A DNA stretch of 64,000 nucleotides from positions 62,001-126,000 of the forward strand of contig NZ_RSAA01000015.1 in the NCBI RefSeq assembly GCF_003931915.1. The letters are read 5' to 3'. This document shows, piece by piece, positions 1 to 64,000 of this stretch. The position numbers and the translations under genes are program-made. Each line of letters begins with the position of its first letter. Position 1 is the stretch's first letter. This stretch comes from Saccharopolyspora rhizosphaerae (lineage in GTDB: Bacteria > Actinomycetota > Actinomycetes > Mycobacteriales > Pseudonocardiaceae). The notes beneath the pieces are model-generated. The model did not search any database. It was not told where the DNA came from and worked only from the letters and a program-made list of their open reading frames with translations.

Positions 1-73
1 CCGACCCTGCCGGATGCACCACGATTGAGGTATAAAGTCCACCACTACCCGTCGGTAATAGCGGAGGTCGGCG

Positions 74-1726
74 ATGGCGCTGGACGCTGATGTGATCGTG
101 GTGGGAGCGGGCCTGGCAGGCCTGGTCGCCACCGCGGAACTGGCCGATGCCGGCCGTCGGGTGGTACTGCTCGACCAGGAGCCCGAAACCTCGCTGGGTG
201 GTCAGGCGCACTGGTCGTTCGGCGGGTTGTTCCTGGTCGACTCCCCGGAGCAGCGCAGGCTCGGCGTGCGCGACTCGCACGAGCTCGCCCTCCAGGACTG
301 GATGGGCACCGCCGCCTTCGACCGCGAGGAGGACCACTGGCCGCGCCGGTGGGCCGAGGCCTACGTCGACTTCGCCGCCGGCGAGAAGCGCGCCTGGCTG
401 ACCGCGCAGGGCGTGAAGTTCTTCCCGCTCGTGCAGTGGGCCGAACGCGGTGGCCACCTCGCCCGCGGCCACGGCAACTCCGTGCCGCGCTTCCACATCA
501 CCTGGGGCACCGGGCCCGGGGTGCTTGAGCCGTTCCTCCGGCGGGTGCGCGCGGCCGAGGCCAAGGGCCTCGTCGAGCTGCGGTTCCGGCACCGCGTCAC
601 CGAACTCGTGACCACCGGAGGCGCGGTCACCGGCGTGCGCGGCAAGGTGCTCGTCCCCAGCGACGCCGAACGCGGCCAGCCCACACCGCGCAAGTCCAAG
701 GGGAACTTCGAGCTCAGCTCGCAGGCGGTCGTCGTCACCTCCGGCGGCATCGGCGGGAACCTGCCGATGGTGCGCAAGAACTGGCCGAAACGCTTGGGCA
801 AACCGCCGAAGAACATGATCGCCGGCGTGCCCGACCACGTCGACGGGCGGATGCTCGAGGTGGTGGCCAAGACCGGTGGCCGGATCATCAACCCGGACCG
901 GATGTGGCACTACACCGAGGGAATCCGCAACTACGCGCCGGTGTGGACCAAGCACGGCATCCGCATATTGCCGGGTCCGAGCTCGCTGTGGCTGGACGCG
1001 AAGGGCAACCGGCTGCCGGCACCGCTGTTCCCGGGCTTCGACACCCTGGGAACGCTGGAGCACATCACGAGCACCGGCCACGACCACACGTGGTTCGTGC
1101 TCAACCGGAAGATCATCAGCCGCGAGTTCGCGCTGTCGGGTTCCGAGCAGAACCCCGACCTGACCGGCCGCAGCATCCGCCAGCTGCTGCAACGAGGCGG
1201 CGGAGCCACCCCCGGCCCGGTCATGGAGTTCGTGCGGCGTGGTGAGGACTTCGTCGTCCGCAACGACGTCGCCGCCCTGGCCGCGGGGATGAACGAGCTG
1301 GGCGACGGCCACATCGACGCCGCTCAGCTGGAGCGCACCATCGTCGAGCGGGACCGCCAGGTGGCCTCCGGACTCGGCAAGGACCTGCAGGTCAACGCGA
1401 TCCGGGCGGCACGCCGCTACGTGGTCGACCGGCTGATCCGGGTGGCCGAGCCGCACCGGCTGCTCGACCCGGCGGCCGGGCCGCTCGTCGCGGTGAAGCT
1501 CAACCTGTTGACCCGCAAGACCCTCGGCGGCCTGGAGACCGACCTGGACGGACGGGTGCTCAAGGACGGTGTCGAGCCGCTGGACGGGCTGTACGCGGCC
1601 GGAGAGGTCGCCGGCTTCGGCGGCGGCGGCGTGCACGGGTACCGCGCCCTCGAAGGCACCTTCCTGGGTGGCTGCCTGTTCTCCGGACGGCAGGCCGGAA
1701 GGGCCGCAGCAGCGGCGGTGGGCTGA
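74..1726 (+). CDS. FAD-binding dehydrogenase (KsdD/fumarate-reductase-like flavoprotein)
   Basis: A 550-residue flavoprotein. The N-terminus carries the dinucleotide-binding fold with VIVVGAGLAGLVATAEL at residues 7-23 (GxGxxG). The C-terminus carries the second FAD contact, GLYAAGEVAGFGGGGVHG, near residues 505-522. This arrangement and length fit the FAD-dependent 3-ketosteroid-dehydrogenase/fumarate-reductase superfamily, in particular the annotated group FAD-binding dehydrogenase; the substrate cannot be read from the sequence. ATG is preceded by GGAGGTC at a normal distance. A TATAAAG box lies about 40 bases upstream and may be part of its promoter. The gene stands alone and faces a small secreted-protein gene 13 bp after its stop. 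Confidence 0.88.
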   Translation: MALDADVIVVGAGLAGLVATAELADAGRRVVLLDQEPETSLGGQAHWSFGGLFLVDSPEQRRLGVRDSHELALQDWMGTAAFDREEDHWPRRWAEAYVDFAAGEKRAWLTAQGVKFFPLVQWAERGGHLARGHGNSVPRFHITWGTGPGVLEPFLRRVRAAEAKGLVELRFRHRVTELVTTGGAVTGVRGKVLVPSDAERGQPTPRKSKGNFELSSQAVVVTSGGIGGNLPMVRKNWPKRLGKPPKNMIAGVPDHVDGRMLEVVAKTGGRIINPDRMWHYTEGIRNYAPVWTKHGIRILPGPSSLWLDAKGNRLPAPLFPGFDTLGTLEHITSTGHDHTWFVLNRKIISREFALSGSEQNPDLTGRSIRQLLQRGGGATPGPVMEFVRRGEDFVVRNDVAALAAGMNELGDGHIDAAQLERTIVERDRQVASGLGKDLQVNAIRAARRYVVDRLIRVAEPHRLLDPAAGPLVAVKLNLLTRKTLGGLETDLDGRVLKDGVEPLDGLYAAGEVAGFGGGGVHGYRALEGTFLGGCLFSGRQAGRAAAAAVG

Positions 1727-1739
1727 GAACGAACGGGAA

Positions 1740-2102
1740 CTAGATGAAGCAGCCGCTCACGAAACCGCTCACGCGGCTGCGCTCATCGGTGATGTCGACC
1801 CATTGCGAAGATGTTCGACCGTCACCGCAGTCGATGCTTTCCCCTTCGACCCGGCGGTGGATCGTCGCTCTGTCGCCGGGATTTCCGATACCGCGCACCG
1901 ACGAGCTGGTGCGGGGTTCGGTGCGGATCCGGGTACCGAAGGCGAGGAAGTCGCCGGTGTCCTGCTCAGGGGCCGCGTGAGCGGCCTGGACCAGCGCGTT
2001 CCTGATTTCCAAGGCGATGGTCACGAGTTGGGTTCCGAGCCCCGAGATGGGGACGATCGCGGCCAGCGCCATGCCTAAAACGGCATTCCGAAGATTGCGC
2101 AT
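1740..2102 (-). CDS. small secreted protein, possible SH3-like domain
   Basis: A 120-residue protein with an N-terminal signal-like segment (MRNLRNAVLGMALAAIVPIS), then a short mature domain with two cysteines. The mature part contains GDRATIHRRVEGESIDCGDG and ends in GFVSGCFI, a layout reminiscent of small bacterial SH3-type secreted proteins of actinomycetes (inference, no clear family match). An upstream in-frame ATG (2114) exists, but a GGGGG motif sits five bases before the chosen ATG. It is convergent with the flavoprotein gene. Function unknown. Confidence 0.6.
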   Translation of the reverse strand: MRNLRNAVLGMALAAIVPISGLGTQLVTIALEIRNALVQAAHAAPEQDTGDFLAFGTRIRTEPRTSSSVRGIGNPGDRATIHRRVEGESIDCGDGRTSSQWVDITDERSRVSGFVSGCFI

Positions 2103-2336
2103 CACAACCCCCATGTGGCCCGCCAGGCGGTTCTCGACCGGATTTTCGGCGATGAGTTCTGCTGGTCGGGTCGGCTCCCAGTCTATTGACCAGAACCCGG
2201 CTCCAGCAGTGTCCGATCGGGTAAGGCGAATTCGTGCGGGCCACGCACGACACGCGGTGACGCACAGCGTTCGGCGAGTTCAGGAAAGCACTCGCGTGAG
2301 TGAGCGGCCGGGCAACATCGACCCGGTCCGCAACGA

Positions 2337-2378
2337 CGAAGGGCGCCGTGGGAACGACCGGTCCCACGGCGCCCTTCG
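2337..2378 (-). terminator. rho-independent-type hairpin after the symporter
   Basis: A perfect 17-bp inverted repeat (arms 2337-2353 and 2362-2378, 8-base loop) begins about 20 bases after the stop of the minus-strand symporter gene. There is no long T tract, as is common in high-GC actinomycetes. Confidence 0.8.
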
Positions 2379-2397
2379 AATCGGCGTTCTGCGTGCC

Positions 2398-3990
2398 TCA
2401 GCGGGTGCGAGAACCGATCCCGGTGAGGGAACGGACCTCCATCTCGGCCTGGCGTTCGACGTCCCCCTCGGGCTTGCCGATGAACGTGCCGATGGCGGCG
2501 AACAAGAACGAGATCGGGATCGAGACGATGCCCGGGTTCTTCAGCGGGAAGAGCGCGAAGTCCACGCTCGGGATGATCGAGTCCGACGATCCCGACACGA
2601 CCGGGGAGAAGATCACCAGCACCAAGCAGGAGATCAGACCGCTGTAGATGCCCCACAGCGTGCCGGTGGTGTTGAACCTCTTCCAGAACAGCGTGTACAG
2701 CAGCGTCGAGAGGTTGGCCGATGCGGCGAAGGCGAACGCCAGACCCACCAGGAACGCCACGTTCTGGCCGATCACCAGGATGCCGCCGATGATCGACGCG
2801 GCACCGATGACCAGCGCCGTCATGCGGGCGACCCACACCACGCGTTCGGAGTCGACGTCACCGTCGCGCACCACGCTCGCGTAGATGTCGTGCGCGAAGG
2901 AGGCCGATGCGGTCAGCGTCAGTCCTGCGACCACCGCGAGGATGGTGGCGAACGCGACCGCCGAGACGATGCCCAGCAGGACCGTGCCGCCGATCTCGTA
3001 GGCCAGCAGCGGTGCCGCGGAGTTCTCCGCACCCGGGGCGGCCAGGATCGCGTCGGTGCCCACCAGGGCGCTCGCGCCGTAGCCGATGATCAGCGTGCAG
3101 ATGTAGAAGGTCGCCATCGTCCAGGTCGCCCACACCACCGAGCGCCGCGCCTCGCGGGCGTTGGGCACGGTGTAGAAGCGCATCAGGACGTGCGGCAGAC
3201 CGCCCACACCCAGCACCAGCGCCAGGGACAGCGACAGGAAGTCCAACTTGGTGATGTCGGACTCGCCGTACTGGGCACCGGGAGCGAAGATCGCGCGGCC
3301 CTTGGGGTTGTTGTCGGAGGCGGCGGTCAGCAGGTCGGACATGCTGTAGCTGAACTTGCCCAGCAGGAAGATCGTGATCAGCACGGCGCTCAGCACGAGC
3401 AGGGCGGCCTTGATGATCTGCACCCAGGTGGTGCCCTTCATGCCGCCGACCAGCACGTAGACCATCATGACCGCGCCGACGCCGGCCATCACGAGCATCT
3501 GTCCGAAGTGACCGTGCACGTCGAGCAGCAGCGCCACCAGACCACCGGCACCGGCGATCTGGGCGATCATGTACATGATGGTGATGGCCAGGGTGGACGT
3601 CGCTGCGGCGGCCCGCACCGGACGCTGCTTCATCCGGAAGCTGAGCACGTCGCCCATGGTGAAGCGGCCGGTGTTGCGCGTGCGTTCGGCCAGCAGCAGC
3701 AGGTTGATCAGCCAGGCCACCAAGAAGCCGATGCTGTAGAGGAAGCCGTCGTAGCCGTAGATGGCGATCGCGCCGGCGATGCCGAGGAACGAGGCGGCCG
3801 ACAAGTAGTCACCGGACAGCGCCACGCCGTTCTGCACGCCGCTGAAGGCGCTGCCCGCGACGAAGTAGTCGCTGGCGGTTCCGCGGTTGCTCACGCGGTA
3901 GACGATGAACAACGTGATCAGCACGAACGCAGCGAAGACGCTGACGTTGGTGATGATGCTGTCCTCGGGGATGGAATTGGCGAGGTTCAT
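2398..3990 (-). CDS. sodium:solute symporter, acetate/monocarboxylate type (ActP/MctC-like)
   Basis: A 530-residue integral membrane protein of the SSS family with about 13 predicted membrane segments. Early segments contain ASDYFVAGSAFSGVQNG and ALSGDYLSAASFLGIAGA, and the middle has VYVLVGGMKGTTWVQIIKA; these are typical of ActP and MctC, which import acetate and other short monocarboxylates with sodium or protons. Its ATG overlaps the TGA of the preceding DUF485 gene by one base (TGATG), so the two are co-transcribed and probably translationally coupled. Such DUF485-symporter pairs are standard for this family (yjcH-actP). The exact substrate is inferred. Confidence 0.88.
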   Translation of the reverse strand: MNLANSIPEDSIITNVSVFAAFVLITLFIVYRVSNRGTASDYFVAGSAFSGVQNGVALSGDYLSAASFLGIAGAIAIYGYDGFLYSIGFLVAWLINLLLLAERTRNTGRFTMGDVLSFRMKQRPVRAAAATSTLAITIMYMIAQIAGAGGLVALLLDVHGHFGQMLVMAGVGAVMMVYVLVGGMKGTTWVQIIKAALLVLSAVLITIFLLGKFSYSMSDLLTAASDNNPKGRAIFAPGAQYGESDITKLDFLSLSLALVLGVGGLPHVLMRFYTVPNAREARRSVVWATWTMATFYICTLIIGYGASALVGTDAILAAPGAENSAAPLLAYEIGGTVLLGIVSAVAFATILAVVAGLTLTASASFAHDIYASVVRDGDVDSERVVWVARMTALVIGAASIIGGILVIGQNVAFLVGLAFAFAASANLSTLLYTLFWKRFNTTGTLWGIYSGLISCLVLVIFSPVVSGSSDSIIPSVDFALFPLKNPGIVSIPISFLFAAIGTFIGKPEGDVERQAEMEVRSLTGIGSRTR

Positions 3991-4403
3991 CAGTCGAGAT
4001 CTCCGGCCTGCTCACGGATGTCGTCGACGCGCGGGTCGACGTGGCGACGTGCGAACCGGACGTAGAGGGTCGTCAGTCCCACGGTGGTGACGAATTGCCC
4101 GACGCCCAGCAGCAACCCGACGTTGACCTCGCCGAAGACCGGCTCCGCCATGGCCTTCGGGAAGTACGCCGCGGCCACCACGTAGCCCACGTACCAGATC
4201 AGGAAAAACGCCGTGGCCGGAAATACGAACCAGTTGAGGCGACGGCGGAGGCTGCGGAATTCGGCGCTCTGCTGGATAGCGGTGAAATCGGGCCGGTCGT
4301 CGGTTGAGCGAACCGCGCTCTTCTCGATTCCGCCGAACGCCGCGCGTTGATTTCCGGGCTCGCGGGGGGAACCGCGCAGCGCGGATTGCGTTGCGTTGCT
4401 CAT
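3990..4403 (-). CDS. DUF485 membrane protein, symporter partner
   Basis: A 137-residue protein with a hydrophilic N-terminal tail and two membrane helices (FVFPATAFFLIWYVGYVVAAA, and GLLLGVGQFVTTVGLTTLYV). It is first in the operon with the acetate-type symporter, as YjcH is with ActP. The chosen ATG has AGGAAGG seven bases upstream; a longer reading frame upstream has no such site. It probably assists assembly or stability of the transporter, which is inference from gene context. Confidence 0.82.
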   Translation of the reverse strand: MSNATQSALRGSPREPGNQRAAFGGIEKSAVRSTDDRPDFTAIQQSAEFRSLRRRLNWFVFPATAFFLIWYVGYVVAAAYFPKAMAEPVFGEVNVGLLLGVGQFVTTVGLTTLYVRFARRHVDPRVDDIREQAGDLD

Positions 4404-5095
4404 GCATCCTTCCTGGACTTCAGGGGGTGTGCCGGCCGGGGCCGCCGAGCTGGCGGAGGCGGGCAATTCTTACCACTGTTCTACCTGTGTCGACACTGTG
4501 GGGCGCACCACCTCGGGGCCTCCATTTCACCCGTCTGAGCAGGCGTGGAGTCGAGGGGTCCCGTCAGGAGGGCAACGCTCGGTTACTGGTGGGTAAGATC
4601 AGGTCACGCGCCCGCGCATGCAAGATCGAAAGCCGCTGACCTGGTGTTACATCCTCTCGCGCGCGAGATACCAGGCCTCCTTTTGCTCCGAACGGGTGAA
4701 ATTGCGCGGAGCGCTCCCGAACTGATCGGACACTCGGCGTGATCTCGCCTGATTGGCGTAGCGCATTGCGAAAAAGCCCCCGGTGCTTTCGTCGCGGGCA
4801 GGGCATATAGTGCTTGGGCACTGAGAGGTAGTCGTGCGAACGGGAAGGGTCACGGTTCGATACCAGTGTCCGGAATGTGCCGGCCGGGCAAGCCATCGGT
4901 AACGCTGAGTGTCGACAAGAACTCGAAGTCGTGGAGTCCCGCGTTGGTCCCCCGGCGTCAGACCCGCCCCGCACACCCGCCTCCCACCCCTGACCACCAG
5001 CACGACGATTGCGGGACCGCACGCATGCGCCGTTCGCCTACGCATAGTTCGACACGCCTGCTTGACCAGCGCGGAGACGCCCGAGGGGTGCGCCC
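4404..5095. other. intergenic region upstream of the conservon
   Basis: About 690 bases between two diverging operons. I see no convincing gene; the open frames here lack ribosome sites and have poor composition. It presumably carries the promoters of both the DUF485-symporter operon and the conservon, and a long leader for the latter. Confidence 0.5.
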
Positions 5096-8000
5096 GTGAG
5101 CGGGGACCGGCGGTTCGCCGGCTTGCTGCAGTGGCGCAACTGGTCGCTGCCCACGAAGCTGGCCGCCGTCGTCCTGGTGCCCGTCATCTTCGCGATCACG
5201 CTCGGTGTTGGCCAGATCCAGTGGCAGGTCGAGCAGGCCGACGAGTACCGCCGTGTTGCCCAGGTGCTCGACGCCGAGAAGCAGCTGGAACCGCTGACCA
5301 GCGGACTGCAGCTGGAGCGCAACCGCGCCGTGGAGAGCCTGGTCGGCGATGGTGAGGCCGGCCGCTTCACCGAGCAGGTCGCTGCCACCGACAAGGCCGC
5401 CGAGAACCTCCGCAGCGTTGTCGCCGACAGCGACATCCACACCGACGTCGTCCAGGAGCGCTACACCGAGACCCGCAAGGCGCTGGACGCGCTGGGTGCG
5501 GTCCGGGCCGGTGTGCAGGCCGACCGGGTGGCCCCGATGCAGGCCATCGGCGCCTACAGCCAGGCCGTGCGCGCCGCGCTCGCCCTGGACCGCGCGCTGA
5601 CCACCAGCGTCGCCGACCCGCGGATCTCCAGCACCTCGGCTGCGCTCACCGACCTGCTCGGGCTGTCCGAAGAGGTCCGGCTGCAGCAGTCGCTGGTCCT
5701 CTCCGGCCTCAGCGACGGCTCGCTGGAGGCGGACGCGCTCGAGGCGCTGTCCGGTTCGCGAGCCCGACTCCTCTCGAAGATCAACGACGCCAGCGCCGGT
5801 GTGGCCAAGCACTGGCAGCAGCGCCTTCAGCAACAACTCCAGTTGCCGGCGATCGTGCAGCGCAACCAGTTGCTCGCCTCGGTCATCATGGAGAGCACGG
5901 ACAACAAGTCCAGCGGTAGCTACTCCGTGAACCGCGAGGCCTGGAACACCACCAGCGACGGCTCCGCGTCCACCATCGAGGCCGGTCGTGACGAGCTGGC
6001 CACCGAGGTCCGCACCATCGCGCAGGAGCTGGCCGACGACGCCAGCGACAGCGCCGGGTGGGACTCGGTGATGCTGATGGCCTCGCTGATCGCCGCGGCC
6101 GGCGTGATCATCATGATCACCCGCCAGCTGCTCAGTTCGCTGCGCGAGCTGCGGATCGGCGCGCTGGACGCGGCCGAGTACGACCTGCCGGAGGCGGTGA
6201 CCGCCGTCCGCAAGGGCAAGGGCTCTGAAGCCGAGGTGCCACCGCTGCCGGTCTCCACCACCGAAGAGGTCGGCCAGGTGGCGCGGGCCTTCGACGAGGT
6301 CAACCGGCAGGCGCTGCGCCTGGCGGTCGAGCAGGCCGACCTGCGCCGCGGCTACAGCGACGCCTTCGTCAGCGTCTCCCGCCGCAGCCAGGCGCTGCTG
6401 GAGCGCCAGCTGCGCCTGTTCGAGGAGCTGGAGCAGGACGAGGAAGATCCCGACCAGCTGTCCCGGTTGTTCCAGCTGGACAACCTCGCGACCCGGATGC
6501 GCCGGAACAACGAGAACCTCATGGTCCTCTCCGGCAGTGACCTGGCTCGGCGTTTCACCCAGCCCACCGAGCTCGCCGACGTGCTGCGCTCGGCGGTCTC
6601 GGAGATCGAGCAGTACCCGCGGATCGCGGTGCAGCCGACCCCGTCGGTGAAGCTGCGCGGCAACACCGCCAGCGACCTGGTGCGACTGACCGCCGAGCTG
6701 ATGGACAACGGCGCGAACTTCTCCGCGCCGGACACCGTCGTGACGGTCTCGAGCTACCAGTCCGGGGACGGCACGGTCGTCATCGACGTGCTGGACAACG
6801 GCATCGGCATGGGCGACGAGGACCTGGCCGAGGCCAACGAGCGGCTGGCCCGCGTCGCCGAGGACGACATCTCGACCTCGCGCCGGATGGGCTTGTTCGT
6901 GGCCGGCCGGTTGGCCGCGCGGCACGGCATCAGCGTCGAGCTGCACGGCGGACCCGACGTCGAAGGGGTGCGCGCCACCGTGCTGGTGCCCGCCGAGCAC
7001 GTCGTCTCCTCCGAGCACGGTCCGTCGCAGGTGCCGCCGCCGTCCGCCCAGCCCGGGCAGGTCAACGGGCACTCGCTGCCCGGCATGCAGTCGGGCACGT
7101 TCCCGGGGGCCGGCTCGCCGCTGCCGCAACGGGTGCCGGACCAGCACCGGCCGGACGACAGCGGCTGGCAGACCCACGAACCGTCCTTCGCCCAGGACTT
7201 CGGCGCCCAGAGCTTCGGAGCCCAGGGCTTCGGGGTGCAGGACCACGGCGCGCAGGACTACGAGCAGTACGACAACTCCGACGAGCCGACCAGCCTGTTC
7301 GAGCCGCTCTTCCCGAACGAGCAGGCCGAGAGCTCCGGTTTCGAGGCGTCGAGCTTCTTCGAGCCGGCAGGCGGTGGTCAGGCCAACGACTTCTTCACGC
7401 CCGCGGGAGGCGGGGAGTCCTCGGCCGGCAGCTTCTTCGACTCGTCGCAGGACCACGGTGAGGAAGCCGAGGAGCCGGCTCCCGAGCCGGTCGGCAACGA
7501 CCTCGCCGGGCAGTGGTTCATGCCCGCCTCCTCCGACCCGATCTCGGAGACCGGCGAGTTCCGCTGGCCGGAGACCAAGGACGGCGACTCCGCGCTGTTC
7601 ACCTCGAGCGCGTCGGAGGAGGGCGACGACGAGCCGCAGCTGACCCCCTCGGGTCTTCCGCAGCGCAAGCCGCGGAACATGGCAGCGTCCGAGTCCGCCG
7701 AAGAGGCCCCGAAGGGCCGCAGTCCGGAAGACATCAGCAAGCAGCTCGCGCACAACGGCGTCCAGTTCGGGCGGACCGACCCGGAAACGGCCCACAAGCC
7801 GTGGCCGCCGGACCCGTCGGAGCAGGAGCCCGAGCTGCCCGAGCCCAAGCCGTGGATCCCGCAGACTCCGGAGGCCGAGGCCTGGGACTTCGCCGCGGAC
7901 AAGGCCCGTGAGGCCGCCGAAGCCGCGGCGAACCCGCAGGAGACCTCCTTCACCAGTGCCGGTCTTCCGCGCCGCAAGCCGAAGGCCAACCTGGTGCCGG

Positions 8001-8137
8001 GGAGCGTGTCCAGCCAGTCTCAGCAACCGAGTCAGCCGCGGCGCCTCCCGCGCGATCCGAACGCGTTGCGCAGCAGGCTGTCCGACTTCCAGGGTGGCGT
8101 CAGCCGAGGCCGGCACCGGATGACCGACGAGGGCTGA
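5096..8137 (+). CDS. cvnA: conservon sensor kinase CvnA, nitrate/nitrite-sensing (NIT) domain
   Basis: A 1013-residue membrane sensor kinase. A transmembrane helix near residues 22-40 (LAAVVLVPVIFAITLGVG) and another near 322-342 (VMLMASLIAAAGVIIMITRQ) enclose a helical extracellular NIT-type domain. A HAMP-like linker follows, then an ATPase domain with LMDNGANFSAPDT and DNGIGMGDEDL. The last 350 residues are a low-complexity tail rich in Pro, Gly, Gln and Glu. The site where related kinases usually read LDHLATRMRR has Asn463 here, so classical His phosphorylation is doubtful. GTG start. It heads the cvnABCD operon, a signalling set that assembles with a roadblock protein, a DUF742 protein and a small GTPase at the membrane. 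Confidence 0.9.
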   Translation: MSGDRRFAGLLQWRNWSLPTKLAAVVLVPVIFAITLGVGQIQWQVEQADEYRRVAQVLDAEKQLEPLTSGLQLERNRAVESLVGDGEAGRFTEQVAATDKAAENLRSVVADSDIHTDVVQERYTETRKALDALGAVRAGVQADRVAPMQAIGAYSQAVRAALALDRALTTSVADPRISSTSAALTDLLGLSEEVRLQQSLVLSGLSDGSLEADALEALSGSRARLLSKINDASAGVAKHWQQRLQQQLQLPAIVQRNQLLASVIMESTDNKSSGSYSVNREAWNTTSDGSASTIEAGRDELATEVRTIAQELADDASDSAGWDSVMLMASLIAAAGVIIMITRQLLSSLRELRIGALDAAEYDLPEAVTAVRKGKGSEAEVPPLPVSTTEEVGQVARAFDEVNRQALRLAVEQADLRRGYSDAFVSVSRRSQALLERQLRLFEELEQDEEDPDQLSRLFQLDNLATRMRRNNENLMVLSGSDLARRFTQPTELADVLRSAVSEIEQYPRIAVQPTPSVKLRGNTASDLVRLTAELMDNGANFSAPDTVVTVSSYQSGDGTVVIDVLDNGIGMGDEDLAEANERLARVAEDDISTSRRMGLFVAGRLAARHGISVELHGGPDVEGVRATVLVPAEHVVSSEHGPSQVPPPSAQPGQVNGHSLPGMQSGTFPGAGSPLPQRVPDQHRPDDSGWQTHEPSFAQDFGAQSFGAQGFGVQDHGAQDYEQYDNSDEPTSLFEPLFPNEQAESSGFEASSFFEPAGGGQANDFFTPAGGGESSAGSFFDSSQDHGEEAEEPAPEPVGNDLAGQWFMPASSDPISETGEFRWPETKDGDSALFTSSASEEGDDEPQLTPSGLPQRKPRNMAASESAEEAPKGRSPEDISKQLAHNGVQFGRTDPETAHKPWPPDPSEQEPELPEPKPWIPQTPEAEAWDFAADKAREAAEAAANPQETSFTSAGLPRRKPKANLVPGSVSSQSQQPSQPRRLPRDPNALRSRLSDFQGGVSRGRHRMTDEG

Positions 8138-8193
8138 GTGGTGTACACACTCGAGAAGACGCGTGATCATCTCGGCAACGAACAGGAGGTTGC

Positions 8194-8631
8194 ATGAGCG
8201 CACAGACTATTTCCCGCAGGTTCGGCTGGCTGATCACGGACTTCACCGAACGTGTGCAGGGCGTTGCGCACGCGATCGTGGTCTCGGCCGATGGCCTGGT
8301 CCTGACCGCGTCGGCGACGCTGCCCAGGGACCGCGCCGACCAGCTCGCGGCTGTGGCCTCCGGACTGCTGAGCCTCACGCAGGGTTCCGCGAAGTGCTTC
8401 GAGGCCGGCCGGGTCGTGCAGACGATCGTGGAGATGGACCGGGGCACCTTGCTGCAGATGGGCATCAGCGATGGTTCCTGCCTGACCGTGCTCGCTGCTC
8501 CGCAGTGCGACATGGGTCTGGTCGCGTACGAGATGACGATGCTCGTCGAGCGCGTCGGCCAGATGCTCACCCCGGAGATCCGCACGCAGTTGCAGAACAG
8601 CGCCAACGCCGTGTCGGGCCAACTGGTGTGA
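8194..8631 (+). CDS. cvnB: conservon roadblock/LC7 protein CvnB
   Basis: A 145-residue roadblock/LC7-domain protein starting after a strong AGGAGG site. It shows the family features FGWLITDFTERVQGVAHAIV and DGLVLTASATLP. Such proteins resemble MglB and act as partners or GTPase-activating factors for small Ras-like GTPases. It lies 56 bp after cvnA and 7 bp before cvnC, in one operon with the cvnD GTPase, its expected partner. Confidence 0.92.
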   Translation: MSAQTISRRFGWLITDFTERVQGVAHAIVVSADGLVLTASATLPRDRADQLAAVASGLLSLTQGSAKCFEAGRVVQTIVEMDRGTLLQMGISDGSCLTVLAAPQCDMGLVAYEMTMLVERVGQMLTPEIRTQLQNSANAVSGQLV

Positions 8632-8638
8632 GGACGCG

Positions 8639-9196
8639 ATGAGCAGACGCTCGGATTACCCACGACGGGATCGAAGACGACAGAACTCCGGCGACGACAG
8701 CTTCGCCGACGTCGTCAACGCGTTCACGTTCGGCGCCAAGCCCAAGCGCGACAAGCGCGAGGAGCGGTCGGAGCCGGAAGCGCCGCCGCAGGACCGCGAG
8801 CTGGACCAGCGCGCCAGGACGGTGTCCCAGGACCCGGCCGAGGCCGCGTCCGAGGTTCCGGTGGCGTCCAGCATCCGGTCCTACACCTGGACCGGCGGCC
8901 GGACGAAGTCGAACCACGAACTGGCCATCGAAACCCTGGTTTCGGTCGGCGAGAACTACCGACCCGGCGCACCGGTCCGGCTGGAGCACCAGTCGATCGC
9001 CGAGCTGTGCCAGCAACCGCGTTCGGTGGCCGAGGTGGGTGCTCTGCTGTCGGTGCCGATCGGGGTCGCACGCGTGCTGCTGGCCGACATGGCCGAACTC
9101 GGGTTGATCACCGTGCACAACACGGTCAGCGAAAGCGGTAGCGCACCACACATGCTGTTGATGGAAAGGGTTTTGAGTGGACTCCGTCGGCTATAG
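8639..9196 (+). CDS. cvnC: conservon DUF742 protein CvnC
   Basis: A 185-residue DUF742 protein. The N-terminal half is charged and probably disordered. The C-terminal half is a winged-helix-like domain with SIAELCQQPRSVAEVGALLS, IGVARVLLADMAELGLI and a short tail. It overlaps the start of cvnD by 20 bp, which suggests translational coupling. It is the third conservon member and probably links the kinase and GTPase modules; no DNA-binding role is established. Confidence 0.9.
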   Translation: MSRRSDYPRRDRRRQNSGDDSFADVVNAFTFGAKPKRDKREERSEPEAPPQDRELDQRARTVSQDPAEAASEVPVASSIRSYTWTGGRTKSNHELAIETLVSVGENYRPGAPVRLEHQSIAELCQQPRSVAEVGALLSVPIGVARVLLADMAELGLITVHNTVSESGSAPHMLLMERVLSGLRRL

Positions 9197-9803
9197 CGCA
9201 CCCCAGCCCGGCACCGTGCCGGAGGCTGCCAACCGGGGTGGCACCAGCTCGACGTCGGCGAAGATCGTCGTCGCGGGCGGGTTCGGTGTGGGCAAAACGA
9301 CGTTCGTCGGTTCGGTCTCGGAAATCGTCCCGCTGACCACCGAGGCGGTCATGACGGAGGCGTCCCAGGGCGTCGACAACCTCGACGCCACTCCGAACAA
9401 GACCACCACGACCGTGGCGATGGACTTCGGTCGCATCTCGCTGGCGTCGGACCTGATCCTCTACCTGTTCGGCACGCCCGGGCAGCAGCGGTTCTGGTTC
9501 ATGTGGGACGACCTCGTCAAGGGCGCCATCGGCGCGGTCGTGCTGGTCGACACCCGCCGGCTGGCGGACTCGTTCTCGGCGATCGACTTCTTCGAGGACC
9601 GCGGCCTGCCGTACCTGGTGGGCGTGAACATGTTCGACGGCGAGATGCTGCACTCGCTCGAGCAGGTGCGGGAAGCGATGGCGGTCGGCCCGGACGTGCC
9701 GATCGGTCCGGTGGACGCGCGGGACCGGGAATCCACCAAGCGCACGCTGATCGCGCTGGTCGAGCACGCCATGAAGCACTGGACTCAGCGCCAGGCGATG
9801 TGA
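9177..9803 (+). CDS. cvnD: conservon small GTPase CvnD
   Basis: A 208-residue Ras-like GTPase. The P-loop GGFGVGKT is at residues 34-41 and a G3-like LFGTPGQQRFWFMW follows in the middle. GVNMFDGE and VDARDRES near the end take the place of the usual base-specificity motifs. The GTG start lies inside cvnC. Together with CvnB (roadblock) it forms the switch of the conservon, which in Streptomyces influences development and secondary metabolism; the signal here is unknown. Confidence 0.92.
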   Translation: MDSVGYSAPQPGTVPEAANRGGTSSTSAKIVVAGGFGVGKTTFVGSVSEIVPLTTEAVMTEASQGVDNLDATPNKTTTTVAMDFGRISLASDLILYLFGTPGQQRFWFMWDDLVKGAIGAVVLVDTRRLADSFSAIDFFEDRGLPYLVGVNMFDGEMLHSLEQVREAMAVGPDVPIGPVDARDRESTKRTLIALVEHAMKHWTQRQAM

Positions 9804-9816
9804 CTTCGCGGGTACG

Positions 9817-9845
9817 GGTGTCAGCCTCGGCCCGAGACTGACACC
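9817..9845. terminator. bidirectional hairpin between convergent genes
   Basis: Arms GGTGTCAG (9817-9824) and CTGACACC (9838-9845) enclose a second stem CTCGG/CCGAG, giving one long hairpin between cvnD and the minus-strand methyltransferase gene. Confidence 0.75.
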
Positions 9846-9869
9846 ACCTCGCGGAAACGCCCTGGAACG

Positions 9870-10679
9870 TCAGGGTTTGCGGGCCACGCCGCCGAGCAGG
9901 TTGTACTCGCCGCCCGAGGGCTCGGTCAGGCGCGGACCGTCCGGCCACCAGTCGAAGAGGTGGACCAGGCCGGGTTCGACCATCTCCAGGCCGTCGAACA
10001 GGGCCTGGATCTCCTCGCGGTTGCGGTAGTAGCAGCTGCCCATCATCGCGTTGAACCGCTCTTGCGACTCCGCGGCGAGCTTCGCGTGCTCGCTGCCGTC
10101 GCCCGGGTTGTGCAGGTGCGAGATCGCCAGGTACGAGCCGGGGGCCAGTGCGTCGAGGTAGGCGCGCACGATCGCCGCGGGGTTCTCCCCGTTGGTGACG
10201 TGGTGCAGCGTGTTGCTGTGGATCAGCCCCACCGGGCGGTCCAGGTCCAGGTACTTGCGCACCGGTACCTGGTTGAGCACCTGCTCGGGATCGCGCAGGT
10301 CGGCGACCGCGAAGTGGGTGTAGTCGTTCTCCTCCAGCAGCGCACGCCCGTGCGCGGCGACCGACGGGTCGTTGTCGACGTAGATGACCGTCGCCTCGCT
10401 GTTGATCCGCTGCGCCGCCTGGTGGGTGTTCTCGGCCGTCGGCAGGCCCGAGCCCAGGTCGAGGAACTGGTCGACACCGGCGTTGCCGGCCATGAAGCGC
10501 ACGACGCGGATCAACCAGGCGCGGCACTGCCTGCCGACCTGGATCGCCTCGGGCACCAGGTGCTGGATCTGCCTGAGCACCTCGCGGTCGACCTCGAAGT
10601 TGTCCTTGCCGCCGACGAACGCGTCGTAGACGCGCGCGATGCTGGGCTTCGTCGTGTCGATCTGCGGGGGCTGGGCCAT
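9870..10679 (-). CDS. SAM-dependent methyltransferase (SAV2177/PF04672 type)
   Basis: A 269-residue protein of the actinomycete S-adenosyl methyltransferase family PF04672. It shows the signature start PSIARVYDAFVGGKDNFEVD, motif I FLDLGSGLPTAENTH (about residues 72-86), and VIYVDNDPSV for the acidic ribose contact. Members are abundant in Streptomyces and relatives; their substrates are mostly unknown. The gene is monocistronic, convergent with the conservon and separated from it by a hairpin. Confidence 0.9.
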   Translation of the reverse strand: MAQPPQIDTTKPSIARVYDAFVGGKDNFEVDREVLRQIQHLVPEAIQVGRQCRAWLIRVVRFMAGNAGVDQFLDLGSGLPTAENTHQAAQRINSEATVIYVDNDPSVAAHGRALLEENDYTHFAVADLRDPEQVLNQVPVRKYLDLDRPVGLIHSNTLHHVTNGENPAAIVRAYLDALAPGSYLAISHLHNPGDGSEHAKLAAESQERFNAMMGSCYYRNREEIQALFDGLEMVEPGLVHLFDWWPDGPRLTEPSGGEYNLLGGVARKP

Positions 10680-10900
10680 GGGTGAATCCGCTCGGTCGCG
10701 TCGTGGAACCTGATCTTCGTACCAACAGTATGCCCGTGGCCGCGTTGGGTGAACAGCCGTACCGGTGCAGTGGGTGGTGATGTGCGCGACTGAGCGCGAC
10801 GTCCTCGCGGAACGGTGCGCGGAAGTCGGAAACCGTTGCCGGGCAAGCTCACGGGTCCCTGCGGCCGGTGGTGCGCCGGAGGAGTGGCAGACTGCTCCCG

Positions 10901-11644
10901 ATGAGCGGAGCGGTACTGATCTTGGGCGGCCGGAGCGAGATCGGCGTGGCGGTCGCGGACCGCTTGGTGCGGCGCGGCAACGGCAAGGTGATCCTGGCGG
11001 CGCGGCGCGCGCACGACCTCGACGGCGAGGAAGCGGCGCTGCGCGAAGCGGGCGCTGAGGAGGTCGTGCGGGTCGACTTCGACGCCGCCGAGCTGGACGG
11101 CCACGAGGAGCTGCTGCGCGGCATCGTCCGCGAGCACGGGCCCATCGGCACCGCGGTGATCTCCTTCGGCATCCTCGGTGACCAGGCGCGAGCCGAAGCC
11201 GACGCCGCGCACGCGGTCGACGTCGTGCACATCGACTACGTCGCGCACGTCAACGTGCTGACCCACCTGGCCACCCTGCTGCGCGAGCAGGGGCACGGCC
11301 GGATCGTGGTGTTCTCCTCGGTCGCCGGTGTGCGGGTCCGCCGCGCCAACTACGTCTACGGCTCGGCCAAGGCCGGTCTCGACGGCTTCGCCAACGGTCT
11401 CTCGGACGCCCTGGTCGGCAGCGGGGTATCGCTGCTGATCGTCCGGCCGGGCTTCGTGATCGGCCGCATGACCACCGGCATGGACCCCGCGCCGTGGTCG
11501 TCAACACCGGACCAGGTCGCCGACGCCACCGACAAGGCCCTGCACCGAGGCCGCCGCGTGGTGTGGGTGCCGGGCATCCTCCGCTGGGTCTTCGCCGCCA
11601 TGCACTACGTCCCCCAGCCCCTGTGGCGGCGGATGCCCCGCTGA
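10901..11644 (+). CDS. short-chain dehydrogenase/reductase, DprE2-like
   Basis: A 247-residue SDR. The cofactor loop is VLILGGRSEIGVAVADRL, near the N-terminus; the active-site region has VVFSSVAGVRVRRANYVYGSAK, giving the Ser-Tyr-x-x-x-Lys set (YGSAK). The pattern and tail resemble decaprenylphosphoryl-ribose 2-epimerase subunit DprE2 (Rv3791 type). No DprE1 partner is nearby, so a general oxidoreductase role is equally possible. An upstream in-frame start (10868) is less likely because family members begin near MSGAVLILGG. Confidence 0.85.
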   Translation: MSGAVLILGGRSEIGVAVADRLVRRGNGKVILAARRAHDLDGEEAALREAGAEEVVRVDFDAAELDGHEELLRGIVREHGPIGTAVISFGILGDQARAEADAAHAVDVVHIDYVAHVNVLTHLATLLREQGHGRIVVFSSVAGVRVRRANYVYGSAKAGLDGFANGLSDALVGSGVSLLIVRPGFVIGRMTTGMDPAPWSSTPDQVADATDKALHRGRRVVWVPGILRWVFAAMHYVPQPLWRRMPR

Positions 11645-11682
11645 GGACCGCGCGTGTCGGGGTGGAGCCCTACGGTACCGGC

Positions 11683-12468
11683 ATGTCGGACTTCCACGCG
11701 CTGCACGCGGCGGGTGCGCCGTTGTTGCTGCCCAACGCTTGGGACCACACCTCCGCTGCCGCGCTCGCGGAGGCGGGGTTCGCGGCGATCGGGACCACGA
11801 GCCTCGGCGTCGCCGCGGTGCACGGCGTGCCGGACGGCTCCGGCGGCACCAAGCAGGAGACGTTCGACCTGGCCCGGAAGATCGTGGCCCTGCCGGTCCC
11901 GATCACCGTCGACGTCGAGGCGGGGTTCGGCCTCGGCCCGGCCGAGATCGGCGACTTCGCCGCGGCACTGGCCGACCTGGGCGTCGCGGGCATCAACATC
12001 GAGGACGAGCTCTGCGACCCGCAGCTGCACGCGCGGCGGATCACCGAGATCCGTGACCGGGCACCGGGGCTGTTCGTCAACGCCCGCACCGACACCCACT
12101 GGCTCGGCAGCGACCCGAGCCTCCCCGAAGCCCTCGAGCGAGCCCGCCGCTACGCCGGGGCCGGAGCCGACGGGGTGTTCGTCCCCGGGCTCAGCGCGGA
12201 GACGGACGTCCGAGCGCTGGTCGAGGCCGTCGACGTCCCGGTCAACGTGCTCTACAAGCCCGGTCAGAGCATCGAGGAGCTGGCCGCCGCGGGCGTCCAC
12301 CGCATCAGCACCGGCTCGCTGCTCTACCGGGCGGCGCTGAGCGCGGCCGTCACGACCGCTCGCGAGATCCGCTCCGGCGGTGCCACCGCAGCGGACGCCC
12401 CGACCTACCAGGCGGTCCAGGACTACATCGTCGGTGGCCGGCGGCGGGGCTCCGGCGGCTTGAAGTGA
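11683..12468 (+). CDS. isocitrate lyase/PEP mutase family protein
   Basis: A 261-residue TIM-barrel protein of the PEP mutase/isocitrate lyase superfamily. It has PLLLPNAWDHTSAAALAEAG at the start, TVDVEAGFG (metal-binding acidic residues) and GINIEDE, followed by NARTDTHW. These small members are often annotated as carboxyvinyl-carboxyphosphonate phosphorylmutases, but the true C-C or C-P substrate is unknown. A longer frame upstream (from 11494) is mostly the shadow of the SDR gene. The 3' end overlaps the convergent hydrolase gene by 46 bp. Confidence 0.87.
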   Translation: MSDFHALHAAGAPLLLPNAWDHTSAAALAEAGFAAIGTTSLGVAAVHGVPDGSGGTKQETFDLARKIVALPVPITVDVEAGFGLGPAEIGDFAAALADLGVAGINIEDELCDPQLHARRITEIRDRAPGLFVNARTDTHWLGSDPSLPEALERARRYAGAGADGVFVPGLSAETDVRALVEAVDVPVNVLYKPGQSIEELAAAGVHRISTGSLLYRAALSAAVTTAREIRSGGATAADAPTYQAVQDYIVGGRRRGSGGLK

Positions 12469-13166
12469 CCGCCGTCGGGCCCGGTCGGCTTGGTGCGCCC
12501 GGCCCCGAGGTAGTGGCAGAACCACCGCTCGGCCAGCTCGGAGACCTTCTCCAGCGCTCCGGGCTCCTCGAACAGGTGCCCGGCGTGCGGCACGATCTCG
12601 ATCTTGACGTCGGCCAGCGGCAGTGAGGTGAGCAGCTCGGCGGCCTGGCGGTTGAGGTTGAGGACCTCGCGGTCGTGCCCGCCGACGATCAGCAGCGTGG
12701 GGGCCTGCACCTCGGCGAGCCCGTCGCCGCCGAGATCGGGCCGCCCACCCCGCGACACCACGGCGGTGACCCGGTCAGGTCGCCGCGCGGCCGCCTTCAT
12801 CGCCGCGGCGGCCCCAGTGCTCGCGCCGAACAGGCCGACGGGCATGCCGCGCGTGGCGTCCCACGAGTCGAGCGCGTCGATGGCGGGGACGAGTCGATCG
12901 GCCAGCAGGTCGATGTCGAAGCGGTACTCGTAGGTGCGCCGGTCGATCGACGCCTCGTCCGGGGTGAGCATGTCCAGCAGGAAGGTGCCGAAGCCCGCGT
13001 GCTGCAGGGACTCGGCGACCGCCCGGTTGCGCGGGCTGCGCCGCGAACTGCCGGAACCGTGCGCGAACAAAACCACCGCCCGAGCAGGCGGTGGCATCAC
13101 GAGGTCCCCTTCGAGCTGGCCGGCAGGTGTCTTGACTGTCACTGGCTCGGTCGTGAGTTGAACCAT
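12423..13166 (-). CDS. alpha/beta hydrolase, dienelactone-hydrolase-like
   Basis: A 247-residue alpha/beta hydrolase. VVLFAHGSGSSRRSPRNRAV gives the oxyanion region, GLFGASTGAAAAMKAA contains the nucleophile elbow (GASTG), and late PHAGHLFEEPGALEKV supplies the His. An Asp in VGGHDREV completes the triad. Such proteins cleave small esters or lactones and often sit beside phosphoribosyltransferase domains; none is present here. Its last 15 codons lie antisense to the end of the PEP-mutase-like gene. Confidence 0.86.
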   Translation of the reverse strand: MVQLTTEPVTVKTPAGQLEGDLVMPPPARAVVLFAHGSGSSRRSPRNRAVAESLQHAGFGTFLLDMLTPDEASIDRRTYEYRFDIDLLADRLVPAIDALDSWDATRGMPVGLFGASTGAAAAMKAAARRPDRVTAVVSRGGRPDLGGDGLAEVQAPTLLIVGGHDREVLNLNRQAAELLTSLPLADVKIEIVPHAGHLFEEPGALEKVSELAERWFCHYLGAGRTKPTGPDGGHFKPPEPRRRPPTM

Positions 13167-13275
13167 CAGGGGCCTCCCTCGGTCTCAGCACGCCACGAGT
13201 ACCCGGACGGGTCCGCTGCGACACGCCGCAGGTCACACCCACTGTCACCCGTGTGAGGCCGGCCCGCAGGTGGAT

Positions 13276-14286
13276 CTACGCGCGCACGGCGTTGCCCAAG
13301 GTCATGATCAACCGGTTGTCCCAGGCGAACATCGAGGCCACGGCCACCAGGTCGTGCACGTCGTCGGCGTCGAGACCCGCCGAGCGCAGTCGCCGCACGT
13401 CGGCGGCGGTGAGCGCGGCGGGCGTGACCGTGAGCGCGCCGGCGACGTCGACGACGGCCCGCAAGCGCTCGTCGGCGATGGCAGCCGGCCCTGCCTCGGC
13501 GAGCACCACGGCGGTCAGCGGGTCCCCGGAGAGCTCCACCTGCCGCTTGCCGTGCACGGCGGTGCAGTACCCACACCCGTTGATCAGCGACGTGGCGAGC
13601 GCAGCCAGTTCGCGATCGGCCCGGTCCAGCGCACCGCGGCCGGTCATGATCGCCTCGCGCAGCAGCGTCTGCGCGGACAGCACCCCGGCGTCGAGCTTGA
13701 GCGTCTCGACGAACTCGCCACCCGGGACGACGCGCGAGACCCACCGCATCGACGGGAACGCCTCGCCGGGCGTCGACAGGCGGTGCCCGTCGGCGGCCGC
13801 ACCGGCCTCGATGGTGATCCCCGGCTGGGAGGCAGGGCCGTCTCCGGGGTCGGCGGCCAGCCGCAGCCCGCCCTCGAGCCGCACCCGGAAGCTCGCGTAG
13901 GCGGCGACCTGCGTGGCGGTGACGACCTGGTCCGGGCTGAAGTGCTGCAGCAGTTCGGCGATCTCCTCGGCGCCCACGTCGGCGGGGTCGAGCGCGACCT
14001 GCTCGCAGTGGGCCAGCAGCGCCTGGGTGGCTTCCGGCAGCTCTGCCCAGCGGTCGACGTCCCGCACGACCTCGTCGTCGTCGAGCTCGGCCGCGAGCCG
14101 GTCGGCGTAGTCGGAGTCGTCGTTGACCAAGGCGACGCGCAGCGCGATCCGCGTCCGGTCGGCTGCGTCCAGCTGGGACTGGTCGTCGGGGCGGAGCACT
14201 GCGGCGTCGGCGTTCCCGGCGGCTTCCCGGACGTCCGGTCGAAGCACGGTGAGCGCTCCTGCTGCGCGATCGGTGACGGTCGTCAT
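13276..14286 (-). CDS. CMD-domain protein, alkylhydroperoxidase (AhpD)-like
   Basis: A 336-residue protein with two carboxymuconolactone-decarboxylase-like halves. The C-terminal half has the redox motif CGYCTAVH (CxxCxxxH), as in AhpD peroxidases. The N-terminal half lacks it, which is typical of the long CMD-domain proteins. A peroxidase or dehalogenase-type redox role is likely from the family; the substrate is unknown. It is separated from the hydrolase gene by about 110 bp and is probably transcribed alone. Confidence 0.83.
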   Translation of the reverse strand: MTTVTDRAAGALTVLRPDVREAAGNADAAVLRPDDQSQLDAADRTRIALRVALVNDDSDYADRLAAELDDDEVVRDVDRWAELPEATQALLAHCEQVALDPADVGAEEIAELLQHFSPDQVVTATQVAAYASFRVRLEGGLRLAADPGDGPASQPGITIEAGAAADGHRLSTPGEAFPSMRWVSRVVPGGEFVETLKLDAGVLSAQTLLREAIMTGRGALDRADRELAALATSLINGCGYCTAVHGKRQVELSGDPLTAVVLAEAGPAAIADERLRAVVDVAGALTVTPAALTAADVRRLRSAGLDADDVHDLVAVASMFAWDNRLIMTLGNAVRA

Positions 14287-14313
14287 GCGCAGACCTTAGC
14301 GTTGCAAGATCGT

Positions 14314-14718
14314 TCAGCTGTTCGGGAGGTTGAGCTGCCAGGAGACGCCGTAGCGGTCTTGCACCCAGCTGAACTGCCGCGAGAACCCGTAGTCGCCCGG
14401 CGGCATCATCACCGCCCCGTCCTCGGAAAGTGCCTGGTGGAGCCGGGTGTGCTGGGCCTCGTCGACGCAGTCGACGTACAGCGACATCGACGGTGTGAAG
14501 TCGAAGCCGTGCCGCACCGGCGAATCGATGCACATGTGCTGTCGGCCGCACAAGGTGAACGTGGCGTGCTGCACGCTGCCTTCGGCGCCCTGCTCGCCAG
14601 GGCCGTAGCGGCTGATGGCGAGCACCTCGGAGTCGTCGAACAGGCTGATGTAGAAGTGCATCGCCTCCTCGGCCCGCCCGTTCTGGAACATCAGGAACGT
14701 GGAGATCTGCGTGAACAT
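14314..14718 (-). CDS. VOC-family protein, PhnB/3-demethylubiquinone-type
   Basis: A 134-residue vicinal-oxygen-chelate protein. It begins FTQISTFLMFQNGRAEEAMH and ends SWVQDRYGVSWQLNLP, a typical PhnB-like layout often labelled 3-demethylubiquinone-9 methyltransferase-like. The ATG follows GGAGG with 4 bases between. It lies 27 bp upstream of the CMD gene on the same strand and may share its transcript. Function not established. Confidence 0.85.
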   Translation of the reverse strand: MFTQISTFLMFQNGRAEEAMHFYISLFDDSEVLAISRYGPGEQGAEGSVQHATFTLCGRQHMCIDSPVRHGFDFTPSMSLYVDCVDEAQHTRLHQALSEDGAVMMPPGDYGFSRQFSWVQDRYGVSWQLNLPNS

Positions 14719-14796
14719 GCCGCCTCCCTGGCCTTGGTGCTGATCACCGGGCGAGTATTGCCGGAGCGACCGACATCCGCCCGGAACGGAGCCGAC

Positions 14797-15762
14797 ATGA
14801 CCCCGAAGGTGCCCGTGGTGATCGACACCGACACCGCGCAGGACGACTGCACCGCCCTGCTCGTCGGCCTCCTCGACCCCCGCGCCGACCTGCGCGCGAT
14901 CACCGTGGTCGCCGGCAACGTCGGCTTCGACCAGCAGGTCCGCAACGCCTTCCTGACGCTCAACGCCGCCGGCCGTCTCGGCGAGGTCCCGGTCCACCTC
15001 GGCTGCCGGCGCCCCATCGTCCGCCCGTGGGAGAGCGCCGAGGACGTCCACGGTGACGGCGTGGGCGGCATGACCATGGACATGACGGGTTGCGAGCCGC
15101 GCCCTGAGCACGCCGTCGACACCCTCGTCCGCCTGGCCGCGGAATCCCCGGGCGAGCTCACGATCGTCTGCATCGGCCCGCTGACCAACATCGCCACGGC
15201 CACCGTCAAAGACCCGGCCTTCGTCGACAACGTCGGAGGCCTGCACGTGATGGGCGGCAGCAACAACGCCCGCGGGAACATCACGGCCGCAGCGGAGTTC
15301 AACTTCTACGTCGACCCCGAAGCGGCGAAAACGGTGTTCGCAGCAGGTTTCGACATCACGGTCATCCCCTGGGCGCCGTTGACCTTGGAGCGGGCCGTCT
15401 TCGGCCCGGAGCAGCTGGCCGAGATCGACGCCCTCGACACCCCGCTGTCCCGCTTCTTCACCCGAGCCTGCGCAGCCACCCTCGAGTTCGACCGCAGCGT
15501 CGGCATCAACGGAACCACCCACCCCGACTCCCTGACAGCAGCGGTCCTGCTGCACCCCGAGCTCATCACCCGCGCAGCCCGCTACCACGTCGACGTCGAG
15601 ACCCAAGGCGAACTGACCCGCGGCTACGCAGCCATGTCCTGGGGAGTCCACGGCCTCGAACCCAACGCGACAGTGGTGGAGGACGTGGATGCGCAGGAGT
15701 TCTACGGCTACGTCACGGAGCTCTTGGCGGGGCAGGTAGAGCTGGCCAGTCCGCTCCGGTGA
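14797..15762 (+). CDS. inosine-uridine-preferring nucleoside hydrolase family protein
   Basis: A 321-residue nucleoside N-ribohydrolase. The calcium-binding N-terminus reads VVIDTDTAQDDCTALL (DTDxxxDD; the usual Gly after DTDx is Ala here). IVCIGPLTNIATA and GLHVMGGSNNARGN are standard blocks, and FNFYVDPEAAKTVF follows. It hydrolyses the N-glycosidic bond of nucleosides for salvage. It is divergent from the VOC gene with about 80 bp between. The long frame upstream is the shadow of genes on the other strand. Confidence 0.9.
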   Translation: MTPKVPVVIDTDTAQDDCTALLVGLLDPRADLRAITVVAGNVGFDQQVRNAFLTLNAAGRLGEVPVHLGCRRPIVRPWESAEDVHGDGVGGMTMDMTGCEPRPEHAVDTLVRLAAESPGELTIVCIGPLTNIATATVKDPAFVDNVGGLHVMGGSNNARGNITAAAEFNFYVDPEAAKTVFAAGFDITVIPWAPLTLERAVFGPEQLAEIDALDTPLSRFFTRACAATLEFDRSVGINGTTHPDSLTAAVLLHPELITRAARYHVDVETQGELTRGYAAMSWGVHGLEPNATVVEDVDAQEFYGYVTELLAGQVELASPLR

Positions 15763-16177
15763 TCTTCGACTCGAGGTGGGCCCTCGAGGTCAGGGGTCTG
15801 AGTAGCCACCAAGGCATCGAGACCGTGTGCGGACCTGGTCCGAATGCCTTCTGCACGGGCTGACGCTTGCGCGACGGAGCAGGTCGTAGAAGTCGTCCAG
15901 CATGTGGGCTCACGACTCTTCGTCCTGGTTCCGGAATCGTAGTAGTGCTGGTAGACCAAGTAATCGATTCCGGCCGCAACGGCTGTACCGATCACAACGT
16001 GCCCCTGTTGCGACCGCCCCGCTGAAGTACCGGCCGCGGAACTGCCCGAGCGGTGCTGACAGAACTGGATGCGCTTGTTCGCCGTAGGCCCTCCGCATCA
16101 TCCCTTTGTGGCGGGAAAGTGCCAGGGCCGGCTGAAAATCCGCTCGCGGTGGGGTGTTCGCCCGTTACGCTGCTGGG
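15763..16177. other. gap with degraded coding-like stretch on the minus strand
   Basis: About 415 bases without a supportable gene. On the minus strand, two overlapping frames (around 15910-16101 and 15850-15995) each look partly protein-like (for example IDYLVYQHYYDSG) but neither has a good start or an identifiable family. It may be a decayed gene. Confidence 0.35.
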
Positions 16178-16612
16178 ATGGCGTCTGTGCGGGAAGTTCA
16201 GGTGACGTTCGACTGCGCTGAGCCGGAGCGGGTGGCTCGGTTCTGGTGCGAGGTGCTCGGGTACGTGGTGCCGCCTCCGCCCCCGGGGTTCGACTCGTGG
16301 GCGGCGTTCGACCGGTCGCTGCCTGCTGAGCGGCAGGGGTCGGCGTTCGCGTGCGTGGATCCGAACGGGGTGGGGCCGCGGTTGTTCTTCCAGCGGGTTC
16401 CGGAGGGCAAGGTCGTCAAGAACCGGGTGCACCTCGACGTGCGGGTCGGGTCCGGTCTCGTGGGGGAGGAGCGGTTGGCGGCGTTGGAGGCCGAAGCCGC
16501 TCGTCTCGAGAAGTGGGGGGCGACCCGGGGCGAGCTGCTGCTCGCCGATGAGTTCAACGAGTCGTGCCAGAACATGTTCGACGTCGAAGGCAACGAGTTC
16601 TGCCTCGACTGA
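16178..16612 (+). CDS. VOC-family glyoxalase-like protein
   Basis: A 144-residue single-domain VOC protein of the glyoxalase-like PF18029 type. It starts VREVQVTFDCAEPERVARFW and has RLFFQRVPEGKVVKNRVHLD in the middle and MFDVEGNEFCLD at the end, the positions that normally ligate the metal and substrate. The upstream start at 16154 is unlikely. It is convergent with the Imm5-like gene (5 bp apart). Substrate unknown; some members confer resistance to small toxic compounds. Confidence 0.85.
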   Translation: MASVREVQVTFDCAEPERVARFWCEVLGYVVPPPPPGFDSWAAFDRSLPAERQGSAFACVDPNGVGPRLFFQRVPEGKVVKNRVHLDVRVGSGLVGEERLAALEAEAARLEKWGATRGELLLADEFNESCQNMFDVEGNEFCLD

Positions 16613-16617
16613 CGCGT

Positions 16618-17118
16618 TCATTCGAAGACCGACCAGCAGAGGTCGTTGCGCCGCTGCTGGTCTTCGAGGACGAGGTCGCGGACCTCCTCGGGGAGCTGTG
16701 CTCGTTGCCAGCGGCATTCCTCGTGGCCGGCGGCCTCGCCTCCGGCCGCGCGGACGGCTTTGATCGCGTAGGCGGCGGCGCCCAGGTCGTGTTCGGCGAC
16801 GTGGGCGACCACCGCTGCCTGTCCCGCTGCGAAGGCCGCGAAGCGCGGGGCTCCGGTGAGCGGGCGTGCCGCGGCCATGGCGTGCCCACCGGCTGAACGG
16901 GAGTCCCACATCCGGACTTCGCCGCGCGTCCAGGCGCGGACCTGCTCGATCGCCTGGCGCGGTCGCGGATCCGAGGGTTGGTGCTGCTCGAAGAGGTGCA
17001 GGACGTGCTCGGCGCAGTCGGCGGCCCACAGGCCCAGCAGGTGGTGGTCGGAGTCCGTGAGAGTTCCGCCGCGCCGGATGGTGCTCAGGCGCGGGTCGCG
17101 GACCTCCGGCACGATCAC
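16618..17118 (-). CDS. putative immunity protein, Imm5-like domain
   Basis: A 166-residue helical protein resembling the Imm5-like family of putative immunity proteins: DHHLLGLWAADCAEHVLHLF, then WTRGEVRMWDSRSAGGHAMA, and an all-alpha C-terminal half rich in Ala. It starts with GTG inside the stop of the upstream HTH gene (GTGA, 4-bp overlap), so the two are translationally coupled. No toxin gene is next to it. Family assignment is from memory of the motif pattern and is moderately sure. Confidence 0.7.
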   Translation of the reverse strand: MIVPEVRDPRLSTIRRGGTLTDSDHHLLGLWAADCAEHVLHLFEQHQPSDPRPRQAIEQVRAWTRGEVRMWDSRSAGGHAMAAARPLTGAPRFAAFAAGQAAVVAHVAEHDLGAAAYAIKAVRAAGGEAAGHEECRWQRAQLPEEVRDLVLEDQQRRNDLCWSVFE

Positions 17119-17549
17119 GTGACCTCCGCGGTGAACAAGCCGCTCTCGCTGTTGAGGACCGAGTCGAGCAGGTGCAGGACCTCGGCCGTCTCGGCGAGCT
17201 CGCCGATGACGATGATCTTGAGCCGGTTGCGCTCCTCGTCGTGGACGGTCTGCACCCGCGGCGCCCGGTGGGAGCTGACGGCGGCCAGGACCAGGGTGCC
17301 GAGGCGATCGGCGGCGGAGCGGTCGACCCCGTCGACCTGGACGATGCTGGAGACCTCCACCGCCCCCGCGGGCTGGGCGGGCTCGGTCGGCCTGCCGGTG
17401 AGCTGTTCGAGGTCGGACCGGGAGATGCGGTACTGCTTGCCGATGCGGACGGCGTTGAGCCGGCCGGACCGGATGTAGCTGCGGACCGTGCGCACGTGCA
17501 GGCCGAGGAGTGCGGCGACCTGCTCGACCGAGTACATGTCTTCCTGCAT
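17115..17549 (-). CDS. excisionase-type helix-turn-helix protein
   Basis: A 144-residue protein. The N-terminal 60 residues are a MerR/excisionase-like HTH (MYSVEQVAALLGLHVRTVRS, IRSGRLNAVRIGKQYRISRS). The C-terminal part (NRLKIIVIGELAETAEVLHL) is a small alpha/beta domain of unknown role. The internal ATG at 17549 was chosen because GGGA lies seven bases before it and the HTH begins just after. It is coupled to the Imm5-like gene and may regulate it. Confidence 0.8.
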   Translation of the reverse strand: MQEDMYSVEQVAALLGLHVRTVRSYIRSGRLNAVRIGKQYRISRSDLEQLTGRPTEPAQPAGAVEVSSIVQVDGVDRSAADRLGTLVLAAVSSHRAPRVQTVHDEERNRLKIIVIGELAETAEVLHLLDSVLNSESGLFTAEVT

Positions 17550-17623
17550 CGTTTCCCAGCCTAGGTCGTGAAGCGGAACGATGCGTCCTCGGTTGATCAG
17601 CACGCCACCGCCACACGGGTCCT

Positions 17624-18283
17624 TCAGCTCTCCGGCAGGTCGCCGGGTTCGATGAAGGACTGCACCATCCTCGGGAAGATCTGCGTGAACAGCGGTTTCG
17701 ACGAGGACGAGGTTCCCGTGAACGCCGCGTGCTCCAGCTGGGCCTCGTAGACCGAGGTCAGCGCGCGGACCGCGTCGCGGGTGTCGACGGCCAGGCGCAG
17801 GTTGAGCCGGTCCAGGGCTTCGTGCAGCAGCTCGGCGATCGAGTCCGTCAGGTGCTCCAGGGACTCGCCGGCGCGCTTGCGCAGCTGGGGGTCGCGCAGG
17901 GCGTGCGCGCGGAACTCGGTGACCAGCATGTACCAGTTGTGGTCGGCGATCAGCGACTCCGCGCAGGCGGTGCCGACCTTGACGATCGCGTCGTGCAGCG
18001 ACTCGCGATCGGCGACGCCCTCGACGAGCACGTCGTTGACGATCGTGCGCGTCTTCTGGATGCGCAGGCTCATCTCCTCCTCGTACACCGCGAGGAACAG
18101 GTCCTCCTTGGTGTCGAAGTTCGAGTAGAAGGCGCCCCGGCTGAAGCCGGCCGTCTCGCAGATCAGCTCAACCGGGGTGTCCCGAATGCTGTGCTCGGAG
18201 AACACCTCGCGTGCGGCGTCGATCAAGCGTCGACGTGTCTGCGCCCGTCGCCGTGTCTCCCGTTGGCGCGGTTGGTCGGTCAT
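17624..18283 (-). CDS. TetR-family regulator of the MMPL operon
   Basis: A 219-residue TetR regulator. The HTH region is RLIDAAREVFSEHSIRDTPV then LICETAGFSRGAFYSNFDTK, a classic tetR_N domain. The chosen ATG has AGGAG about nine bases upstream. It is divergent from the MMPL transporter gene, and a 29-bp near-palindrome lies between the two starts, its likely operator. By analogy with similar loci it should repress the transporter until a ligand (often a lipid or antibiotic) binds. Confidence 0.88.
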   Translation of the reverse strand: MTDQPRQRETRRRAQTRRRLIDAAREVFSEHSIRDTPVELICETAGFSRGAFYSNFDTKEDLFLAVYEEEMSLRIQKTRTIVNDVLVEGVADRESLHDAIVKVGTACAESLIADHNWYMLVTEFRAHALRDPQLRKRAGESLEHLTDSIAELLHEALDRLNLRLAVDTRDAVRALTSVYEAQLEHAAFTGTSSSSKPLFTQIFPRMVQSFIEPGDLPES

Positions 18284-18354
18284 GACCGGCATTCTCCTGC
18301 GGTGTTTCGGCTCACAGTTGCCTGTGGCCACGAGCTAGGTGGATCTCGGGAAAT

Positions 18355-18383
18355 ATACAGTGTGTATCGCATACACCGTGTAT
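18355..18383. promoter_or_regulatory. TetR operator palindrome
   Basis: ATACA..GTGTAT..ATACAC..TGTAT: a 29-bp palindrome in which only six positions break symmetry. It lies between the TetR and MMPL starts, about 25-50 bases before the transporter start. Confidence 0.75.
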
Positions 18384-18406
18384 CGAAAATACCGGGAGTG
18401 TTCCCC

Positions 18407-21133
18407 TTGTCTTCGTTGCTTCACCGGCTGGGGCGGGCTGTGGTCCGCGGTCGAGCCTGGGTGCTGGTCGCGTGGTTAGCCCTGCTCGCGGTGCTCGGCA
18501 CGGGCGCCGCGCTCTTCCAGCAGGGCATGGAGACGGAGCTGGCGATCCCCGGCTCCGAGTCGCAGGACACGCTCGACCACCTCAACAACGTCTTCCCCCA
18601 GATGAGTGGCTCCAGCGCGCAGCTCGTGGCCACCACACCCCCAGGTGAGCGCATCGACTCCCCGGAGGGGCGCGAGGCCATCGAGTCCTTGATCCACCGG
18701 GTCGAGGGCCAGGAGGGCGTGACAGCGGTGATGAACCCGCTGTCGGACATGGTCGACAACCAGGTCTCCGCCGACGGCGACACCGCGCTGATCACCGTGC
18801 AGCTCAGCTACTCCCCGACGGCGGTGCCCGAGAACGTCAAGACCGGCCTGCTCGCCGAAGCCGAGAACCTGGAGCGCCAGCTCGGCCCCGGTAGCGACGT
18901 GCACGCCGGCGGTCCGATCTTCGCCGTCAACATGCCCGCCGTCGGAGCGACCGAAGCGGTCGGCGTCGTCGTGGCCCTGCTGGTGCTCATGCTGATGCTG
19001 CGATCGCTGGTGGGCGCGGTCATGCCGCTGATCACCGCGTTGATCGGCGTCGGCGTGTCGATGACCGTCGTGCTGCTGTCCACCGCGTTCGTCACGGTCT
19101 CCTCGGCCGCGCCGATGCTCGGCCTGATGCTCGGGCTCGCGGTCGGCATCGACTACTCGCTCTTCATCGTCTCCCGGCATCGAGAACAGCTCGGTGAAGG
19201 CCTCGACGTCGCCGAATCGATCGCGCGCTCGGTGGCCACCGCCGGCTCCGCGGTGATCTTCGCCGGCGTCACCGTGATCATCGCGCTGCTCGCGCTGGCC
19301 GTGCCCGGCATCCCGTTCCTGACGGTCATGGGGATCCTCGCCGGTGTGTCGATCGCCGTCGGCGTCGCCGCGTCGCTGACGGTCATCCCGGCGCTGCTCA
19401 GCTTCGCCGGGGAGCGGCTGCGCCCCAAGGCAACCCGGAACAAGCGCACCACCCGTCCACGCACCAAGTTCAGCCTGCGCTGGGTCCGCGCGGTCACCAA
19501 GGCGCCGCTGCTGACCATCGTGGTCGTCATCGCCGGGTTGGGCCTGTGCACGCTTCCTGCCGCCGACCTGCGGCTGTCGGTGCCCGACGCCGGAGCGCAG
19601 GCCGTGGGCACCCCGGCGCGCGACACCTACGACGCGGTGGCCGAGCAGTTCGGCCCCGGCTACAACGCCCCGTTGATCGTGACCACCGACGTCATCGGCA
19701 CCAAAGACCCGCTCGGCCAGGTCAACGGCATGGCCGACGAGATCCGCGCGCTGCCCGGCGTCGCCGCGGTCCCGCTGGCCACCCCGAACGAGACCATCGA
19801 CACCGGCATCATCCAGGTCATCCCGACCGCCGGCGGTGAATCGCAGACCACCGAAGACCTGGTGCACGAGCTGCGCGACCTCAGCCCGCACTTCGAGCAG
19901 GAGTACGGCGCGGGCATCGCCGTCACCGGCATGACCGCCATCGGCATCGACCTGTCCGAGAAGCTCAGCGACGCGCTGCTGCCCTTCGGCGTCATCGTCG
20001 TCGGGCTGACCCTGGTGCTGCTGGCGATGGTGTTCCGCTCGGTGTGGGTGCCGGTCAAGGCCGCGCTGGGGTACCTGCTGTCGGTCGGCGCGACCTTCGG
20101 CGCCACCGCGTTCGTGTTCAACCAGGGCCACCTCGCCGAGCAGCTCAACATCACCCACGTCGGCGGTGTGATCAGCTTCCTGCCGCTGCTGCTCATGGCG
20201 ATCCTGTTCGGCCTGGCCATGGACTACGAGGTGTTCCTGGTGTCCCGGATGCGCGAGGAGTACGCGCACCACCGCGACGCCGGGCGCGCCATCGAAGCCG
20301 GCTTCTCCAACGTCTCGCCGGTCGTGGTGGCCGCCGCGGTCATCATGATCTCGGTGTTCGCCGCCTTCGTCCCGCACGGCGACTCCAACATCAAGCCGAT
20401 CGCCTTCGGACTCGCCGTGGGCGTGTTCGTCGACGCCTTCCTCGTGCGCATGACGTTGGTGCCCGCCGTGATGGCGTTGCTCGGCGACCGCGCCTGGTGG
20501 TTGCCGAAGTGGTTGGCGCGCAAGCTGCCCGCGCTGGACGTCGAGGGCGAAGCCCTCGAGCACGAGCTGCGGCTGGCGAACTGGCCGGGCAACGACGAGG
20601 TCGTCAGCGCACGTGACTTCAGCGTCCGTGACGACCGCGCGGAGCCGATCTTCGAAGGTGTGCGGATCGCGCTGCGCCCCGGTGGCGTGCTGGCGGTGCA
20701 AGGCGATGACGACGACCTGTCGTCGGCGATGCTGCACGCGCTCGGCGGACGGCTCAGCGGAGTGCAGGGCGATGTGCGGGTGCTGGGTCTGCTGCTGCCG
20801 CAGCGCGCCCGCGCGGTCCGTTCCCGCACCGCCCTGGTGCGGTGCCGCGAGAGCGAGGCACCGGCCGCCGAGATCGCCGCGGCGATGTCCGAGGGCGTGC
20901 GGCTGGTGCTCGTCGACGAGCTCGACGCCGTCGCCGACACCGAGCAGCGCCGCGAGATCTCCCGCCTGCTCACTGAAGCGTCCACACCGGACGGCGAGCC
21001 GGTGACCTTCGTGGTCACCCACCAGAACCCGAGCCTGGTCTCCGGCCTGCTGCCGGAACACCGGCTGAGCACCATGCGGCTTTCCGCGCGGCCGACGGCA
21101 CCCACGTTCGCCGGCCGCCTCCTGGAGGTTTGA
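18407..21133 (+). CDS. MMPL/RND-family transporter with C-terminal degenerate ABC-ATPase-like domain
   Basis: A 908-residue protein. Residues 1-720 are an MMPL transporter with two sets of membrane helices; it has GLAVGIDYSLFIVSRHRE and FGLAMDYEVFLVSRMREE, the duplicated signature. The last 190 residues look like an ABC nucleotide-binding domain: VRLVLVDELDAVADTEQRRE resembles Walker B and D-loop, and FVVTHQNPSLVSG the H-loop, but the Walker A position reads VQGDDDDLSSAM, without GxGKS/T. A TTG start fits a GGGAG site eight bases upstream; GTG at 18398 is the alternative. Such proteins export lipids or drugs. It is followed at once by a YhgE/Pip gene. Confidence 0.85.
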   Translation: MSSLLHRLGRAVVRGRAWVLVAWLALLAVLGTGAALFQQGMETELAIPGSESQDTLDHLNNVFPQMSGSSAQLVATTPPGERIDSPEGREAIESLIHRVEGQEGVTAVMNPLSDMVDNQVSADGDTALITVQLSYSPTAVPENVKTGLLAEAENLERQLGPGSDVHAGGPIFAVNMPAVGATEAVGVVVALLVLMLMLRSLVGAVMPLITALIGVGVSMTVVLLSTAFVTVSSAAPMLGLMLGLAVGIDYSLFIVSRHREQLGEGLDVAESIARSVATAGSAVIFAGVTVIIALLALAVPGIPFLTVMGILAGVSIAVGVAASLTVIPALLSFAGERLRPKATRNKRTTRPRTKFSLRWVRAVTKAPLLTIVVVIAGLGLCTLPAADLRLSVPDAGAQAVGTPARDTYDAVAEQFGPGYNAPLIVTTDVIGTKDPLGQVNGMADEIRALPGVAAVPLATPNETIDTGIIQVIPTAGGESQTTEDLVHELRDLSPHFEQEYGAGIAVTGMTAIGIDLSEKLSDALLPFGVIVVGLTLVLLAMVFRSVWVPVKAALGYLLSVGATFGATAFVFNQGHLAEQLNITHVGGVISFLPLLLMAILFGLAMDYEVFLVSRMREEYAHHRDAGRAIEAGFSNVSPVVVAAAVIMISVFAAFVPHGDSNIKPIAFGLAVGVFVDAFLVRMTLVPAVMALLGDRAWWLPKWLARKLPALDVEGEALEHELRLANWPGNDEVVSARDFSVRDDRAEPIFEGVRIALRPGGVLAVQGDDDDLSSAMLHALGGRLSGVQGDVRVLGLLLPQRARAVRSRTALVRCRESEAPAAEIAAAMSEGVRLVLVDELDAVADTEQRREISRLLTEASTPDGEPVTFVVTHQNPSLVSGLLPEHRLSTMRLSARPTAPTFAGRLLEV

Positions 21134-21138
21134 GGGAC

Positions 21139-23190
21139 ATGCTGAACCCGTTCACGCACGCGAGCAGGCGCGCAGGCGGCTCGGTCGGCTGGCGCACCTG
21201 GACCGGCCTGGTCCTCGTGCCGGTGCTCATCGTCGGAGTGCTGGCCTGGGCGTTCTGGGCGCCGATGTCCCAGCACGGCGCCGCCAAGGTGGCCGTGGTC
21301 AACAACGACGAGCCCGCCACGATCAACGGTCAGATGGCGCCGCTCGGCCGCGAGATGGCCGCGAAGCTGGTCAACAACACCGAGTCCGGTTACTCGTGGG
21401 AGATGACCGACACCGACGACGCCGAGGAGGGCCTGAGCGAGGGCCGCTACTCGGCCGCGGTGATCATCCCGCCGGAGTTCTCCCGCCACACCGCCTCGGT
21501 GATGACCGGTGAACCCCTCGACGCCACCCGCGCCGGCATCGACGTCCGGACCTCGCCGATCGCGGCGCCCGCCGACGCCGCCGCCGTCTCGTCCGCGGCC
21601 CGGCAGAGCGTCTCGGTGTTCAACCGGCAGATCCTGGAGCAGCTGCTCGACGGCTTCTACGGCGGCTTCACGCAGATGCACGACCAGCTCGGCACCGCCG
21701 TCGACGGCGCCAACAAGCTCGCCGACGGCAGCGGGCAGCTCGCCGACGGCATCGGCCAGCTGTCCGACGGCGTGGGACAGCTGACCGGGGGGACCGGGCA
21801 GCTCGCGCAGGGAGGCAACCAGCTCGCCGACGGGTCCGAGCAGCTCGCGGGCGGTGTCTCGCAGCTGTCCGGCGGTCTGACGCAGTTGCACCAGCAGATC
21901 CAGCAGATGCCCGCGCAGACCCAGCAGCTGGCCGACGGCGCCAAGCAGGTCGCCGCCGGGAACCGGCAGATGGCCAACACCTTCACGCCGCTGGCGGACC
22001 AGATCATCACCGCCACCGACCAGATCCCCACCGAGTCCAGCAGCCTCGAGGGGCTGAAGAAGCTGCTGGCCCAGTGCCCGCCGGAAGGCGCGACCGTCGA
22101 CCTGTGCAAGGGCCTGCGCGCCGAGGTCGAGCGCCTCAGCCAGCGGCAGGGCGCTCTGGACTCCCTCAAGGCGCAGATCCAGAAGCCCGCGCGCGACATG
22201 CGTGACGGGATGCAGGGCCTGGCCTACGGGTCCGAGCAGGTCGCCCAGGGCAACCAGATGCTCGCCGACAAGTCCGGTGAACTCGTCGACGGCATCGGTC
22301 AGCTCGCCCAGGGCGGGCAGCAGCTCGACGGCGGCGCGCACCAGCTCGCCGGCGGAGCGCGCCAGCTCGCCAACGGCCTCGACCAGTTCAACGGGGCGTC
22401 GCAGCAGCTCGGCACGGGCGTGAACGCGCTCGCCGACGGAAGCCGGCAGGTCGCCGACGGCAACCGCCAGTTCGCCGAGCAGATGGCGCCGGCAGGGGAC
22501 AAGCTCCCCAGCTACACCGACGAAGAGCGTGAGCACCTCAAGACCGTGGCCGCGAGCCCGGCCGCGCTGGAGTCGAGCCTGCCGGGATTCGGCAAGTCGC
22601 TGATCGCGCTGCTGGTGGCCATCGCGTTCTGGACCGCTGCGATGGGCATCTACGCGGTGACCAGGGCCGTTCCGGCCGACGCCGCGACCTCGCGCCGGTC
22701 CACCTGGCGGCTGGTTCACAGCTCGGCACTGCCCGGTGCCGCGGTCGCCGCGATCGGCTCGGTGCTGGTGAGCACGGTCCTGGCGCCGTTCCTGGGCCTC
22801 GGGTTCGGCGGTTGGGCGGCGTTCACCGGCGTGACGCTGCTGGCCGCGCTGGCGTTCGTGGCTGTCAACCAGGCGCTGATCGCGGTGTTCGGCAGCATCG
22901 GACGGATCATCTCGATCGCGGTCCTGGTGCTGACCGCGGCCACGGGCGTGGTCTCGACGGTGCCCGGGTTCCTCCGCGACATCGGCGGGCTGCTGCCGAC
23001 CCAGGGTGCCGTGCAGGCGCTTTCGGCGATCGTGACCGGGAGCGGCGGTGCCGCGAGCGGAGTCCTGCAGCTGATCGCGTGGCTCATCGCGGGAGTCCTG
23101 GTGTTCGCTCTGGCGGTGGACCGGGCCCGCGTCGTGTCCTCGCGCCAGTTCCGCCGTCGACCCACACCGGGAGCGCGTCCGGCCTGGTGA
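21139..23190 (+). CDS. YhgE/Pip-domain membrane protein
   Basis: A 683-residue membrane protein of the YhgE/Pip family. There is one N-terminal membrane helix (WTGLVLVPVLIVGVLAWAFW), then a long exported region with many repeats of the type QLADGxxQLAxG, and about five C-terminal helices of the ABC-2 type. The ATG follows GGAGG at the end of the MMPL gene, so the two are one operon. YhgE relatives act with ABC-type ATPases in export or phage docking; here the only ATPase-like domain is the degenerate tail of the MMPL protein. Confidence 0.88.
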   Translation: MLNPFTHASRRAGGSVGWRTWTGLVLVPVLIVGVLAWAFWAPMSQHGAAKVAVVNNDEPATINGQMAPLGREMAAKLVNNTESGYSWEMTDTDDAEEGLSEGRYSAAVIIPPEFSRHTASVMTGEPLDATRAGIDVRTSPIAAPADAAAVSSAARQSVSVFNRQILEQLLDGFYGGFTQMHDQLGTAVDGANKLADGSGQLADGIGQLSDGVGQLTGGTGQLAQGGNQLADGSEQLAGGVSQLSGGLTQLHQQIQQMPAQTQQLADGAKQVAAGNRQMANTFTPLADQIITATDQIPTESSSLEGLKKLLAQCPPEGATVDLCKGLRAEVERLSQRQGALDSLKAQIQKPARDMRDGMQGLAYGSEQVAQGNQMLADKSGELVDGIGQLAQGGQQLDGGAHQLAGGARQLANGLDQFNGASQQLGTGVNALADGSRQVADGNRQFAEQMAPAGDKLPSYTDEEREHLKTVAASPAALESSLPGFGKSLIALLVAIAFWTAAMGIYAVTRAVPADAATSRRSTWRLVHSSALPGAAVAAIGSVLVSTVLAPFLGLGFGGWAAFTGVTLLAALAFVAVNQALIAVFGSIGRIISIAVLVLTAATGVVSTVPGFLRDIGGLLPTQGAVQALSAIVTGSGGAASGVLQLIAWLIAGVLVFALAVDRARVVSSRQFRRRPTPGARPAW

Positions 23191-23198
23191 CCCCCGGG

Positions 23199-23234
23199 GC
23201 AGGGGCGGAGGTTCCCCTGAACCTCCGCCCCTGC
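23199..23234. terminator. strong hairpin after the YhgE gene
   Basis: A perfect 16-bp stem (23199-23214 and 23219-23234) with a 4-base loop. It lies between two convergent genes and can serve both. Confidence 0.85.
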
Positions 23235-23242
23235 TCGCGTGC

Positions 23243-23816
23243 CTAGGGGTGCCAGCGTGGGTCGCGGCCGATCTTCGCGATGGTCCTGGCGAGCGTGGGG
23301 GAGCCCTCGGTGGCCGGGACCTCAACCGCGAAAGCACCTCTCTCCCGCCCCGTGGCCGCGGTGCGGGTCACCACGACGAGGGTGTGGTTGAGCGTTCCGG
23401 TGTCCCACGTGGCCTCGGTGTCGGTCGCCCGCGCGAGGTCCCAGGCGTGCACCGTGAACTCGATCGTGATCAGCCCGCCCGCGACCTCCGCCGGGTACTG
23501 AGCCGCCCCGCCCATGTGCGTCTTCCCCGTCCAGGAAGTCGGGGTGTTCCAGGCGTGGGCGGTGCGGTCGAGCTGCGAGAGCAGGTACTTCGCGCCATCA
23601 CCGGAGGTCCTGTCCACGACCTCGACAGGGGGGCGCCACCCGCTCGCCCCGAGCCGCCGCCTCGAGCGACGGTCCCCAGAGCAGCAGGTGGTTGATCAAC
23701 GCTCGCACGTCGAACTCCGCGCACGGCGTCGGCGCCGTCAGCTGCGCGGGCGAGCTCCCGGAGGCGACCTGCTTGAGCGTCGCCGCCGCCTGGACCAGGT
23801 GCTGAGCTTCGGACAT
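23243..23816 (-). pseudogene. TIGR03086-type metal-binding (mycothiol maleylpyruvate-isomerase-like) gene with frameshift
   Basis: The reading frame is broken. The first part runs MSEAQHLVQAAATLKQVAS to ERVAPP (23816 to about 23630); the second continues in another frame as VDRTSGDGAKYLLSQLDRTA to the stop at 23243. Joined together they form a normal protein of the TIGR03086/MDMPI family with the metal-binding helix bundle. The break is at six consecutive G (23628-23633, plus strand); five would restore one frame reading APPVEVVDR. It is therefore a real frameshift or a homopolymer sequencing error. It would otherwise encode a thiol-dependent enzyme of unknown substrate. Confidence 0.78.
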
Positions 23817-24290
23817 GCCGTTCACCCCACCACGCCGGCCCGAGAACGCCCGGTCGAAACGCCCTGCGCCCCGGCAACGCCGTGGTGCTCCGTGATCGAG
23901 TGCTGCAGGACCGCAGGCGGTGAAGTGGTGAGAGGGGCGGTCGATGCGGAGCGGTCGCACGAAGCTGGTGCCGTCGACGCGCGGTCGTTGACCTCGCGAC
24001 GAGAAGGGGACGCGGGTGAACCTCGTTCCAGGAGCTCCTCAGCTGCGAGCCACGGTGCGCGTGCCGAGCTCGTGCTGTGGGTCGGGTGCCGCGGTCACCA
24101 GAACACCTCTGAGACAACCCGGGGATGTTGCACCGAGAGCCTTTTCGCGGGAGGGCTCGCTCGGCTGGTCGCGGGCCTCCGACGCGACTCCGCCCCGGGA
24201 GCCGTGGGCCCCGGGGCGGTCACCTGACGTTCGGGTCAACGATCGACGATGCCGACCACCGCTGACCGCACCGCGACCGTGGAGGGCGGG
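23817..24290. other. non-coding gap between the frameshifted gene and the dehydrogenase operon
   Basis: About 470 bases with no supportable gene. It contains a strong GC stem at 24190-24198/24211-24219, about 70 bases beyond the end of the aldehyde dehydrogenase gene, which could end that minus-strand transcript. Confidence 0.5.
24190..24219 (-). terminator. hairpin downstream of the P450-dehydrogenase operon
   Basis: Arms CCGCCCCGG (24190-24198) and CCGGGGCGG (24211-24219) form a 9-bp perfect stem; no T tract follows. Confidence 0.55.
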
Positions 24291-25826
24291 TCAGGAGAGG
24301 AGCTTGCGGATGAACTTGTTGCCGAAGCCGTGCTGGATCAGGCCTTCGAGGTTGCGGATGGTCTTGTCGGTGTACGGGTACCACACGCTCTCGTTGCTCG
24401 ACCCTCCGCGGGTGAGCAGGATCGGCTGGGCGTGGGTGAATCCGCGCAACGAGTCCAGGCCGTTGACCTGACCGACACCGCTGTCCTTGCGCCCGCCGAA
24501 GGGCGCTTCCGGGACGCCGTAGATGACCGCGGCGTCGTTGTGGACGACCGACCCGGTCTTGAGCTGGCCGCCGATGCGTTCGGCCTTCGCCGCGTCCTTG
24601 GTGAAAACGCTCCCGCCCAGCCCGTACTGGCTGTCGTTGGCCAAGCGGACCGCTTCGTCCTCGTCGCGGACCCGCATCACGGTGGCGATGGGACCGAAGG
24701 TCTCCTCGGTCATCAGCTGCATGTCGTGGGTGACGTCGACGACCACGGTGGGCTGGAAGAACAGGCCGTCGCCGGCCGCGCGCGACCCGCCGACGAGGAC
24801 CTTCGCGCCCTTGTTCTTCGCGTCTTCCAGGTGTCCGCTGACCACGTCCACCTGGCGGTCGAAGAACAGCGGACCCACGTCACCGTCCTCGGAGCCGTAG
24901 CGCAGCGCCGAGACCTTCTCCTCGAGCAGCCGGATGAACTCGTCGGCCACGGACTCCACCACGTAGATCCGCTCGACGCTCAAGCACACCTGGCCGGAGT
25001 TGAACATCGACAGGTACGCGGCGCCGGATGCGGCGCGCTCCAGGTCGGCGTCATCGCAGACGATCATCGCGTCCTTGCCGCCGAGCTCCAGGGTGTAGGG
25101 GGTGAGCTTCTTGGCGCAGGCCGCGGCGATCGCCCGGCCGGTCTGGACGCTGCCGGTGAACGAGATCTTGTCGACCGCGCCGTCCACCAGCGCGGCTCCG
25201 GTCTCGCCGTCACCGTGCACGCACTGGAGCACGTCGGTCGGCACGCCCGCTTCGTGCAGCACCTTGACCGCGAGCTCGCCGGAGCGCGGGGTGACCTCGG
25301 ACGGCTTGAGCACCACGGAGTTCCCGGCCAGCAACGCCTGCACCACGGGGTTGAGCGAGAGCACGAACGGTGCGTTCCACGGCGTGATCACGCCGACGAC
25401 GCCCAGCGGCTGGTACTTGATGCGCAGCTTCTTCATCGGCAGCAGGTAGCCGTGCAGCCTGCGCTTCTCGTCGCGCAGGTCCTTCGGCGCGCGCTTGCAC
25501 CAGAAGTTGACGAAGTCGCACGCCGGGACGACCTCGATCGTCAGCGCCTCGGCCTTGGGCTTGCCGGTCTCGGCGCGGACCTGCTCGACGATCTCGTCGC
25601 GTCGCCGGACCAGCACGTCGATCGCGCCGCGCAGGATCCGGGCGCGCTCGGCGACCGGTCGCGCGGCCCACTCCGCCTGCGCCTTGCGGGCGCGTTCGAC
25701 CGCGGCGTCCACCTCGGCCTTGGTGCTGACCTCCAGGTCGCCGACGTGGTGGCGGTCCACCGGGTTGCTCAGGGAAAGACGGCGCCGTCCGTCCTCGGTG
25801 GCCGGTTGCGGCTGCACGATTGCCAT
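24291..25826 (-). CDS. NAD(P)-dependent aldehyde dehydrogenase
   Basis: A 511-residue member of the ALDH superfamily. It has PWNAPF (Asn151), FTGSVQTGR, the general base Glu247 in LELGGKD and the nucleophile Cys281 in NSGQVCLS. EETFGPI lies near the end of the cofactor region. It oxidises an aldehyde to a carboxylic acid. It is the second gene of an operon whose first gene is the cytochrome P450 (10 bp apart), so it most likely finishes an alcohol/aldehyde oxidation begun by the P450. Confidence 0.92.
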   Translation of the reverse strand: MAIVQPQPATEDGRRRLSLSNPVDRHHVGDLEVSTKAEVDAAVERARKAQAEWAARPVAERARILRGAIDVLVRRRDEIVEQVRAETGKPKAEALTIEVVPACDFVNFWCKRAPKDLRDEKRRLHGYLLPMKKLRIKYQPLGVVGVITPWNAPFVLSLNPVVQALLAGNSVVLKPSEVTPRSGELAVKVLHEAGVPTDVLQCVHGDGETGAALVDGAVDKISFTGSVQTGRAIAAACAKKLTPYTLELGGKDAMIVCDDADLERAASGAAYLSMFNSGQVCLSVERIYVVESVADEFIRLLEEKVSALRYGSEDGDVGPLFFDRQVDVVSGHLEDAKNKGAKVLVGGSRAAGDGLFFQPTVVVDVTHDMQLMTEETFGPIATVMRVRDEDEAVRLANDSQYGLGGSVFTKDAAKAERIGGQLKTGSVVHNDAAVIYGVPEAPFGGRKDSGVGQVNGLDSLRGFTHAQPILLTRGGSSNESVWYPYTDKTIRNLEGLIQHGFGNKFIRKLLS

Positions 25827-25836
25827 GCGGGTTCCC

Positions 25837-27063
25837 TCACTCGTAGCTGACTTGCCAGTGCTTGATGCCGTTGATGAAGCTGGATCGCAGCCGTTCGGGT
25901 TCGGCGACCTGCCGCAGGTTCGGCAGCACGTCGGCGATCGCGTTGAAGATCAGGTCCAGCTGCAGCCGGGCCAGGTTGGCGCCCACGCAGTAGTGCGCAC
26001 CGGTTCCCCCGAAACCCAAGTGCGGGTTGGGGTCTCGGAGCACGTCGAAGCGGAACGGGTCGTCGAAGACCTCCTCGTCGAAGTTCGCCGAGCTGTAGAA
26101 CAGCCCGACCCGCTCGCCCGCGCGGATCAACTGCCCGCCGAGCTCGACGTCTTCGGTGGCGGTGCGTTGGAACGAGGTGACCGGCGTGGCCCAGCGGACG
26201 ATCTCGTCCGGGGCGGTGGCCGGCCGCTGCTCGCGGTAGACCTCCCACTGCTCCGGGTTGTCGACGAAGGCCTTCATGCCGTGCGTGGTGGCGTTGCGGG
26301 TGGTCTCGTTGCCCGCGACCGACAGCAGGATCACGAAGAAGCCGAACTCGTCGGAGGTCAGCGACTGCCCGTCGACGTCGGCGCTGACGAGCTTGGAGAC
26401 GATGTCGTCCCTCGGGCACGCGCGCTTCTGCTCGGCCATCGTCATCGCGTAGCCGAGGACTTCGGCGGAGGCGGCCACCGGATCGCCGAACTCCGGGTCG
26501 TCGAAGTTGAGCATCTGGTTGGACCAGTCGAAGAGGTCCTTGCGGTCCTCCTGCGGCACTCCGAGCAGCTCGGCGATGGCCTGCAGCGGGAGTTCGCAGG
26601 CGACCTGCTCGACGAAGTCGCCGCCGCCCTGCTCGCGGGCGCCGCGCACGATGGCGTCGGCGCGTTCGGTCAGCGCGTCCCGCAGGTTCTCGACCGCGCG
26701 CGGGGTGAACCCCTTGTTGATGATGCCGCGGATCTTGGTGTGCTTCGGCGGATCCATGTTGATCAGCATCGTGCGGATCGCCTCGAAGGCCTCCGGCGTG
26801 GTGTAGCCGGGGAAGCGGATGATCGCGTTGTTGGCCTCGGAGGAGAACAGCTTCGGGTCGCGGGAGATCGCTCGGATGTCGGCGTGCTTGGTGATCACCC
26901 AGAACCCGCCGTCGTCGTAGGGAGCGTCCATGCCGTCGGTCTGCGCGTTCCACCAGACCGGCGCGGTCGCGCGCAGCGAGGTGAACTCCTCCACCGGGGT
27001 TCGCTGGCCCCACAGTTCGGGATCGGAGAAGTCGAGACCGGCCGGGATCGTCGGGTCAGGCAT
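25837..27063 (-). CDS. cytochrome P450, CYP124/125/142-like
   Basis: A 408-residue P450. The oxygen-activation helix has AGNETT (250-255), the K-helix EIVR (287-290), and the heme loop FGGTGAHYCVG with Cys359. The C-terminus (FINGIKHWQVSY) and the overall pattern resemble CYP124/125/142, enzymes that hydroxylate sterol side chains and branched lipids. A strong GGAGG site precedes the internal ATG at 27063. It is operonic with the aldehyde dehydrogenase and divergent from a TetR gene, with an operator-like palindrome between. The exact substrate is inferred. Confidence 0.9.
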   Translation of the reverse strand: MPDPTIPAGLDFSDPELWGQRTPVEEFTSLRATAPVWWNAQTDGMDAPYDDGGFWVITKHADIRAISRDPKLFSSEANNAIIRFPGYTTPEAFEAIRTMLINMDPPKHTKIRGIINKGFTPRAVENLRDALTERADAIVRGAREQGGGDFVEQVACELPLQAIAELLGVPQEDRKDLFDWSNQMLNFDDPEFGDPVAASAEVLGYAMTMAEQKRACPRDDIVSKLVSADVDGQSLTSDEFGFFVILLSVAGNETTRNATTHGMKAFVDNPEQWEVYREQRPATAPDEIVRWATPVTSFQRTATEDVELGGQLIRAGERVGLFYSSANFDEEVFDDPFRFDVLRDPNPHLGFGGTGAHYCVGANLARLQLDLIFNAIADVLPNLRQVAEPERLRSSFINGIKHWQVSYE

Positions 27064-27120
27064 CGTTGCCTCCTCGCGGATCGCGGGGTTGATCACGTCG
27101 GCTTGCCGAAGCGCGTCATA

Positions 27121-27145
27121 CAGACATACCGTAGATGTATGACTG
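27121..27145. promoter_or_regulatory. TetR-type operator between P450 and TetR genes
   Basis: CAGaCATAC (27121-27129) and GTATGaCTG (27137-27145) form an imperfect inverted repeat with a 7-base centre, located in the short divergent promoter region. Confidence 0.6.
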
Positions 27146-27194
27146 TCTGGAGGCAATGGCCTGCTGCGCAGGTCCGCTCGGCCATGCTCGAGCC

Positions 27195-27803
27195 ATGAAA
27201 CGACCGGCGTGGAACGGTGCGCCGCCGCGCGATGGCGAGGAGGCCAAGGCCCGCATCATCGATGCGGCCATGCGGTGCATCGACCGGCACGGGCCGGGCA
27301 AGACGAGCTTGTCGGACGTCGCCTCCGAGCTGGGGGTCATCCGCCAGACCGTCTACCGCTACTTCCCGAGCACGGAAGAGCTGTTCAGCGCGGTCGGCTA
27401 CGCAGCGCTCAACAGCTTCCTGGAACGGCTCGTCGCCCACCTCGCCGGGCGTCGCGATCCTGCGGACGTGGTCGTCGAGGCCATGGCCTACGCCATCGAA
27501 CAGGTGCCCCAGGACCCCTACCTCGGCCTCTTCCTCGACATGGGCCGGCCGGACGCGTTCTCCCGCGGCGCCACCTCGGCGCGCGCCTTCGACGCCTGCC
27601 GCCTCGCCTTCGCGCGCACCGACGTCGACTGGGCCGAGCTGGGCTTCTCCGGCGACGAGCTCACCGAGCTGCTGGAGTTCCTGCTGCGGGTGCTGCTGTC
27701 CTTCGCCAACGATCCGCTGCCGAGTCGTGACGGAGCCGATCTGCGTGCGTTCCTGCACCGCTGGGTAACCCCAGCAATCATGGCTCCGACGCCCGCGCCC
27801 TAG
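27195..27803 (+). CDS. TetR-family regulator, divergent from P450 operon
   Basis: A 202-residue TetR regulator. Its HTH reads ARIIDAAMRCIDRHGPGKTS then LSDVASELGVIRQTVYRYFP. The internal ATG at 27195 was chosen; a longer start at 27135 lies inside the palindrome. It is divergent from the P450-aldehyde dehydrogenase operon and most likely controls it through the 25-bp inverted repeat. Confidence 0.85.
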   Translation: MKRPAWNGAPPRDGEEAKARIIDAAMRCIDRHGPGKTSLSDVASELGVIRQTVYRYFPSTEELFSAVGYAALNSFLERLVAHLAGRRDPADVVVEAMAYAIEQVPQDPYLGLFLDMGRPDAFSRGATSARAFDACRLAFARTDVDWAELGFSGDELTELLEFLLRVLLSFANDPLPSRDGADLRAFLHRWVTPAIMAPTPAP

Positions 27804-27862
27804 GTTGCAGGTGGGGTTCCCGGGGTCGTACGTTGCTGGCACGCTGAGGAACGGGACCACGT

Positions 27863-29896
27863 ATGGACCACGAGAAGCGTGAGCCCTGGGCGGTGCAGCT
27901 GGGTGCGGAGAAGATCCTCGCCGCCGAGGACATGCGGGACTACGCGATCTTCGGACTGGACGCCGAAGGTCGCGTGGCCAGCTGGAACGCAGGCGCGGCC
28001 AACCTCAACGGCTACTCCTCCGAAGAGGTCATCGGCCGGCACTTCTCCCTCTTCTACCCGCCCGAGCAGGTCGCCGTCGACTACCCGAACTGGGAGCTGG
28101 GGCAGGCCGTCGAAGACGGCTTCTTCATCGACCGCGGATGGCGCGTCCGCAAGGACAGCACCCGGTTCTGGGCGCACGTGGTCATCGCAGCGCAGCGCAC
28201 ACCCGACGGCGAGCTCGACGGGTTCATCAAGGTGGTGCGCAACGAGAGCGAGGCCGCGGCTCGCGTCGAACGGACCCAGCGGCGGCTCGCGGACCTGTTC
28301 GAGCTCGCCCCCTCGGGAATCGCCCTGCTCGACGACGCGGGACGGTTCCTCGACGCCAACGGTGCGCTCTGTGACCTGCTCGACTACCGGCTCGAGGACC
28401 TGATCGGGCGCCGGGACGTCGAGGTCCTCGACCCGACCGACACCGGCGGCGGGCTGGTCGGAGGCGCGTCGCGCTCCACCGGCGAGGTGCTCGTCCCGCA
28501 CCGGGTGCTGGCCCGCTCGGACGGCTCCCTGGTGCCTTGCCAGGTACACGCCGCCGCGTCGGTCGGCGACGACGGCAGCCGCAGCTGGTTGATCATCTTC
28601 CACGACATCACCGAACAGCTCGCGCGCGCCATGACGCTGCGCTTCCAGGCCACCCACGACGAGCTCACCGGGCTGCTCAACCGGAGGGGCTTCGAGGAGC
28701 GGCTCGCCGAGCTGCTGCCTCCGGAGAAGCCCGGAAGCCTGGCCGTGCTGTTCTGCGACCTGCACAACTTCAAGCGGGTCAACGACGCCCTCGGCCACGA
28801 AGCCGGTGACGAGCTGCTGTCCAAGGTCGCCGAACGCCTCATGGACGGGCTGCCCCCGCGGTGCGAAGCGGCCCGCTTCTACGGCGACGAGTTCGTGGTG
28901 CTGTGCCGGGACATCGACGGCGACAACGACCTCCAGGAGATCGTCGAGGGCCTGCACGAGCTGTTCCACCGGGCACTTCCGCTGCGTCGCAGGCAGGTCA
29001 AGGTCACCGCGTCGATCGGCGTCAAGGTCGTCGAGGACGCCGGTGTCGAGGGCGTGGAACTGCTGCGCTCGGCGGAGTCGGCGATGCTCGACGCCCGGTT
29101 GCGGGGCCTGACGAGCACCGAGGTCGACCACGACCAGCTCACGCTGGAGCAGAACCTGCGCGATGCCATCGCTCGCGACGAGGTCGGTGTCCACTACCAG
29201 CCGATCGTCGACAACGACGACAACGTGGTCATCGCCGAGGCGCTGCTGCGCTGGGAGCACCCCGAGCTCGGGCCGCTCACGCCGGACGTGGTGCTCGCCG
29301 TCGCCTCGCGCGGGGGCATGCTCGCCGAGCTCGACACCTGCGTGCTGCGCGCGGCCTTGCGCGCGTCCACGACCTTCCGCCGGCCGGACGGCACGTCGGT
29401 GAAGGTTGCGGTGAACCTCGCCGGGCTGCGGCCGGAGCACCCGGGCTTCGCCGACGTCGTGCGCTCGGTGATCAGAGAAACCGGTGCCGAGCCGACGGAC
29501 GTGGTGCTGGAGATGGTCGAAACCGTGTTCGCGCAGCTCGAGCCGGAGCAGCGGCAGGAGATGATCGAGCTCGTCTCGGACGGGGTGCAGTTCGCCGTCG
29601 ACGACTTCGGCACCGGCTACTCCTCGCTGGCGGTCCTCAAGGAGCTGCCGACGCAGATCATCAAGCTGGACCGGATGTTCATCTCCGGCGTCGGCGAGGA
29701 GCCCGACGACCTCGGCATCGCCCGCGCCATGACGGAGCTGGCCCGCACGCTGGGCCGGATGTGCATCGCGGAAGGCGTGGAAACGGCCACGCAGCACCAG
29801 CTCCTCCGCGCGGTCTCGGTCGACGCCTACCAGGGCTTCTACTTCTCCAGGCCGCTCCCGGCGGACGACTTCCGCGCCTACCTCGCAGGCCGCTGA
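27863..29896 (+). CDS. PAS-PAS-GGDEF-EAL cyclic-di-GMP protein
   Basis: A 677-residue cytoplasmic signalling protein. PAS domains span about 20-135 and 140-255, a GGDEF domain 260-420, and an EAL domain 425-677. The GGDEF signature is YGDEF (340-344), not GGDEF or SGDEF, so cyclase activity is doubtful. The EAL side keeps EALLR (459-463), DDFGTGYSS and AEGVET, so phosphodiesterase activity is likely. No membrane helix is seen. It therefore probably degrades c-di-GMP in response to a PAS-sensed cue. Confidence 0.92.
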   Translation: MDHEKREPWAVQLGAEKILAAEDMRDYAIFGLDAEGRVASWNAGAANLNGYSSEEVIGRHFSLFYPPEQVAVDYPNWELGQAVEDGFFIDRGWRVRKDSTRFWAHVVIAAQRTPDGELDGFIKVVRNESEAAARVERTQRRLADLFELAPSGIALLDDAGRFLDANGALCDLLDYRLEDLIGRRDVEVLDPTDTGGGLVGGASRSTGEVLVPHRVLARSDGSLVPCQVHAAASVGDDGSRSWLIIFHDITEQLARAMTLRFQATHDELTGLLNRRGFEERLAELLPPEKPGSLAVLFCDLHNFKRVNDALGHEAGDELLSKVAERLMDGLPPRCEAARFYGDEFVVLCRDIDGDNDLQEIVEGLHELFHRALPLRRRQVKVTASIGVKVVEDAGVEGVELLRSAESAMLDARLRGLTSTEVDHDQLTLEQNLRDAIARDEVGVHYQPIVDNDDNVVIAEALLRWEHPELGPLTPDVVLAVASRGGMLAELDTCVLRAALRASTTFRRPDGTSVKVAVNLAGLRPEHPGFADVVRSVIRETGAEPTDVVLEMVETVFAQLEPEQRQEMIELVSDGVQFAVDDFGTGYSSLAVLKELPTQIIKLDRMFISGVGEEPDDLGIARAMTELARTLGRMCIAEGVETATQHQLLRAVSVDAYQGFYFSRPLPADDFRAYLAGR

Positions 29897-30184
29897 CCCG
29901 CCGGACCGCCACCGGACCTCGCAGCGGGAACGGCGGTGGAGAACCCGCCCGCCGGTGGAGAGCAGCTCCGTGCTGTGTGGAGTGTCGACACGACGTGCCG
30001 CGGAGCGCGCACTGCTTGAGAGTCAGCGGACGGCGTCGGCGCCGGACATCCCCGACGAGACCGGCACCGACGCGCGTCCTCCCCCCTCACCATGGACCCT
30101 CGGCGCGGCGGACATCCGGAAGGCGCGCTCTTCTCTTCCAGACAGTCTTCTTCCGAGGATTCTTCTTGTACGGAAGGTATATAG

Positions 30185-30560
30185 GCGCTGCAGCGCCCGC
30201 AAGGCTTGATCGTGATCTGTGGGACGAACCACCAGCGGAGGCTCTGCACGGGTCGACCGTGGTTCCTGGCCTGGGAGAAGGGCAACCGTGCGGATTGGAG
30301 GCGTCGGCGGGGGCGGAGGCGCTGGTAAAACGTGCCGACTCCGGTGCCAGGAGGGGGGAGCTGGCGTCCGGCCAGGTCTCGGGCGAGCTCTTCGCTCGGC
30401 GAAGAGGGGGACAACTGCTCGCCCGGGTGCCCTGGGGTCGGGGCTTTCAGCGCCGTCGCCGGGCGCGTCCAATCCGCACGGCTCGGTCCTCGGCTGCCAG
30501 CGCGGAGCGCGAGCCGGACCGATCGACACCTCCCGGAGTCCAAGATCAGAACCTCGTCGC
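30185..30560 (+). ncRNA. candidate rod-like structured RNA (6S/Ms1-like shape), unassigned
   Basis: This part of a 770-base gap holds several nested perfect stems on one axis. They are 30286-30299 with 30468-30481 (14 bp), GGCGCTG 30318-30324 with CAGCGCC 30448-30454, CGGGCGAG with CTCGCCCG near 30380-30387/30418-30425, and CTCTTCG with CGAAGAG inside. CCAGG and CCTGG flank the third stem. A TATATA box (30178-30183) precedes it. The extended hairpin with internal loops recalls 6S or mycobacterial Ms1 RNA, but no sequence match is claimed. The strand is a guess from the TATA box, and the ends are approximate. Confidence 0.5.
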
Positions 30561-30663
30561 GCAGAAGCTAACAAGTTCTCTTCTGTCGTGCAAGATAATT
30601 GCCGTAGAACATCCGGACTTCCGAGTACTCCGGTTCCCGTTGCGGGTGGGGAACCCCCTGCTC

Positions 30664-31170
30664 ATGCTGAGCAGCGTGAAGACGCGGCTGGTCCCGCTCG
30701 GCGGGTGCGCAGCGCTGCTCGTCGCAGCGAGCGCGTGCACGATCAACATCGTGCCGCCGGGAGCCACGCCGCCGCCGGCTCCCGCCCCTGCCACCGCGCC
30801 GCCGCAGGCGCCGACGGTGGCGCCGCCGACCGCGGTCGAGCAGCAGGAGACCGTGCGGACCACGGACGACTGCCGGGAACTGCGGCGGTCGGGCATGAGC
30901 TTCACCGACGTCGTCCAGTACTGGTACGGCTTGGGCAGTCCCGTGGACATGGACGACGACCGCGACGGGATCCCGTGCGAGACGATCTACGGCGAGAAGA
31001 ACGGCCCCTCCACCACACCGCGGACGCCGACCCACGACTGCGCGACCTTGCAGGCCCAGGGCATGTCCTTCGCCGAGGTCACCGACTACTGGTACGGACT
31101 CGGGTCACCGTCGGACATGGACGACGACTCCGACGGCATCCCGTGCGAAACCATCTACGGCGATCGCTAG
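30664..31170 (+). CDS. lipoprotein with two DxDxDG (excalibur-like) repeats
   Basis: A 168-residue secreted protein. The signal peptide ends in LLVAASAC, a lipobox-like site, followed by a proline/alanine linker. Two copies of a ~45-residue repeat follow: MSFTDVVQYWYGLGSPVDMD and MSFAEVTDYWYGLGSPSDMD, each ending in DGIPCETIYG. The DxDxDGxxCE pattern is that of excalibur calcium-binding domains. The protein is likely anchored on the outer face of the membrane; its partner is unknown. The internal ATG at 30664 is the first with a signal peptide behind it. Confidence 0.83.
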   Translation: MLSSVKTRLVPLGGCAALLVAASACTINIVPPGATPPPAPAPATAPPQAPTVAPPTAVEQQETVRTTDDCRELRRSGMSFTDVVQYWYGLGSPVDMDDDRDGIPCETIYGEKNGPSTTPRTPTHDCATLQAQGMSFAEVTDYWYGLGSPSDMDDDSDGIPCETIYGDR

Positions 31171-31252
31171 GCGAGAAGCGCTGCGCGCTCGGGCGATGTG
31201 ACCGTGGACGCAGGGGGCACCACGCGAACCTACGGGTGCGTAACCTTCACGA

Positions 31253-31990
31253 ATGGCTGAAATCGTCTATCCGCCCGTCATCCTGGCGGCGAAGGCCATG
31301 TTCCGCGTGCTGGACAACCGGCTGCGTGTGACGGGCACCGAGCACATCCCGCGCACCGGAGGCGCGGTGATCGCCTGCAACCACGTCAGCTACCTCGATT
31401 TCATCTTCTGCGGTCTGGGCGCCCAGCCGGCTGAGCGGCTGGTGCGCTTCATGGCCAAGAAGGAAGTCTTCGACAACAAGATCGCCGGGCCGCTGATGCG
31501 CGGCATGCACCACATCCCGGTGGACCGGACCGCGGGCCGCGAGTCCTACGACGAAGCGGTGCGCCGGCTGCGCGCGGGCGAGGTCGTGGGTGTGTTCCCC
31601 GAGGCGACCATCAGCCGGTCGTTCGGCGTCAAGCCCATCAAGTCCGGCGCGGTCCGGATGGCCGCCGAGGCCGGGGTGCCCGTCGTGCCCATGGCCCTGT
31701 GGGGCACGCACCGGTTGTGGACGAAGGGCAGGCCGCGCACGCTCACCAAGCGCCACCTGCCCATCCACATCCACGCGGGCGAGCCGTTCTGGCCGACTCC
31801 GCAGGACGACGCGGACGTGCTCACCGAGGACCTCCGCTCCCGGATGTCGACAATCCTCGACGGGCTCCAGGCCGACTACCCCGAGGAACCGGCGAGCGAG
31901 GACGAGCGCTGGTGGCTGCCCGCCCACCTCGGCGGCACCGCCCCGACACCGGAGGAAGCCGCGGTCCTCGACAGCCGCTCCAAGGAGTGA
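31253..31990 (+). CDS. 1-acyl-glycerol-3-phosphate acyltransferase (PlsC-like)
   Basis: A 245-residue acyltransferase. The catalytic HxxxxD motif is NHVSYLD, followed by FMAKKEVFDNKIAGPLMRG, a FPEATIS block (PEGT-like) and VPVVPMALWGTHRLW. It adds the second acyl chain in phosphatidic acid synthesis or acylates a related lipid. The gene appears monocistronic. Confidence 0.9.
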   Translation: MAEIVYPPVILAAKAMFRVLDNRLRVTGTEHIPRTGGAVIACNHVSYLDFIFCGLGAQPAERLVRFMAKKEVFDNKIAGPLMRGMHHIPVDRTAGRESYDEAVRRLRAGEVVGVFPEATISRSFGVKPIKSGAVRMAAEAGVPVVPMALWGTHRLWTKGRPRTLTKRHLPIHIHAGEPFWPTPQDDADVLTEDLRSRMSTILDGLQADYPEEPASEDERWWLPAHLGGTAPTPEEAAVLDSRSKE

Positions 31991-32157
31991 TCACTGGTGG
32001 CGTGCGGTGCAGGTGCGGGTGTGCCGCTCCTCGAGCACCTCGGCGGCGGTGCCGGGTGAGTCCCACCGCCTGAAGCAGCGGCTCCGCGCACCACCTGGAC
32101 GTGCAGCCACGGGAGTTGAGGCCGGTCACCGGGTGTGCGGTGACCGGCCGTCGCGGC

Positions 32158-32549
32158 TCAGGACGAGCAGTCGACGTTGGCCGCGTTGCCGCTGCGGACG
32201 CGGACCTCGACCATGGACGCGGTGTTCTTGGGCCACTTGACCTCGCCCACCCCGCGCGTCCCGCAGCCCAGCGACTGCCACTCGTCCGGGTTGGACGCCT
32301 TGCCCATCCGCGCCACCACGCACGCGCACTGGTTGGTGTCGACCTGCACGTTCCAGGTGATCCGCAGCGTGCCGTCCCAGCCGCTGGCCGGACTGGTGCA
32401 GGAGCACTCCTTCGAGATCGGTCCCCACTTGCCCGGGAACCCGTTCGTCCGGCTCCTGCAGATCGCTGCGGACCCGGGGTCGCGAAGAAGGCTGCCGAGA
32501 GCAGCGACATCAGCGCGGCCATCACCAGCGCGGTCGAGGTCGTCCTCAT
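32158..32549 (-). pseudogene. secreted cysteine-rich protein gene with frameshift
   Basis: A signal peptide is read from ATG 32549 (MRTTSTALVMAALMSLLSAA), but the mature part, from about AICRSRTNGFPGKWG to the stop after NAANVDCSS, is in another frame. The change occurs near the CCCGGGG run at 32473-32479; one extra base there would join them as FATPGSAAICRSR. The mature part has seven cysteines, a typical small exported protein. It is either a true frameshift or a sequencing slip. Function unknown. Confidence 0.6.
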
Positions 32550-32758
32550 GAGCGCACTCGCTCTCGGTCAACGGTCGGGATCCGCCGGTGGGCTGAGACC
32601 GCCGGCGGAACCGAGACTGTGCAGACCGCAGATGACCAGCAACCGGAAGTCGATGTCCGCCGCCACCGCGCTGTGTCCACGGCCAATTCCGGTGACCGTC
32701 GGAGCATCTCAGCGGTGGTGCACTCGTGTGCCGTGCGCGGTGTCGCCACCGAGGTCGG

Positions 32759-33964
32759 TCACCAGGTCACCGGGAGCGACGTGACCCCTCCGGTGATGGT
32801 CGGGCGGACCTCCAGCTCGTCCACGTCCTTCGCCAGCCGCAGACCGGGGAGGCGACGGGCGAGCGTCTCGAAGACGATCCGCAGCTCGGTGCGCGCGAGG
32901 CTGGCGCCGATGCAGAAGTGCGCCCCGTGGCCGAAACCCAGGTGGGTGCGCTCCTCGCGGTCCGGGTTGAACGTCTCCGCGTCGGCGTAGGCGGAGTCGT
33001 CGCGGTTCGCCGAGTTGATCGACAGGACCACGGCCTCGCCGCGCCGGATCGTCACGTCGGCGATCTCGACGTCGGTGTGCGCGTAGCGCAGCAGGCCGAG
33101 GTCTCCCGGCGCGCCCAGTCGCATGATCTCCTCGACCGTCCGGTTGACCCGACCACCCGGGTCGGCGGTCAGCGACCTCCAGTGCTCGGGCCGCGTGAGC
33201 AGGAACAGGGTCCCGAGGCCGATCCGGTTGACCGTGGTCTCGTGACCGGCGAAGAGCAGTCCGACGCACAGCCGGATCATCTCGTCGTAGTCGTAATCCT
33301 CGTCCTCGTCCTGCGCGCGCACGAGGTCGGAGATCACGTCTTCGCCCAGGTCATCGCGCTTCGACTCGGCCAAGCCCGTCATGTAGGCGTTGAACTCTGC
33401 CCGCGCTCGGTGCGGATCGTCGTCGGCGGCGAGGGTCGCCATCCGGCTCGACAGCGAGTGGAAGAGCTCGCGGTCGCTCTCCGGCACACCGAGCAGTTGG
33501 CAGATGACCGCGACCGGCAGCGGGAAGGCCAGCCCGGCGTGCAGGTCGACGACCCCGCCAGCCTGGTGCTCGGCGATGAGCTGGTCGATGTAGCCGTCGA
33601 CCAGCTGCTGCACGTGATCAGTGAGCATCCGCATCCGCTTCGCGGAGAACGCGGGGGTCAGCAGGCGGCGCATGCGGGTGTGGTCGGCTTCTTCGGTCTC
33701 GAAGTTGCCCGTCGGGCCGTCTTGCACCGCGGCGGTCGACACCCGCGACGCACGCTCCGGTTCGGGATGCGAGCGACCGAACCGCTTGTCGCCCAACAGC
33801 TGCCGGACCTCGTCGTAACGTGTGACGAGCCAGGCGGGGTCGCCGGCCGGGGTGGTGACCGGTGCGACCGGAGCCTCCCGCCGCAGCACCTCGTACAGCG
33901 GAGCGAGATCGAGCACGTTCGGCCTTTCGAAGGGCAGCTGCGGGCGCTCGGCGACAGTACTCAT
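32759..33964 (-). CDS. cytochrome P450 (CYP105/107-like)
   Basis: A 401-residue soluble P450. It has AGHETT at 239-244, EEIMR at 278-282, and the heme loop FGHGAHFCIGASLAR with Cys351. This is the pattern of the large actinomycete CYP105/107 group that hydroxylates secondary metabolites and xenobiotics. No ferredoxin or reductase gene is next to it. It is divergent from a TetR regulator, with a perfect 8+3+8 palindrome between, which probably controls it. Confidence 0.9.
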   Translation of the reverse strand: MSTVAERPQLPFERPNVLDLAPLYEVLRREAPVAPVTTPAGDPAWLVTRYDEVRQLLGDKRFGRSHPEPERASRVSTAAVQDGPTGNFETEEADHTRMRRLLTPAFSAKRMRMLTDHVQQLVDGYIDQLIAEHQAGGVVDLHAGLAFPLPVAVICQLLGVPESDRELFHSLSSRMATLAADDDPHRARAEFNAYMTGLAESKRDDLGEDVISDLVRAQDEDEDYDYDEMIRLCVGLLFAGHETTVNRIGLGTLFLLTRPEHWRSLTADPGGRVNRTVEEIMRLGAPGDLGLLRYAHTDVEIADVTIRRGEAVVLSINSANRDDSAYADAETFNPDREERTHLGFGHGAHFCIGASLARTELRIVFETLARRLPGLRLAKDVDELEVRPTITGGVTSLPVTW

Positions 33965-33985
33965 GGCACTCCTCGGTGCGATTTA

Positions 33986-34004
33986 ATTGGCAGGCACTGC
34001 CAAT
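33986..34004. promoter_or_regulatory. perfect palindrome between P450 and TetR genes
   Basis: ATTGGCAG (33986-33993) and CTGCCAAT (33997-34004) form perfect arms with a 3-base centre, 22 bases before the P450 start and about 60 before the regulator. It is the likely TetR operator. Confidence 0.75.
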
Positions 34005-34062
34005 AATGTTGCGGCGTCTAGGGTGTGTCAACACAGATCGGCGAGCCAAGAGGGAGGTCCCC

Positions 34063-34698
34063 GTGGCAGAGCGCCCTCGCCGCGGCCGCCCACCGGCCAG
34101 CGAGCAGCAAAGACAGCAGCAGCGGCTGGACATCTCCCGCCACGCGGTGGCGTTGTTCCGCCAGCACGGGGTGTCGGGGACGTCGGGCGAGCAGATCGCC
34201 CGCGCCGCGGGCATCTCCGAGCGGACGCTGTGGCGTTGCTTCCGCAGCAAGGAGGCCTGCGTCGAACCGCTGCTGTCGAAGTCGATCGACGCGTTCCGGG
34301 CCGTGCTGCGCACCTGGCCGCCCGAAGTCGAGCTCGCCGAGCACCTCCGCGCTGCCTACACGCCCGTCCTCGACGGAGCCGAGGACATCGAGGCGGTGCT
34401 CGCGGTCATCCGCATGACCCACGACGAACCGGCGCTGCGCGCCACCTACCTGGTCCTCCGCGAACGCGCCGAACCGGCCTTCGCCGAAGTGCTCGCTGCG
34501 CGCATGGGGCTGCCGGCCGACAGCCTCGAGGTCCGGATGCAAGCGGCCGCGACCAGCGCGGCCCTCCGCGAGGCCACCGACGACCTCGTCACCTCGACCA
34601 CCGCCGACGGCATCCCGCCCGCCGTCCTCCAGGAGCACCGGGAGCACGTCGCGGACGCCCTCCGCCGCCTCACCCACCCACCGGCCCCGTCGATCTGA
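34063..34698 (+). CDS. TetR-family regulator, divergent from the second P450
   Basis: A 211-residue TetR protein. After a basic N-terminus it shows RLDISRHAVALFRQHGVSGT and RAAGISERTLWRCFRSKEAC. The GTG start has AGGGAGGT five bases upstream, so the longer frame from 33862 is rejected. The palindrome upstream is its likely target. The C-terminal ligand domain resembles other acyl- or drug-responsive members; the ligand is unknown. Confidence 0.87.
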   Translation: MAERPRRGRPPASEQQRQQQRLDISRHAVALFRQHGVSGTSGEQIARAAGISERTLWRCFRSKEACVEPLLSKSIDAFRAVLRTWPPEVELAEHLRAAYTPVLDGAEDIEAVLAVIRMTHDEPALRATYLVLRERAEPAFAEVLAARMGLPADSLEVRMQAAATSAALREATDDLVTSTTADGIPPAVLQEHREHVADALRRLTHPPAPSI

Positions 34699-34832
34699 CC
34701 GAGCGTCGAGGGCTTGGCGGCCTACGCACATCTGCGTAGCGCAGGTGCCGCGCCGCTGCGGACGACTTCGGCGGTCGCGCACCGGAGCATCTCCAGCACC
34801 AGGTGCGACAGGCGACTTCTCGGGGAGCTCCC

Positions 34833-35378
34833 ATGACCGCCACCCAGCAGACCCAGCAGACGCGGACCTTCCGGCTACCGGCACGTGCCCGCCGCGCGGT
34901 GCTCCTGCTGCACGTCGTCGCCGGTGTGGGCTGGTTCGGGATCGCAGCGGTGACGTTCGTGCTCACGCTCGCGATGCTGACCCGCTCCGACTCCGCCGTC
35001 GTCCGCGCGGGTTACGAGTTCCACGAACTGCTCATCGCGTCCCTCGCCCGCCCGGCGTCGCTGATCACCTTGGGCACCGGGCTCGTCCTCAGCACCGGCA
35101 CGAAGTGGGGGATCGCTCAGCACTACTGGCCGTTGGTCAAGCTGGTGCTGACCGTCGCCACGATCGCGATCACCGCCAGCCTCGCGCCGGGCTGGATCGC
35201 GACTGCGGCACGCCTCTCCAGCGGCTCCGTCGACAGCGCGCAGGTCAACCTCGTGGGCATGGCCGCGTTCCACCTCCTCACGGTCGGCGCCGCCACTTGG
35301 CTGTCGATCTACAAGCCCGGTGGGCGCACCCGCTGGGCAGCGCGCACCCGATCGCCGTCGGTGCAAGGCCGCCGCTGA
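34833..35378 (+). CDS. integral membrane protein, DUF2269-like
   Basis: A 181-residue protein with four membrane helices. It starts RRAVLLLHVVAGVGWFGIAA and has a charged loop and Gly/Ala-rich helices such as LVKLVLTVATIAITASLAPG. The length and pattern recall small DUF2269-type proteins, which resemble heme- or quinone-linked four-helix membrane proteins. The ATG follows GGGGAG. Isolated gene; function unknown. Confidence 0.72.
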   Translation: MTATQQTQQTRTFRLPARARRAVLLLHVVAGVGWFGIAAVTFVLTLAMLTRSDSAVVRAGYEFHELLIASLARPASLITLGTGLVLSTGTKWGIAQHYWPLVKLVLTVATIAITASLAPGWIATAARLSSGSVDSAQVNLVGMAAFHLLTVGAATWLSIYKPGGRTRWAARTRSPSVQGRR

Positions 35379-35977
35379 CCTGCGCCGCCACCGCTGCGCT
35401 GCGACCCGGTGGTGTCACGATTCGCATCACCACGTGAGCGACAACTCCTCCGGTTCTGTTCGTTGAACCAGGTGCCGGAGGCGTATCCGAACAACGAAAC
35501 ACACGTGACCAGCGGTGTTTTCGATTCTTACCCGAATTTCAACCATTTCTCCCCCCGGGGGCAGTGGTCGCTCAACGCGTAGTGGGGCGTGTTCGGAAGG
35601 GTGAAAATTCGCCCCACTCCGGTGGTTGAGGAACACTTCCGCGTGCCGATCACCGACATGAGGGGAAAATCGGTGATTGACACCGTTTCCGCAGGTGACG
35701 AGGGCCCTATGGAAGGATGTTCAGAGGTTTGCCACCGGTTCTCACCGGTAGCGCGGAGTTGTCGAGTTCGCCTTGTCGCAGCGTCCTCGAGCACGCGCTC
35801 GTGTTCGCGTGCTCACTTGAACACGCAATGCATTGTTGGGCTGCACAGCCCACCGTAACGCTTCGCCCGTGAGGACGATAGTGAAGATGAATCGCATGCG
35901 TGAAATCACGATATGTAGCAACGTGGGTTCCCTGTGCGGCCACACGGGTGACGTTGTGTTCGGAGTAAGGAGTGCTG
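35379..35977. other. non-coding gap with inverted repeats
   Basis: About 600 bases without a supported gene. It contains a 9-bp perfect hairpin AGTGGGGCG/CGCCCCACT (35581-35589, 35610-35618) and an inverted repeat CGTGTTC/GAACACG (35800-35806, 35819-35825), which could be a regulator site for the small gene downstream. Confidence 0.5.
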
Positions 35978-36223
35978 GTGGCCAGCCACGATGACACGGC
36001 CTTGTCCTACCTCTACGGACGCTTTTCCTTCGCCCGGCAGATGATGACCGACCCGGACTGCAGCCGTGAGAGCCGCCGGGACTGGGCGATGCGCGCCGAA
36101 GAGCTGCGCCAATGCCTCCGGAACCTGGAGCAGTGGCGTGCCGAGGAAGTGGGCAGCCGCTACGAGAGCGACGACGTCACGGCGATGGAGATCCTCCCGC
36201 CCAGGGAGTTCGCCTACTACTGA
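35978..36223 (+). CDS. small actinomycete conserved hypothetical protein
   Basis: An 81-residue charged, helical protein with no recognised domain; it begins ASHDDTALSYLYGRFSFARQ and ends LPPREFAYY. The GTG at 35978 has AAGGAG five bases before it; an earlier GTG at 35972 overlaps that site and is less likely. No cysteines or membrane segments. Confidence 0.65.
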   Translation: MASHDDTALSYLYGRFSFARQMMTDPDCSRESRRDWAMRAEELRQCLRNLEQWRAEEVGSRYESDDVTAMEILPPREFAYY

Positions 36224-36333
36224 CCGAAGGAGCGGCGGTCAGACGGACGTGGAGCCCGCAGGACACGCGGGAGGAGACCAGCGTGTGGAACTGGCCTCCT
36301 ACCCGATCCGCGAACAGCGGAGAGCGAGGTCGC

Positions 36334-36942
36334 TCAGGCGGGCGCCGGCCCCGCGTGCGGTGGCGGGGGAGCGGACGCTGCGGCACCGTGCGGCCGGGCT
36401 TGGAGCGCGCGGGTGGCCGCGATCGCGCCGTAGACGATCAGCCAGAACCCGAGCAGGTAGGTCATGGTCACCAGACCGAGGCCCGGGTAGATGAGCAGCG
36501 CGATGCCCGCGAGCACGCTCAGCGCGCCGGACGCGATCGCCCAGCCACGACCGGGCACGTCGTGCCCTGCGATCGAGTGGAACGTCTCGATGAGTCCGCC
36601 GACGATCCAGAACATCCCCAGCACCAGCGGGAACACCAGCGCCGCTTCCGCGGGGTTCCGGAGCACCGCGACACCGGCGAGGACGGCGAGGACGGCGAGG
36701 AGCAGGTGCACGACGGCTCCGTCGCGCGTGCTCAGCGCGCGGACGAACCAGAAGACACCGCCGATGAGCAGCTGCACCCCGAAGACGATCGAGATGATCT
36801 CGATGGTCGGTCCCGGAGCCACCAGCGCTGCGATCCCGGCCAGCAGCGTCAGGACACCGAAGGCGAGCAACCAGCCCCAAGAGCGCCCCACCCGGCCCAA
36901 CGGTTCACCGGCGGACGTGCCCGCTGCTCGTGCGTTCGACAT
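36334..36942 (-). CDS. HdeD-family membrane protein
   Basis: A 202-residue protein with six membrane helices and the paired pattern of HdeD/DUF308 proteins: LLAFGVLTLLAGIAALVAPG, LGMFWIVGGLIETFHS, then ASGALSVLAGIALLIYPGLG. HdeD in enterobacteria is linked to acid resistance; in actinomycetes the role is unproven. The ATG follows GCGAGGTG. It lies about 90 bp from the end of the AI-2E-type gene on the same strand and may share its transcript. Confidence 0.82.
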   Translation of the reverse strand: MSNARAAGTSAGEPLGRVGRSWGWLLAFGVLTLLAGIAALVAPGPTIEIISIVFGVQLLIGGVFWFVRALSTRDGAVVHLLLAVLAVLAGVAVLRNPAEAALVFPLVLGMFWIVGGLIETFHSIAGHDVPGRGWAIASGALSVLAGIALLIYPGLGLVTMTYLLGFWLIVYGAIAATRALQARPHGAAASAPPPPHAGPAPA

Positions 36943-37034
36943 GCGCACCTCGCAGGAGAAGTTCGGACGGACAGCCTCAGGTTGCGAGCAGCGCACCTGC
37001 CCTCCCAGGGTCGAAAGACCTCAGGGTTGGACGC

Positions 37035-38051
37035 TCATCCGCCTTCGCGAGGAGCAGGCGCCCGTGCTGCCGGTCGTGCCGCGTGGAGCAGGCGCACCGA
37101 CTCCGCCACGATCGCCGTCAGCGGGGGAGCGACCACCATGCCCACGGCTCCGCCGAGTGCCCCGCCGACCAGCGTGACGAGCAGGATGATCAGCGGGTGC
37201 AGGTCCAGGACCGCGCCGAAAGTGAACGGGCGGACGAAGTTCTCCAGCACGGCGTTGGCGAGGACGACCACGCCCAGCATCGCGAGCCCCGTCTCGAGAC
37301 CACCTGAACCGAGGGCCATGAGCACGGCGAAAGCACCGGACAAGAACGCCCCGACGTACGGGATGTAGGCGGTCACGAAGCTCAGCAGACCGATCGCCAG
37401 GACGAACGGCACGCGCATCACCGCGGCTCCGAGCACGAGCACGGCCGAGTTCATCACCGCCATCGCCGTCAGGCTCTTGAAGTACTGCCGAGCGATGGTG
37501 GCCGCCCGTTCGGTCACCACGACCCCGTAGCCGCGTGGTCCGGGGACCCCACCCGAGATCAGCGCGTGGATCCGAGGTGCGTCGGCCAACACCAGCACCA
37601 GGACGTAGACACCCACCAACACCCCGAGGACGCCGACTGCGAGGGCTGTCAGACCGGAGCTCAGCTGCGAGACCACACCGAGCGCGAGCGAATCACCCGA
37701 CCCCGCAGCCGCCGCGCTGACCTGGTCCACGAGCTCCGGGCCGAACGAGACCCCCGCCAGCAGATCGCGAGCTCGGGACACCGCGCTGGTCGCAACCCGC
37801 ACGATCGCGTCCCACTGCGACACGATCCCAGCCGTGAACACCAGGACCACGATCCCCAGGGCGGCCAGCACCAACAAGCAGACGGCAGCGGCCCCTAAAG
37901 CCCGGGGAACGCGCATCCGCGCAAGACGAGCGACCAGCGGCTCCGCGATCGTCGCGGCACCGATCATCACGACCAAGGGGATGAGGAGCGGCCGCGCCAC
38001 CAGCACCACGAACACGACCACCCCGACCGCCACTGCAACACCGGTGAACAT
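37035..38051 (-). CDS. AI-2E family transporter (PerM-like)
   Basis: A 338-residue membrane protein of the PF01594 family. It starts with FTGVAVAVGVVVFVVLVARP and has a soluble loop, then GVVVTERAATIARQYFKSLT and a final block FGAVLDLHPLIILLVTLVGG. Members transport autoinducer-like molecules, ions or lipids; the substrate is not known here. The frame extends upstream to 38291, but that part looks non-coding. An alternative GTG at 38063 is possible. Confidence 0.82.
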   Translation of the reverse strand: MFTGVAVAVGVVVFVVLVARPLLIPLVVMIGAATIAEPLVARLARMRVPRALGAAAVCLLVLAALGIVVLVFTAGIVSQWDAIVRVATSAVSRARDLLAGVSFGPELVDQVSAAAAGSGDSLALGVVSQLSSGLTALAVGVLGVLVGVYVLVLVLADAPRIHALISGGVPGPRGYGVVVTERAATIARQYFKSLTAMAVMNSAVLVLGAAVMRVPFVLAIGLLSFVTAYIPYVGAFLSGAFAVLMALGSGGLETGLAMLGVVVLANAVLENFVRPFTFGAVLDLHPLIILLVTLVGGALGGAVGMVVAPPLTAIVAESVRLLHAARPAARAPAPREGG

Positions 38052-38336
38052 CCAGCAGTTCACACCCCACCGGTGAAGCCGGCTCTCCCCGGCGGCGCAG
38101 CAGCAACCGCCCGCCGCGCTGAAACCCGCGTGTCCTCCGACCCGGCGACCCCGGGACGCTTCCTGCTCCGCGGCATCCCACCCTCCCGCGACCAGGCCGG
38201 CAGGCGCCGGTGCTGGCCCCAGTACAGGCGCACCCCGCCCACCCAGGCAGGGCCAGGAGTCCCGCCCGACGATCTGGCGGTTGAGTCGCACGGCTGGGAG
38301 CGTGAGAACGCACGATCACTCGCCTGCGTCACGACC

Positions 38337-38459
38337 ATGCTCTTGTTCGGTGGCGGGCACCTAGTCCTCCGGAAGATCACCCATCGCAAAGACCGGCACG
38401 TGATCGCGGACGATCTCGATCGAACGCTCGCACCGTACCGGGAGGACGAAGAGGAGTAG
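38337..38459 (+). pseudogene. 3' remnant related to the small membrane protein gene at 41.2 kb
   Basis: The last 40 codons of an open frame end in DDLDRTLAPYREDEEE. This resembles the end of the small membrane protein at 41249-41533 (EVNRLLYPYRDEEDKGK), including the position of R, L, PYR and the acidic tail. The rest of the gene cannot be seen upstream, so it looks like a broken partial copy. It may mark the left part of the island. Confidence 0.4.
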
Positions 38460-38658
38460 AGCAACGCTCATGCGATGCTTGACTCGTCCAAACCACCTCA
38501 GCACTGCGTGCCGCAGACACAGGTCTGCAGCTGGATGACTGCGGTGAAAGATGGTGCATGAGGCGAGGTGTTCGCGTTGGATACCAAACCCCGAACCCGC
38601 GACCTAATCGGAAGCGCCCCGGCAGGCCTCGAATCGGTGACTCCGTCTCGAGGAGGCG

Positions 38659-39132
38659 GTGCTTCCTGTCCATTTTCGATATTCTTCCTATGAGACGCTC
38701 CCGAACGCTATTGAGCTGGCGCAGCGGATGAAGTTTAATATTGCAATTAGCAACCCATGTTTTGAAATGTGGCTTCTATTCCATTTTGAGGCGTGTTCGC
38801 GATACATGACCCGAGGTCAGCTCCGGGAAAAGCTTCGAAAGCATGGATTTGATGGAAAAAGCATCCCGCGCAGTTTCCCGTTCAAGGATGCTCCGCTGGC
38901 GTCAAGTAGAGCCCCGCGTTTTAAAGGGGATTGTCCTGAAAACCCCGGATCTGGTGTCTACTTACTAAGTGATTACTTGCATTCGGAAAGGGAAGCTGAC
39001 GAGAGCTGGTCCGTCCGAATAATTCTAAGGGTCGGTGTGTTGCTGTTATGCAGAAGGACCACAGCCAGGCGACCCACTGTAAACTGGAAGGCTGCCATTT
39101 GCGCGGGCATAGTAAGCCGATCACGCTGTTAA
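38659..39132 (+). pseudogene. RloB-like defence gene fragment
   Basis: The central residues [19 protein letters not shown], followed by a helical block ([17 protein letters not shown]), match the conserved core of RloB, the partner of the AAA ATPase RloA in abortive-infection modules. The N-terminal half of RloB is absent, and after about [12 protein letters not shown] the frame degrades. The DNA here is visibly AT-richer than its surroundings. No RloA is present in the window. It is a transferred, truncated remnant. Confidence 0.6.
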
Positions 39133-39139
39133 CTTGACC

Positions 39140-39663
39140 AGCACTGTTCTGTGAATTTGCCAAGGTGGCGGAGCCGCCTATCGTGCAGGGGCTCGCGGTT
39201 ACTGTCGCGCTCCCCAAGCGGCCCTGCGGGGCCGGCTGCCTTCCGCACGCGCCAGGGTGAAGCTGCTGACCTTTCCCTTTGCGCCCGGTCGCGGCGTTGG
39301 CCTGCCGGGACCGGTGAGCGCAGCGAGCCGCATGCCCGGCCGGCCAACGACCGCTTGACCGGGCTCGCATACAGGAAGGCCGGCAGCTCCACCCTGGCTC
39401 GCATACAGCGGCAGGCGGCCCCGTAGGGGCCGAAGTAGAGAAAGTCTAAACACGCGGGTCAGGGCGCCGCGAGATTCGCACTGGGCGCCTTGTCTGTCGT
39501 AGGCGGCGCTCTGGACGCGCTTTGTGCAGGTTGCTGGCACGGAGGCAAACCCTGGAGAGTCCCCTGCTCTTTCCGAGTGATGGGTATTAACCCTCTGATC
39601 TCGTACTACGTGGTTCGATACGGTGTCGCGGAATCACACTGGGAGCGCTAGGGGGAGTTAGCC
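39140..39663. other. structured non-coding region with direct repeats
   Basis: No gene with a credible start is seen. The sequence has hairpins CGGCCC/GGGCCG (39219-39224, 39229-39234) and CGGCCCC/GGGGCCG (39416-39422, 39426-39432), and two copies of GGCTCGCATACAG (39362-39374 and 39396-39408, 34 bases apart). A short open frame here (39151-39426) is Arg/Pro-rich and probably not translated. The 3' end carries the ribosome site of the next gene. Confidence 0.55.
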
Positions 39664-39957
39664 GTGACACATCCCGGGGACGGCATCACAGCCCCGCCGG
39701 AGCTGTTCGACCGGCTGCGGGGCACGCTCGACGGCGGAACGCAGGGGCTTAACGGTCTTGCTCAGGCAGCACCACCCGGGGCGAACGCTGGTGAGTCGAC
39801 GCCGCCGCTTGTGGAGACGCTAGGCAAACTCCTGGAGGCGAGCGCCGGGGTGCTTGCCGGAACACAAGCGATGGCTGCGGACGTACAGACCACACGCGAT
39901 GCCTACTTGAACAACGATGATGCGGCGGCGGATCTGTTCCGTCGTGGCGGACAGTAA
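39664..39957 (+). CDS. small WXG/EspC-like helical protein
   Basis: A 97-residue acidic, helical protein without cysteine. It has LVETLGKLLEASAGVLAGTQ and then AADVQTTRDAYLNNDDAAAD. Size, helical layout and place just before a WXG-type protein suggest an ESX-type partner (EspC/DUF2580-like). GTG start with AGGGGGAG nearby. The assignment is an inference from context. Confidence 0.5.
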   Translation: MTHPGDGITAPPELFDRLRGTLDGGTQGLNGLAQAAPPGANAGESTPPLVETLGKLLEASAGVLAGTQAMAADVQTTRDAYLNNDDAAADLFRRGGQ

Positions 39958-39972
39958 CCGGGGTCGGTACAC

Positions 39973-41241
39973 GTGACAGCGATCAACACAGAGGTTCTGG
40001 CGGAACCGAACTCCTGCCGGGAGGGTGCCGCTTATCTCACGAAGCTGGCCAACGCCAACCATGAGGCTGGTACTGCGCTCAATAAAACGCGCTCCGAGTC
40101 GGAGTCAGCTTGGGAAGGTGCGGCGGCGGAGGCGTTTCGGGAGCAGGCCACCAGAGCCGCGAGCGACACTGACGAGGTGGCTCGGATCGCGCACAAGGTC
40201 TCACGTGAGCTGACGTCCTTCGCGGACAACATCGCTACCTGCAAGTCCCGGATGGAGCGCGCCCTGGATGCTGCACGTGAGGGCGGGCTCATCGTGCGCG
40301 GTACGTGGATTGAGAAGCCGAACGGAGATCCGACACAGACCGCCTCAGAGGGAGCCGGCAGCCCGTCGATGCCGGGACTCGACCCGACAGACCAAGCCCG
40401 AAAGGACCGCGAGCGCCGGCTGGATGCATGGCGGGAGGCCGAGGACCTGGTGCAGTGGGCGCGGCGCTTGGAGAACACCGCACACGAGGAGCTGAACGCC
40501 GCGCTCGAGGATGCCAACGCGCTCGTCGCCTCGCTGACGAAAGGGTCAACGTGGCTGGGAAACACAGTCGCCGTGGTTGGTGCATTGCACGGTGCGGCGA
40601 AGAAGCTGCAAGGCATGGCAGCAGAACGCCTGGCGTTCGTGGAGAACTTCTCCCGGTTGTCCGCTGATTCCGCGATGCCCGCCGCGACTCGGCAGGCGCA
40701 CATGACCAAGCTCATGACCTCGATCGGTCTCACTGAGGCGCAGGCCGCCAGCAACGCACGGGCGCTCGGCAACCTCGGGGAAACCAAGGTAGGCAACATT
40801 CTGTTCAACCCGCTCGCAAAGACCTTCGGCGGAACCAAGCCCGGTGTTGTGCGAACCGTTGGCCGCATGGGCGGAATCGCCGGTTTCCTCCTGACCGGAG
40901 TCGAGTCGGGTCGCCAGATCATCGTCGAGGGCAAGCCCGTCGGGAAGACGCTCTCATCCAACTTCGCGAGCTACGGCGTGGGGGCAGGCGTGGGTGGCGC
41001 TGCTGCCCTTGCTGCGGGCGCAGCTGGGGTGGCGGCAGCACCCGTCACAGTTATTGGGGTGGGCGTTGGCGCAGGTGCCGCGTGGCTCTACAGCTACTCT
41101 CAAGAAAATACTTGGCAGGATTTCCAGCACGACTCGAAGGAAGTGACGAAGGACGTGCTGGATCGGCATTCCAAGTCCCAGGAACAACTTCATGAGGTCG
41201 AACGCAAGCATCCCGGCTCCACGCCGCTGACGAAGTGGTGA
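39973..41241 (+). CDS. large WXG-type secreted-effector-like protein
   Basis: A 422-residue protein. The first ~100 residues form a WXG100-like helical hairpin with SAWEGAAAEAF (W-x-G) at the turn. A central helical region follows, including ALEDANALVASLTKGSTWLG. The C-terminal 100 residues are hydrophobic and Gly/Ala-rich (VGAGVGGAAALAAGAAGVAA, then VTVIGVGVGAGAAWLYS). An N-terminal targeting domain with a membrane-active-looking C-terminus is the layout of type VII-type toxins. Small membrane-protein genes directly follow, as immunity genes would. No toxin family is recognised; the toxin reading is a hypothesis. Confidence 0.6.
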   Translation: MTAINTEVLAEPNSCREGAAYLTKLANANHEAGTALNKTRSESESAWEGAAAEAFREQATRAASDTDEVARIAHKVSRELTSFADNIATCKSRMERALDAAREGGLIVRGTWIEKPNGDPTQTASEGAGSPSMPGLDPTDQARKDRERRLDAWREAEDLVQWARRLENTAHEELNAALEDANALVASLTKGSTWLGNTVAVVGALHGAAKKLQGMAAERLAFVENFSRLSADSAMPAATRQAHMTKLMTSIGLTEAQAASNARALGNLGETKVGNILFNPLAKTFGGTKPGVVRTVGRMGGIAGFLLTGVESGRQIIVEGKPVGKTLSSNFASYGVGAGVGGAAALAAGAAGVAAAPVTVIGVGVGAGAAWLYSYSQENTWQDFQHDSKEVTKDVLDRHSKSQEQLHEVERKHPGSTPLTKW

Positions 41242-41248
41242 CAGCAAA

Positions 41249-41533
41249 ATGCCAAAGCACATCTGGCCGAAGTGGTTGCGGTACTTGACGGCCGCAGTCG
41301 CGATCGTCGTAGGTTTGCTTCCACTCTTCATCGCACCAGGAATGGCTGAGACACATGGGTTGGACCGAGCTACGGGTTCGAACATTGGAGCGTTGATCAC
41401 AGTGGCCTACTTCGTAGTCGTTGGTGCGGTCAGCCTGAAGATCATCCGTCAACAGTCGCGTCGTGAGGTCGGGCAGGAAGTGAATCGGCTTCTGTACCCG
41501 TACCGCGACGAGGAGGACAAGGGGAAGCCGTGA
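41249..41533 (+). CDS. small membrane protein, possible immunity or assembly partner
   Basis: A 94-residue protein with two membrane helices (YLTAAVAIVVGLLPLFIAPG and GALITVAYFVVVGAVSLKII) and a charged C-terminus ending PYRDEEDKGKP. It starts 7 bp after the effector-like gene and overlaps the next gene by 4 bp. Related to a broken copy at 38.4 kb. Function unknown; protection against the upstream protein is possible. Confidence 0.55.
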   Translation: MPKHIWPKWLRYLTAAVAIVVGLLPLFIAPGMAETHGLDRATGSNIGALITVAYFVVVGAVSLKIIRQQSRREVGQEVNRLLYPYRDEEDKGKP

Positions 41534-41730
41534 CCCCTCACCTTCGGATTTTCCTTGTGTGCCTTGGTCTTATGGCGGCACCGTTGGTTCCGGTCTGGAT
41601 CGCCGGAGGGCGTGAAGGTAGCGCTCTGGCCGTGGCGGTGATGTCCTCGCTGCTGTTTGTCGGCGCAGCGATGGTTGGCTGGTGGTTCGTCCGGCGTGAG
41701 GTCCAGGAGCGTGAGCACGATGGGTCGTGA
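41530..41730 (+). CDS. small two-helix membrane protein
   Basis: A 66-residue protein with two membrane helices (FLVCLGLMAAPLVPVWIAGG, then VMSSLLFVGAAMVGWWFVRR) and a charged tail. The GTG overlaps the stop of the preceding gene (GTGA), so both are co-translated. Function unknown. Confidence 0.55.
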   Translation: MTPHLRIFLVCLGLMAAPLVPVWIAGGREGSALAVAVMSSLLFVGAAMVGWWFVRREVQEREHDGS

Positions 41731-42072
41731 CGATCTGTTCTCGGTGGATGACGTGGCTCCCGCTGTGTTCGGTGCGGAGCACGAAGTGGCAGTCGACGAC
41801 GAGGCCGAGCAAGAGGACGTCCCGCCTCCGGAAGCGCTATATGTCCCGTCGGAACGCGTTGATGCACCTCAGGATGAAGTCACGATCCAGTTGAACCGCA
41901 CGGAGGACAACGAGCTGGTCTTGCTGGCGTTCTCCTCGCCAGAGCGACTCGCCGTGTGTCTGGGGGACGAGCAACCCTTCTGGCCGTGCCGAAGGCGCAG
42001 ATCGAACTTGTTCGCCAGCGGTGTGAGGCTGCGTTCATCGAACTCGACCCCGTACTACCTCAGGATCCGTAA
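41720..42072 (+). pseudogene. SseB/SAV_915-like gene with frameshift
   Basis: A start at 41720 overlaps the previous gene by 11 bp. The frame reads DDLFSVDDVAPAVFGAEHEV and, later, LVLLAFSSPERLAVCLGDEQ; it then runs into unlikely Arg-rich sequence. In the +1 frame the natural continuation VPKAQIELVRQRCEAAFIEL with a stop at 42070 is found. One base appears to be lost around 41984-41986. The repaired protein resembles small SAV_915/SseB-type proteins that accompany secretion loci. Whether this is a lesion or a sequencing slip is open. Confidence 0.65.
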
Positions 42073-42158
42073 CGGGAGATGTGCAATTCCGGTGACGAGG
42101 CACGCTTGTAACGCCAAGATGGCATCGCCGCCGAGCCAGTGACATCGAGGTAGAGCGA

Positions 42159-42782
42159 GTGGACACCGTGCTTCCGCCGAAACCGGACCTCTCCGGTGAA
42201 CCACGGCCGCCACCCGCCCCCGAACTGCATGTCTGGGGCAAGGTCGAACCTTTACCAAAGCTGATCAACTCGAGTTGGGGGTGACGCGCCATCCCTGAGC
42301 TTCCCGATGCTTGGGGGCCTCCTCTGGCGTGGTGGCGAGCGTCGCCGTTGAGATTGCTGAACACGGCGGTTTGGTACTTCGTATTCGGTGTCGTCGTGCT
42401 CACCTTCAAACGCTGGGGTTTTGACTGGGCAGCAGACTGGACCATGTGGCTGGCGCTCATCTTGATCCCGACCGTCCTCACAGCCTTCATGAACAACGAC
42501 CGGCTTATCGCGGCTGGCGCGCACTGGCTCTACCACAAGCGCCGCTGGATCAGGACCTACGAGCTGGAAAGCGTGCGGGTCGCCAGCGGTTTGACCGCGA
42601 ATGACCTGGCGTTGGGTCAAGACGGGAGGGAAGTCCTCATCCGCGTCGACAACCTGCAGGAGAACCCCGCGCTCTGGGACCTGGTCTACAACGGGATCCG
42701 CCACTCGGTGGCCAACGGGGCGAAGGTCATTGACGACACGGCCGCGAAGTCGCCTTCCGCTCGGAGCATGCTCAACCTATGA
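42159..42782 (+). pseudogene. membrane-associated gene interrupted by an in-frame TGA
   Basis: From GTG 42159, a proline-rich start (VLPPKPDLSGEPRPPPAPEL) reaches a TGA at 42282-42284 in the same frame as the rest. After it the frame continues at once as RAIPELPDAWGPPLAWWRAS, then two membrane helices and a soluble C-terminal domain (ELESVRVASGLTANDLALGQ) up to 42782. Without the TGA this is one 207-residue protein. A shorter product from TTG 42348 is possible. It looks like a nonsense allele or a read-through case. Confidence 0.55.
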
Positions 42783-42903
42783 GATCGGGTTGGCGTGGCT
42801 GGAGACCGCGTCGAGCTGAGTCGAGAAGTGTGCGGGGTGGCGCAGGTCTTTCCGAGATCCTGCGCCCACCGAGGTGTGACACCCTGATCTGCAGGCCGTG
42901 GAG

Positions 42904-43293
42904 ATGGAGCGCAACGGACGACGGACCCTCGCCGGGTTGTGGTTCTTCCTGGCGCTGGGCCTGGTGTTCACCACCACTGGTGTTCAGCAGTTCCTCGCCG
43001 GGCGCTCCACGACGGCTGACCCGTTGTGGTGGGCCGCGTGGACGGTGGAGCCTATGTTCGCGGGTTTGTTGATCGTGCTGAACTTCGAGGCGGTGATCCT
43101 CGCTCACGGGGTTTCGCCTGATCACCAGTGGTCGCGGCTCAAACGCGTCTTGTTGACCTCGACGCTGCTGATGAACGTCATCCCGCAAGTCCTCCCGCTG
43201 CTGCGGGGCCGGTGGGCGGAGTTCAACGCGGGTTCGGCGGTCGTGCACGCGATCATCCCGCGGACTACCTCGGTCACGAGCGGGTCAGCATGA
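42904..43293 (+). CDS. membrane protein, DUF2637-like, 3'-truncated
   Basis: Four predicted membrane helices (LAGLWFFLALGLVFTTTGVQ, then WAAWTVEPMFAGLLIVLNFE). The layout recalls DUF2637 proteins of actinomycete integrative elements. The last ~12 codons (IIPRTTSVTSGSA) are the out-of-frame reading of the integrase end, so the natural C-terminus has been lost by deletion. Either a remnant or a chimera; GTG at 42898 is the alternative start. Confidence 0.5.
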   Translation: MERNGRRTLAGLWFFLALGLVFTTTGVQQFLAGRSTTADPLWWAAWTVEPMFAGLLIVLNFEAVILAHGVSPDHQWSRLKRVLLTSTLLMNVIPQVLPLLRGRWAEFNAGSAVVHAIIPRTTSVTSGSA

Positions 43294-43373
43294 CCCAGGA
43301 CGTGTACATGACGCGCAAGTCGCGGGGTAGCTCGGCTGCGGCAGCGCTGGCAAACATGCAGCTCAGCGGCTGA
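43260..43373 (+). pseudogene. C-terminal fragment of a tyrosine integrase
   Basis: The 37 codons ADYLGHERVSMTQDVYM, then TRKSRGSSAAAALANMQLSG, followed by a stop, are the end of a phage-type tyrosine recombinase; the tyrosine in QDVYM is the catalytic one. The rest of the gene is missing, replaced by the truncated membrane-protein gene. It points at tRNA-Arg 70 bp away, the usual site of integration. Confidence 0.75.
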
Positions 43374-43384
43374 AGCAATTGTGA

Positions 43385-43435
43385 GGGAAAAGTGGGGGTT
43401 GATCTTGGATGAGATCGGCCCCCGCTTTGTTTCCC
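43385..43435. terminator. terminator between integrase remnant and tRNA-Arg
   Basis: GGGAAAAGTGGGGG pairs with CCCCCGCTTTGTTTCCC around a GATC...GATC inner stem, giving a long hairpin that can end transcripts from both directions. Confidence 0.65.
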
Positions 43436-43444
43436 CTGGTCAGG

Positions 43445-43517
43445 CGCCCCCGGCAGGATTCGAACCTGCGACACCGGCTTTAGGAGAGCCGTGCTCTATC
43501 CCCTGAGCTACGAGGGC
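43445..43517 (-). tRNA. tRNA-Arg (anticodon CCT)
   Basis: A complete 73-base cloverleaf on the minus strand: acceptor GCCCTCG pairs CGGGGGC, D-arm TAGCTCAGGGGATAGAG, loop CTCCTAA giving anticodon CCT, and T-arm GGTTCGAATCC. No encoded CCA. The decayed element abuts its 3' end. Confidence 0.93.
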
Positions 43518-43565
43518 CTGATCGGAGGGTACCTGGGGCGGCGTTGTGGGTTGGCACGTGGTGGG

Positions 43566-45053
43566 CTAGCTCGGGTCGATCTCCTCGCCGTCGGTCTCCA
43601 CCCGGTTGCGGCCTGCGCGTTTTGCCTTGTAGAGGGCGATGTCGGCTGAGGCGAAGAGTTGTTCCAGGTCGTTGGGGCCTGCGGCGACGCCGATGCTGAC
43701 CGTGGGTTTCTTCTCGAGGCGGCCCAGCACGAGGCGCCAGTCGTGCGAGTTGACCGCTGAGCGGATGCGCTCGGCGACGACCGGGCCTGCTTCGCGGGAG
43801 TCTTCGGCGGCGTCGACCAGGAGGACGACGAACTCGTCACCTGCCCAGCGGCACAGCAGGTCGCCGGCGCGGCACTCGCGGCGCAGGAGGTTGGCGACCT
43901 CCTGCAGGACGACGTCGCCCGCGGTGTGCCCGGCGAAGTCGTTGACCTCCTTGAACCAGTCGACGTCGAGCAGCACCAGCCACGGGATGCGGCCCGCTGC
44001 TGCGGTGCGCTCCAGCAGGACGGGGGCCAGGCGCTCCAGGCCGAGCCGGTTGGCCAGGCCGGTCAGCGGGTCGCGCAGCGCCGCCTCGCGGGCGGCCATG
44101 GCCATCCGCTGGGCTTGGGTGGCCACCCGTCGCTGTTCCAGGGCTTGGCCGAGACCTTCCTTGAGGATGTCCACGGCGGAAACCGCTGCCGACACCGCGC
44201 GGCGCAGGGCCGCCGCTTCACCGACCGGGTCACCGAGCTCCCGGCAGATCTCGGCGAGTTCGCGGGAGAAGTGCATCATCAGGGCGGACTCCCTGATGTT
44301 CTCCGCGTTCTCCAGGGCTCGGCTGGCGAACGTGCGAGCCTCGGTCAGGACGCCTTGTGAGCGCCGGACGTGGGCGAGCACCCAGTTCGCCATGCCCACC
44401 GCGTAGAGGTTGGCGGCGTCCCGGCCGAGGGTGAGCGCCTCCTGCGCGATGCGCTCGGCGGTCTCCACGTCGCCCAGGCCGGACAGCGAACGGGCCAGGC
44501 AGGCCAGCGCACAGCTCTTGATCCCACCCGGCTTGGCCAGCGACTGGGCCTCCTCGCAGAGATCGCGGGCCGCGGCGAACTGGTGGTTGGCCTGGTCCTG
44601 GTCACCGGCCGCCTGGAACACCCGGGAGACGCCTTCGCGCAGCGCGCAGTGCGCGAGCGCCGGCTGGTCACCGGCGTCGCGGGCGATCTGCACCGCCAGC
44701 GACATCAGGTCCATCGCCGGCCCGCGCCGCCCGATGCTCTCCAGGATGTAGCCGAGCATGCTGACGGTGTGCGCGGAGGAACCACCGGACGGCGGCCGGG
44801 TGTCGAGCTCCGTCCAGCCCTCGGTGATCAACTCGAGTGCGAGGGGGATGCGGCCGAGCCGCCAGGCCAGCAGCGCCCGGTGCACCAGCACGGTGGAGCG
44901 CACCCAGCGCTCGTCGACGAAGTTGGCGCCACCGGCGATCAGCTCGTCGAAGGCAGCATCGGCCTTGGTGAAGCCGCCTGCGTTGAGCAGTTGCCTCACC
45001 TGTCGGTCCTGGGCCGGGATGTGGCCGGCCAGCGGTTGGTCCTCCTGCTGCAC
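43566..45053 (-). CDS. TPR-GGDEF diguanylate cyclase
   Basis: A 495-residue cytoplasmic protein. Residues 1-310 form TPR-like helical repeats (QLLNAGGFTKADAAFDELIA and others); 320-495 is a GGDEF domain with AGDEF at 404-408, an accepted active variant. RAGD at 395-398, five residues before it, is the product-binding RxxD I-site, so feedback inhibition by c-di-GMP is likely. The gene ends close to tRNA-Arg and is transcribed on the minus strand, alone. It and the PAS-GGDEF-EAL protein are the two c-di-GMP proteins in the window. Confidence 0.92.
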   Translation of the reverse strand: MQQEDQPLAGHIPAQDRQVRQLLNAGGFTKADAAFDELIAGGANFVDERWVRSTVLVHRALLAWRLGRIPLALELITEGWTELDTRPPSGGSSAHTVSMLGYILESIGRRGPAMDLMSLAVQIARDAGDQPALAHCALREGVSRVFQAAGDQDQANHQFAAARDLCEEAQSLAKPGGIKSCALACLARSLSGLGDVETAERIAQEALTLGRDAANLYAVGMANWVLAHVRRSQGVLTEARTFASRALENAENIRESALMMHFSRELAEICRELGDPVGEAAALRRAVSAAVSAVDILKEGLGQALEQRRVATQAQRMAMAAREAALRDPLTGLANRLGLERLAPVLLERTAAAGRIPWLVLLDVDWFKEVNDFAGHTAGDVVLQEVANLLRRECRAGDLLCRWAGDEFVVLLVDAAEDSREAGPVVAERIRSAVNSHDWRLVLGRLEKKPTVSIGVAAGPNDLEQLFASADIALYKAKRAGRNRVETDGEEIDPS

Positions 45054-45110
45054 CGCGACCCCGTCGTGAGCACGTCATCGTGGCCGCTCGGCCGAGCGGC
45101 CTTCCCGAGG

Positions 45111-45824
45111 CTACCGGTTGCGCCCGCGCCCGTACGTTTCGTAGTGCACGACGTCCTCCAGCGGCATCCGCTGGCGCCAGCCGTGCCGTTCGAGGTCAGG
45201 CGTGTCAGCCAGCTCGCGAACCGGCCCCACGCACAACCATGCCACCGGCCTCACCTCGCTGGGAACTCCGAGCAGCCTGCGCAGGAACTCCTCGCGGTAG
45301 AAGCTCACCCAGCCGACCCCGAGGCCCTCGGCCGTCGCGGCCAGCCACAGGTTCTGGATCGCCAGGCACACCGAGTACAGCCCGGCGTCGGCGATGGCGT
45401 GCCGGCCCAGCACTTGCGGGGCACCGCGGCGCGGGTCGTAGGTGACGGCGATGCCCAGCGACGACTCCACGATGCCCTCGACCTTGATCTTCTTGAAGGT
45501 CTCGGCGCGCTCGCCGTCGAGCTGGCTGGCGAACACGCTGCGCTCGGCGAGCACGTGCTCGCGGAACGCGCGGCGGGTGCCGGCGTCGCGAACCAGGATG
45601 AAGTCCCACGGCTGGGAGAGCCCGACGCTGGGCGCGGAGTGCGCGGCGGTGAGCACGCGGCGCAGCACCGGCTCGGGGACCTCGGCGCCGGAGAACTCCC
45701 GGCGGACGTCCCGGCGGCGGTTGATCACGTCGTAGAGCTCGGCGGCGGGTGCGGTGTCGGTCAGCTTGGGGTTGTGTCCAGGGGTCTTCATCGCGATCAA
45801 TGCTGCACCGGCGACACCGGTCAT
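45111..45824 (-). CDS. bluB: BluB-like nitroreductase (5,6-dimethylbenzimidazole synthase)
   Basis: A 237-residue flavin nitroreductase-fold protein. It has RRRDVRREF, SAPSVGLSQPWDFILVRD and GLGVGWVSFYREEFLRRLLG, hallmarks of BluB, which fragments reduced FMN to the lower ligand of vitamin B12. The chosen ATG has GGAG before it; ATG 45791 is an alternative. It lies 46 bp after the S18 gene on the same strand. No other cobalamin gene is nearby, so a general nitroreductase role is not excluded. Confidence 0.82.
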   Translation of the reverse strand: MTGVAGAALIAMKTPGHNPKLTDTAPAAELYDVINRRRDVRREFSGAEVPEPVLRRVLTAAHSAPSVGLSQPWDFILVRDAGTRRAFREHVLAERSVFASQLDGERAETFKKIKVEGIVESSLGIAVTYDPRRGAPQVLGRHAIADAGLYSVCLAIQNLWLAATAEGLGVGWVSFYREEFLRRLLGVPSEVRPVAWLCVGPVRELADTPDLERHGWRQRMPLEDVVHYETYGRGRNR

Positions 45825-45870
45825 CTGGCTCCAGGGTGACCGGTATCGCACGGTGTTCGAGCGGATCGCC

Positions 45871-46095
45871 CTATTTGTGGTGGTACGGCAGCAGCGCCAT
45901 CTCCCGGGCGTTCTTGATCGCCTTGGCGACCTCGCGCTGCTGCTGGGCGGTCAGCCCGGTGACGCGGCGGGAGCGGATCTTGCCGCGGTCGGAGAGGAAC
46001 TTGCGCAGCAGCGCCACATCTTTCCAGTCAACGTGGACGACGCCTTCGCGCTGCAGGAGGTTCGGTCTCGTGCGGTGTTCGACAGGTCGGCGCAC
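45871..46095 (-). CDS. rpsR: ribosomal protein S18, cysteine-free paralogue
   Basis: A 74-residue S18. It has the conserved [20 protein letters not shown] and ends [12 protein letters not shown]. The N-terminal cysteines that bind zinc in the standard S18 are missing, so this is the zinc-independent paralogue. It is the last ribosomal gene of a run (rpmB, rpmG, rpsN, rpsR) transcribed together, 4 bases after rpsN. GTG start. Such genes are expressed when zinc is scarce. Confidence 0.92.
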
Positions 46096-46099
46096 GCGA

Positions 46100-46405
46100 T
46101 CACCAGCTCGACTTCGTGACGCCCGGCAGCTGGCCCTGGTGCGCCATCTCGCGCAGCCGGATCCGGGAGAGGCCGAACGTGCGGGAGTAGCCGCGTGGAC
46201 GTCCGTCGACGACGTCCCGGTTGCGCAGCCGCACCCGGCTGGCGTCGCGCGGTTGGCGCTGCAGTTCCCGCTGGGCTTCGACGCGGGCTTCGGGCTCGGT
46301 CTTCGGCGAGGCGATGATCCGCTTGAGCTCGGAGCGCCGCGCGGCGTACCGGGCGACGACCTCCTTGCGCTGCTCGTTCCGAGCGATCTTCGACTTCTTG
46401 GCCAC
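46100..46405 (-). CDS. rpsN: ribosomal protein S14, zinc-independent long form
   Basis: A 101-residue S14 of the long form, without the CxxC pairs. It begins [20 protein letters not shown] and ends [17 protein letters not shown], the standard C-terminus. GTG start with GAGAGGA before it. It is in the alternative ribosomal protein operon controlled, in all likelihood, by Zur. Confidence 0.93.
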
Positions 46406-46502
46406 GTTGTCCTCTCGATCTGTCCCTCCCGCCAACGCCCCCTCGGGACCGGAGGCGGTCGGGTGGTGGCGCGAACCGGGGGTTCGCGGGTGTGGGTGGG
46501 TG

Positions 46503-46670
46503 TCAGCGTTCCTCTCGGAACTCGACGTGCCGGCGGGCGACCGGGTCGTACTTGCGCAGCCGCAGCCGGTCCGGCGTGGTGCGGCGGTTCTTGGTCGTGA
46601 CGTAGGTGAACCCGGTGCCGGCGGTGGAGCGGAGCTTGATCACCGGTCGGACGTCGGTGTTCTTCGCCAT
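46503..46670 (-). CDS. rpmG: ribosomal protein L33, cysteine-free
   Basis: A 55-residue L33 ([20 protein letters not shown], then [18 protein letters not shown]). The CxxC pairs of the zinc-binding form are absent. Its ATG overlaps the stop of rpmB by one base, so the pair is translationally coupled. Part of the zinc-starvation set. Confidence 0.92.
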
Positions 46671-46906
46671 CAGACTCGTTCCCCTCGAGCGCGCATCTCG
46701 GCGACGACGGCGTCGATGCCGCGCTTCTCGATCGTCTTCATCCCCTTGGCCGACAGCCGAAGCCGGATCCACCGGTTCTCGGAGGGCAGCCAGTAGCGCT
46801 TGTGCTGCACGTTGGGCAGCCAGCGGCGGCGCGTCTTGCGGTGGGAGTGCGAGACCTGGTTGCCGTAGCTGGGCTTAGTGCCGGTCACCTGGCAGCGGAC
46901 GGACAT
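46670..46906 (-). CDS. rpmB: ribosomal protein L28, zinc-independent
   Basis: A 78-residue L28. It starts [20 protein letters not shown], then [20 protein letters not shown], and ends [12 protein letters not shown]. Only one cysteine remains, so the zinc site is missing. It is the first gene of the operon; the ATG follows GAGAGGTAGG. A Zur-like site lies 18 bases upstream. Confidence 0.92.
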
Positions 46907-46923
46907 GACCTACCTCTCGATAA

Positions 46924-46938
46924 CGACATCCATTTTCA
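46924..46938. promoter_or_regulatory. Zur-like box A, before rpmB
   Basis: CGACATCCATTTTCA; its reverse complement TGAAAATGGATGTCG fits the actinomycete Zur pattern TGAAAATGATTTTCA with few mismatches. It lies in the divergent promoter region. Confidence 0.6.
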
Positions 46939-46976
46939 TCTGAGCCGTCGCCAGGGTAGCGTGGCGGCAGTGAAAA

Positions 46977-46991
46977 CGAAAACCATTGTCG
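46977..46991. promoter_or_regulatory. Zur-like box B, before the Mrf gene
   Basis: CGAAAACCATTGTCG, the same CGAnAnCCATTnTC form as box A, so the divergent gene pair carries two similar sites. Confidence 0.6.
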
Positions 46992-47003
46992 ATTGAGGTG
47001 GGG

Positions 47004-48221
47004 ATGTTCACCGACCCGTCCGCGCGGACGCCGCTGCTGCTGGTGGCCGGCCTCCGCGAACCCCAGGTCGCCGAGGCGGCCGAGGCGGCGCGCCGGCGCG
47101 ATCCGGCAGGCACCGCGCTGGTGCACGCCGACCTGCGCTCGGTGGCGGAAGGAGTGGTGCGTCGCCAGGTCAGGCACGGCGACCACCACGACAACCAGGT
47201 CCTCGAACTCGCGCACGGCTGCGTGTCGTGCACCGTGCGCGAAGACCTCCTGCCCCTGCTGCGCCGGCTCGCCGCAGCGCCCGACGTCCACCGCATCGTC
47301 GTCCAGCTCGACCCGTCGCTGGAGCCCGAGGCGATCTCCTGGGCACTGCGCCACGTCCAGGTCGACGGCCGTGCGCTGCTCTCCGACGTCGAGGTCGAAG
47401 CCGTGCTGACCACGGTCGACCTCGGCACATGGCTGCCCGACAGCACGGGGGATGAGGAGCTCGCCGAGCGCGGTCTCGGCGGGAGCGCCGACGACGAGCG
47501 GACCGTCGCGCAGGTGGCCGTCGGGCAGGCGGAGTTCGCCGACGCGATCGTGCTCGCCGGAACCGCCGAGGACCGCTGGCAGCAGGTCCGCACCGAAGCC
47601 GTGCTCGCCCGGCTCACCCCGTCGGCGCCGCTGGCCCGCCTCGACGACCTGGACGTCTCCGACCTGCTGGAGCGGGTGCCCGACGGCTCCCGGAGGGGCG
47701 AGGTCGACGGACCGCACGGCCGACTGCTGCGTGGTCAGCCGTCGCTGGACACCGACGCCGGGGTGTCCGCGGTGCTGTTCGAGGAGCGCCGCCCCTTCCA
47801 CCCGAAGCGGCTGCACGAGGCGATCGACCTGCTGCTGGAGGGCGTCGTGCGCACCCGTGGGAGGTTCTGGGTGGCCAGCCAGCCCGACGACGCCCTGTAC
47901 CTGGAGTCAGCGGGCGGTGGACTGGGCATCGCCCACGCCGGACCGTGGCTGGCCACCGTCGACGACTGGCAGGGCCTCCCCGACGACCGGCGGCTGCGGG
48001 CCGAGCTGATCTGGGACGACTACTACGGCGACCGGATGAACGAGCTCGTCGTCCTCTCCTGCGACGCCGACCCGCACCTGATCGTCCACGTCCTGCGCGA
48101 GGCCGTGCTCACCGACGACGAGCTCGCCGCGGGTGAGCACGCGTGGGCGCAGTACCCGGACCCGTTCGCCGACTGGCGCGACGAGCGCTGCGCCGAATCC
48201 GAGCTGAGGGAGAACCGGTGA
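47004..48221 (+). CDS. mrf: CobW/Mrf-type GTPase-fold protein of the zinc-free ribosome locus
   Basis: A 405-residue CobW-family protein. It has [20 protein letters not shown] with CVSC (73-76), the metal-site signature, but the N-terminal Walker A loop is replaced by [16 protein letters not shown], without GxxGxGKT. This combination is that of the mycobacterial Mrf proteins, which act with the zinc-free ribosomal proteins in ribosome hibernation. The ATG at 47004 follows GAGG; a TTG upstream at 46986 is less likely. GTGA overlap couples it to the L31 gene. Confidence 0.82.
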
Positions 48222-48469
48222 AACCCGACATCCACCCGCGCTACGAGCCGGTGGTCGTCCAGGACCGCGCGACCGGCAGGACCTTCCTGACCCGCTCGAC
48301 CGCGACCTCCGAGGCGCGCATCGAGTGGGAGGACGGCAACACCTACCCGCTGATCACCATCGACGTGACCGCGTACTCGCACCCCTTCTGGACCGGCGAC
48401 CAGCGGGTCGTGGACACCCAGGGGCGGGTCGAGAAGTTCCGCCGCCGCTACGGCGACCGCCGCGGATGA
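48218..48469 (+). CDS. rpmE2: ribosomal protein L31, type B
   Basis: An 83-residue L31 of the B type: [20 protein letters not shown], then [20 protein letters not shown]. No zinc-binding cysteines. GTG overlaps the stop of the Mrf gene by four bases. It belongs to the zinc-starvation set. Confidence 0.92.
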
Positions 48470-48516
48470 CCGGCACGCCCGCACCTGCACCCTGACGACG
48501 AACGGAGGACCTCGAC

Positions 48517-48669
48517 ATGGCAGTCCCCAAGCGCAAGACGTCCCGCTCCCGCACCCGGCACCGCCGCTCGCAGTGGAAGGCGCAGGCCCCGGACCTGGTG
48601 CCGATCGTGGTGGACGGCGAGCGGAAGCTGGTGCCGCGAGCGCTGGTCCGGCACTTCCAGCAGAGCTGA
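48517..48669 (+). CDS. rpmF: ribosomal protein L32, cysteine-free
   Basis: A 50-residue L32 ([20 protein letters not shown], ending VRHFQQS). The zinc-binding cysteines are missing. It is too short to show in most open-frame lists, but the start after CGGAGGAC and the unmistakable N-terminus leave no doubt. It follows L31 by 47 bp. Confidence 0.93.
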
Positions 48670-48752
48670 CGAGGACCGCGGCGCGCGCTGACCCGTGGCC
48701 GGCGCGCGCCGCGGTCGAGACGGCGGTCACCGCGACGCGCGAGGCGGCGGGG

Positions 48753-48772
48753 GTTCTCAGGTCGTTCTCAGG
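48753..48772 (+). promoter_or_regulatory. MprA-type direct repeat before mprA
   Basis: Two copies of GTTCTCAGG at 48753-48761 and 48764-48772, 11 bp apart. The same TCTCAG core, with the same 11-bp spacing, lies in front of pepD. It ends 22 bases before the mprA start, so autoregulation is likely. Confidence 0.65.
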
Positions 48773-48793
48773 GCAACCGGTAACACTGTCCGC

Positions 48794-49489
48794 ATGCGCA
48801 TCCTCGTCGTCGACGACGACCGTGCCGTGCGGGAGTCGCTGCGGAGGTCCCTGCAGTTCAACGGCTACCAGGTCGAGCTCGCGGCGGACGGTCAACAGGC
48901 ACTGGACCACCTGGCCGACAACCGGCCGGACGCCATGGTCCTCGACGTGATGATGCCCCGACTCGACGGCCTGGAGGTGGCGCGCCGGCTCCGCAGCACC
49001 GGCGACGACCTGCCGATCCTGGTGCTCACCGCGCGCGACGCCGTGTCCGACCGGGTCGCCGGGCTCGACGCCGGAGCCGACGACTACCTGCCCAAGCCCT
49101 TCGCGCTGGAAGAGCTGCTGGCCCGGCTGCGCGCCCTGCTGCGCCGCGCCACCCCGCCCGAGGGCGGTCCCGACGCGCAACCCGCCGCGCTGCGCTTCGC
49201 CGACCTGGAACTGGACCCCGGGACCCGCGAGGTCCGCCGGGGAGAGCGCTCGATCAGCCTCACCCGCACCGAGTTCGCCCTGCTCGAACTGCTCATGGCG
49301 CACCCCAAGCAGGTGTTGACCCGCAGCAGGCTGCTCGAGGACGTGTGGGGTTACGACTTCCCGACCTCGGGCAACGCCCTCGAGGTCTACATCGGATACC
49401 TGCGCCGCAAGACCGAGGCAGAGGGTGAACCGCGCCTGATCCACACGGTGCGCGGTGTCGGCTACGTCCTCCGCGAGACGCCGCCATGA
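48794..49489 (+). CDS. mprA: response regulator, OmpR class (MprA)
   Basis: A 231-residue response regulator. The receiver has [35 protein letters not shown] (Asp phosphorylation site) and [11 protein letters not shown]; the C-terminal winged helix has [20 protein letters not shown] and [24 protein letters not shown] overlap joins it to the kinase gene. Position before mprB, pepD and moaB2 supports MprA, the envelope-stress regulator. Confidence 0.9.
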
Positions 49490-50928
49490 TGGGCCACCCG
49501 ATGACGGTTCCCGCGCCGCCACCGCCTGACCTGGACGACCCGCCACCCCCGAGCAGACTGCAGCGCGTCTCGCTGCGCAACCGGGTGACCTGGTTGGCGG
49601 CGATGTGCGTGGCCGGTGCGGTGGCGCTGGTGTCGGTCGGTGCCTTCGTGACCGTGCGGGACAGCCTCTACCAGCAGCTCGACGAGAACCTCACCGAGCG
49701 CGCCGTGGAGGCCGCCGAAGGTCCGCTGGTGCGCACCTCCGACCTGCAGCAGGTGCCGGTGGCGTTCTTCATCGCCACCAACTACAAGCTCAACGTGCTG
49801 TCCGCGGACGGCACCGTGTTCGGGCCGGAGCAGCGCCCGCCGATGAGCGTGCTGGAGCTGTCGGTGGCCAAGGGGCAGGCGCAACGCTCGCTGCGCACCG
49901 ACAAGCCGAGCAACAGCCGCGTCGTCGCCGTGCCCACCGGGCACAACGCGGCCCTGGTCATGTCGACCTCGCTGCAACCGACCCAGCGCACGTTGGCGCA
50001 GCTCAGCGTGGTCCTCGTGGTGATGGGCGGCGCGGGCATCCTGCTCGCCGCGGCTGCCGGGACGGCGGTCGCGCGAGCCGGTCTGCGGCCGGTGCAGCGG
50101 CTGACCGCCGCCACCGAGCGGGTCGCGCTGACCGGAGATCTGCGGCCGATCCCGGTCAGCGGTGACGACGAGCTCGCGCGGCTGACCGCGAGCTTCAACG
50201 GCATGCTCAGCGCGCTGGCCGAGTCGCAGGAGCGCCAGCGGCGGCTGGTTGCCGACGCCGGCCACGAGTTGCGCACGCCCCTGACCTCGTTGCGCACCAA
50301 CTTGGAGCTGCTGCTCGCGGCCGCCCGGCCGGACGCGCCGAAGCTGTCCGAGCAGGACCGCCAGGAGATGTTCTCCGACGTGCAGGCCCAGGTGGAGGAG
50401 TTGTCGGCGCTGGTGGGCGACCTGGTCGAGCTCGCCAGGGAGGACACCCCGCAGGCGGTGCACGAGCCGGTCGACCTCGTCGAGGTCGTCGAGCGCGCGC
50501 TCAACAGGGCCCGTCGCCGCGCCCCGCGCACCGAGTTCGACGTGCGGCTGGAGCCGTGGGTGATGATGGGCGATGCGACCGCGCTGGAGCGGGCGGTGCT
50601 GAACCTGCTGGACAACGCCGCCAAGTGGAGCCCGGACGGCGGCCACGTGCGGGTCGAGCTGCGGCCGGAGGAAGGCACCGGGATGGCCGTGCTGGAGGTC
50701 GCCGACAGCGGCCCGGGCATCGCCGAGGCGGACCGGCCCTACGTCTTCGAGCGCTTCTACCGCTCCTCGGACGCGCGCACGCTGCCCGGCTCGGGGCTCG
50801 GGTTGTCGATCGTCAAGCAGGTCGCTGAGCGCCACGGCGGGTCGGTGCTCGCCGCGCAGGCGCCGGAGGGCGGCGCGCTGCTGCGCATGGCGCTGCCCGG
50901 CAACCCGCAGCAAACCGAACAGCAATGA
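49486..50928 (+). CDS. mprB: sensor histidine kinase (MprB)
   Basis: A 480-residue membrane kinase with two membrane helices (about 38-60 and 170-195) around an external domain. HAMP follows, then the phospho-acceptor box [21 protein letters not shown]-box [13 protein letters not shown], and SGPGIAE and [16 protein letters not shown]. The long external segment and the place next to mprA match MprB, which senses envelope stress. Confidence 0.9.
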
Positions 50929-51044
50929 ACACCGAATAGCGATCTCGTCGCCAGATGCCCCGATGTCCGCCGGGTATTCCGTCAGGTATTGTTGGTTCTT
51001 GTTGACTTGACGACCGAAAGCCAGCGCCCGGCCAGGGGGTGGAC

Positions 51045-51836
51045 GTGCTCGCGCGACAACGCCAGGAAGTGATCCTCGACGAGGTGCGGCGCACCGGCGC
51101 CGTGCAGGTCGGTGAGCTGGTGCAACGGCTCGGCGTGTCGGACATGACGATCCGCCGCGACCTCGACGCGCTCGCGCGCCGCGGCCTGGTCGAGAAGGTC
51201 TACGGCGGCGCGACCTCCACGATCGGCGCGAGCACCGACGAGCCGGGCTTCGAGGCCAAGTCCGTGCGGCAGCTCGCCGAGAAGGAGGCCATCGCGAAGC
51301 TCGCGGTCGAGCAGGTCCAGCCCGGCTCCGCGATCGGCCTGTCCGCGGGGACCACGACCTGGACGCTGGCACGCGAGCTCGACGAGGTCCCCGACCTCAC
51401 CATCGTCACCAACTCGGTCCGCGTCGCCGACGCGCTGCAGCAGCGCGGCCGGGTCGACCGGACCGTGGTGCTCACCGGCGGCGTCCGCACGCCCTCCGAC
51501 GCGCTCGTCGGACCCGTCGCGGTGCAGTCGCTGCGCTCGCTGCACCTGGACCTGGTGTTCCTCGGCGTGCACGGCATGGCGCCGCGCGCGGGTTTCACCA
51601 CGCCGAACCTCAACGAGTGCGAGACCAACCGGGCCTTCGCCGAGGCCGCGGGCCGGTTGGTGGTGGTCGCCGACAGCTCCAAGTGGTCGACCGTGGGGAT
51701 CTCCACGATCGTCGACTTCGACGAGGTCGACCTGCTCATCAGCGACCAGGGTCTGCCGCCGGACGCGCGCGAGCTGCTGGGCGAGCACGTCGAGCTGCTG
51801 CTGGCCGATCGGCGGCCTACGGAGGAGGACGAGTGA
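51045..51836 (+). CDS. DeoR-family sugar regulator
   Basis: A 263-residue DeoR repressor. Its winged HTH reads VQVGELVQRLGVSDMTIRRD and the sugar-phosphate sensor domain has GSAIGLSAGTTTWTLARELD and VFLGVHGMAPRAGFTTPNLN. GTG at 51045 has AGGGGG five bases before it; an earlier GTG at 51039 overlaps that site. It ends over the start of galT (GTGA), so it probably controls galactose metabolism. Confidence 0.88.
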   Translation: MLARQRQEVILDEVRRTGAVQVGELVQRLGVSDMTIRRDLDALARRGLVEKVYGGATSTIGASTDEPGFEAKSVRQLAEKEAIAKLAVEQVQPGSAIGLSAGTTTWTLARELDEVPDLTIVTNSVRVADALQQRGRVDRTVVLTGGVRTPSDALVGPVAVQSLRSLHLDLVFLGVHGMAPRAGFTTPNLNECETNRAFAEAAGRLVVVADSSKWSTVGISTIVDFDEVDLLISDQGLPPDARELLGEHVELLLADRRPTEEDE

Positions 51837-52906
51837 AGCGCACCGCGCGTCGCCTGGCCGACGGCCGGGAGATCATCTACTTCGACGACGAACCGGGCCG
51901 GGAGCGCGCCGCGGAGGACACCCGCGAGCTGCCGCCTCAGGCTCCGGCGTCGGAGATGCGGCTCGATCCGCTGACCGACGAGTGGGTCGCCATCGCCGCG
52001 CACCGGCAGTCCCGCACCTACAAGCCCCCGGCCGAGATGTGCCCGCTGTGCCCGACTTCGCCGGGGCGGCCCACCGAGATCCCGGAACCCGACTACGACA
52101 TCGTGGTCTTCGAGAACCAGTTCCCGTCGTTCGCCGAAGGGATTCCGGGCGAATCGTCCACTGTGGACGGGATGCCGATGGTGCCCGCCGCGCCCGCCCG
52201 GGGCCGCTGCGAGGTCGTCTGCTTCACCTCCGACCACGACTCGTCGTTCGCGGCGCTGGGCCCCGAGCGGGTCCGCGGCGTCGTCGACGTCTGGGCCGAT
52301 CGCACCACCGCGCTCAGCGCGATCCCCGGGGTCGAGCAGGTCTTCTGCTTCGAGAACCGCGGCGAGGAGATCGGCGTGACGCTGCACCACCCGCACGGGC
52401 AGATCTACGGCTACCCGTTCGTCACGCCCAAGACCCAGACCATGCTGCGCGTGGCCGAGGCCTACCGCGCCGAGCACGGGCGGCACGTCATGGGCGACGT
52501 GCTGGCCGCCGAGCGCGCCAGCGGCTCGCGGGTGCTGGTCGACTCCGAGCACTGGACGGCGTTCGTGCCGGCCGCCGCGCGCTGGCCGGTGGAGGTCCAG
52601 ATCGTGCCGCACCGCCAGGTGCCCGACATCGCCGCGCTCACCGACGACGAGCGGGACGACTTCGCCCCCACCTACCTGGACGTGCTCGGCCGCCTCGACC
52701 GCCTCTACGACAAGCCGCTGCCCTACATCGCCGCCTGGCACCAGGCGCCGGTCCGCACCGGGCGCGACCTGTCCTGGCTGCACCTGGAGCTGTTCTCGGT
52801 GCTGCGCAGCGCCGACAAGCTCAAGTACCTCGCCGGTTCCGAGTCCGGCATGGCGGTCTGGATCAACGACGCCACCCCCGAACAGATCGCGGAACGACTC
52901 CGCTAG
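51833..52906 (+). CDS. galT: galactose-1-phosphate uridylyltransferase
   Basis: A 357-residue GalT. It has the zinc-binding CPLCP (Cys70, Cys73) and the nucleophile in HHPHGQ (His188). It transfers UMP between UDP-glucose and galactose-1-phosphate in the Leloir pathway. It is coupled to the DeoR gene by GTGA. galE and galK are not nearby, but galU is 5 kb downstream. It has been placed between mprB and pepD, which are neighbours in mycobacteria. Confidence 0.92.
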   Translation: MKRTARRLADGREIIYFDDEPGRERAAEDTRELPPQAPASEMRLDPLTDEWVAIAAHRQSRTYKPPAEMCPLCPTSPGRPTEIPEPDYDIVVFENQFPSFAEGIPGESSTVDGMPMVPAAPARGRCEVVCFTSDHDSSFAALGPERVRGVVDVWADRTTALSAIPGVEQVFCFENRGEEIGVTLHHPHGQIYGYPFVTPKTQTMLRVAEAYRAEHGRHVMGDVLAAERASGSRVLVDSEHWTAFVPAAARWPVEVQIVPHRQVPDIAALTDDERDDFAPTYLDVLGRLDRLYDKPLPYIAAWHQAPVRTGRDLSWLHLELFSVLRSADKLKYLAGSESGMAVWINDATPEQIAERLR

Positions 52907-52910
52907 AGCG

Positions 52911-52927
52911 CGTGCACCTCGTGCACG
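52911..52927 (+). terminator. short hairpin after galT
   Basis: CGTGCAC and GTGCACG form a 7-bp perfect stem around CTC, starting 5 bases after the stop. Confidence 0.45.
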
Positions 52928-53018
52928 TTCTCCCCGCCCTCTGCTGCGTGGGGGTTTTCCCGTTCAGCGGGGTGGGTGGGAACGATCTTGGGACTTATCA
53001 TGCGTGGCCACAGCCAGA

Positions 53019-53035
53019 TCTCAGGCACTTCTCAG
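53019..53035 (+). promoter_or_regulatory. MprA-type direct repeat before pepD
   Basis: TCTCAG at 53019-53024 and again at 53030-53035 (11 bp apart), 22 bases before the pepD start. The layout equals the repeat before mprA. Confidence 0.65.
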
Positions 53036-53057
53036 AACCCCGGAGCACAGTGGAGCC

Positions 53058-54386
53058 ATGACCGAACACACCCCGGAATTCGGTGACAAGCCGGAAGAGC
53101 CGAAGCCCAGCGGCGAAGGCGTCGGAGCGGGCGACACCCCTCGATCCGGGGTGCCGCCGCAGCAGCCAGGCCCGTCCAGCCAGCCGACCCAGCCCGGCCA
53201 GCCGCAGGCCGGCGCCCAGGGTGCGTACGGGCAGCAGCCGTACGGCGTGCACCAGCAGCCGCAGTTCGCGCAGCAACCCTGGGCCGGCTACCCCTCGGGC
53301 CAGCCTGCGCAGCACAAGCCCGGCCGGAGCCTGGCCACCGGCGCGGCCGTCCTCGCGCTGGTGTGCGGCCTGGTCGGCGGCGGTGTCGGCGGTTTCGTCG
53401 GGTACCAGCTCGGCGGTGACAGCGGCAGCGGCGTGAGCGCGCTCGACGAGTCCAAGCCCGCACGCAGCGCCAGCACGGCGCCGCAGGGGTCCGTGCAGAA
53501 GGTCGCCGAGAAGGTCTTGCCGAGCGTGGTGCAGATCCAGATCGCCAGCTCGCAGGGCTCCGGCGAGGGCTCGGGCATCGTGCTCAGCGGGGACGGCCTC
53601 ATCCTCACCAACAGCCACGTCGCCGAGGGCGCCCGGAGCGGTCGGCTGACGGCGCTGTTCCACGACAACCGGACCGCACCGCTGCGCGTGGTGGGCACCG
53701 ACCCCAATTCGGACCTCGCGGTGGTCAAGGCCGACATCACCGGCCTGACGCCGGCCGAGCTCGGCCGCAGCGACGACCTGAACGTGGGTACGCCGGTGGT
53801 GGCCATCGGCTCGCCCTTCGGCCTGTCCGGCACGGTGACCAGCGGCATCATCAGCGCCAAGGACCGCCCGGTGCGTGCGGGCGGGGAGTCCGGCAGCCAG
53901 GACACCGTGCTCAACGCCCTGCAGACCGACGCTGCGATCAACCCCGGCAACTCCGGTGGCCCGCTGGTGGACATGGACGGCCGCGTGGTCGGCATCAACT
54001 CCGCGATCTACAGCCCCGGTTCCGGTCAGCAGCAGGCCGGCTCGGTGGGCCTGGGCTTCGCGATCCCGATCGACCAGGCGCGCCGCATCGCTGACGAGCT
54101 CAAGGAGACCGGCTCGGCGAACCAGACCACGCTCGGGGTGATGATCACCAATGGTCCGCAGGTCGGCGCGCTGGTCCGCGAGGTGACGCCAGGCGGGCCG
54201 GCGGAGCAGGCCGGTCTGAAGCCGGGCGAGGTGATCACCAAGGTGGACGACCGGGCCATCCTCGACGCGGACGCCTTGGTCGCGGCGGTGCGATCGCACA
54301 ACCCCGGTGATCGGGTCAAGATCACGATCGGTGGCCCCGGTGGCGAGCGCACGGTCGACGTGACGCTCACCGGCCAGAAGGGCTGA
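53058..54386 (+). CDS. pepD: HtrA-like serine protease PepD
   Basis: A 442-residue membrane-anchored protease. A cytosolic Pro/Gln-rich head (1-90) is followed by one membrane helix (93-116), the trypsin-like domain with His187, Asp219 and Ser299 (NPGNSGGPL), and a C-terminal PDZ domain (about 350-442). PepD degrades misfolded exported proteins and belongs to the MprAB regulon in mycobacteria, which the upstream repeat supports. The ATG at 53058 follows GGAG. Confidence 0.92.
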   Translation: MTEHTPEFGDKPEEPKPSGEGVGAGDTPRSGVPPQQPGPSSQPTQPGQPQAGAQGAYGQQPYGVHQQPQFAQQPWAGYPSGQPAQHKPGRSLATGAAVLALVCGLVGGGVGGFVGYQLGGDSGSGVSALDESKPARSASTAPQGSVQKVAEKVLPSVVQIQIASSQGSGEGSGIVLSGDGLILTNSHVAEGARSGRLTALFHDNRTAPLRVVGTDPNSDLAVVKADITGLTPAELGRSDDLNVGTPVVAIGSPFGLSGTVTSGIISAKDRPVRAGGESGSQDTVLNALQTDAAINPGNSGGPLVDMDGRVVGINSAIYSPGSGQQQAGSVGLGFAIPIDQARRIADELKETGSANQTTLGVMITNGPQVGALVREVTPGGPAEQAGLKPGEVITKVDDRAILDADALVAAVRSHNPGDRVKITIGGPGGERTVDVTLTGQKG

Positions 54387-54487
54387 ACCCCTGATCGCGT
54401 CGGCCGGAGTTCCGCGACCTGCCGCGTCGCGGGACCGGCCGACGTGTCCACGTCACGTCGCGCTCACAACGAGAACTGGGGAGGACC

Positions 54488-55093
54488 ATGTCCGACAAGA
54501 CGGGCACTTTGTCCGGGAGCACGCCGAGGTTGGTGGGTCTCAGCGACACCTTTGCACTGACCGAACCCGACCTTGGGACTACGGTGACCGGCATGGAACG
54601 CAGCGCGCAGCGGTTGGGGCGAGCCCTGGTGGTCGTGGTGGACGACCGTGTGGCCCAGGGCGAGCAGGAGGACAACATCGGTCCGTTGGTGACCGAGTTG
54701 CTGGAAGAGGCCGGGTTCATCGTCGATGGGACCGTCGCGGTGGCCGGTGAGACGGTGGACATCCGCAACGCGCTGAACACGGCGGTGATCGGGGGCGTCG
54801 ACGTCGTGATCACCGTCGGCGGCACCGGTGTGTCGCCCCGGGACGTCACCCCGGACGCCACCGCGGGTGTCCTGGACCGGCCGATCCCGGGCATCGCCGA
54901 GGCGCTGCGGGCGTCCGGTCTGGCCGCGGGCGCGATCGACGCCGGGGTTTCGCGCGGACTCGTCGGGGTCTCCGGCAGCACGCTGGTGGTCAACCTGTCC
55001 GGCTCCCGGGCCGCGGTCCGCGACGGCATGGCGACGCTCACGCCGCTGGTGGCGCACGTGATCGAGCAGCTCTCCGGACTCGAAACGGCCTGA
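54488..55093 (+). CDS. moaB2: MoaB/Mog-type molybdopterin protein (MoaB2)
   Basis: A 201-residue protein with the MoaB/Mog domain: VVVVDDRVAQGEQEDNIGPL, then DVVITVGGTGVSPRDVTPDA. It binds molybdopterin. In mycobacteria moaB2 follows pepD, as here. A strong GGGGAGGA site precedes the ATG; an internal ATG (54593) would begin at the domain itself. Confidence 0.88.
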   Translation: MSDKTGTLSGSTPRLVGLSDTFALTEPDLGTTVTGMERSAQRLGRALVVVVDDRVAQGEQEDNIGPLVTELLEEAGFIVDGTVAVAGETVDIRNALNTAVIGGVDVVITVGGTGVSPRDVTPDATAGVLDRPIPGIAEALRASGLAAGAIDAGVSRGLVGVSGSTLVVNLSGSRAAVRDGMATLTPLVAHVIEQLSGLETA

Positions 55094-55100
55094 TGACGAC

Positions 55101-55134
55101 GGAGGTGGCGGCCTCGATCGGGGCCGCCACCTCC
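55101..55134. terminator. bidirectional hairpin after moaB2
   Basis: A perfect 13-bp stem GGAGGTGGCGGCC/GGCCGCCACCTCC with an 8-base loop between convergent genes. Confidence 0.85.
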
Positions 55135-55146
55135 GCTCGTGGCGGA

Positions 55147-55416
55147 TCAGCCGGGCTTCGGGCCGCTCGTGTCGTCCGGGCCCGTGCTCCGCGGACCGCC
55201 CTCGGCGGGACCTGCGGAACCTCGCTTGAGCACGCCTTCGACCTTGCCGCTCACCGACTCGATCTTGTCGTGGTACTTGCCGCCGGTGGCCTTGTCCAGG
55301 CTCGACTTGGCGGCGTCGAGACCCTTGGCCGCGCTCGGACCTGCCTTCTCGGCGAGCTCCTCCGCCTTGACCTTGGCCTGGTCGGCCACGTGCTTGGCCT
55401 TGTCCAGGAAACTCAT
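55147..55416 (-). CDS. MT0933-like antitoxin-type protein
   Basis: An 89-residue, Lys/Ala-rich helical protein (SFLDKAKHVADQAKVKAEEL, then LDKATGGKYHDKIESVSGKV). This is the PF14013 pattern, named after an Mtb antitoxin candidate; a matching toxin is not seen here. The ATG at 55416 follows GGGAGG; the longer frame is not credible. Function unproven. Confidence 0.75.
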   Translation of the reverse strand: MSFLDKAKHVADQAKVKAEELAEKAGPSAAKGLDAAKSSLDKATGGKYHDKIESVSGKVEGVLKRGSAGPAEGGPRSTGPDDTSGPKPG

Positions 55417-55535
55417 CGCGGCCTCCCTGCGTAGCTGCCTCCCGTGGTCGCGGGAGGTGCACTCACTGTAACGGAACTCACACTCCGTGAGGCCGGTCCG
55501 TGCGTGGAGCGCCGCGACGGAGGCAGGATGGACGG

Positions 55536-55712
55536 GTGACCAGTGAACCGCCCGAGACGAAGGCCGAGCGCGACAAGCGCCGCAGGATCGCCGAGATCTT
55601 CGGCGACGTGCTGCCGGAGACCACCTCCGACGACCGCCCCGAACCGTCCTCGGCGAGCACCCCCGAGAGCTGGTACCGCGAGAACCGGCCACCTCACCAC
55701 GACGCCTCCTGA
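55536..55712 (+). CDS. small conserved actinomycete protein
   Basis: A 58-residue charged protein (TSEPPETKAERDKRRRIAEI, then FGDVLPETTSDD, ending WYRENRPPHHDAS). Similar short proteins near mscL or moaB2 are common in actinomycetes. GTG start, with a purine-rich stretch upstream. No function can be assigned. Confidence 0.6.
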   Translation: MTSEPPETKAERDKRRRIAEIFGDVLPETTSDDRPEPSSASTPESWYRENRPPHHDAS

Positions 55713-55885
55713 GGCTGTCTCTCGGATCGTTCTGCGTTCCGGGTGCGGTTAGCGGCTCCGAGTACTCGAGCTTGCGAACGCGGCGTCACGGCGTGCTCGC
55801 CACGAAGCCGCTCAGAACCTGGGCCGGCTGAGTCCCACACCGGGAACGACGGCTACCGCCGCACGTGTGGGCAGGGGCTTGGGCG

Positions 55886-56374
55886 TCAGTTGCGCGAAGC
55901 CCCGTTGCCGTTGCTCGTGGTCGTGGTCGTGGTGGTCTTCTCCCCGTCGTCCTCGGTAGCGGCGAGGCCCTCGATGTGCGGCAGGCCCTGCTCGGCGCGC
56001 AGCAGGTCGCGGATCTCCTGCAGCAGCTCCACGTCGGTGGTTTCGGCCTGACCCTCTTCCTCGCCCTTCTTGCGCCGCTCGGAGATCTTCTGCATCGGCA
56101 CGACGAACAGGAAGTAGACGACCGCGGCGGTGATGAGGAACGTGATCACCGCGTTGATCACCGCGGCGAAGTCGATGGTCGAGGCCTGGTTGCCCGGGAC
56201 GACCTGGATGCTCAGGCCGGAGACGTTGCCACCACCGGTGGCCGCGATGAGCGGCTTGATGATGTTGGTGGTGAAGGCCGTGACCAGGGCCGTGAACGCG
56301 CTACCGACGACCACCGCGACGGCGAGGTCGATGATGTTGCCGCGCATCAGGAAGTCCTTGAAACCCTTGAGCAC
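55886..56374 (-). CDS. mscL: large-conductance mechanosensitive channel MscL
   Basis: A 162-residue MscL. The first helix GNIIDLAVAVVVGSAFTALV holds the pore and the second reads AVINAVITFLITAAVVYFLF. The C-terminus has a long acidic tail ending in a Thr/Asn-rich stretch. It opens when membrane tension rises and protects against osmotic downshock. It follows the moaB2 region as in mycobacteria. Confidence 0.93.
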   Translation of the reverse strand: MLKGFKDFLMRGNIIDLAVAVVVGSAFTALVTAFTTNIIKPLIAATGGGNVSGLSIQVVPGNQASTIDFAAVINAVITFLITAAVVYFLFVVPMQKISERRKKGEEEGQAETTDVELLQEIRDLLRAEQGLPHIEGLAATEDDGEKTTTTTTTSNGNGASRN

Positions 56375-56523
56375 GCTGAGATTCCCCTTTCAGAGGCTGG
56401 TGTGTCCGGAACCGTCCGGAGCGGTGATCGCGCCACGGGTTCCCTCGCCGAGCGGCGCGGTCCGGGCGCGGAGGGCAGGGTAACGGCCCATGCACACCGC
56501 GCAGCAGTCCGCAACGCGAGGCG

Positions 56524-56712
56524 TTAACCCGTTCGGCCCAGGGCTGTGGTGATCTCCACAGCCGGGGTCCCCTGGCTGACGGCGAGGAGCAGTGCCAGCA
56601 GGAGGAGGAGCGCGGCCGCTGCCCGGCGTAGCCACAGCGCGCTTCGCCTGCTCAGCAGCAGGTCGCGCAGCCGGTCCAGCGGCGTGGGGTCGAGACCGGA
56701 GTTCGCGGGCAT
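56524..56712 (-). CDS. truncated SAF-domain-like membrane protein
   Basis: A 62-residue protein with one helix (RRAAAALLLLLALLLAVSQG) and a basic N-terminus. Related SAF-domain proteins at this position in other actinomycetes are about 200 residues; here the frame ends after PAVEITTALGRTG. It is either shortened or broken. GAGGGAGC precedes the ATG. Confidence 0.55.
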   Translation of the reverse strand: MPANSGLDPTPLDRLRDLLLSRRSALWLRRAAAALLLLLALLLAVSQGTPAVEITTALGRTG

Positions 56713-56941
56713 GGCGTGCTCCCTCAGCGTTCGGCGTTCGGACGCGATCGAAGCTAAGGAGGCGCCGGGCGCGGTGGAAGGGCGCAGCGCGGATCTGTGG
56801 AGCAACCCGTTCGCTGTGGACAACACCGGCTCACACCACCGGGTCCGGCCCGTGCGCTCGCCGATCACGCAGCGTCGGTCCCCCCCGCGAACGACGAAGC
56901 CGCCGACCACCTTCGGGTGGTCGGCGGCGAAGGGTGCGGGA

Positions 56942-57259
56942 TCAGGAAGCCGCGGCGGTGGTGCTGCTGCTCGACGACGAGGACGAGGAGCTCGACGACG
57001 AGCTGGAGTCCGAGGGACTCGACGACGAACCGGAGTCCGAGGAGCTCGACGAGGACGAGCTCGACGACGAGGAGGAGGACGAGGACCGGTTGTCAGTGCG
57101 GTAGAAGCCGCTGCCCTTGAACACGATGCCGACGGCGTTGAACAGCTTGCGGAGTCGGCCGGTGCACTGCGGGCACTCCGTGAGCGAATCCTCGCTGAAC
57201 GACTGCACCTGCTCGAATCGATGGTCACATTCGGTGCAGGCGTACTGGTATGTGGGCAC
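56942..57259 (-). CDS. FmdB-type zinc-ribbon protein with poly-serine tail
   Basis: A 105-residue protein. The N-terminal ~45 residues are an FmdB zinc ribbon: PTYQYACTECDHRFEQVQSF then CPQC. The C-terminal 45 residues are almost pure Ser with some Asp and Pro, encoded by TCG/TCC-rich DNA. FmdB proteins are regulators or metal-linked proteins of unclear role. No membrane segment. Confidence 0.85.
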   Translation of the reverse strand: MPTYQYACTECDHRFEQVQSFSEDSLTECPQCTGRLRKLFNAVGIVFKGSGFYRTDNRSSSSSSSSSSSSSSSSDSGSSSSPSDSSSSSSSSSSSSSSSTTAAAS

Positions 57260-57356
57260 GGCCGCGAACCTCCGAAGTCTGGGCTTGGCACTCGAACTAC
57301 AGGAGTGCTAACCCGATGATGCTAGACGACTGGTGTCCAGCGCAAACAGCTCTACG

Positions 57357-57950
57357 TCACACGGGTAGCCGCACGACACCACGGGCGGGCGTGACGACGC
57401 TGGTCATCCGCACGTCGTGGTCCTCGCCGGGCAGCGACGGGACGAACTCCGCATCGCGCACGATGCCCAGCAGCTCGGCCTCCGGACCGCGCAACGTCAG
57501 CGACCGGTCGTAGTAGCCGGCGCCGCGACCCAGCCGCACACCCTGGTGGTCGATGCCCAGCGCCGGGACCAGGACCACCTCTGCCTGGGAGATCGCCTCC
57601 GCCCCCAACCGGTCGCCCGCGGGTTCCAGCAGACCGAACGTCGCCGGTTCCAGCGAACCGGGGCCGGTGTACTCGGCCCAGTCGAGCGGCCCCTTGCCGG
57701 CCACGATCGGCAGCAGCACCCGCAGACCCGCCTCGTGCAGCACCGCCGGCAGGTCCGCGCCGGGCTCCGGGCCGACGGGCACGTACGCCGCCACCACGCC
57801 CAGCTCCCGCTGCGCCAACCAGCCCAGCAAGCTCGTCATGAGTGCCTGGTCGTCGGCCTTGCGGGTCGGTTCGTCCAGGTCTTCGCGCCCGCGCAGCAGT
57901 CGGTCCCGCCAGTCCGCCTTCGACGTACGAAATTCATCCGGTGAGCTCAC
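57357..57950 (-). CDS. 5-formyltetrahydrofolate cyclo-ligase
   Basis: A 197-residue enzyme. It shows VVAAYVPVGPEPGADLPAVL and the substrate loop LVPALGIDHQGVRLGRGAGY, the family signature (GxRLGxGxGYYD). It converts 5-formyl-THF to methenyl-THF with ATP. GTG 57950 was chosen because it gives the normal length; a start at 57989 would overlap galU. It is divergent from galU. Confidence 0.9.
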   Translation of the reverse strand: MSSPDEFRTSKADWRDRLLRGREDLDEPTRKADDQALMTSLLGWLAQRELGVVAAYVPVGPEPGADLPAVLHEAGLRVLLPIVAGKGPLDWAEYTGPGSLEPATFGLLEPAGDRLGAEAISQAEVVLVPALGIDHQGVRLGRGAGYYDRSLTLRGPEAELLGIVRDAEFVPSLPGEDHDVRMTSVVTPARGVVRLPV

Positions 57951-57987
57951 GGGTCCACTGTAGGTATGACCGATAAGCTGCGGCGTC

Positions 57988-58890
57988 ATGAGCAGCCCGA
58001 CGAGCACGCCCACCGCGTTCCGGACCGCCATCGTGCCGGCAGCAGGACTGGGAACGAGGTTCCTGCCCACGACGAAGGCGGTGCCGAAGGAGTTGCTCCC
58101 GGTCGTCTCCACCCCCGGGATCGAGCTGGTCGCGGCCGAGGCGGCAGAGGCCGGAGCGCAGCGGATGATCATCGTGACTTCGCCCGACAAGGGCGCGGTC
58201 GCCGACTACTTCAAACCGAGCCCGGAGCTGGAGCAGACCCTCAAGGCCCGCGGCAAGGACGACCTGCTGGCCAAGGTGAAACGGGCCTCCGAGCTCATCG
58301 AGGCCGAGACCGCGTTGCAGGAGAAGGCCCTCGGCCTCGGGCACGCGGTGGGCTGCGCCGAGGACTCCCTCACCGACGACGATGACGCCGTCGCCGTCCT
58401 GTTGCCGGACGACCTCGTGCTGCCGACCGGCGTGCTGCGCCGGATGGCCGAGGTCCGCGCCCGCTACGGCGGCAGCGTGCTGTGCGCCTTCGACGTTCCC
58501 CGCGAGCACATCTCCGCCTACGGCGTGTTCGACGTGTCCGACACCGACGCGGACGACGTCAAGGTCGTCAACGGCATGGTGGAGAAACCCGCTCCGCGCG
58601 ACGCGCCGTCGACGCTGGCCGCGGCTGGCCGGTACCTGCTGGACCGGGCCGTCTTCGACGCGCTGCGCCGCATCGAGCCCGGTGCCGGTGGCGAACTCCA
58701 GCTGACCGATGCCGTAGCGTTGCTGATCTCCGAGGGGCACCCGGTTCACGTCGTGGTCCACCACGGTGGGCGACACGACTTGGGAAATCCTGGCGGATTC
58801 CTCAAAGCTGCGGTGGACTTCGCGCTAGCGGATCCCGAGTACGGGCCGGACCTGCGGGACTGGCTCGCCGACCGGGTCAACAGGAGCTGA
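57988..58890 (+). CDS. galU: UTP-glucose-1-phosphate uridylyltransferase
   Basis: A 300-residue GalU. It has AAGLGTRFLPTTKAVPKELL (nucleotide site), LGLGHAVGCAEDSL, and VLLPDDLVLP. It makes UDP-glucose for cell-wall and trehalose metabolism. The gene starts the row galU-glp-GNAT-sepX and faces the cyclo-ligase gene with only about 40 bp between starts. Confidence 0.93.
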   Translation: MSSPTSTPTAFRTAIVPAAGLGTRFLPTTKAVPKELLPVVSTPGIELVAAEAAEAGAQRMIIVTSPDKGAVADYFKPSPELEQTLKARGKDDLLAKVKRASELIEAETALQEKALGLGHAVGCAEDSLTDDDDAVAVLLPDDLVLPTGVLRRMAEVRARYGGSVLCAFDVPREHISAYGVFDVSDTDADDVKVVNGMVEKPAPRDAPSTLAAAGRYLLDRAVFDALRRIEPGAGGELQLTDAVALLISEGHPVHVVVHHGGRHDLGNPGGFLKAAVDFALADPEYGPDLRDWLADRVNRS

Positions 58891-58949
58891 CGCCGAGCGC
58901 CGGTCAGGCCGACGCCGGCGCCGGTGAGGAGCGGGGAAGAGGCGACGCC

Positions 58950-60173
58950 ATGAGGTCAGTGGACGAGCAGCTGGCGCGCGTGCTCACAGCCGCCGTCCGG
59001 CCCGCCCCGGTTCGGGTGGCGATCTCCGAGGCGCAGGGACTGCTGTGCGCCGAGGAGGTCGTGGCCGAACGGGCGCTGCCCGGATTCGACCAGGCCGCGG
59101 TCGACGGTTACGCCGTGCGCAGCGTCGACGTGCAGTCGGCAGCCGAGGAGACCGTCGTGCTGCCGGTGGTCGGGGAGATCCCGGCCGGTTCGCGGCAGCC
59201 GCGCAGGCTGCAGCCCGGCCAGGCGGTGCGGGTCGCCACCGGTGCTCCGCTGCCGACCCTGGCCGACGCCGTCGTGCCCCTGGGCTACACCGACGAGCAC
59301 CCGGCCAAGATCACCGTGCAGCAGCCCGTCCCCTCGGCGGCGTTCGTCCGCCGCACCGGTGAGGACGTGCAGACCGGCGACGTCGCGGTCCGCCGCGGCG
59401 CGCCCATCGGCTCCGCGCAGGTGGGACTCCTGGCCGCGGTCGGCCGCGACAAGGTGCTGGTCCACCCGCGCCCGCGCATCTCGATCATCTCCCTGGGCGA
59501 CGAGCTCGTCGACGTCGACCGCACGCCCGGTCAGGGCCAGGTCTACGACGTCAACTCCTACGCGCTGGCCGCGGCCGCCCGCGACGCCGGCGCCGAGGTC
59601 ACCCGCGTCGGCATCGCCAGCAACGACCCGCGCAGGCTGCGCGAAGTCGTCGAGGGACGGCTGCTGCTGTCGGAGGTCGTGGTCATCGCCGGCGGAGTCG
59701 GCGGCGCCGCCGGCGGCGACGTCCGCTCGGCACTGGCCGACCTCGGCTCGCTCGACGACGACCGGGTCGCGATGCAGCCCGGCTCGGTGCAGAGCTTCGG
59801 GCGTCTCGGCCCGGACGAGATCCCGACCTTCGTGCTGCCCGGCAACCCGGTCAGCGCGCTCGTGGTCTTCGAGGTCCTGGTCCGGCCGCTGATCCGGTCG
59901 GCGCTGGGCAAGGAGAACCCGCACCGCCGCAGCGTCTCCGCCGAACTGCTCTCGCCGATCACCGCGACCAAGGGCCGGCGCGGGTTCCTGCGCGGACAGC
60001 TGCTGCGCGACCCGAAGAACGGTTCTTACCTGGTGCAGCCGCTGGGCACCTCGGGCTCGCACCTGCTGGCGTCGCTGGCCGAGGCGAACTGCCTGATCGT
60101 CGTGGAGGAGGACGTCACGGAGGTCGCGGCGGGGGAGGACGTGCAGGTCCGGTTCCTCTCGCAGCGTTCGTGA
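58950..60173 (+). CDS. glp: molybdopterin molybdotransferase/gephyrin-like divisome protein Glp (MoeA-like)
   Basis: A 407-residue MoeA-family protein. It begins SVDEQLARVLTAAVRPAPVR, has PGFDQAAVDGYAVRS, VRVATGAPLP and SIISLGDELVD, and ends in a MoeA C-terminal domain. In Corynebacterium the Glp protein of this locus binds FtsZ and works with the GlpR membrane receptor; the gene order here (galU-glp-GNAT-sepX/glpR) matches that setting. A molybdopterin role is possible too. ATG with GAGG nearby. Confidence 0.87.
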   Translation: MRSVDEQLARVLTAAVRPAPVRVAISEAQGLLCAEEVVAERALPGFDQAAVDGYAVRSVDVQSAAEETVVLPVVGEIPAGSRQPRRLQPGQAVRVATGAPLPTLADAVVPLGYTDEHPAKITVQQPVPSAAFVRRTGEDVQTGDVAVRRGAPIGSAQVGLLAAVGRDKVLVHPRPRISIISLGDELVDVDRTPGQGQVYDVNSYALAAAARDAGAEVTRVGIASNDPRRLREVVEGRLLLSEVVVIAGGVGGAAGGDVRSALADLGSLDDDRVAMQPGSVQSFGRLGPDEIPTFVLPGNPVSALVVFEVLVRPLIRSALGKENPHRRSVSAELLSPITATKGRRGFLRGQLLRDPKNGSYLVQPLGTSGSHLLASLAEANCLIVVEEDVTEVAAGEDVQVRFLSQRS

Positions 60174-60179
60174 TCCCGG

Positions 60180-60845
60180 ATGCAGCCCACCGACGCTGAT
60201 GGGTTCCCGATCGGCCGCCATCCCGGGTGGCCGGCGCGGCTCGGTCCGCTGAGGACCGCTCGCGGCACGGTCGCGCTGCGCCCGCCGCGCTTGCGCGACG
60301 CCGGGCTCTGGAGCCGGACGCGCCTGCAGGACCGCGAATACCTGCAGAAGTGGGAACCGACCTCGCTCGGTGGCTGGCGGGAGCGCAACTCTCCCTCAGC
60401 CTGGCCCGCCCAGTGGGCGACGCTGCGCAGCATGGCCCGCAAGGGCCAAGCTCTGCCGTTCGCGATCCTCGTGGACGGCGAGCTCGCCGGGCAGCTGACC
60501 ATCGGCAACGTCGTGCGCGGCGCGCTGCGCTCGGCCTGGGTCGGCTACTGGGTGGCCAGCCGCCTCGCCGGCGGCGGAGTGGCCCCGGCCGCGGTTTCGC
60601 TGGCCGTCGACCACTGCTTCGGCCCCGTCGGGCTGCACCGGTTGGAGGCCACCGTCCGCCCGGAGAACGAGCGCAGCATCCGCGTGCTGGAGAAGTGCGG
60701 CTTCCGCCGGGAAGGTCTCTTCCAGCGCTACCTCGACGTCGCCGGAGCCTGGCGCGATCACTACGTCTACGCGCTGACCGCCGAGGAGGTCCCCAGCGGC
60801 GCGGTCACCCGCCTCATCCGTTCCGGCGGCGCCGAGCGCTGCTGA
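60180..60845 (+). CDS. RimJ/RimL-type GNAT acetyltransferase
   Basis: A 221-residue GNAT. It has LAGQLTIGNVVRGALRSAWV and RLEATVRPENERSIRVLEKC, then GFRREGLFQRYLDVAGAWRD, typical of ribosomal-protein N-terminal acetyltransferases. The gene starts 7 bp after glp and belongs to the same operon. Its target is not known; the conserved place beside Glp and SepX suggests a divisome or wall role as an alternative. Confidence 0.88.
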   Translation: MQPTDADGFPIGRHPGWPARLGPLRTARGTVALRPPRLRDAGLWSRTRLQDREYLQKWEPTSLGGWRERNSPSAWPAQWATLRSMARKGQALPFAILVDGELAGQLTIGNVVRGALRSAWVGYWVASRLAGGGVAPAAVSLAVDHCFGPVGLHRLEATVRPENERSIRVLEKCGFRREGLFQRYLDVAGAWRDHYVYALTAEEVPSGAVTRLIRSGGAERC

Positions 60846-61111
60846 TCCCGGCCCTCGACCGCGCGCGGTGACCGCTGATCGGGGTAGTCGCAGCCGAAGT
60901 TGCTCCGTTCGTTCGCCCGGACGAGGGCAATCGGCGGTGCGGAGGGCGACACGCCGGTGTCGATGTGCCCGACGAATGCTCTGTTCGTGCGGTTCTGTAG
61001 CCAGGCGCACAACGGCCGCGCGGCGTGGCTGCGGGACACGAGTGACGGATGTGACTAGCGTGGCGATCGCAGAACTGTGCACTGCCGGTGGCCAGGGGGA
61101 GGTGGCGAGCA

Positions 61112-61990
61112 ATGCCGAGCTCATTGATCTTCGCTGCACTGGCGGCGGCCTGGTTGGTCGTCCTGGTGCCGATGTTCGCCCGCCGCCGCCAAGAAGTGTC
61201 CAAGACCACCGATTCCGCGCTCGCCGCTCGAGTGGTGCGGCGCGGTAGTGATCGGCGACCGGTGAGATCGGGCGCCGCGACAACCGACAGGGTGGAGGTC
61301 GGGATGCCTGAACCCGGGCTGGACGTGGACGAGACGGTCGAGGAAGAGCACGACGAGGACTGGCGGTCCGTCGACAGCGAGGACGTCCGTGCCGGGCGCC
61401 GCTACCGGCCAGGCCGGGGCGGGTACGACCCCGAGGCCGCCGCCCTGGTTGCCCGCGCCAAGTACGCCCGCAGGCAGCGCATCGTCCTCACCATGCTGCT
61501 GCTCGCCCTGACCACCGGTCTCCTGGCCGGCCTGCTGTGGCCGGTCGTGTGGTGGGCGCACGGTGCTGTCGACCTGTCGCTGGTGGGTTACCTCACGTAC
61601 CTGCGTCGCCAGGTGCGCATCGAGGAGGACATCCGCGCCCGCCGCCTCGCCCGCATCAACGGGGAGCGCGACGACGACCTCCAGTACGACGAGGACGAGG
61701 TCGATGACGACGAGCGCGACGACTACCCCGAGGACTACCGCGACGACCCGGTCGACGACTACGACTACGTCGGCGACCCGGAGTTCGACGAGCTCGACGA
61801 GTTCGTCGAGGACTACGAGGACGAGGTCGAGGCCGACCTCAGGCCGCAGCCCGTCTCCGCCGAGGACCGCGCCGCCGACATCCGACCCGCCGTCCCCGGC
61901 GTCCCCGTGGAGATCGACGACGAGGACCCCGTCTTCGACGAGCTCGACGAGCGCACCTGGGAGCCCTACCGCAGGGCAGCGGGGGAGTAG
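61112..61990 (+). CDS. sepX: divisome protein SepX/GlpR
   Basis: A 292-residue protein. The first helix (SLIFAALAAAWLVVLVPMFA) is followed by RRRQEVSKTTDSALAARVVR, a pair of further helices (residues ~130-175), and a strongly acidic tail with repeats such as DEDEVDDDERDDY. It belongs to the actinobacterial SepX/GlpR family, which helps cell division with Glp and FtsZ. The ATG follows GGGGGAGG. Confidence 0.85.
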   Translation: MPSSLIFAALAAAWLVVLVPMFARRRQEVSKTTDSALAARVVRRGSDRRPVRSGAATTDRVEVGMPEPGLDVDETVEEEHDEDWRSVDSEDVRAGRRYRPGRGGYDPEAAALVARAKYARRQRIVLTMLLLALTTGLLAGLLWPVVWWAHGAVDLSLVGYLTYLRRQVRIEEDIRARRLARINGERDDDLQYDEDEVDDDERDDYPEDYRDDPVDDYDYVGDPEFDELDEFVEDYEDEVEADLRPQPVSAEDRAADIRPAVPGVPVEIDDEDPVFDELDERTWEPYRRAAGE

Positions 61991-62080
61991 CCTCCCCGAC
62001 GAGGGGGGTGCTGCACAGCCCGCAGAAGGGTCTTGCTAAGCTTCCCTCACAACAAAGCCGGAGGGTCGGCTCTCCGGTGA

Positions 62081-62153
62081 GGGGCTGTAGCGCAGTTGGT
62101 AGCGCGTCTCGTTCGCATCGAGAAGGTCAGGGGTTCGATTCCCCTCAGCTCCA
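62081..62153 (+). tRNA. tRNA-Ala (anticodon CGC)
   Basis: A 73-base cloverleaf: acceptor GGGGCTG pairs CAGCTCC, loop TTCGCAT gives anticodon CGC, T-arm GGGGTTCGATTCCCC. No encoded CCA. A terminator follows 12 bases later. Confidence 0.93.
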
Positions 62154-62165
62154 CGTCGCATTGGG

Positions 62166-62201
62166 AACGCCCTGCTCTACGCAGGGCGTTTTCGCTTTTT
62201 T
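62166..62201 (+). terminator. rho-independent terminator after tRNA-Ala
   Basis: AACGCCCTGC/GCAGGGCGTT, a perfect 10-bp stem with a 5-base loop, followed by TTCGCTTTTTT. Confidence 0.92.
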
Positions 62202-62620
62202 CGCTCCGTCATCATGGTGGGGGAGCGACTCCCCCAGGCCCCCTGCGGTGCGGTGGTTGCTCTGGGAGGGTTTCTCGTCTTGCCGCGCGTTTCCGTTCTG
62301 CGTGGTTGACCAGCGGTTCCGCCTTGTCACGGGGCTGCGCTGCCTCTTCTGCGCGGAGGCCCAGCTCAGCGCAGGGCGCTTCATCGCTTCGCCGTGATGG
62401 GCGCGACTCCCCGAAGCCCCTGCGGTTCGGTGGTTGTCCTGGGCATGGCTTGTCGGCATGGGTGTGTTCCCGGTCTGGGTGTTGACCAGTGATGCTGCCT
62501 TCTCGAGGTCACCACGGAGCGAGGACGGGAAACCGCCCAGCGCTGAGCAGCGCGTTCGCGATGAGCAACCGCAAGACCGCTCCGACGCGGCTTCCCGCGG
62601 TGCGGTGGTTGCTCGTTGCG
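62181..62620. repeat. diverged direct repeats downstream of tRNA-Ala
   Basis: A segment beginning GCAGGGCG (62181) recurs at 62371, and its inner part GCGACTCCCC...TGCGGT.CGGTGGTTG (62225-62269) recurs at 62403-62449; a third partial copy is at about 62587-62614. The period is about 180-190 bp. The copies have drifted apart. No gene is seen here. Confidence 0.65.
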
Positions 62621-63184
62621 CTCGGGTCAGGGCGGTTTCTCTCCTCGCTTCGTCGTTCCGTGCTCGTAGGCCCTGTGGGCGCCGAGTTCGCTGCCTGGAC
62701 TGGGGGAGCTTCGGGGCGGCTGCTCGCTGTGGGGGATCGTTTCCCGGTCTTGGCCTCGGGTGTGCGTCTTCTCGTCGGTGGGAGCCGGAGCCAGGGAATG
62801 CGGTGCGGTGGCTGGTGCGGGTGCTGCTGGGGGCGTGGGTTTCCTGATCGTTGTGGGGTCTGGTCGTGGTGGCTTGGTCCGCTCCGCGGGAGTGGTTCGG
62901 GTCTGTTGTTCCGTTACGCAAATCAGTAGGGTTCGGTTCACTCGAGAAATTCACCGATTTCTGCTTCCGGGTGCGAGGGCGTTCCCGGTCATCTGTCGGG
63001 TTGTGGCCTCTTCGTTGCGTTTTCGGCATCTTGTGTGCCATTTCGCGGAATGGTGAGCATCTGTGATTGATTCGCTCCTTTTGGGGGTATGGCGGATTGG
63101 TGTGGACCGGCACACTTCGGGATCGATCACGTTGGAGGATCGGCTGCCCATCGCGGTGGTCGGGTAGATCCTGGAGGTATTCGC
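62621..63184. other. non-coding stretch before the GH64 gene
   Basis: No gene is supported. The last ~200 bases are visibly AT-richer than the surroundings and probably include the promoter of the exported glucanase. A long minus-strand frame across this region is Arg/Thr/Pro-rich and not credible. Confidence 0.5.
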
Positions 63185-64000
63185 ATGGTTTCTCGTCGGC
63201 GGTTTCTCGGTTATTCCGCTGCGGCCCTGACGGCGCCGTTCTGGGCCCAGGCGATCAGCGCTCCGTTCGCTTCGGCGGCGCCGGAGAGCTTGAAATTCGT
63301 GCTGCAGAACAACTCCGGTGGGCCGGCCAACGCCTACATCGCCGGGTTCTCGGACGCCGAGAAGAAGGCCGTGTTCATCAAGGCGGACGGGACGCCGTAC
63401 TTCCCCGAGGCGGGCGGCCCCGAGCCGACGCCGATCGGTGAGGACGTCGCCATCCCGGTCGACGGCACCGTCGAGGTGACCGTGCCGCGCATGTACGGCG
63501 CGAGGGTCTACTACTCGCTCAACGACACCCTGGAGTTCCAGGTCGTGCAGGGCGCTGACGGCACCACCTCGGTCGTGCACCCCAACTTCGTCTCCGACGC
63601 CGACCCGAACTTCGGCAAGGACTGGACGTTCGCGGAGTTCACCCTCAACGCCGAGCAGCTCTACGCCAACATCAGCTACGTCGACTTCGTCGCCGCCCCG
63701 ATCGGCCTGCACCTGACCACCACCGGCAGCGGTGAGCAGAGCGTCCCCGGCATGCCCACCGGCGGCATGGACAAGGTCGCCCAGAGCCTCAAGGACATGG
63801 GCGGCAACTGGAGCTCGCTCGTGCAGGAGGCCGACGGCCGGGTCGTGCGGGTGCTCAACCCGAACCACCGCGCCGGCGACTTCGAGGGCTACCTGGAGCC
63901 CTACGTCGACGAGGTCTACGCCAAGTACGCCGGCGAGTCGCTGTTCATCGACACCCAGCGCGAGGACATCGGCATCCTCGAGGGCAAGGTCGAAGGCGAC
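63185..64000 (+). CDS. GH64 beta-1,3-glucanase (laminaripentaose-producing type), 3' end outside the window
   Basis: 272 codons of an exported enzyme are visible. A twin-arginine signal (SRRRFLGYSAAALTAPFWAQ) ends near residues 27-31, so export is by Tat. The mature part (LKFVLQNNSGGPANAYIAGF, then RMYGARVYYSLNDTLEF and ISYVDFVAAPIGLHL) is the start of a GH64 thaumatin-like glucanase, which cuts beta-1,3-glucan of fungal walls. GGAGG precedes the ATG. The frame is open to the last base. Confidence 0.88.
   Translation, partial: MVSRRRFLGYSAAALTAPFWAQAISAPFASAAPESLKFVLQNNSGGPANAYIAGFSDAEKKAVFIKADGTPYFPEAGGPEPTPIGEDVAIPVDGTVEVTVPRMYGARVYYSLNDTLEFQVVQGADGTTSVVHPNFVSDADPNFGKDWTFAEFTLNAEQLYANISYVDFVAAPIGLHLTTTGSGEQSVPGMPTGGMDKVAQSLKDMGGNWSSLVQEADGRVVRVLNPNHRAGDFEGYLEPYVDEVYAKYAGESLFIDTQREDIGILEGKVEGD

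Follow-up and report, generated by a model that had tools for sequence, protein, structure and literature searches.

A conserved element with a predicted rod-like RNA fold in the gap between a PAS-GGDEF-EAL gene and an Excalibur lipoprotein gene of Saccharopolyspora rhizosphaerae

Three described RNA classes offer the closest comparisons for the element reported here. Passages of PMC4191392 describe the actinobacterial RNA Ms1 (RF02566) as a long hairpin that opens into a central bubble, with two further short hairpins close to its ends, the bubble and its flanks being the most conserved parts, and part of PMC9130861 gives an HAD-IB hydrolase gene as the neighbor of the Ms1 gene. 6C RNA (RF01066; B11 in mycobacteria) is likewise actinobacterial and has a hairpin that exposes a run of six C. 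According to sections of PMC10470900, B11 has two C-rich loops and acts by pairing them with ribosome-binding sites, with evidence that includes loop mutants. 6S RNA is a single long rod with internal loops and a large central bubble, and Ms1 binds the RNA polymerase core.

The element lies in a gap between genes of S. rhizosphaerae, within the 64-kb stretch of DNA that was analyzed (the window), and recurs in two other species; the three are called carriers below. Like Ms1, it measures about 300 nt and has a long helical body, but its neighbors are different, its inner rod is poorly conserved, and it has no match to the Ms1 model. It shares with 6C RNA the hairpin exposing six C but is much longer, and its conserved fold contains one C-rich loop rather than two. 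The long rod with internal loops recalls 6S RNA, whereas the predicted branched apex, the enclosing outer helix, and the lack of an Rfam match set the element apart from it.

An earlier note, made from the sequence alone, had read the overall shape as that of 6S RNA or Ms1, a reading that our searches do not support. The Rfam 6S models had no match at the gathering threshold anywhere in the window, nor any within 29850-30800 when E was relaxed to 10; neither Ms1 nor 6C RNA was matched over that interval at the same E. The four Rfam matches listed there, also at E up to 10, belong to other families and fall far below their cut-offs. Elsewhere in the same genome, at L091, we found a match to RF02566 at 999-1236 on the minus strand (60.2 bits, E 2.4e-13, below the curated cut-off of 162) and a 6C RNA at 2428-2501 on the plus strand (RF01066, 76.1 bits, above the cut-off), the two flanking an HAD-IB hydrolase gene; the Rfam search of this locus covered the copy in the window's genome only. 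The noncoding stretches of the L091 locus are strongly conserved in five genus genomes, among them both carriers and non-carriers. No HAD-IB gene (TIGR01490) lies beside the element, all matches being outside the window. Because Rfam finds no Ms1 match here and one sits at the genome's HAD-IB locus, the element is not an Ms1 orthologue by the tests of model and neighbor, and the test of conservation agrees, the inner rod being less conserved than the closing arms.

Upstream of a second HAD-IB gene, at L098, about 300 bases are conserved at 0.83-0.97 in six genomes, with no clear codon periodicity and no Rfam match up to E 0.5; this stretch could be another RNA or a leader. Among the literature matches listed, no title concerned the element's RNA, and the main text of PMC3827479, on small RNAs of S. 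erythraea, contains neither "6S RNA" nor "Rfam".

The gap and its predicted fold

The neighboring genes and the predicted parts of the fold are as follows.

27863-29896, PAS-GGDEF-EAL gene, bordering the gap on one side
30664-31170, Excalibur-domain lipoprotein gene, bordering the gap on the other side
31253-31990, acyltransferase gene, next after the Excalibur gene
30534-30526 (GGGAGGUGU) with 30280-30273, minus strand, predicted outer helix enclosing the 5′ hairpin and the rod (coordinates derived by counting along the alignment)
30483-30522, minus strand, predicted 5′ hairpin of 16 pairs, invariant, with every scored cell paired
30282-30482, minus strand, predicted rod with closing stem, internal loops, and branched apex
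30346-30365, minus strand, predicted apical hairpin with C-rich loop CUCCCCCCUC (loop 30360-30351); UCCCCCCUCC is identical in all three sequences

We rejected the reading of the gap as a coding stretch: no Pfam domain was found in four reading frames across it (E 0.001), and the gaps in the carrier alignment measure 1, 2, and 6 bases, so that indels are not confined to multiples of three.

The 14-bp pairing of ends described in the earlier note (30286-30299 with 30468-30481) is exactly complementary, and the arms can be lengthened to 18 nt at 94% (30286-30303 with 30464-30481). The accompanying claim that such arms rarely arise by chance holds for the whole fold but not for the arms alone, since inverted repeats of 13 nt or longer, within 260 nt, number 78 in the 64 kb, and the rod arms are 15th in the list. 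Compared with dinucleotide shuffles, the fold of 30270-30500 had a z of -5.15 on the plus strand and -5.88 on the minus strand, and none of 200 shuffles matched the native fold on either. When the 64 kb was scanned in 159 segments (200 nt, step 400, 20 shuffles each, on a grid placed to fit the rod), the segment holding the rod ranked first, with z of -6.7 (plus) and -7.3 (minus). For the predicted 294-nt transcript of the window, z was only -2.98, with 1 of 200 shuffles as good, and for the matching stretches of the two relatives it was -5.11 and -5.67. The runners-up in the scan, 2286-2485 (z -6.8) and 23086-23285 (z -6.5), contain a 20-nt hairpin at 95% and a 16-nt perfect hairpin and are perhaps terminators.

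Five nested stems on a single axis had originally been proposed. The rod is real, but the consensus prediction gives it a branched apex with two hairpins, as well as an asymmetric internal loop of about 4 vs 12 nt. In addition, the conserved feature exceeds the rod: it reaches about 30534, and a promoter-like pair extends to 30593. Folded separately, all three sequences form the outer helix in their minimum-energy structures, 2 of its 8 pairs changing from G-C to G-U, and in each of these structures the 5′ GGGAGG is paired to the 3′ end; an alternative in which GGGAGG would bind the C-rich loop (about -15 kcal/mol for the duplex in isolation) was set aside for this reason. Within the 7-pair stem of the C-rich apical hairpin, one pair changes from C-G to U-A, four are invariant, and two are unpaired in one sequence.

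A hairpin repeat of about 70 bases (30023-30095; GGCGCCGGACATCCCC... CCCCCTCA) was also seen by eye, once in the window's gap and in up to three copies in the corresponding gap of relatives. Two further weak matches to it occur in the window's genome.

Conservation and occurrence in relatives

The element is present in 3 of 22 Saccharopolyspora genomes, those of S. rhizosphaerae (the window), S. ipomoeae, and S. flava, and in each its orientation and its two flanking genes are the same. The two relatives are identical to the window at 185 of 251 and 186 of 252 aligned positions (74%) and are nearly alike, with 240 of 260 positions identical. Three-way identity per 20 bases reached 0.80-0.95 in the 5′ hairpin, the closing arms (whose 14 nt are identical in all three sequences), and the C-rich hairpin; in the inner rod it was 0.40-0.60 over 30464-30365 and 0.65 over 30344-30305. 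On the 5′ side of a minus-strand reading, strong conservation runs through the 5′ hairpin to GGGAGGUGU. At the other end, identity drops to 0.10 over the 20 bases that follow 30265 and returns to 0.45-0.60 further on.

Compensatory changes in relatives, proposed from the outset as a check, were found. Six of 97 consensus pairs are altered on both sides, compared with a shuffle mean of 2.7, and 3 of 500 column shuffles reach 6; these figures come from three sequences, with a structure taken from the same alignment and shuffles that ignore relatedness. Slid structures yielded 0-2 double-changed pairs, and with a model-fitted alignment (85 pairs) 4 of 500 shuffles were as good. Most consensus pairs are invariant, and no covariation evidence comes from the 14-bp closing arms or the 5′ hairpin. 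When a model was built from the relatives' two sequences only, it found the window at 84 bits (E 3.6e-21), and its next best score in the rest of the 64 kb was 9.6 bits. The same locus in three species, the covarying pairs, and this held-out match together support a conserved structured RNA and, to that extent, the original suggestion.

A DNA search of 100 relatives, including the window's genome, returned 14 matches: the window, two long matches in the same genus, and eleven short ones (E 9.9e-5 to 9.4e-4), one of which corresponds to the other arm of the G009 element. The model, run with E up to 1, matched 13 of the 22 genus genomes. The three convincing matches scored 187-291 bits (all three sequences belong to the model), while the other ten genomes had weak matches only, at 15-21 bits. 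We took the twelve weak loci in these ten genomes as chance; the five inspected aligned mainly over outer stems, across 88-118 bases. Samples of 200 family genomes and 298 order genomes, which were searched with stricter filters and overlap each other and the genus set, gave two matches, both to previously found carriers, and one match, the window itself, respectively. Several other candidates were discarded. Arm sequence in G011 and G021 was dismissed, the model scoring nothing above 9.9 bits there; a Mycobacterium contig (L063, 46.5 bits) carries a near-perfect long inverted copy at its end, read by eye as an assembly artefact; and L066 (22.8 bits) holds several copies of a short repeat containing the arm sequence. 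From arm-pattern scans that yielded 29 stretches, only the two known Saccharopolyspora ones held up.

Three relatives (G001, G007, and G016) have the same gene order and lack the element, with no model score above 9.8 bits in their gaps. This absence, like the synteny, the conservation, and the predicted fold, was established by computation. The gap measures about 280-400 bases in these relatives vs about 770-890 in carriers, where the lengths for G015 and G016 are estimates as the Excalibur match there starts after residue 1. Relative to G016, S. flava has about 400 extra bases that span the RNA and the promoter-like pair; the window aligns too poorly with G001 and G007 to place exact element edges. 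Because the tree unites the carriers with 53% support only, gain and loss of the element are not polarized.

Strand and promoter-like pairs

We consider it quite probable that the RNA would be read from the minus strand, opposite to the strand first assumed. The earlier reading had placed a TATATA box upstream, as a plus-strand promoter. The box is present (30178-30183) and overlaps the -10 of one of two minus-strand promoter-like pairs; its role as a plus-strand promoter is unsupported, and the evidence favors the minus strand.

30593-30588 (-35, TTGCAC), 17-nt spacer, 30570-30565 (-10, TAGCTT), minus strand, promoter-like pair in register in all three carriers
30174-30202, minus strand, second promoter-like pair TTGCGG-N17-TACCTT, found at equivalent positions in the three carriers

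The first pair, which has the form TTGCRC-N17-TAGCTT across the carriers, stops 28-30 bases before the conserved GGGAGGTGT, and from it we infer an RNA start near 30558. The second, whose -10 is the one overlapping TATATA, sits beyond the 3′ end, outside the RNA. The pattern TTGN3-N16-18-TAN3T occurs exactly twice per carrier gap on the minus strand and 0 times on the plus strand. Over 29850-30800, a stricter built-in sigma-70 scan found no promoter-like site on either strand, and the built-in scan for terminator-like sites found none on either strand. A small hairpin lies 3′ of the RNA in both relatives and is missing in the window.

The minus strand is favored because the promoter pattern is found there only and because separate folds of the three sequences share more pairs on it: 51 exact pairs vs 26 on the plus strand, 64 vs 43 with a two-column tolerance, and 43 vs 26 exact pairs over a shorter span. 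It is also favored because strong conservation extends along the 5′ side of the minus reading and dips just after its 3′ side, and because GGGAGG is joined to the 3′ end in every separate fold. Of the paired substitutions that distinguish the two close relatives, 9 of 13 preserve pairing on the minus strand and 5 of 10 do so on the plus consensus, a pair altered on both sides being counted twice. The consensus energy is lower on the plus strand (-123.06 vs -113.99 kcal/mol on the minus), and double-changed pairs number 7 on the plus vs 6 on the minus strand.

About 60 bases before the expected start, S. flava has a perfect CRP-like palindrome, TGTGA-N6-TCACA; no perfect copy is found in the window or in S. 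ipomoeae.

Competing explanations and a proposed mode of action

Our preferred reading, to which we assign a probability of about 0.45, is that the element is a free-standing small-RNA gene on the minus strand of some Saccharopolyspora, whose product acts in trans through the C-rich loop. Judged from its sequence features, the candidate gene likely spans about 30558-30270. Transcription would start near 30558 from TTGCAC-N17-TAGCTT and stop near 30270, yielding an RNA of about 265-290 nt. The outer helix would join the RNA ends around the 5′ hairpin and the long rod, and the exposed C-rich loop would sit at the apex of the rod. This loop would pair with G-rich ribosome-binding sites of target mRNAs and thereby block translation, the rigid rod protecting the RNA and displaying the loop. 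Taken by itself, the loop mechanism is tentative; it draws on the 6C/B11 analogy and the invariance of the loop, because none of the six genomes examined, of which three are carriers, showed an excess of G-rich sites preceding start codons. Against reversed-pattern controls, the carriers had 49 vs 60, 57 vs 77, and 71 vs 71 such sites, and G-rich ribosome sites were rejected as targets of the loop on this lack of enrichment.

We weighed several other accounts of the same locus. An RNA of the 6S/Ms1 kind, additional to the genome's own Ms1-like RNA and binding RNA polymerase as a promoter mimic, would fit the comparable size and long helical body (Ms1 being, in the passages of PMC4191392, a long hairpin with a central bubble) as well as the asymmetric internal loop of the rod. 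We regard it as unlikely: the Rfam 6S and Ms1 models are unmatched here while the Ms1 match lies beside an HAD-IB gene elsewhere, the closing arms are more conserved than the inner rod, and convincing matches are confined to 3 of 22 genus genomes. The rod might also be a cis-acting leader on the plus strand that controls expression of the Excalibur lipoprotein gene from within its 5′ untranslated region. The element is indeed upstream of that gene in all three carriers, the plus fold is very stable, and the plus consensus has the lower energy, but the tested promoter pattern is absent from the plus strand in all three carriers, plus folds agree less (26 vs 51 pairs), and three relatives carry the Excalibur gene without the element, so that a leader appears improbable.

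There is little reason to prefer an element or remnant at the DNA level that folds by accident, such as a protein-binding palindrome or what is left of a mobile element with inverted ends. The presence or absence of about 400 bases between S. flava and G016 would suit it, as would arms that are identical in three species without compensating changes. Yet the genome has a single full-length copy, its other 17 matches being short with E of at least 0.002; phages and plasmids gave no match at E 1e-5; of the 29 arm-pattern stretches the two known Saccharopolyspora ones alone survived; the arms enclose neither the outer helix nor the promoter-like pair; and some pairs covary. A more speculative reading, and an improbable one, is a new RNA family in which a ready-made unit with its own promoter was gained in one Saccharopolyspora lineage; the end-closed rod with its 6C-like loop would then be a large structured regulator, possibly acting on RNA polymerase or the ribosome and not on single mRNAs.

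The locus illustrates that a 6S-like outline seen by eye is not the same as 6S RNA, in a genome that has an Ms1-like RNA elsewhere. If transcribed, the element would add a candidate RNA family with no Rfam match to Saccharopolyspora, a genus of antibiotic producers. Carriers and non-carriers with the same gene order would then form natural with/without pairs for the origin, loss, and function of the RNA.
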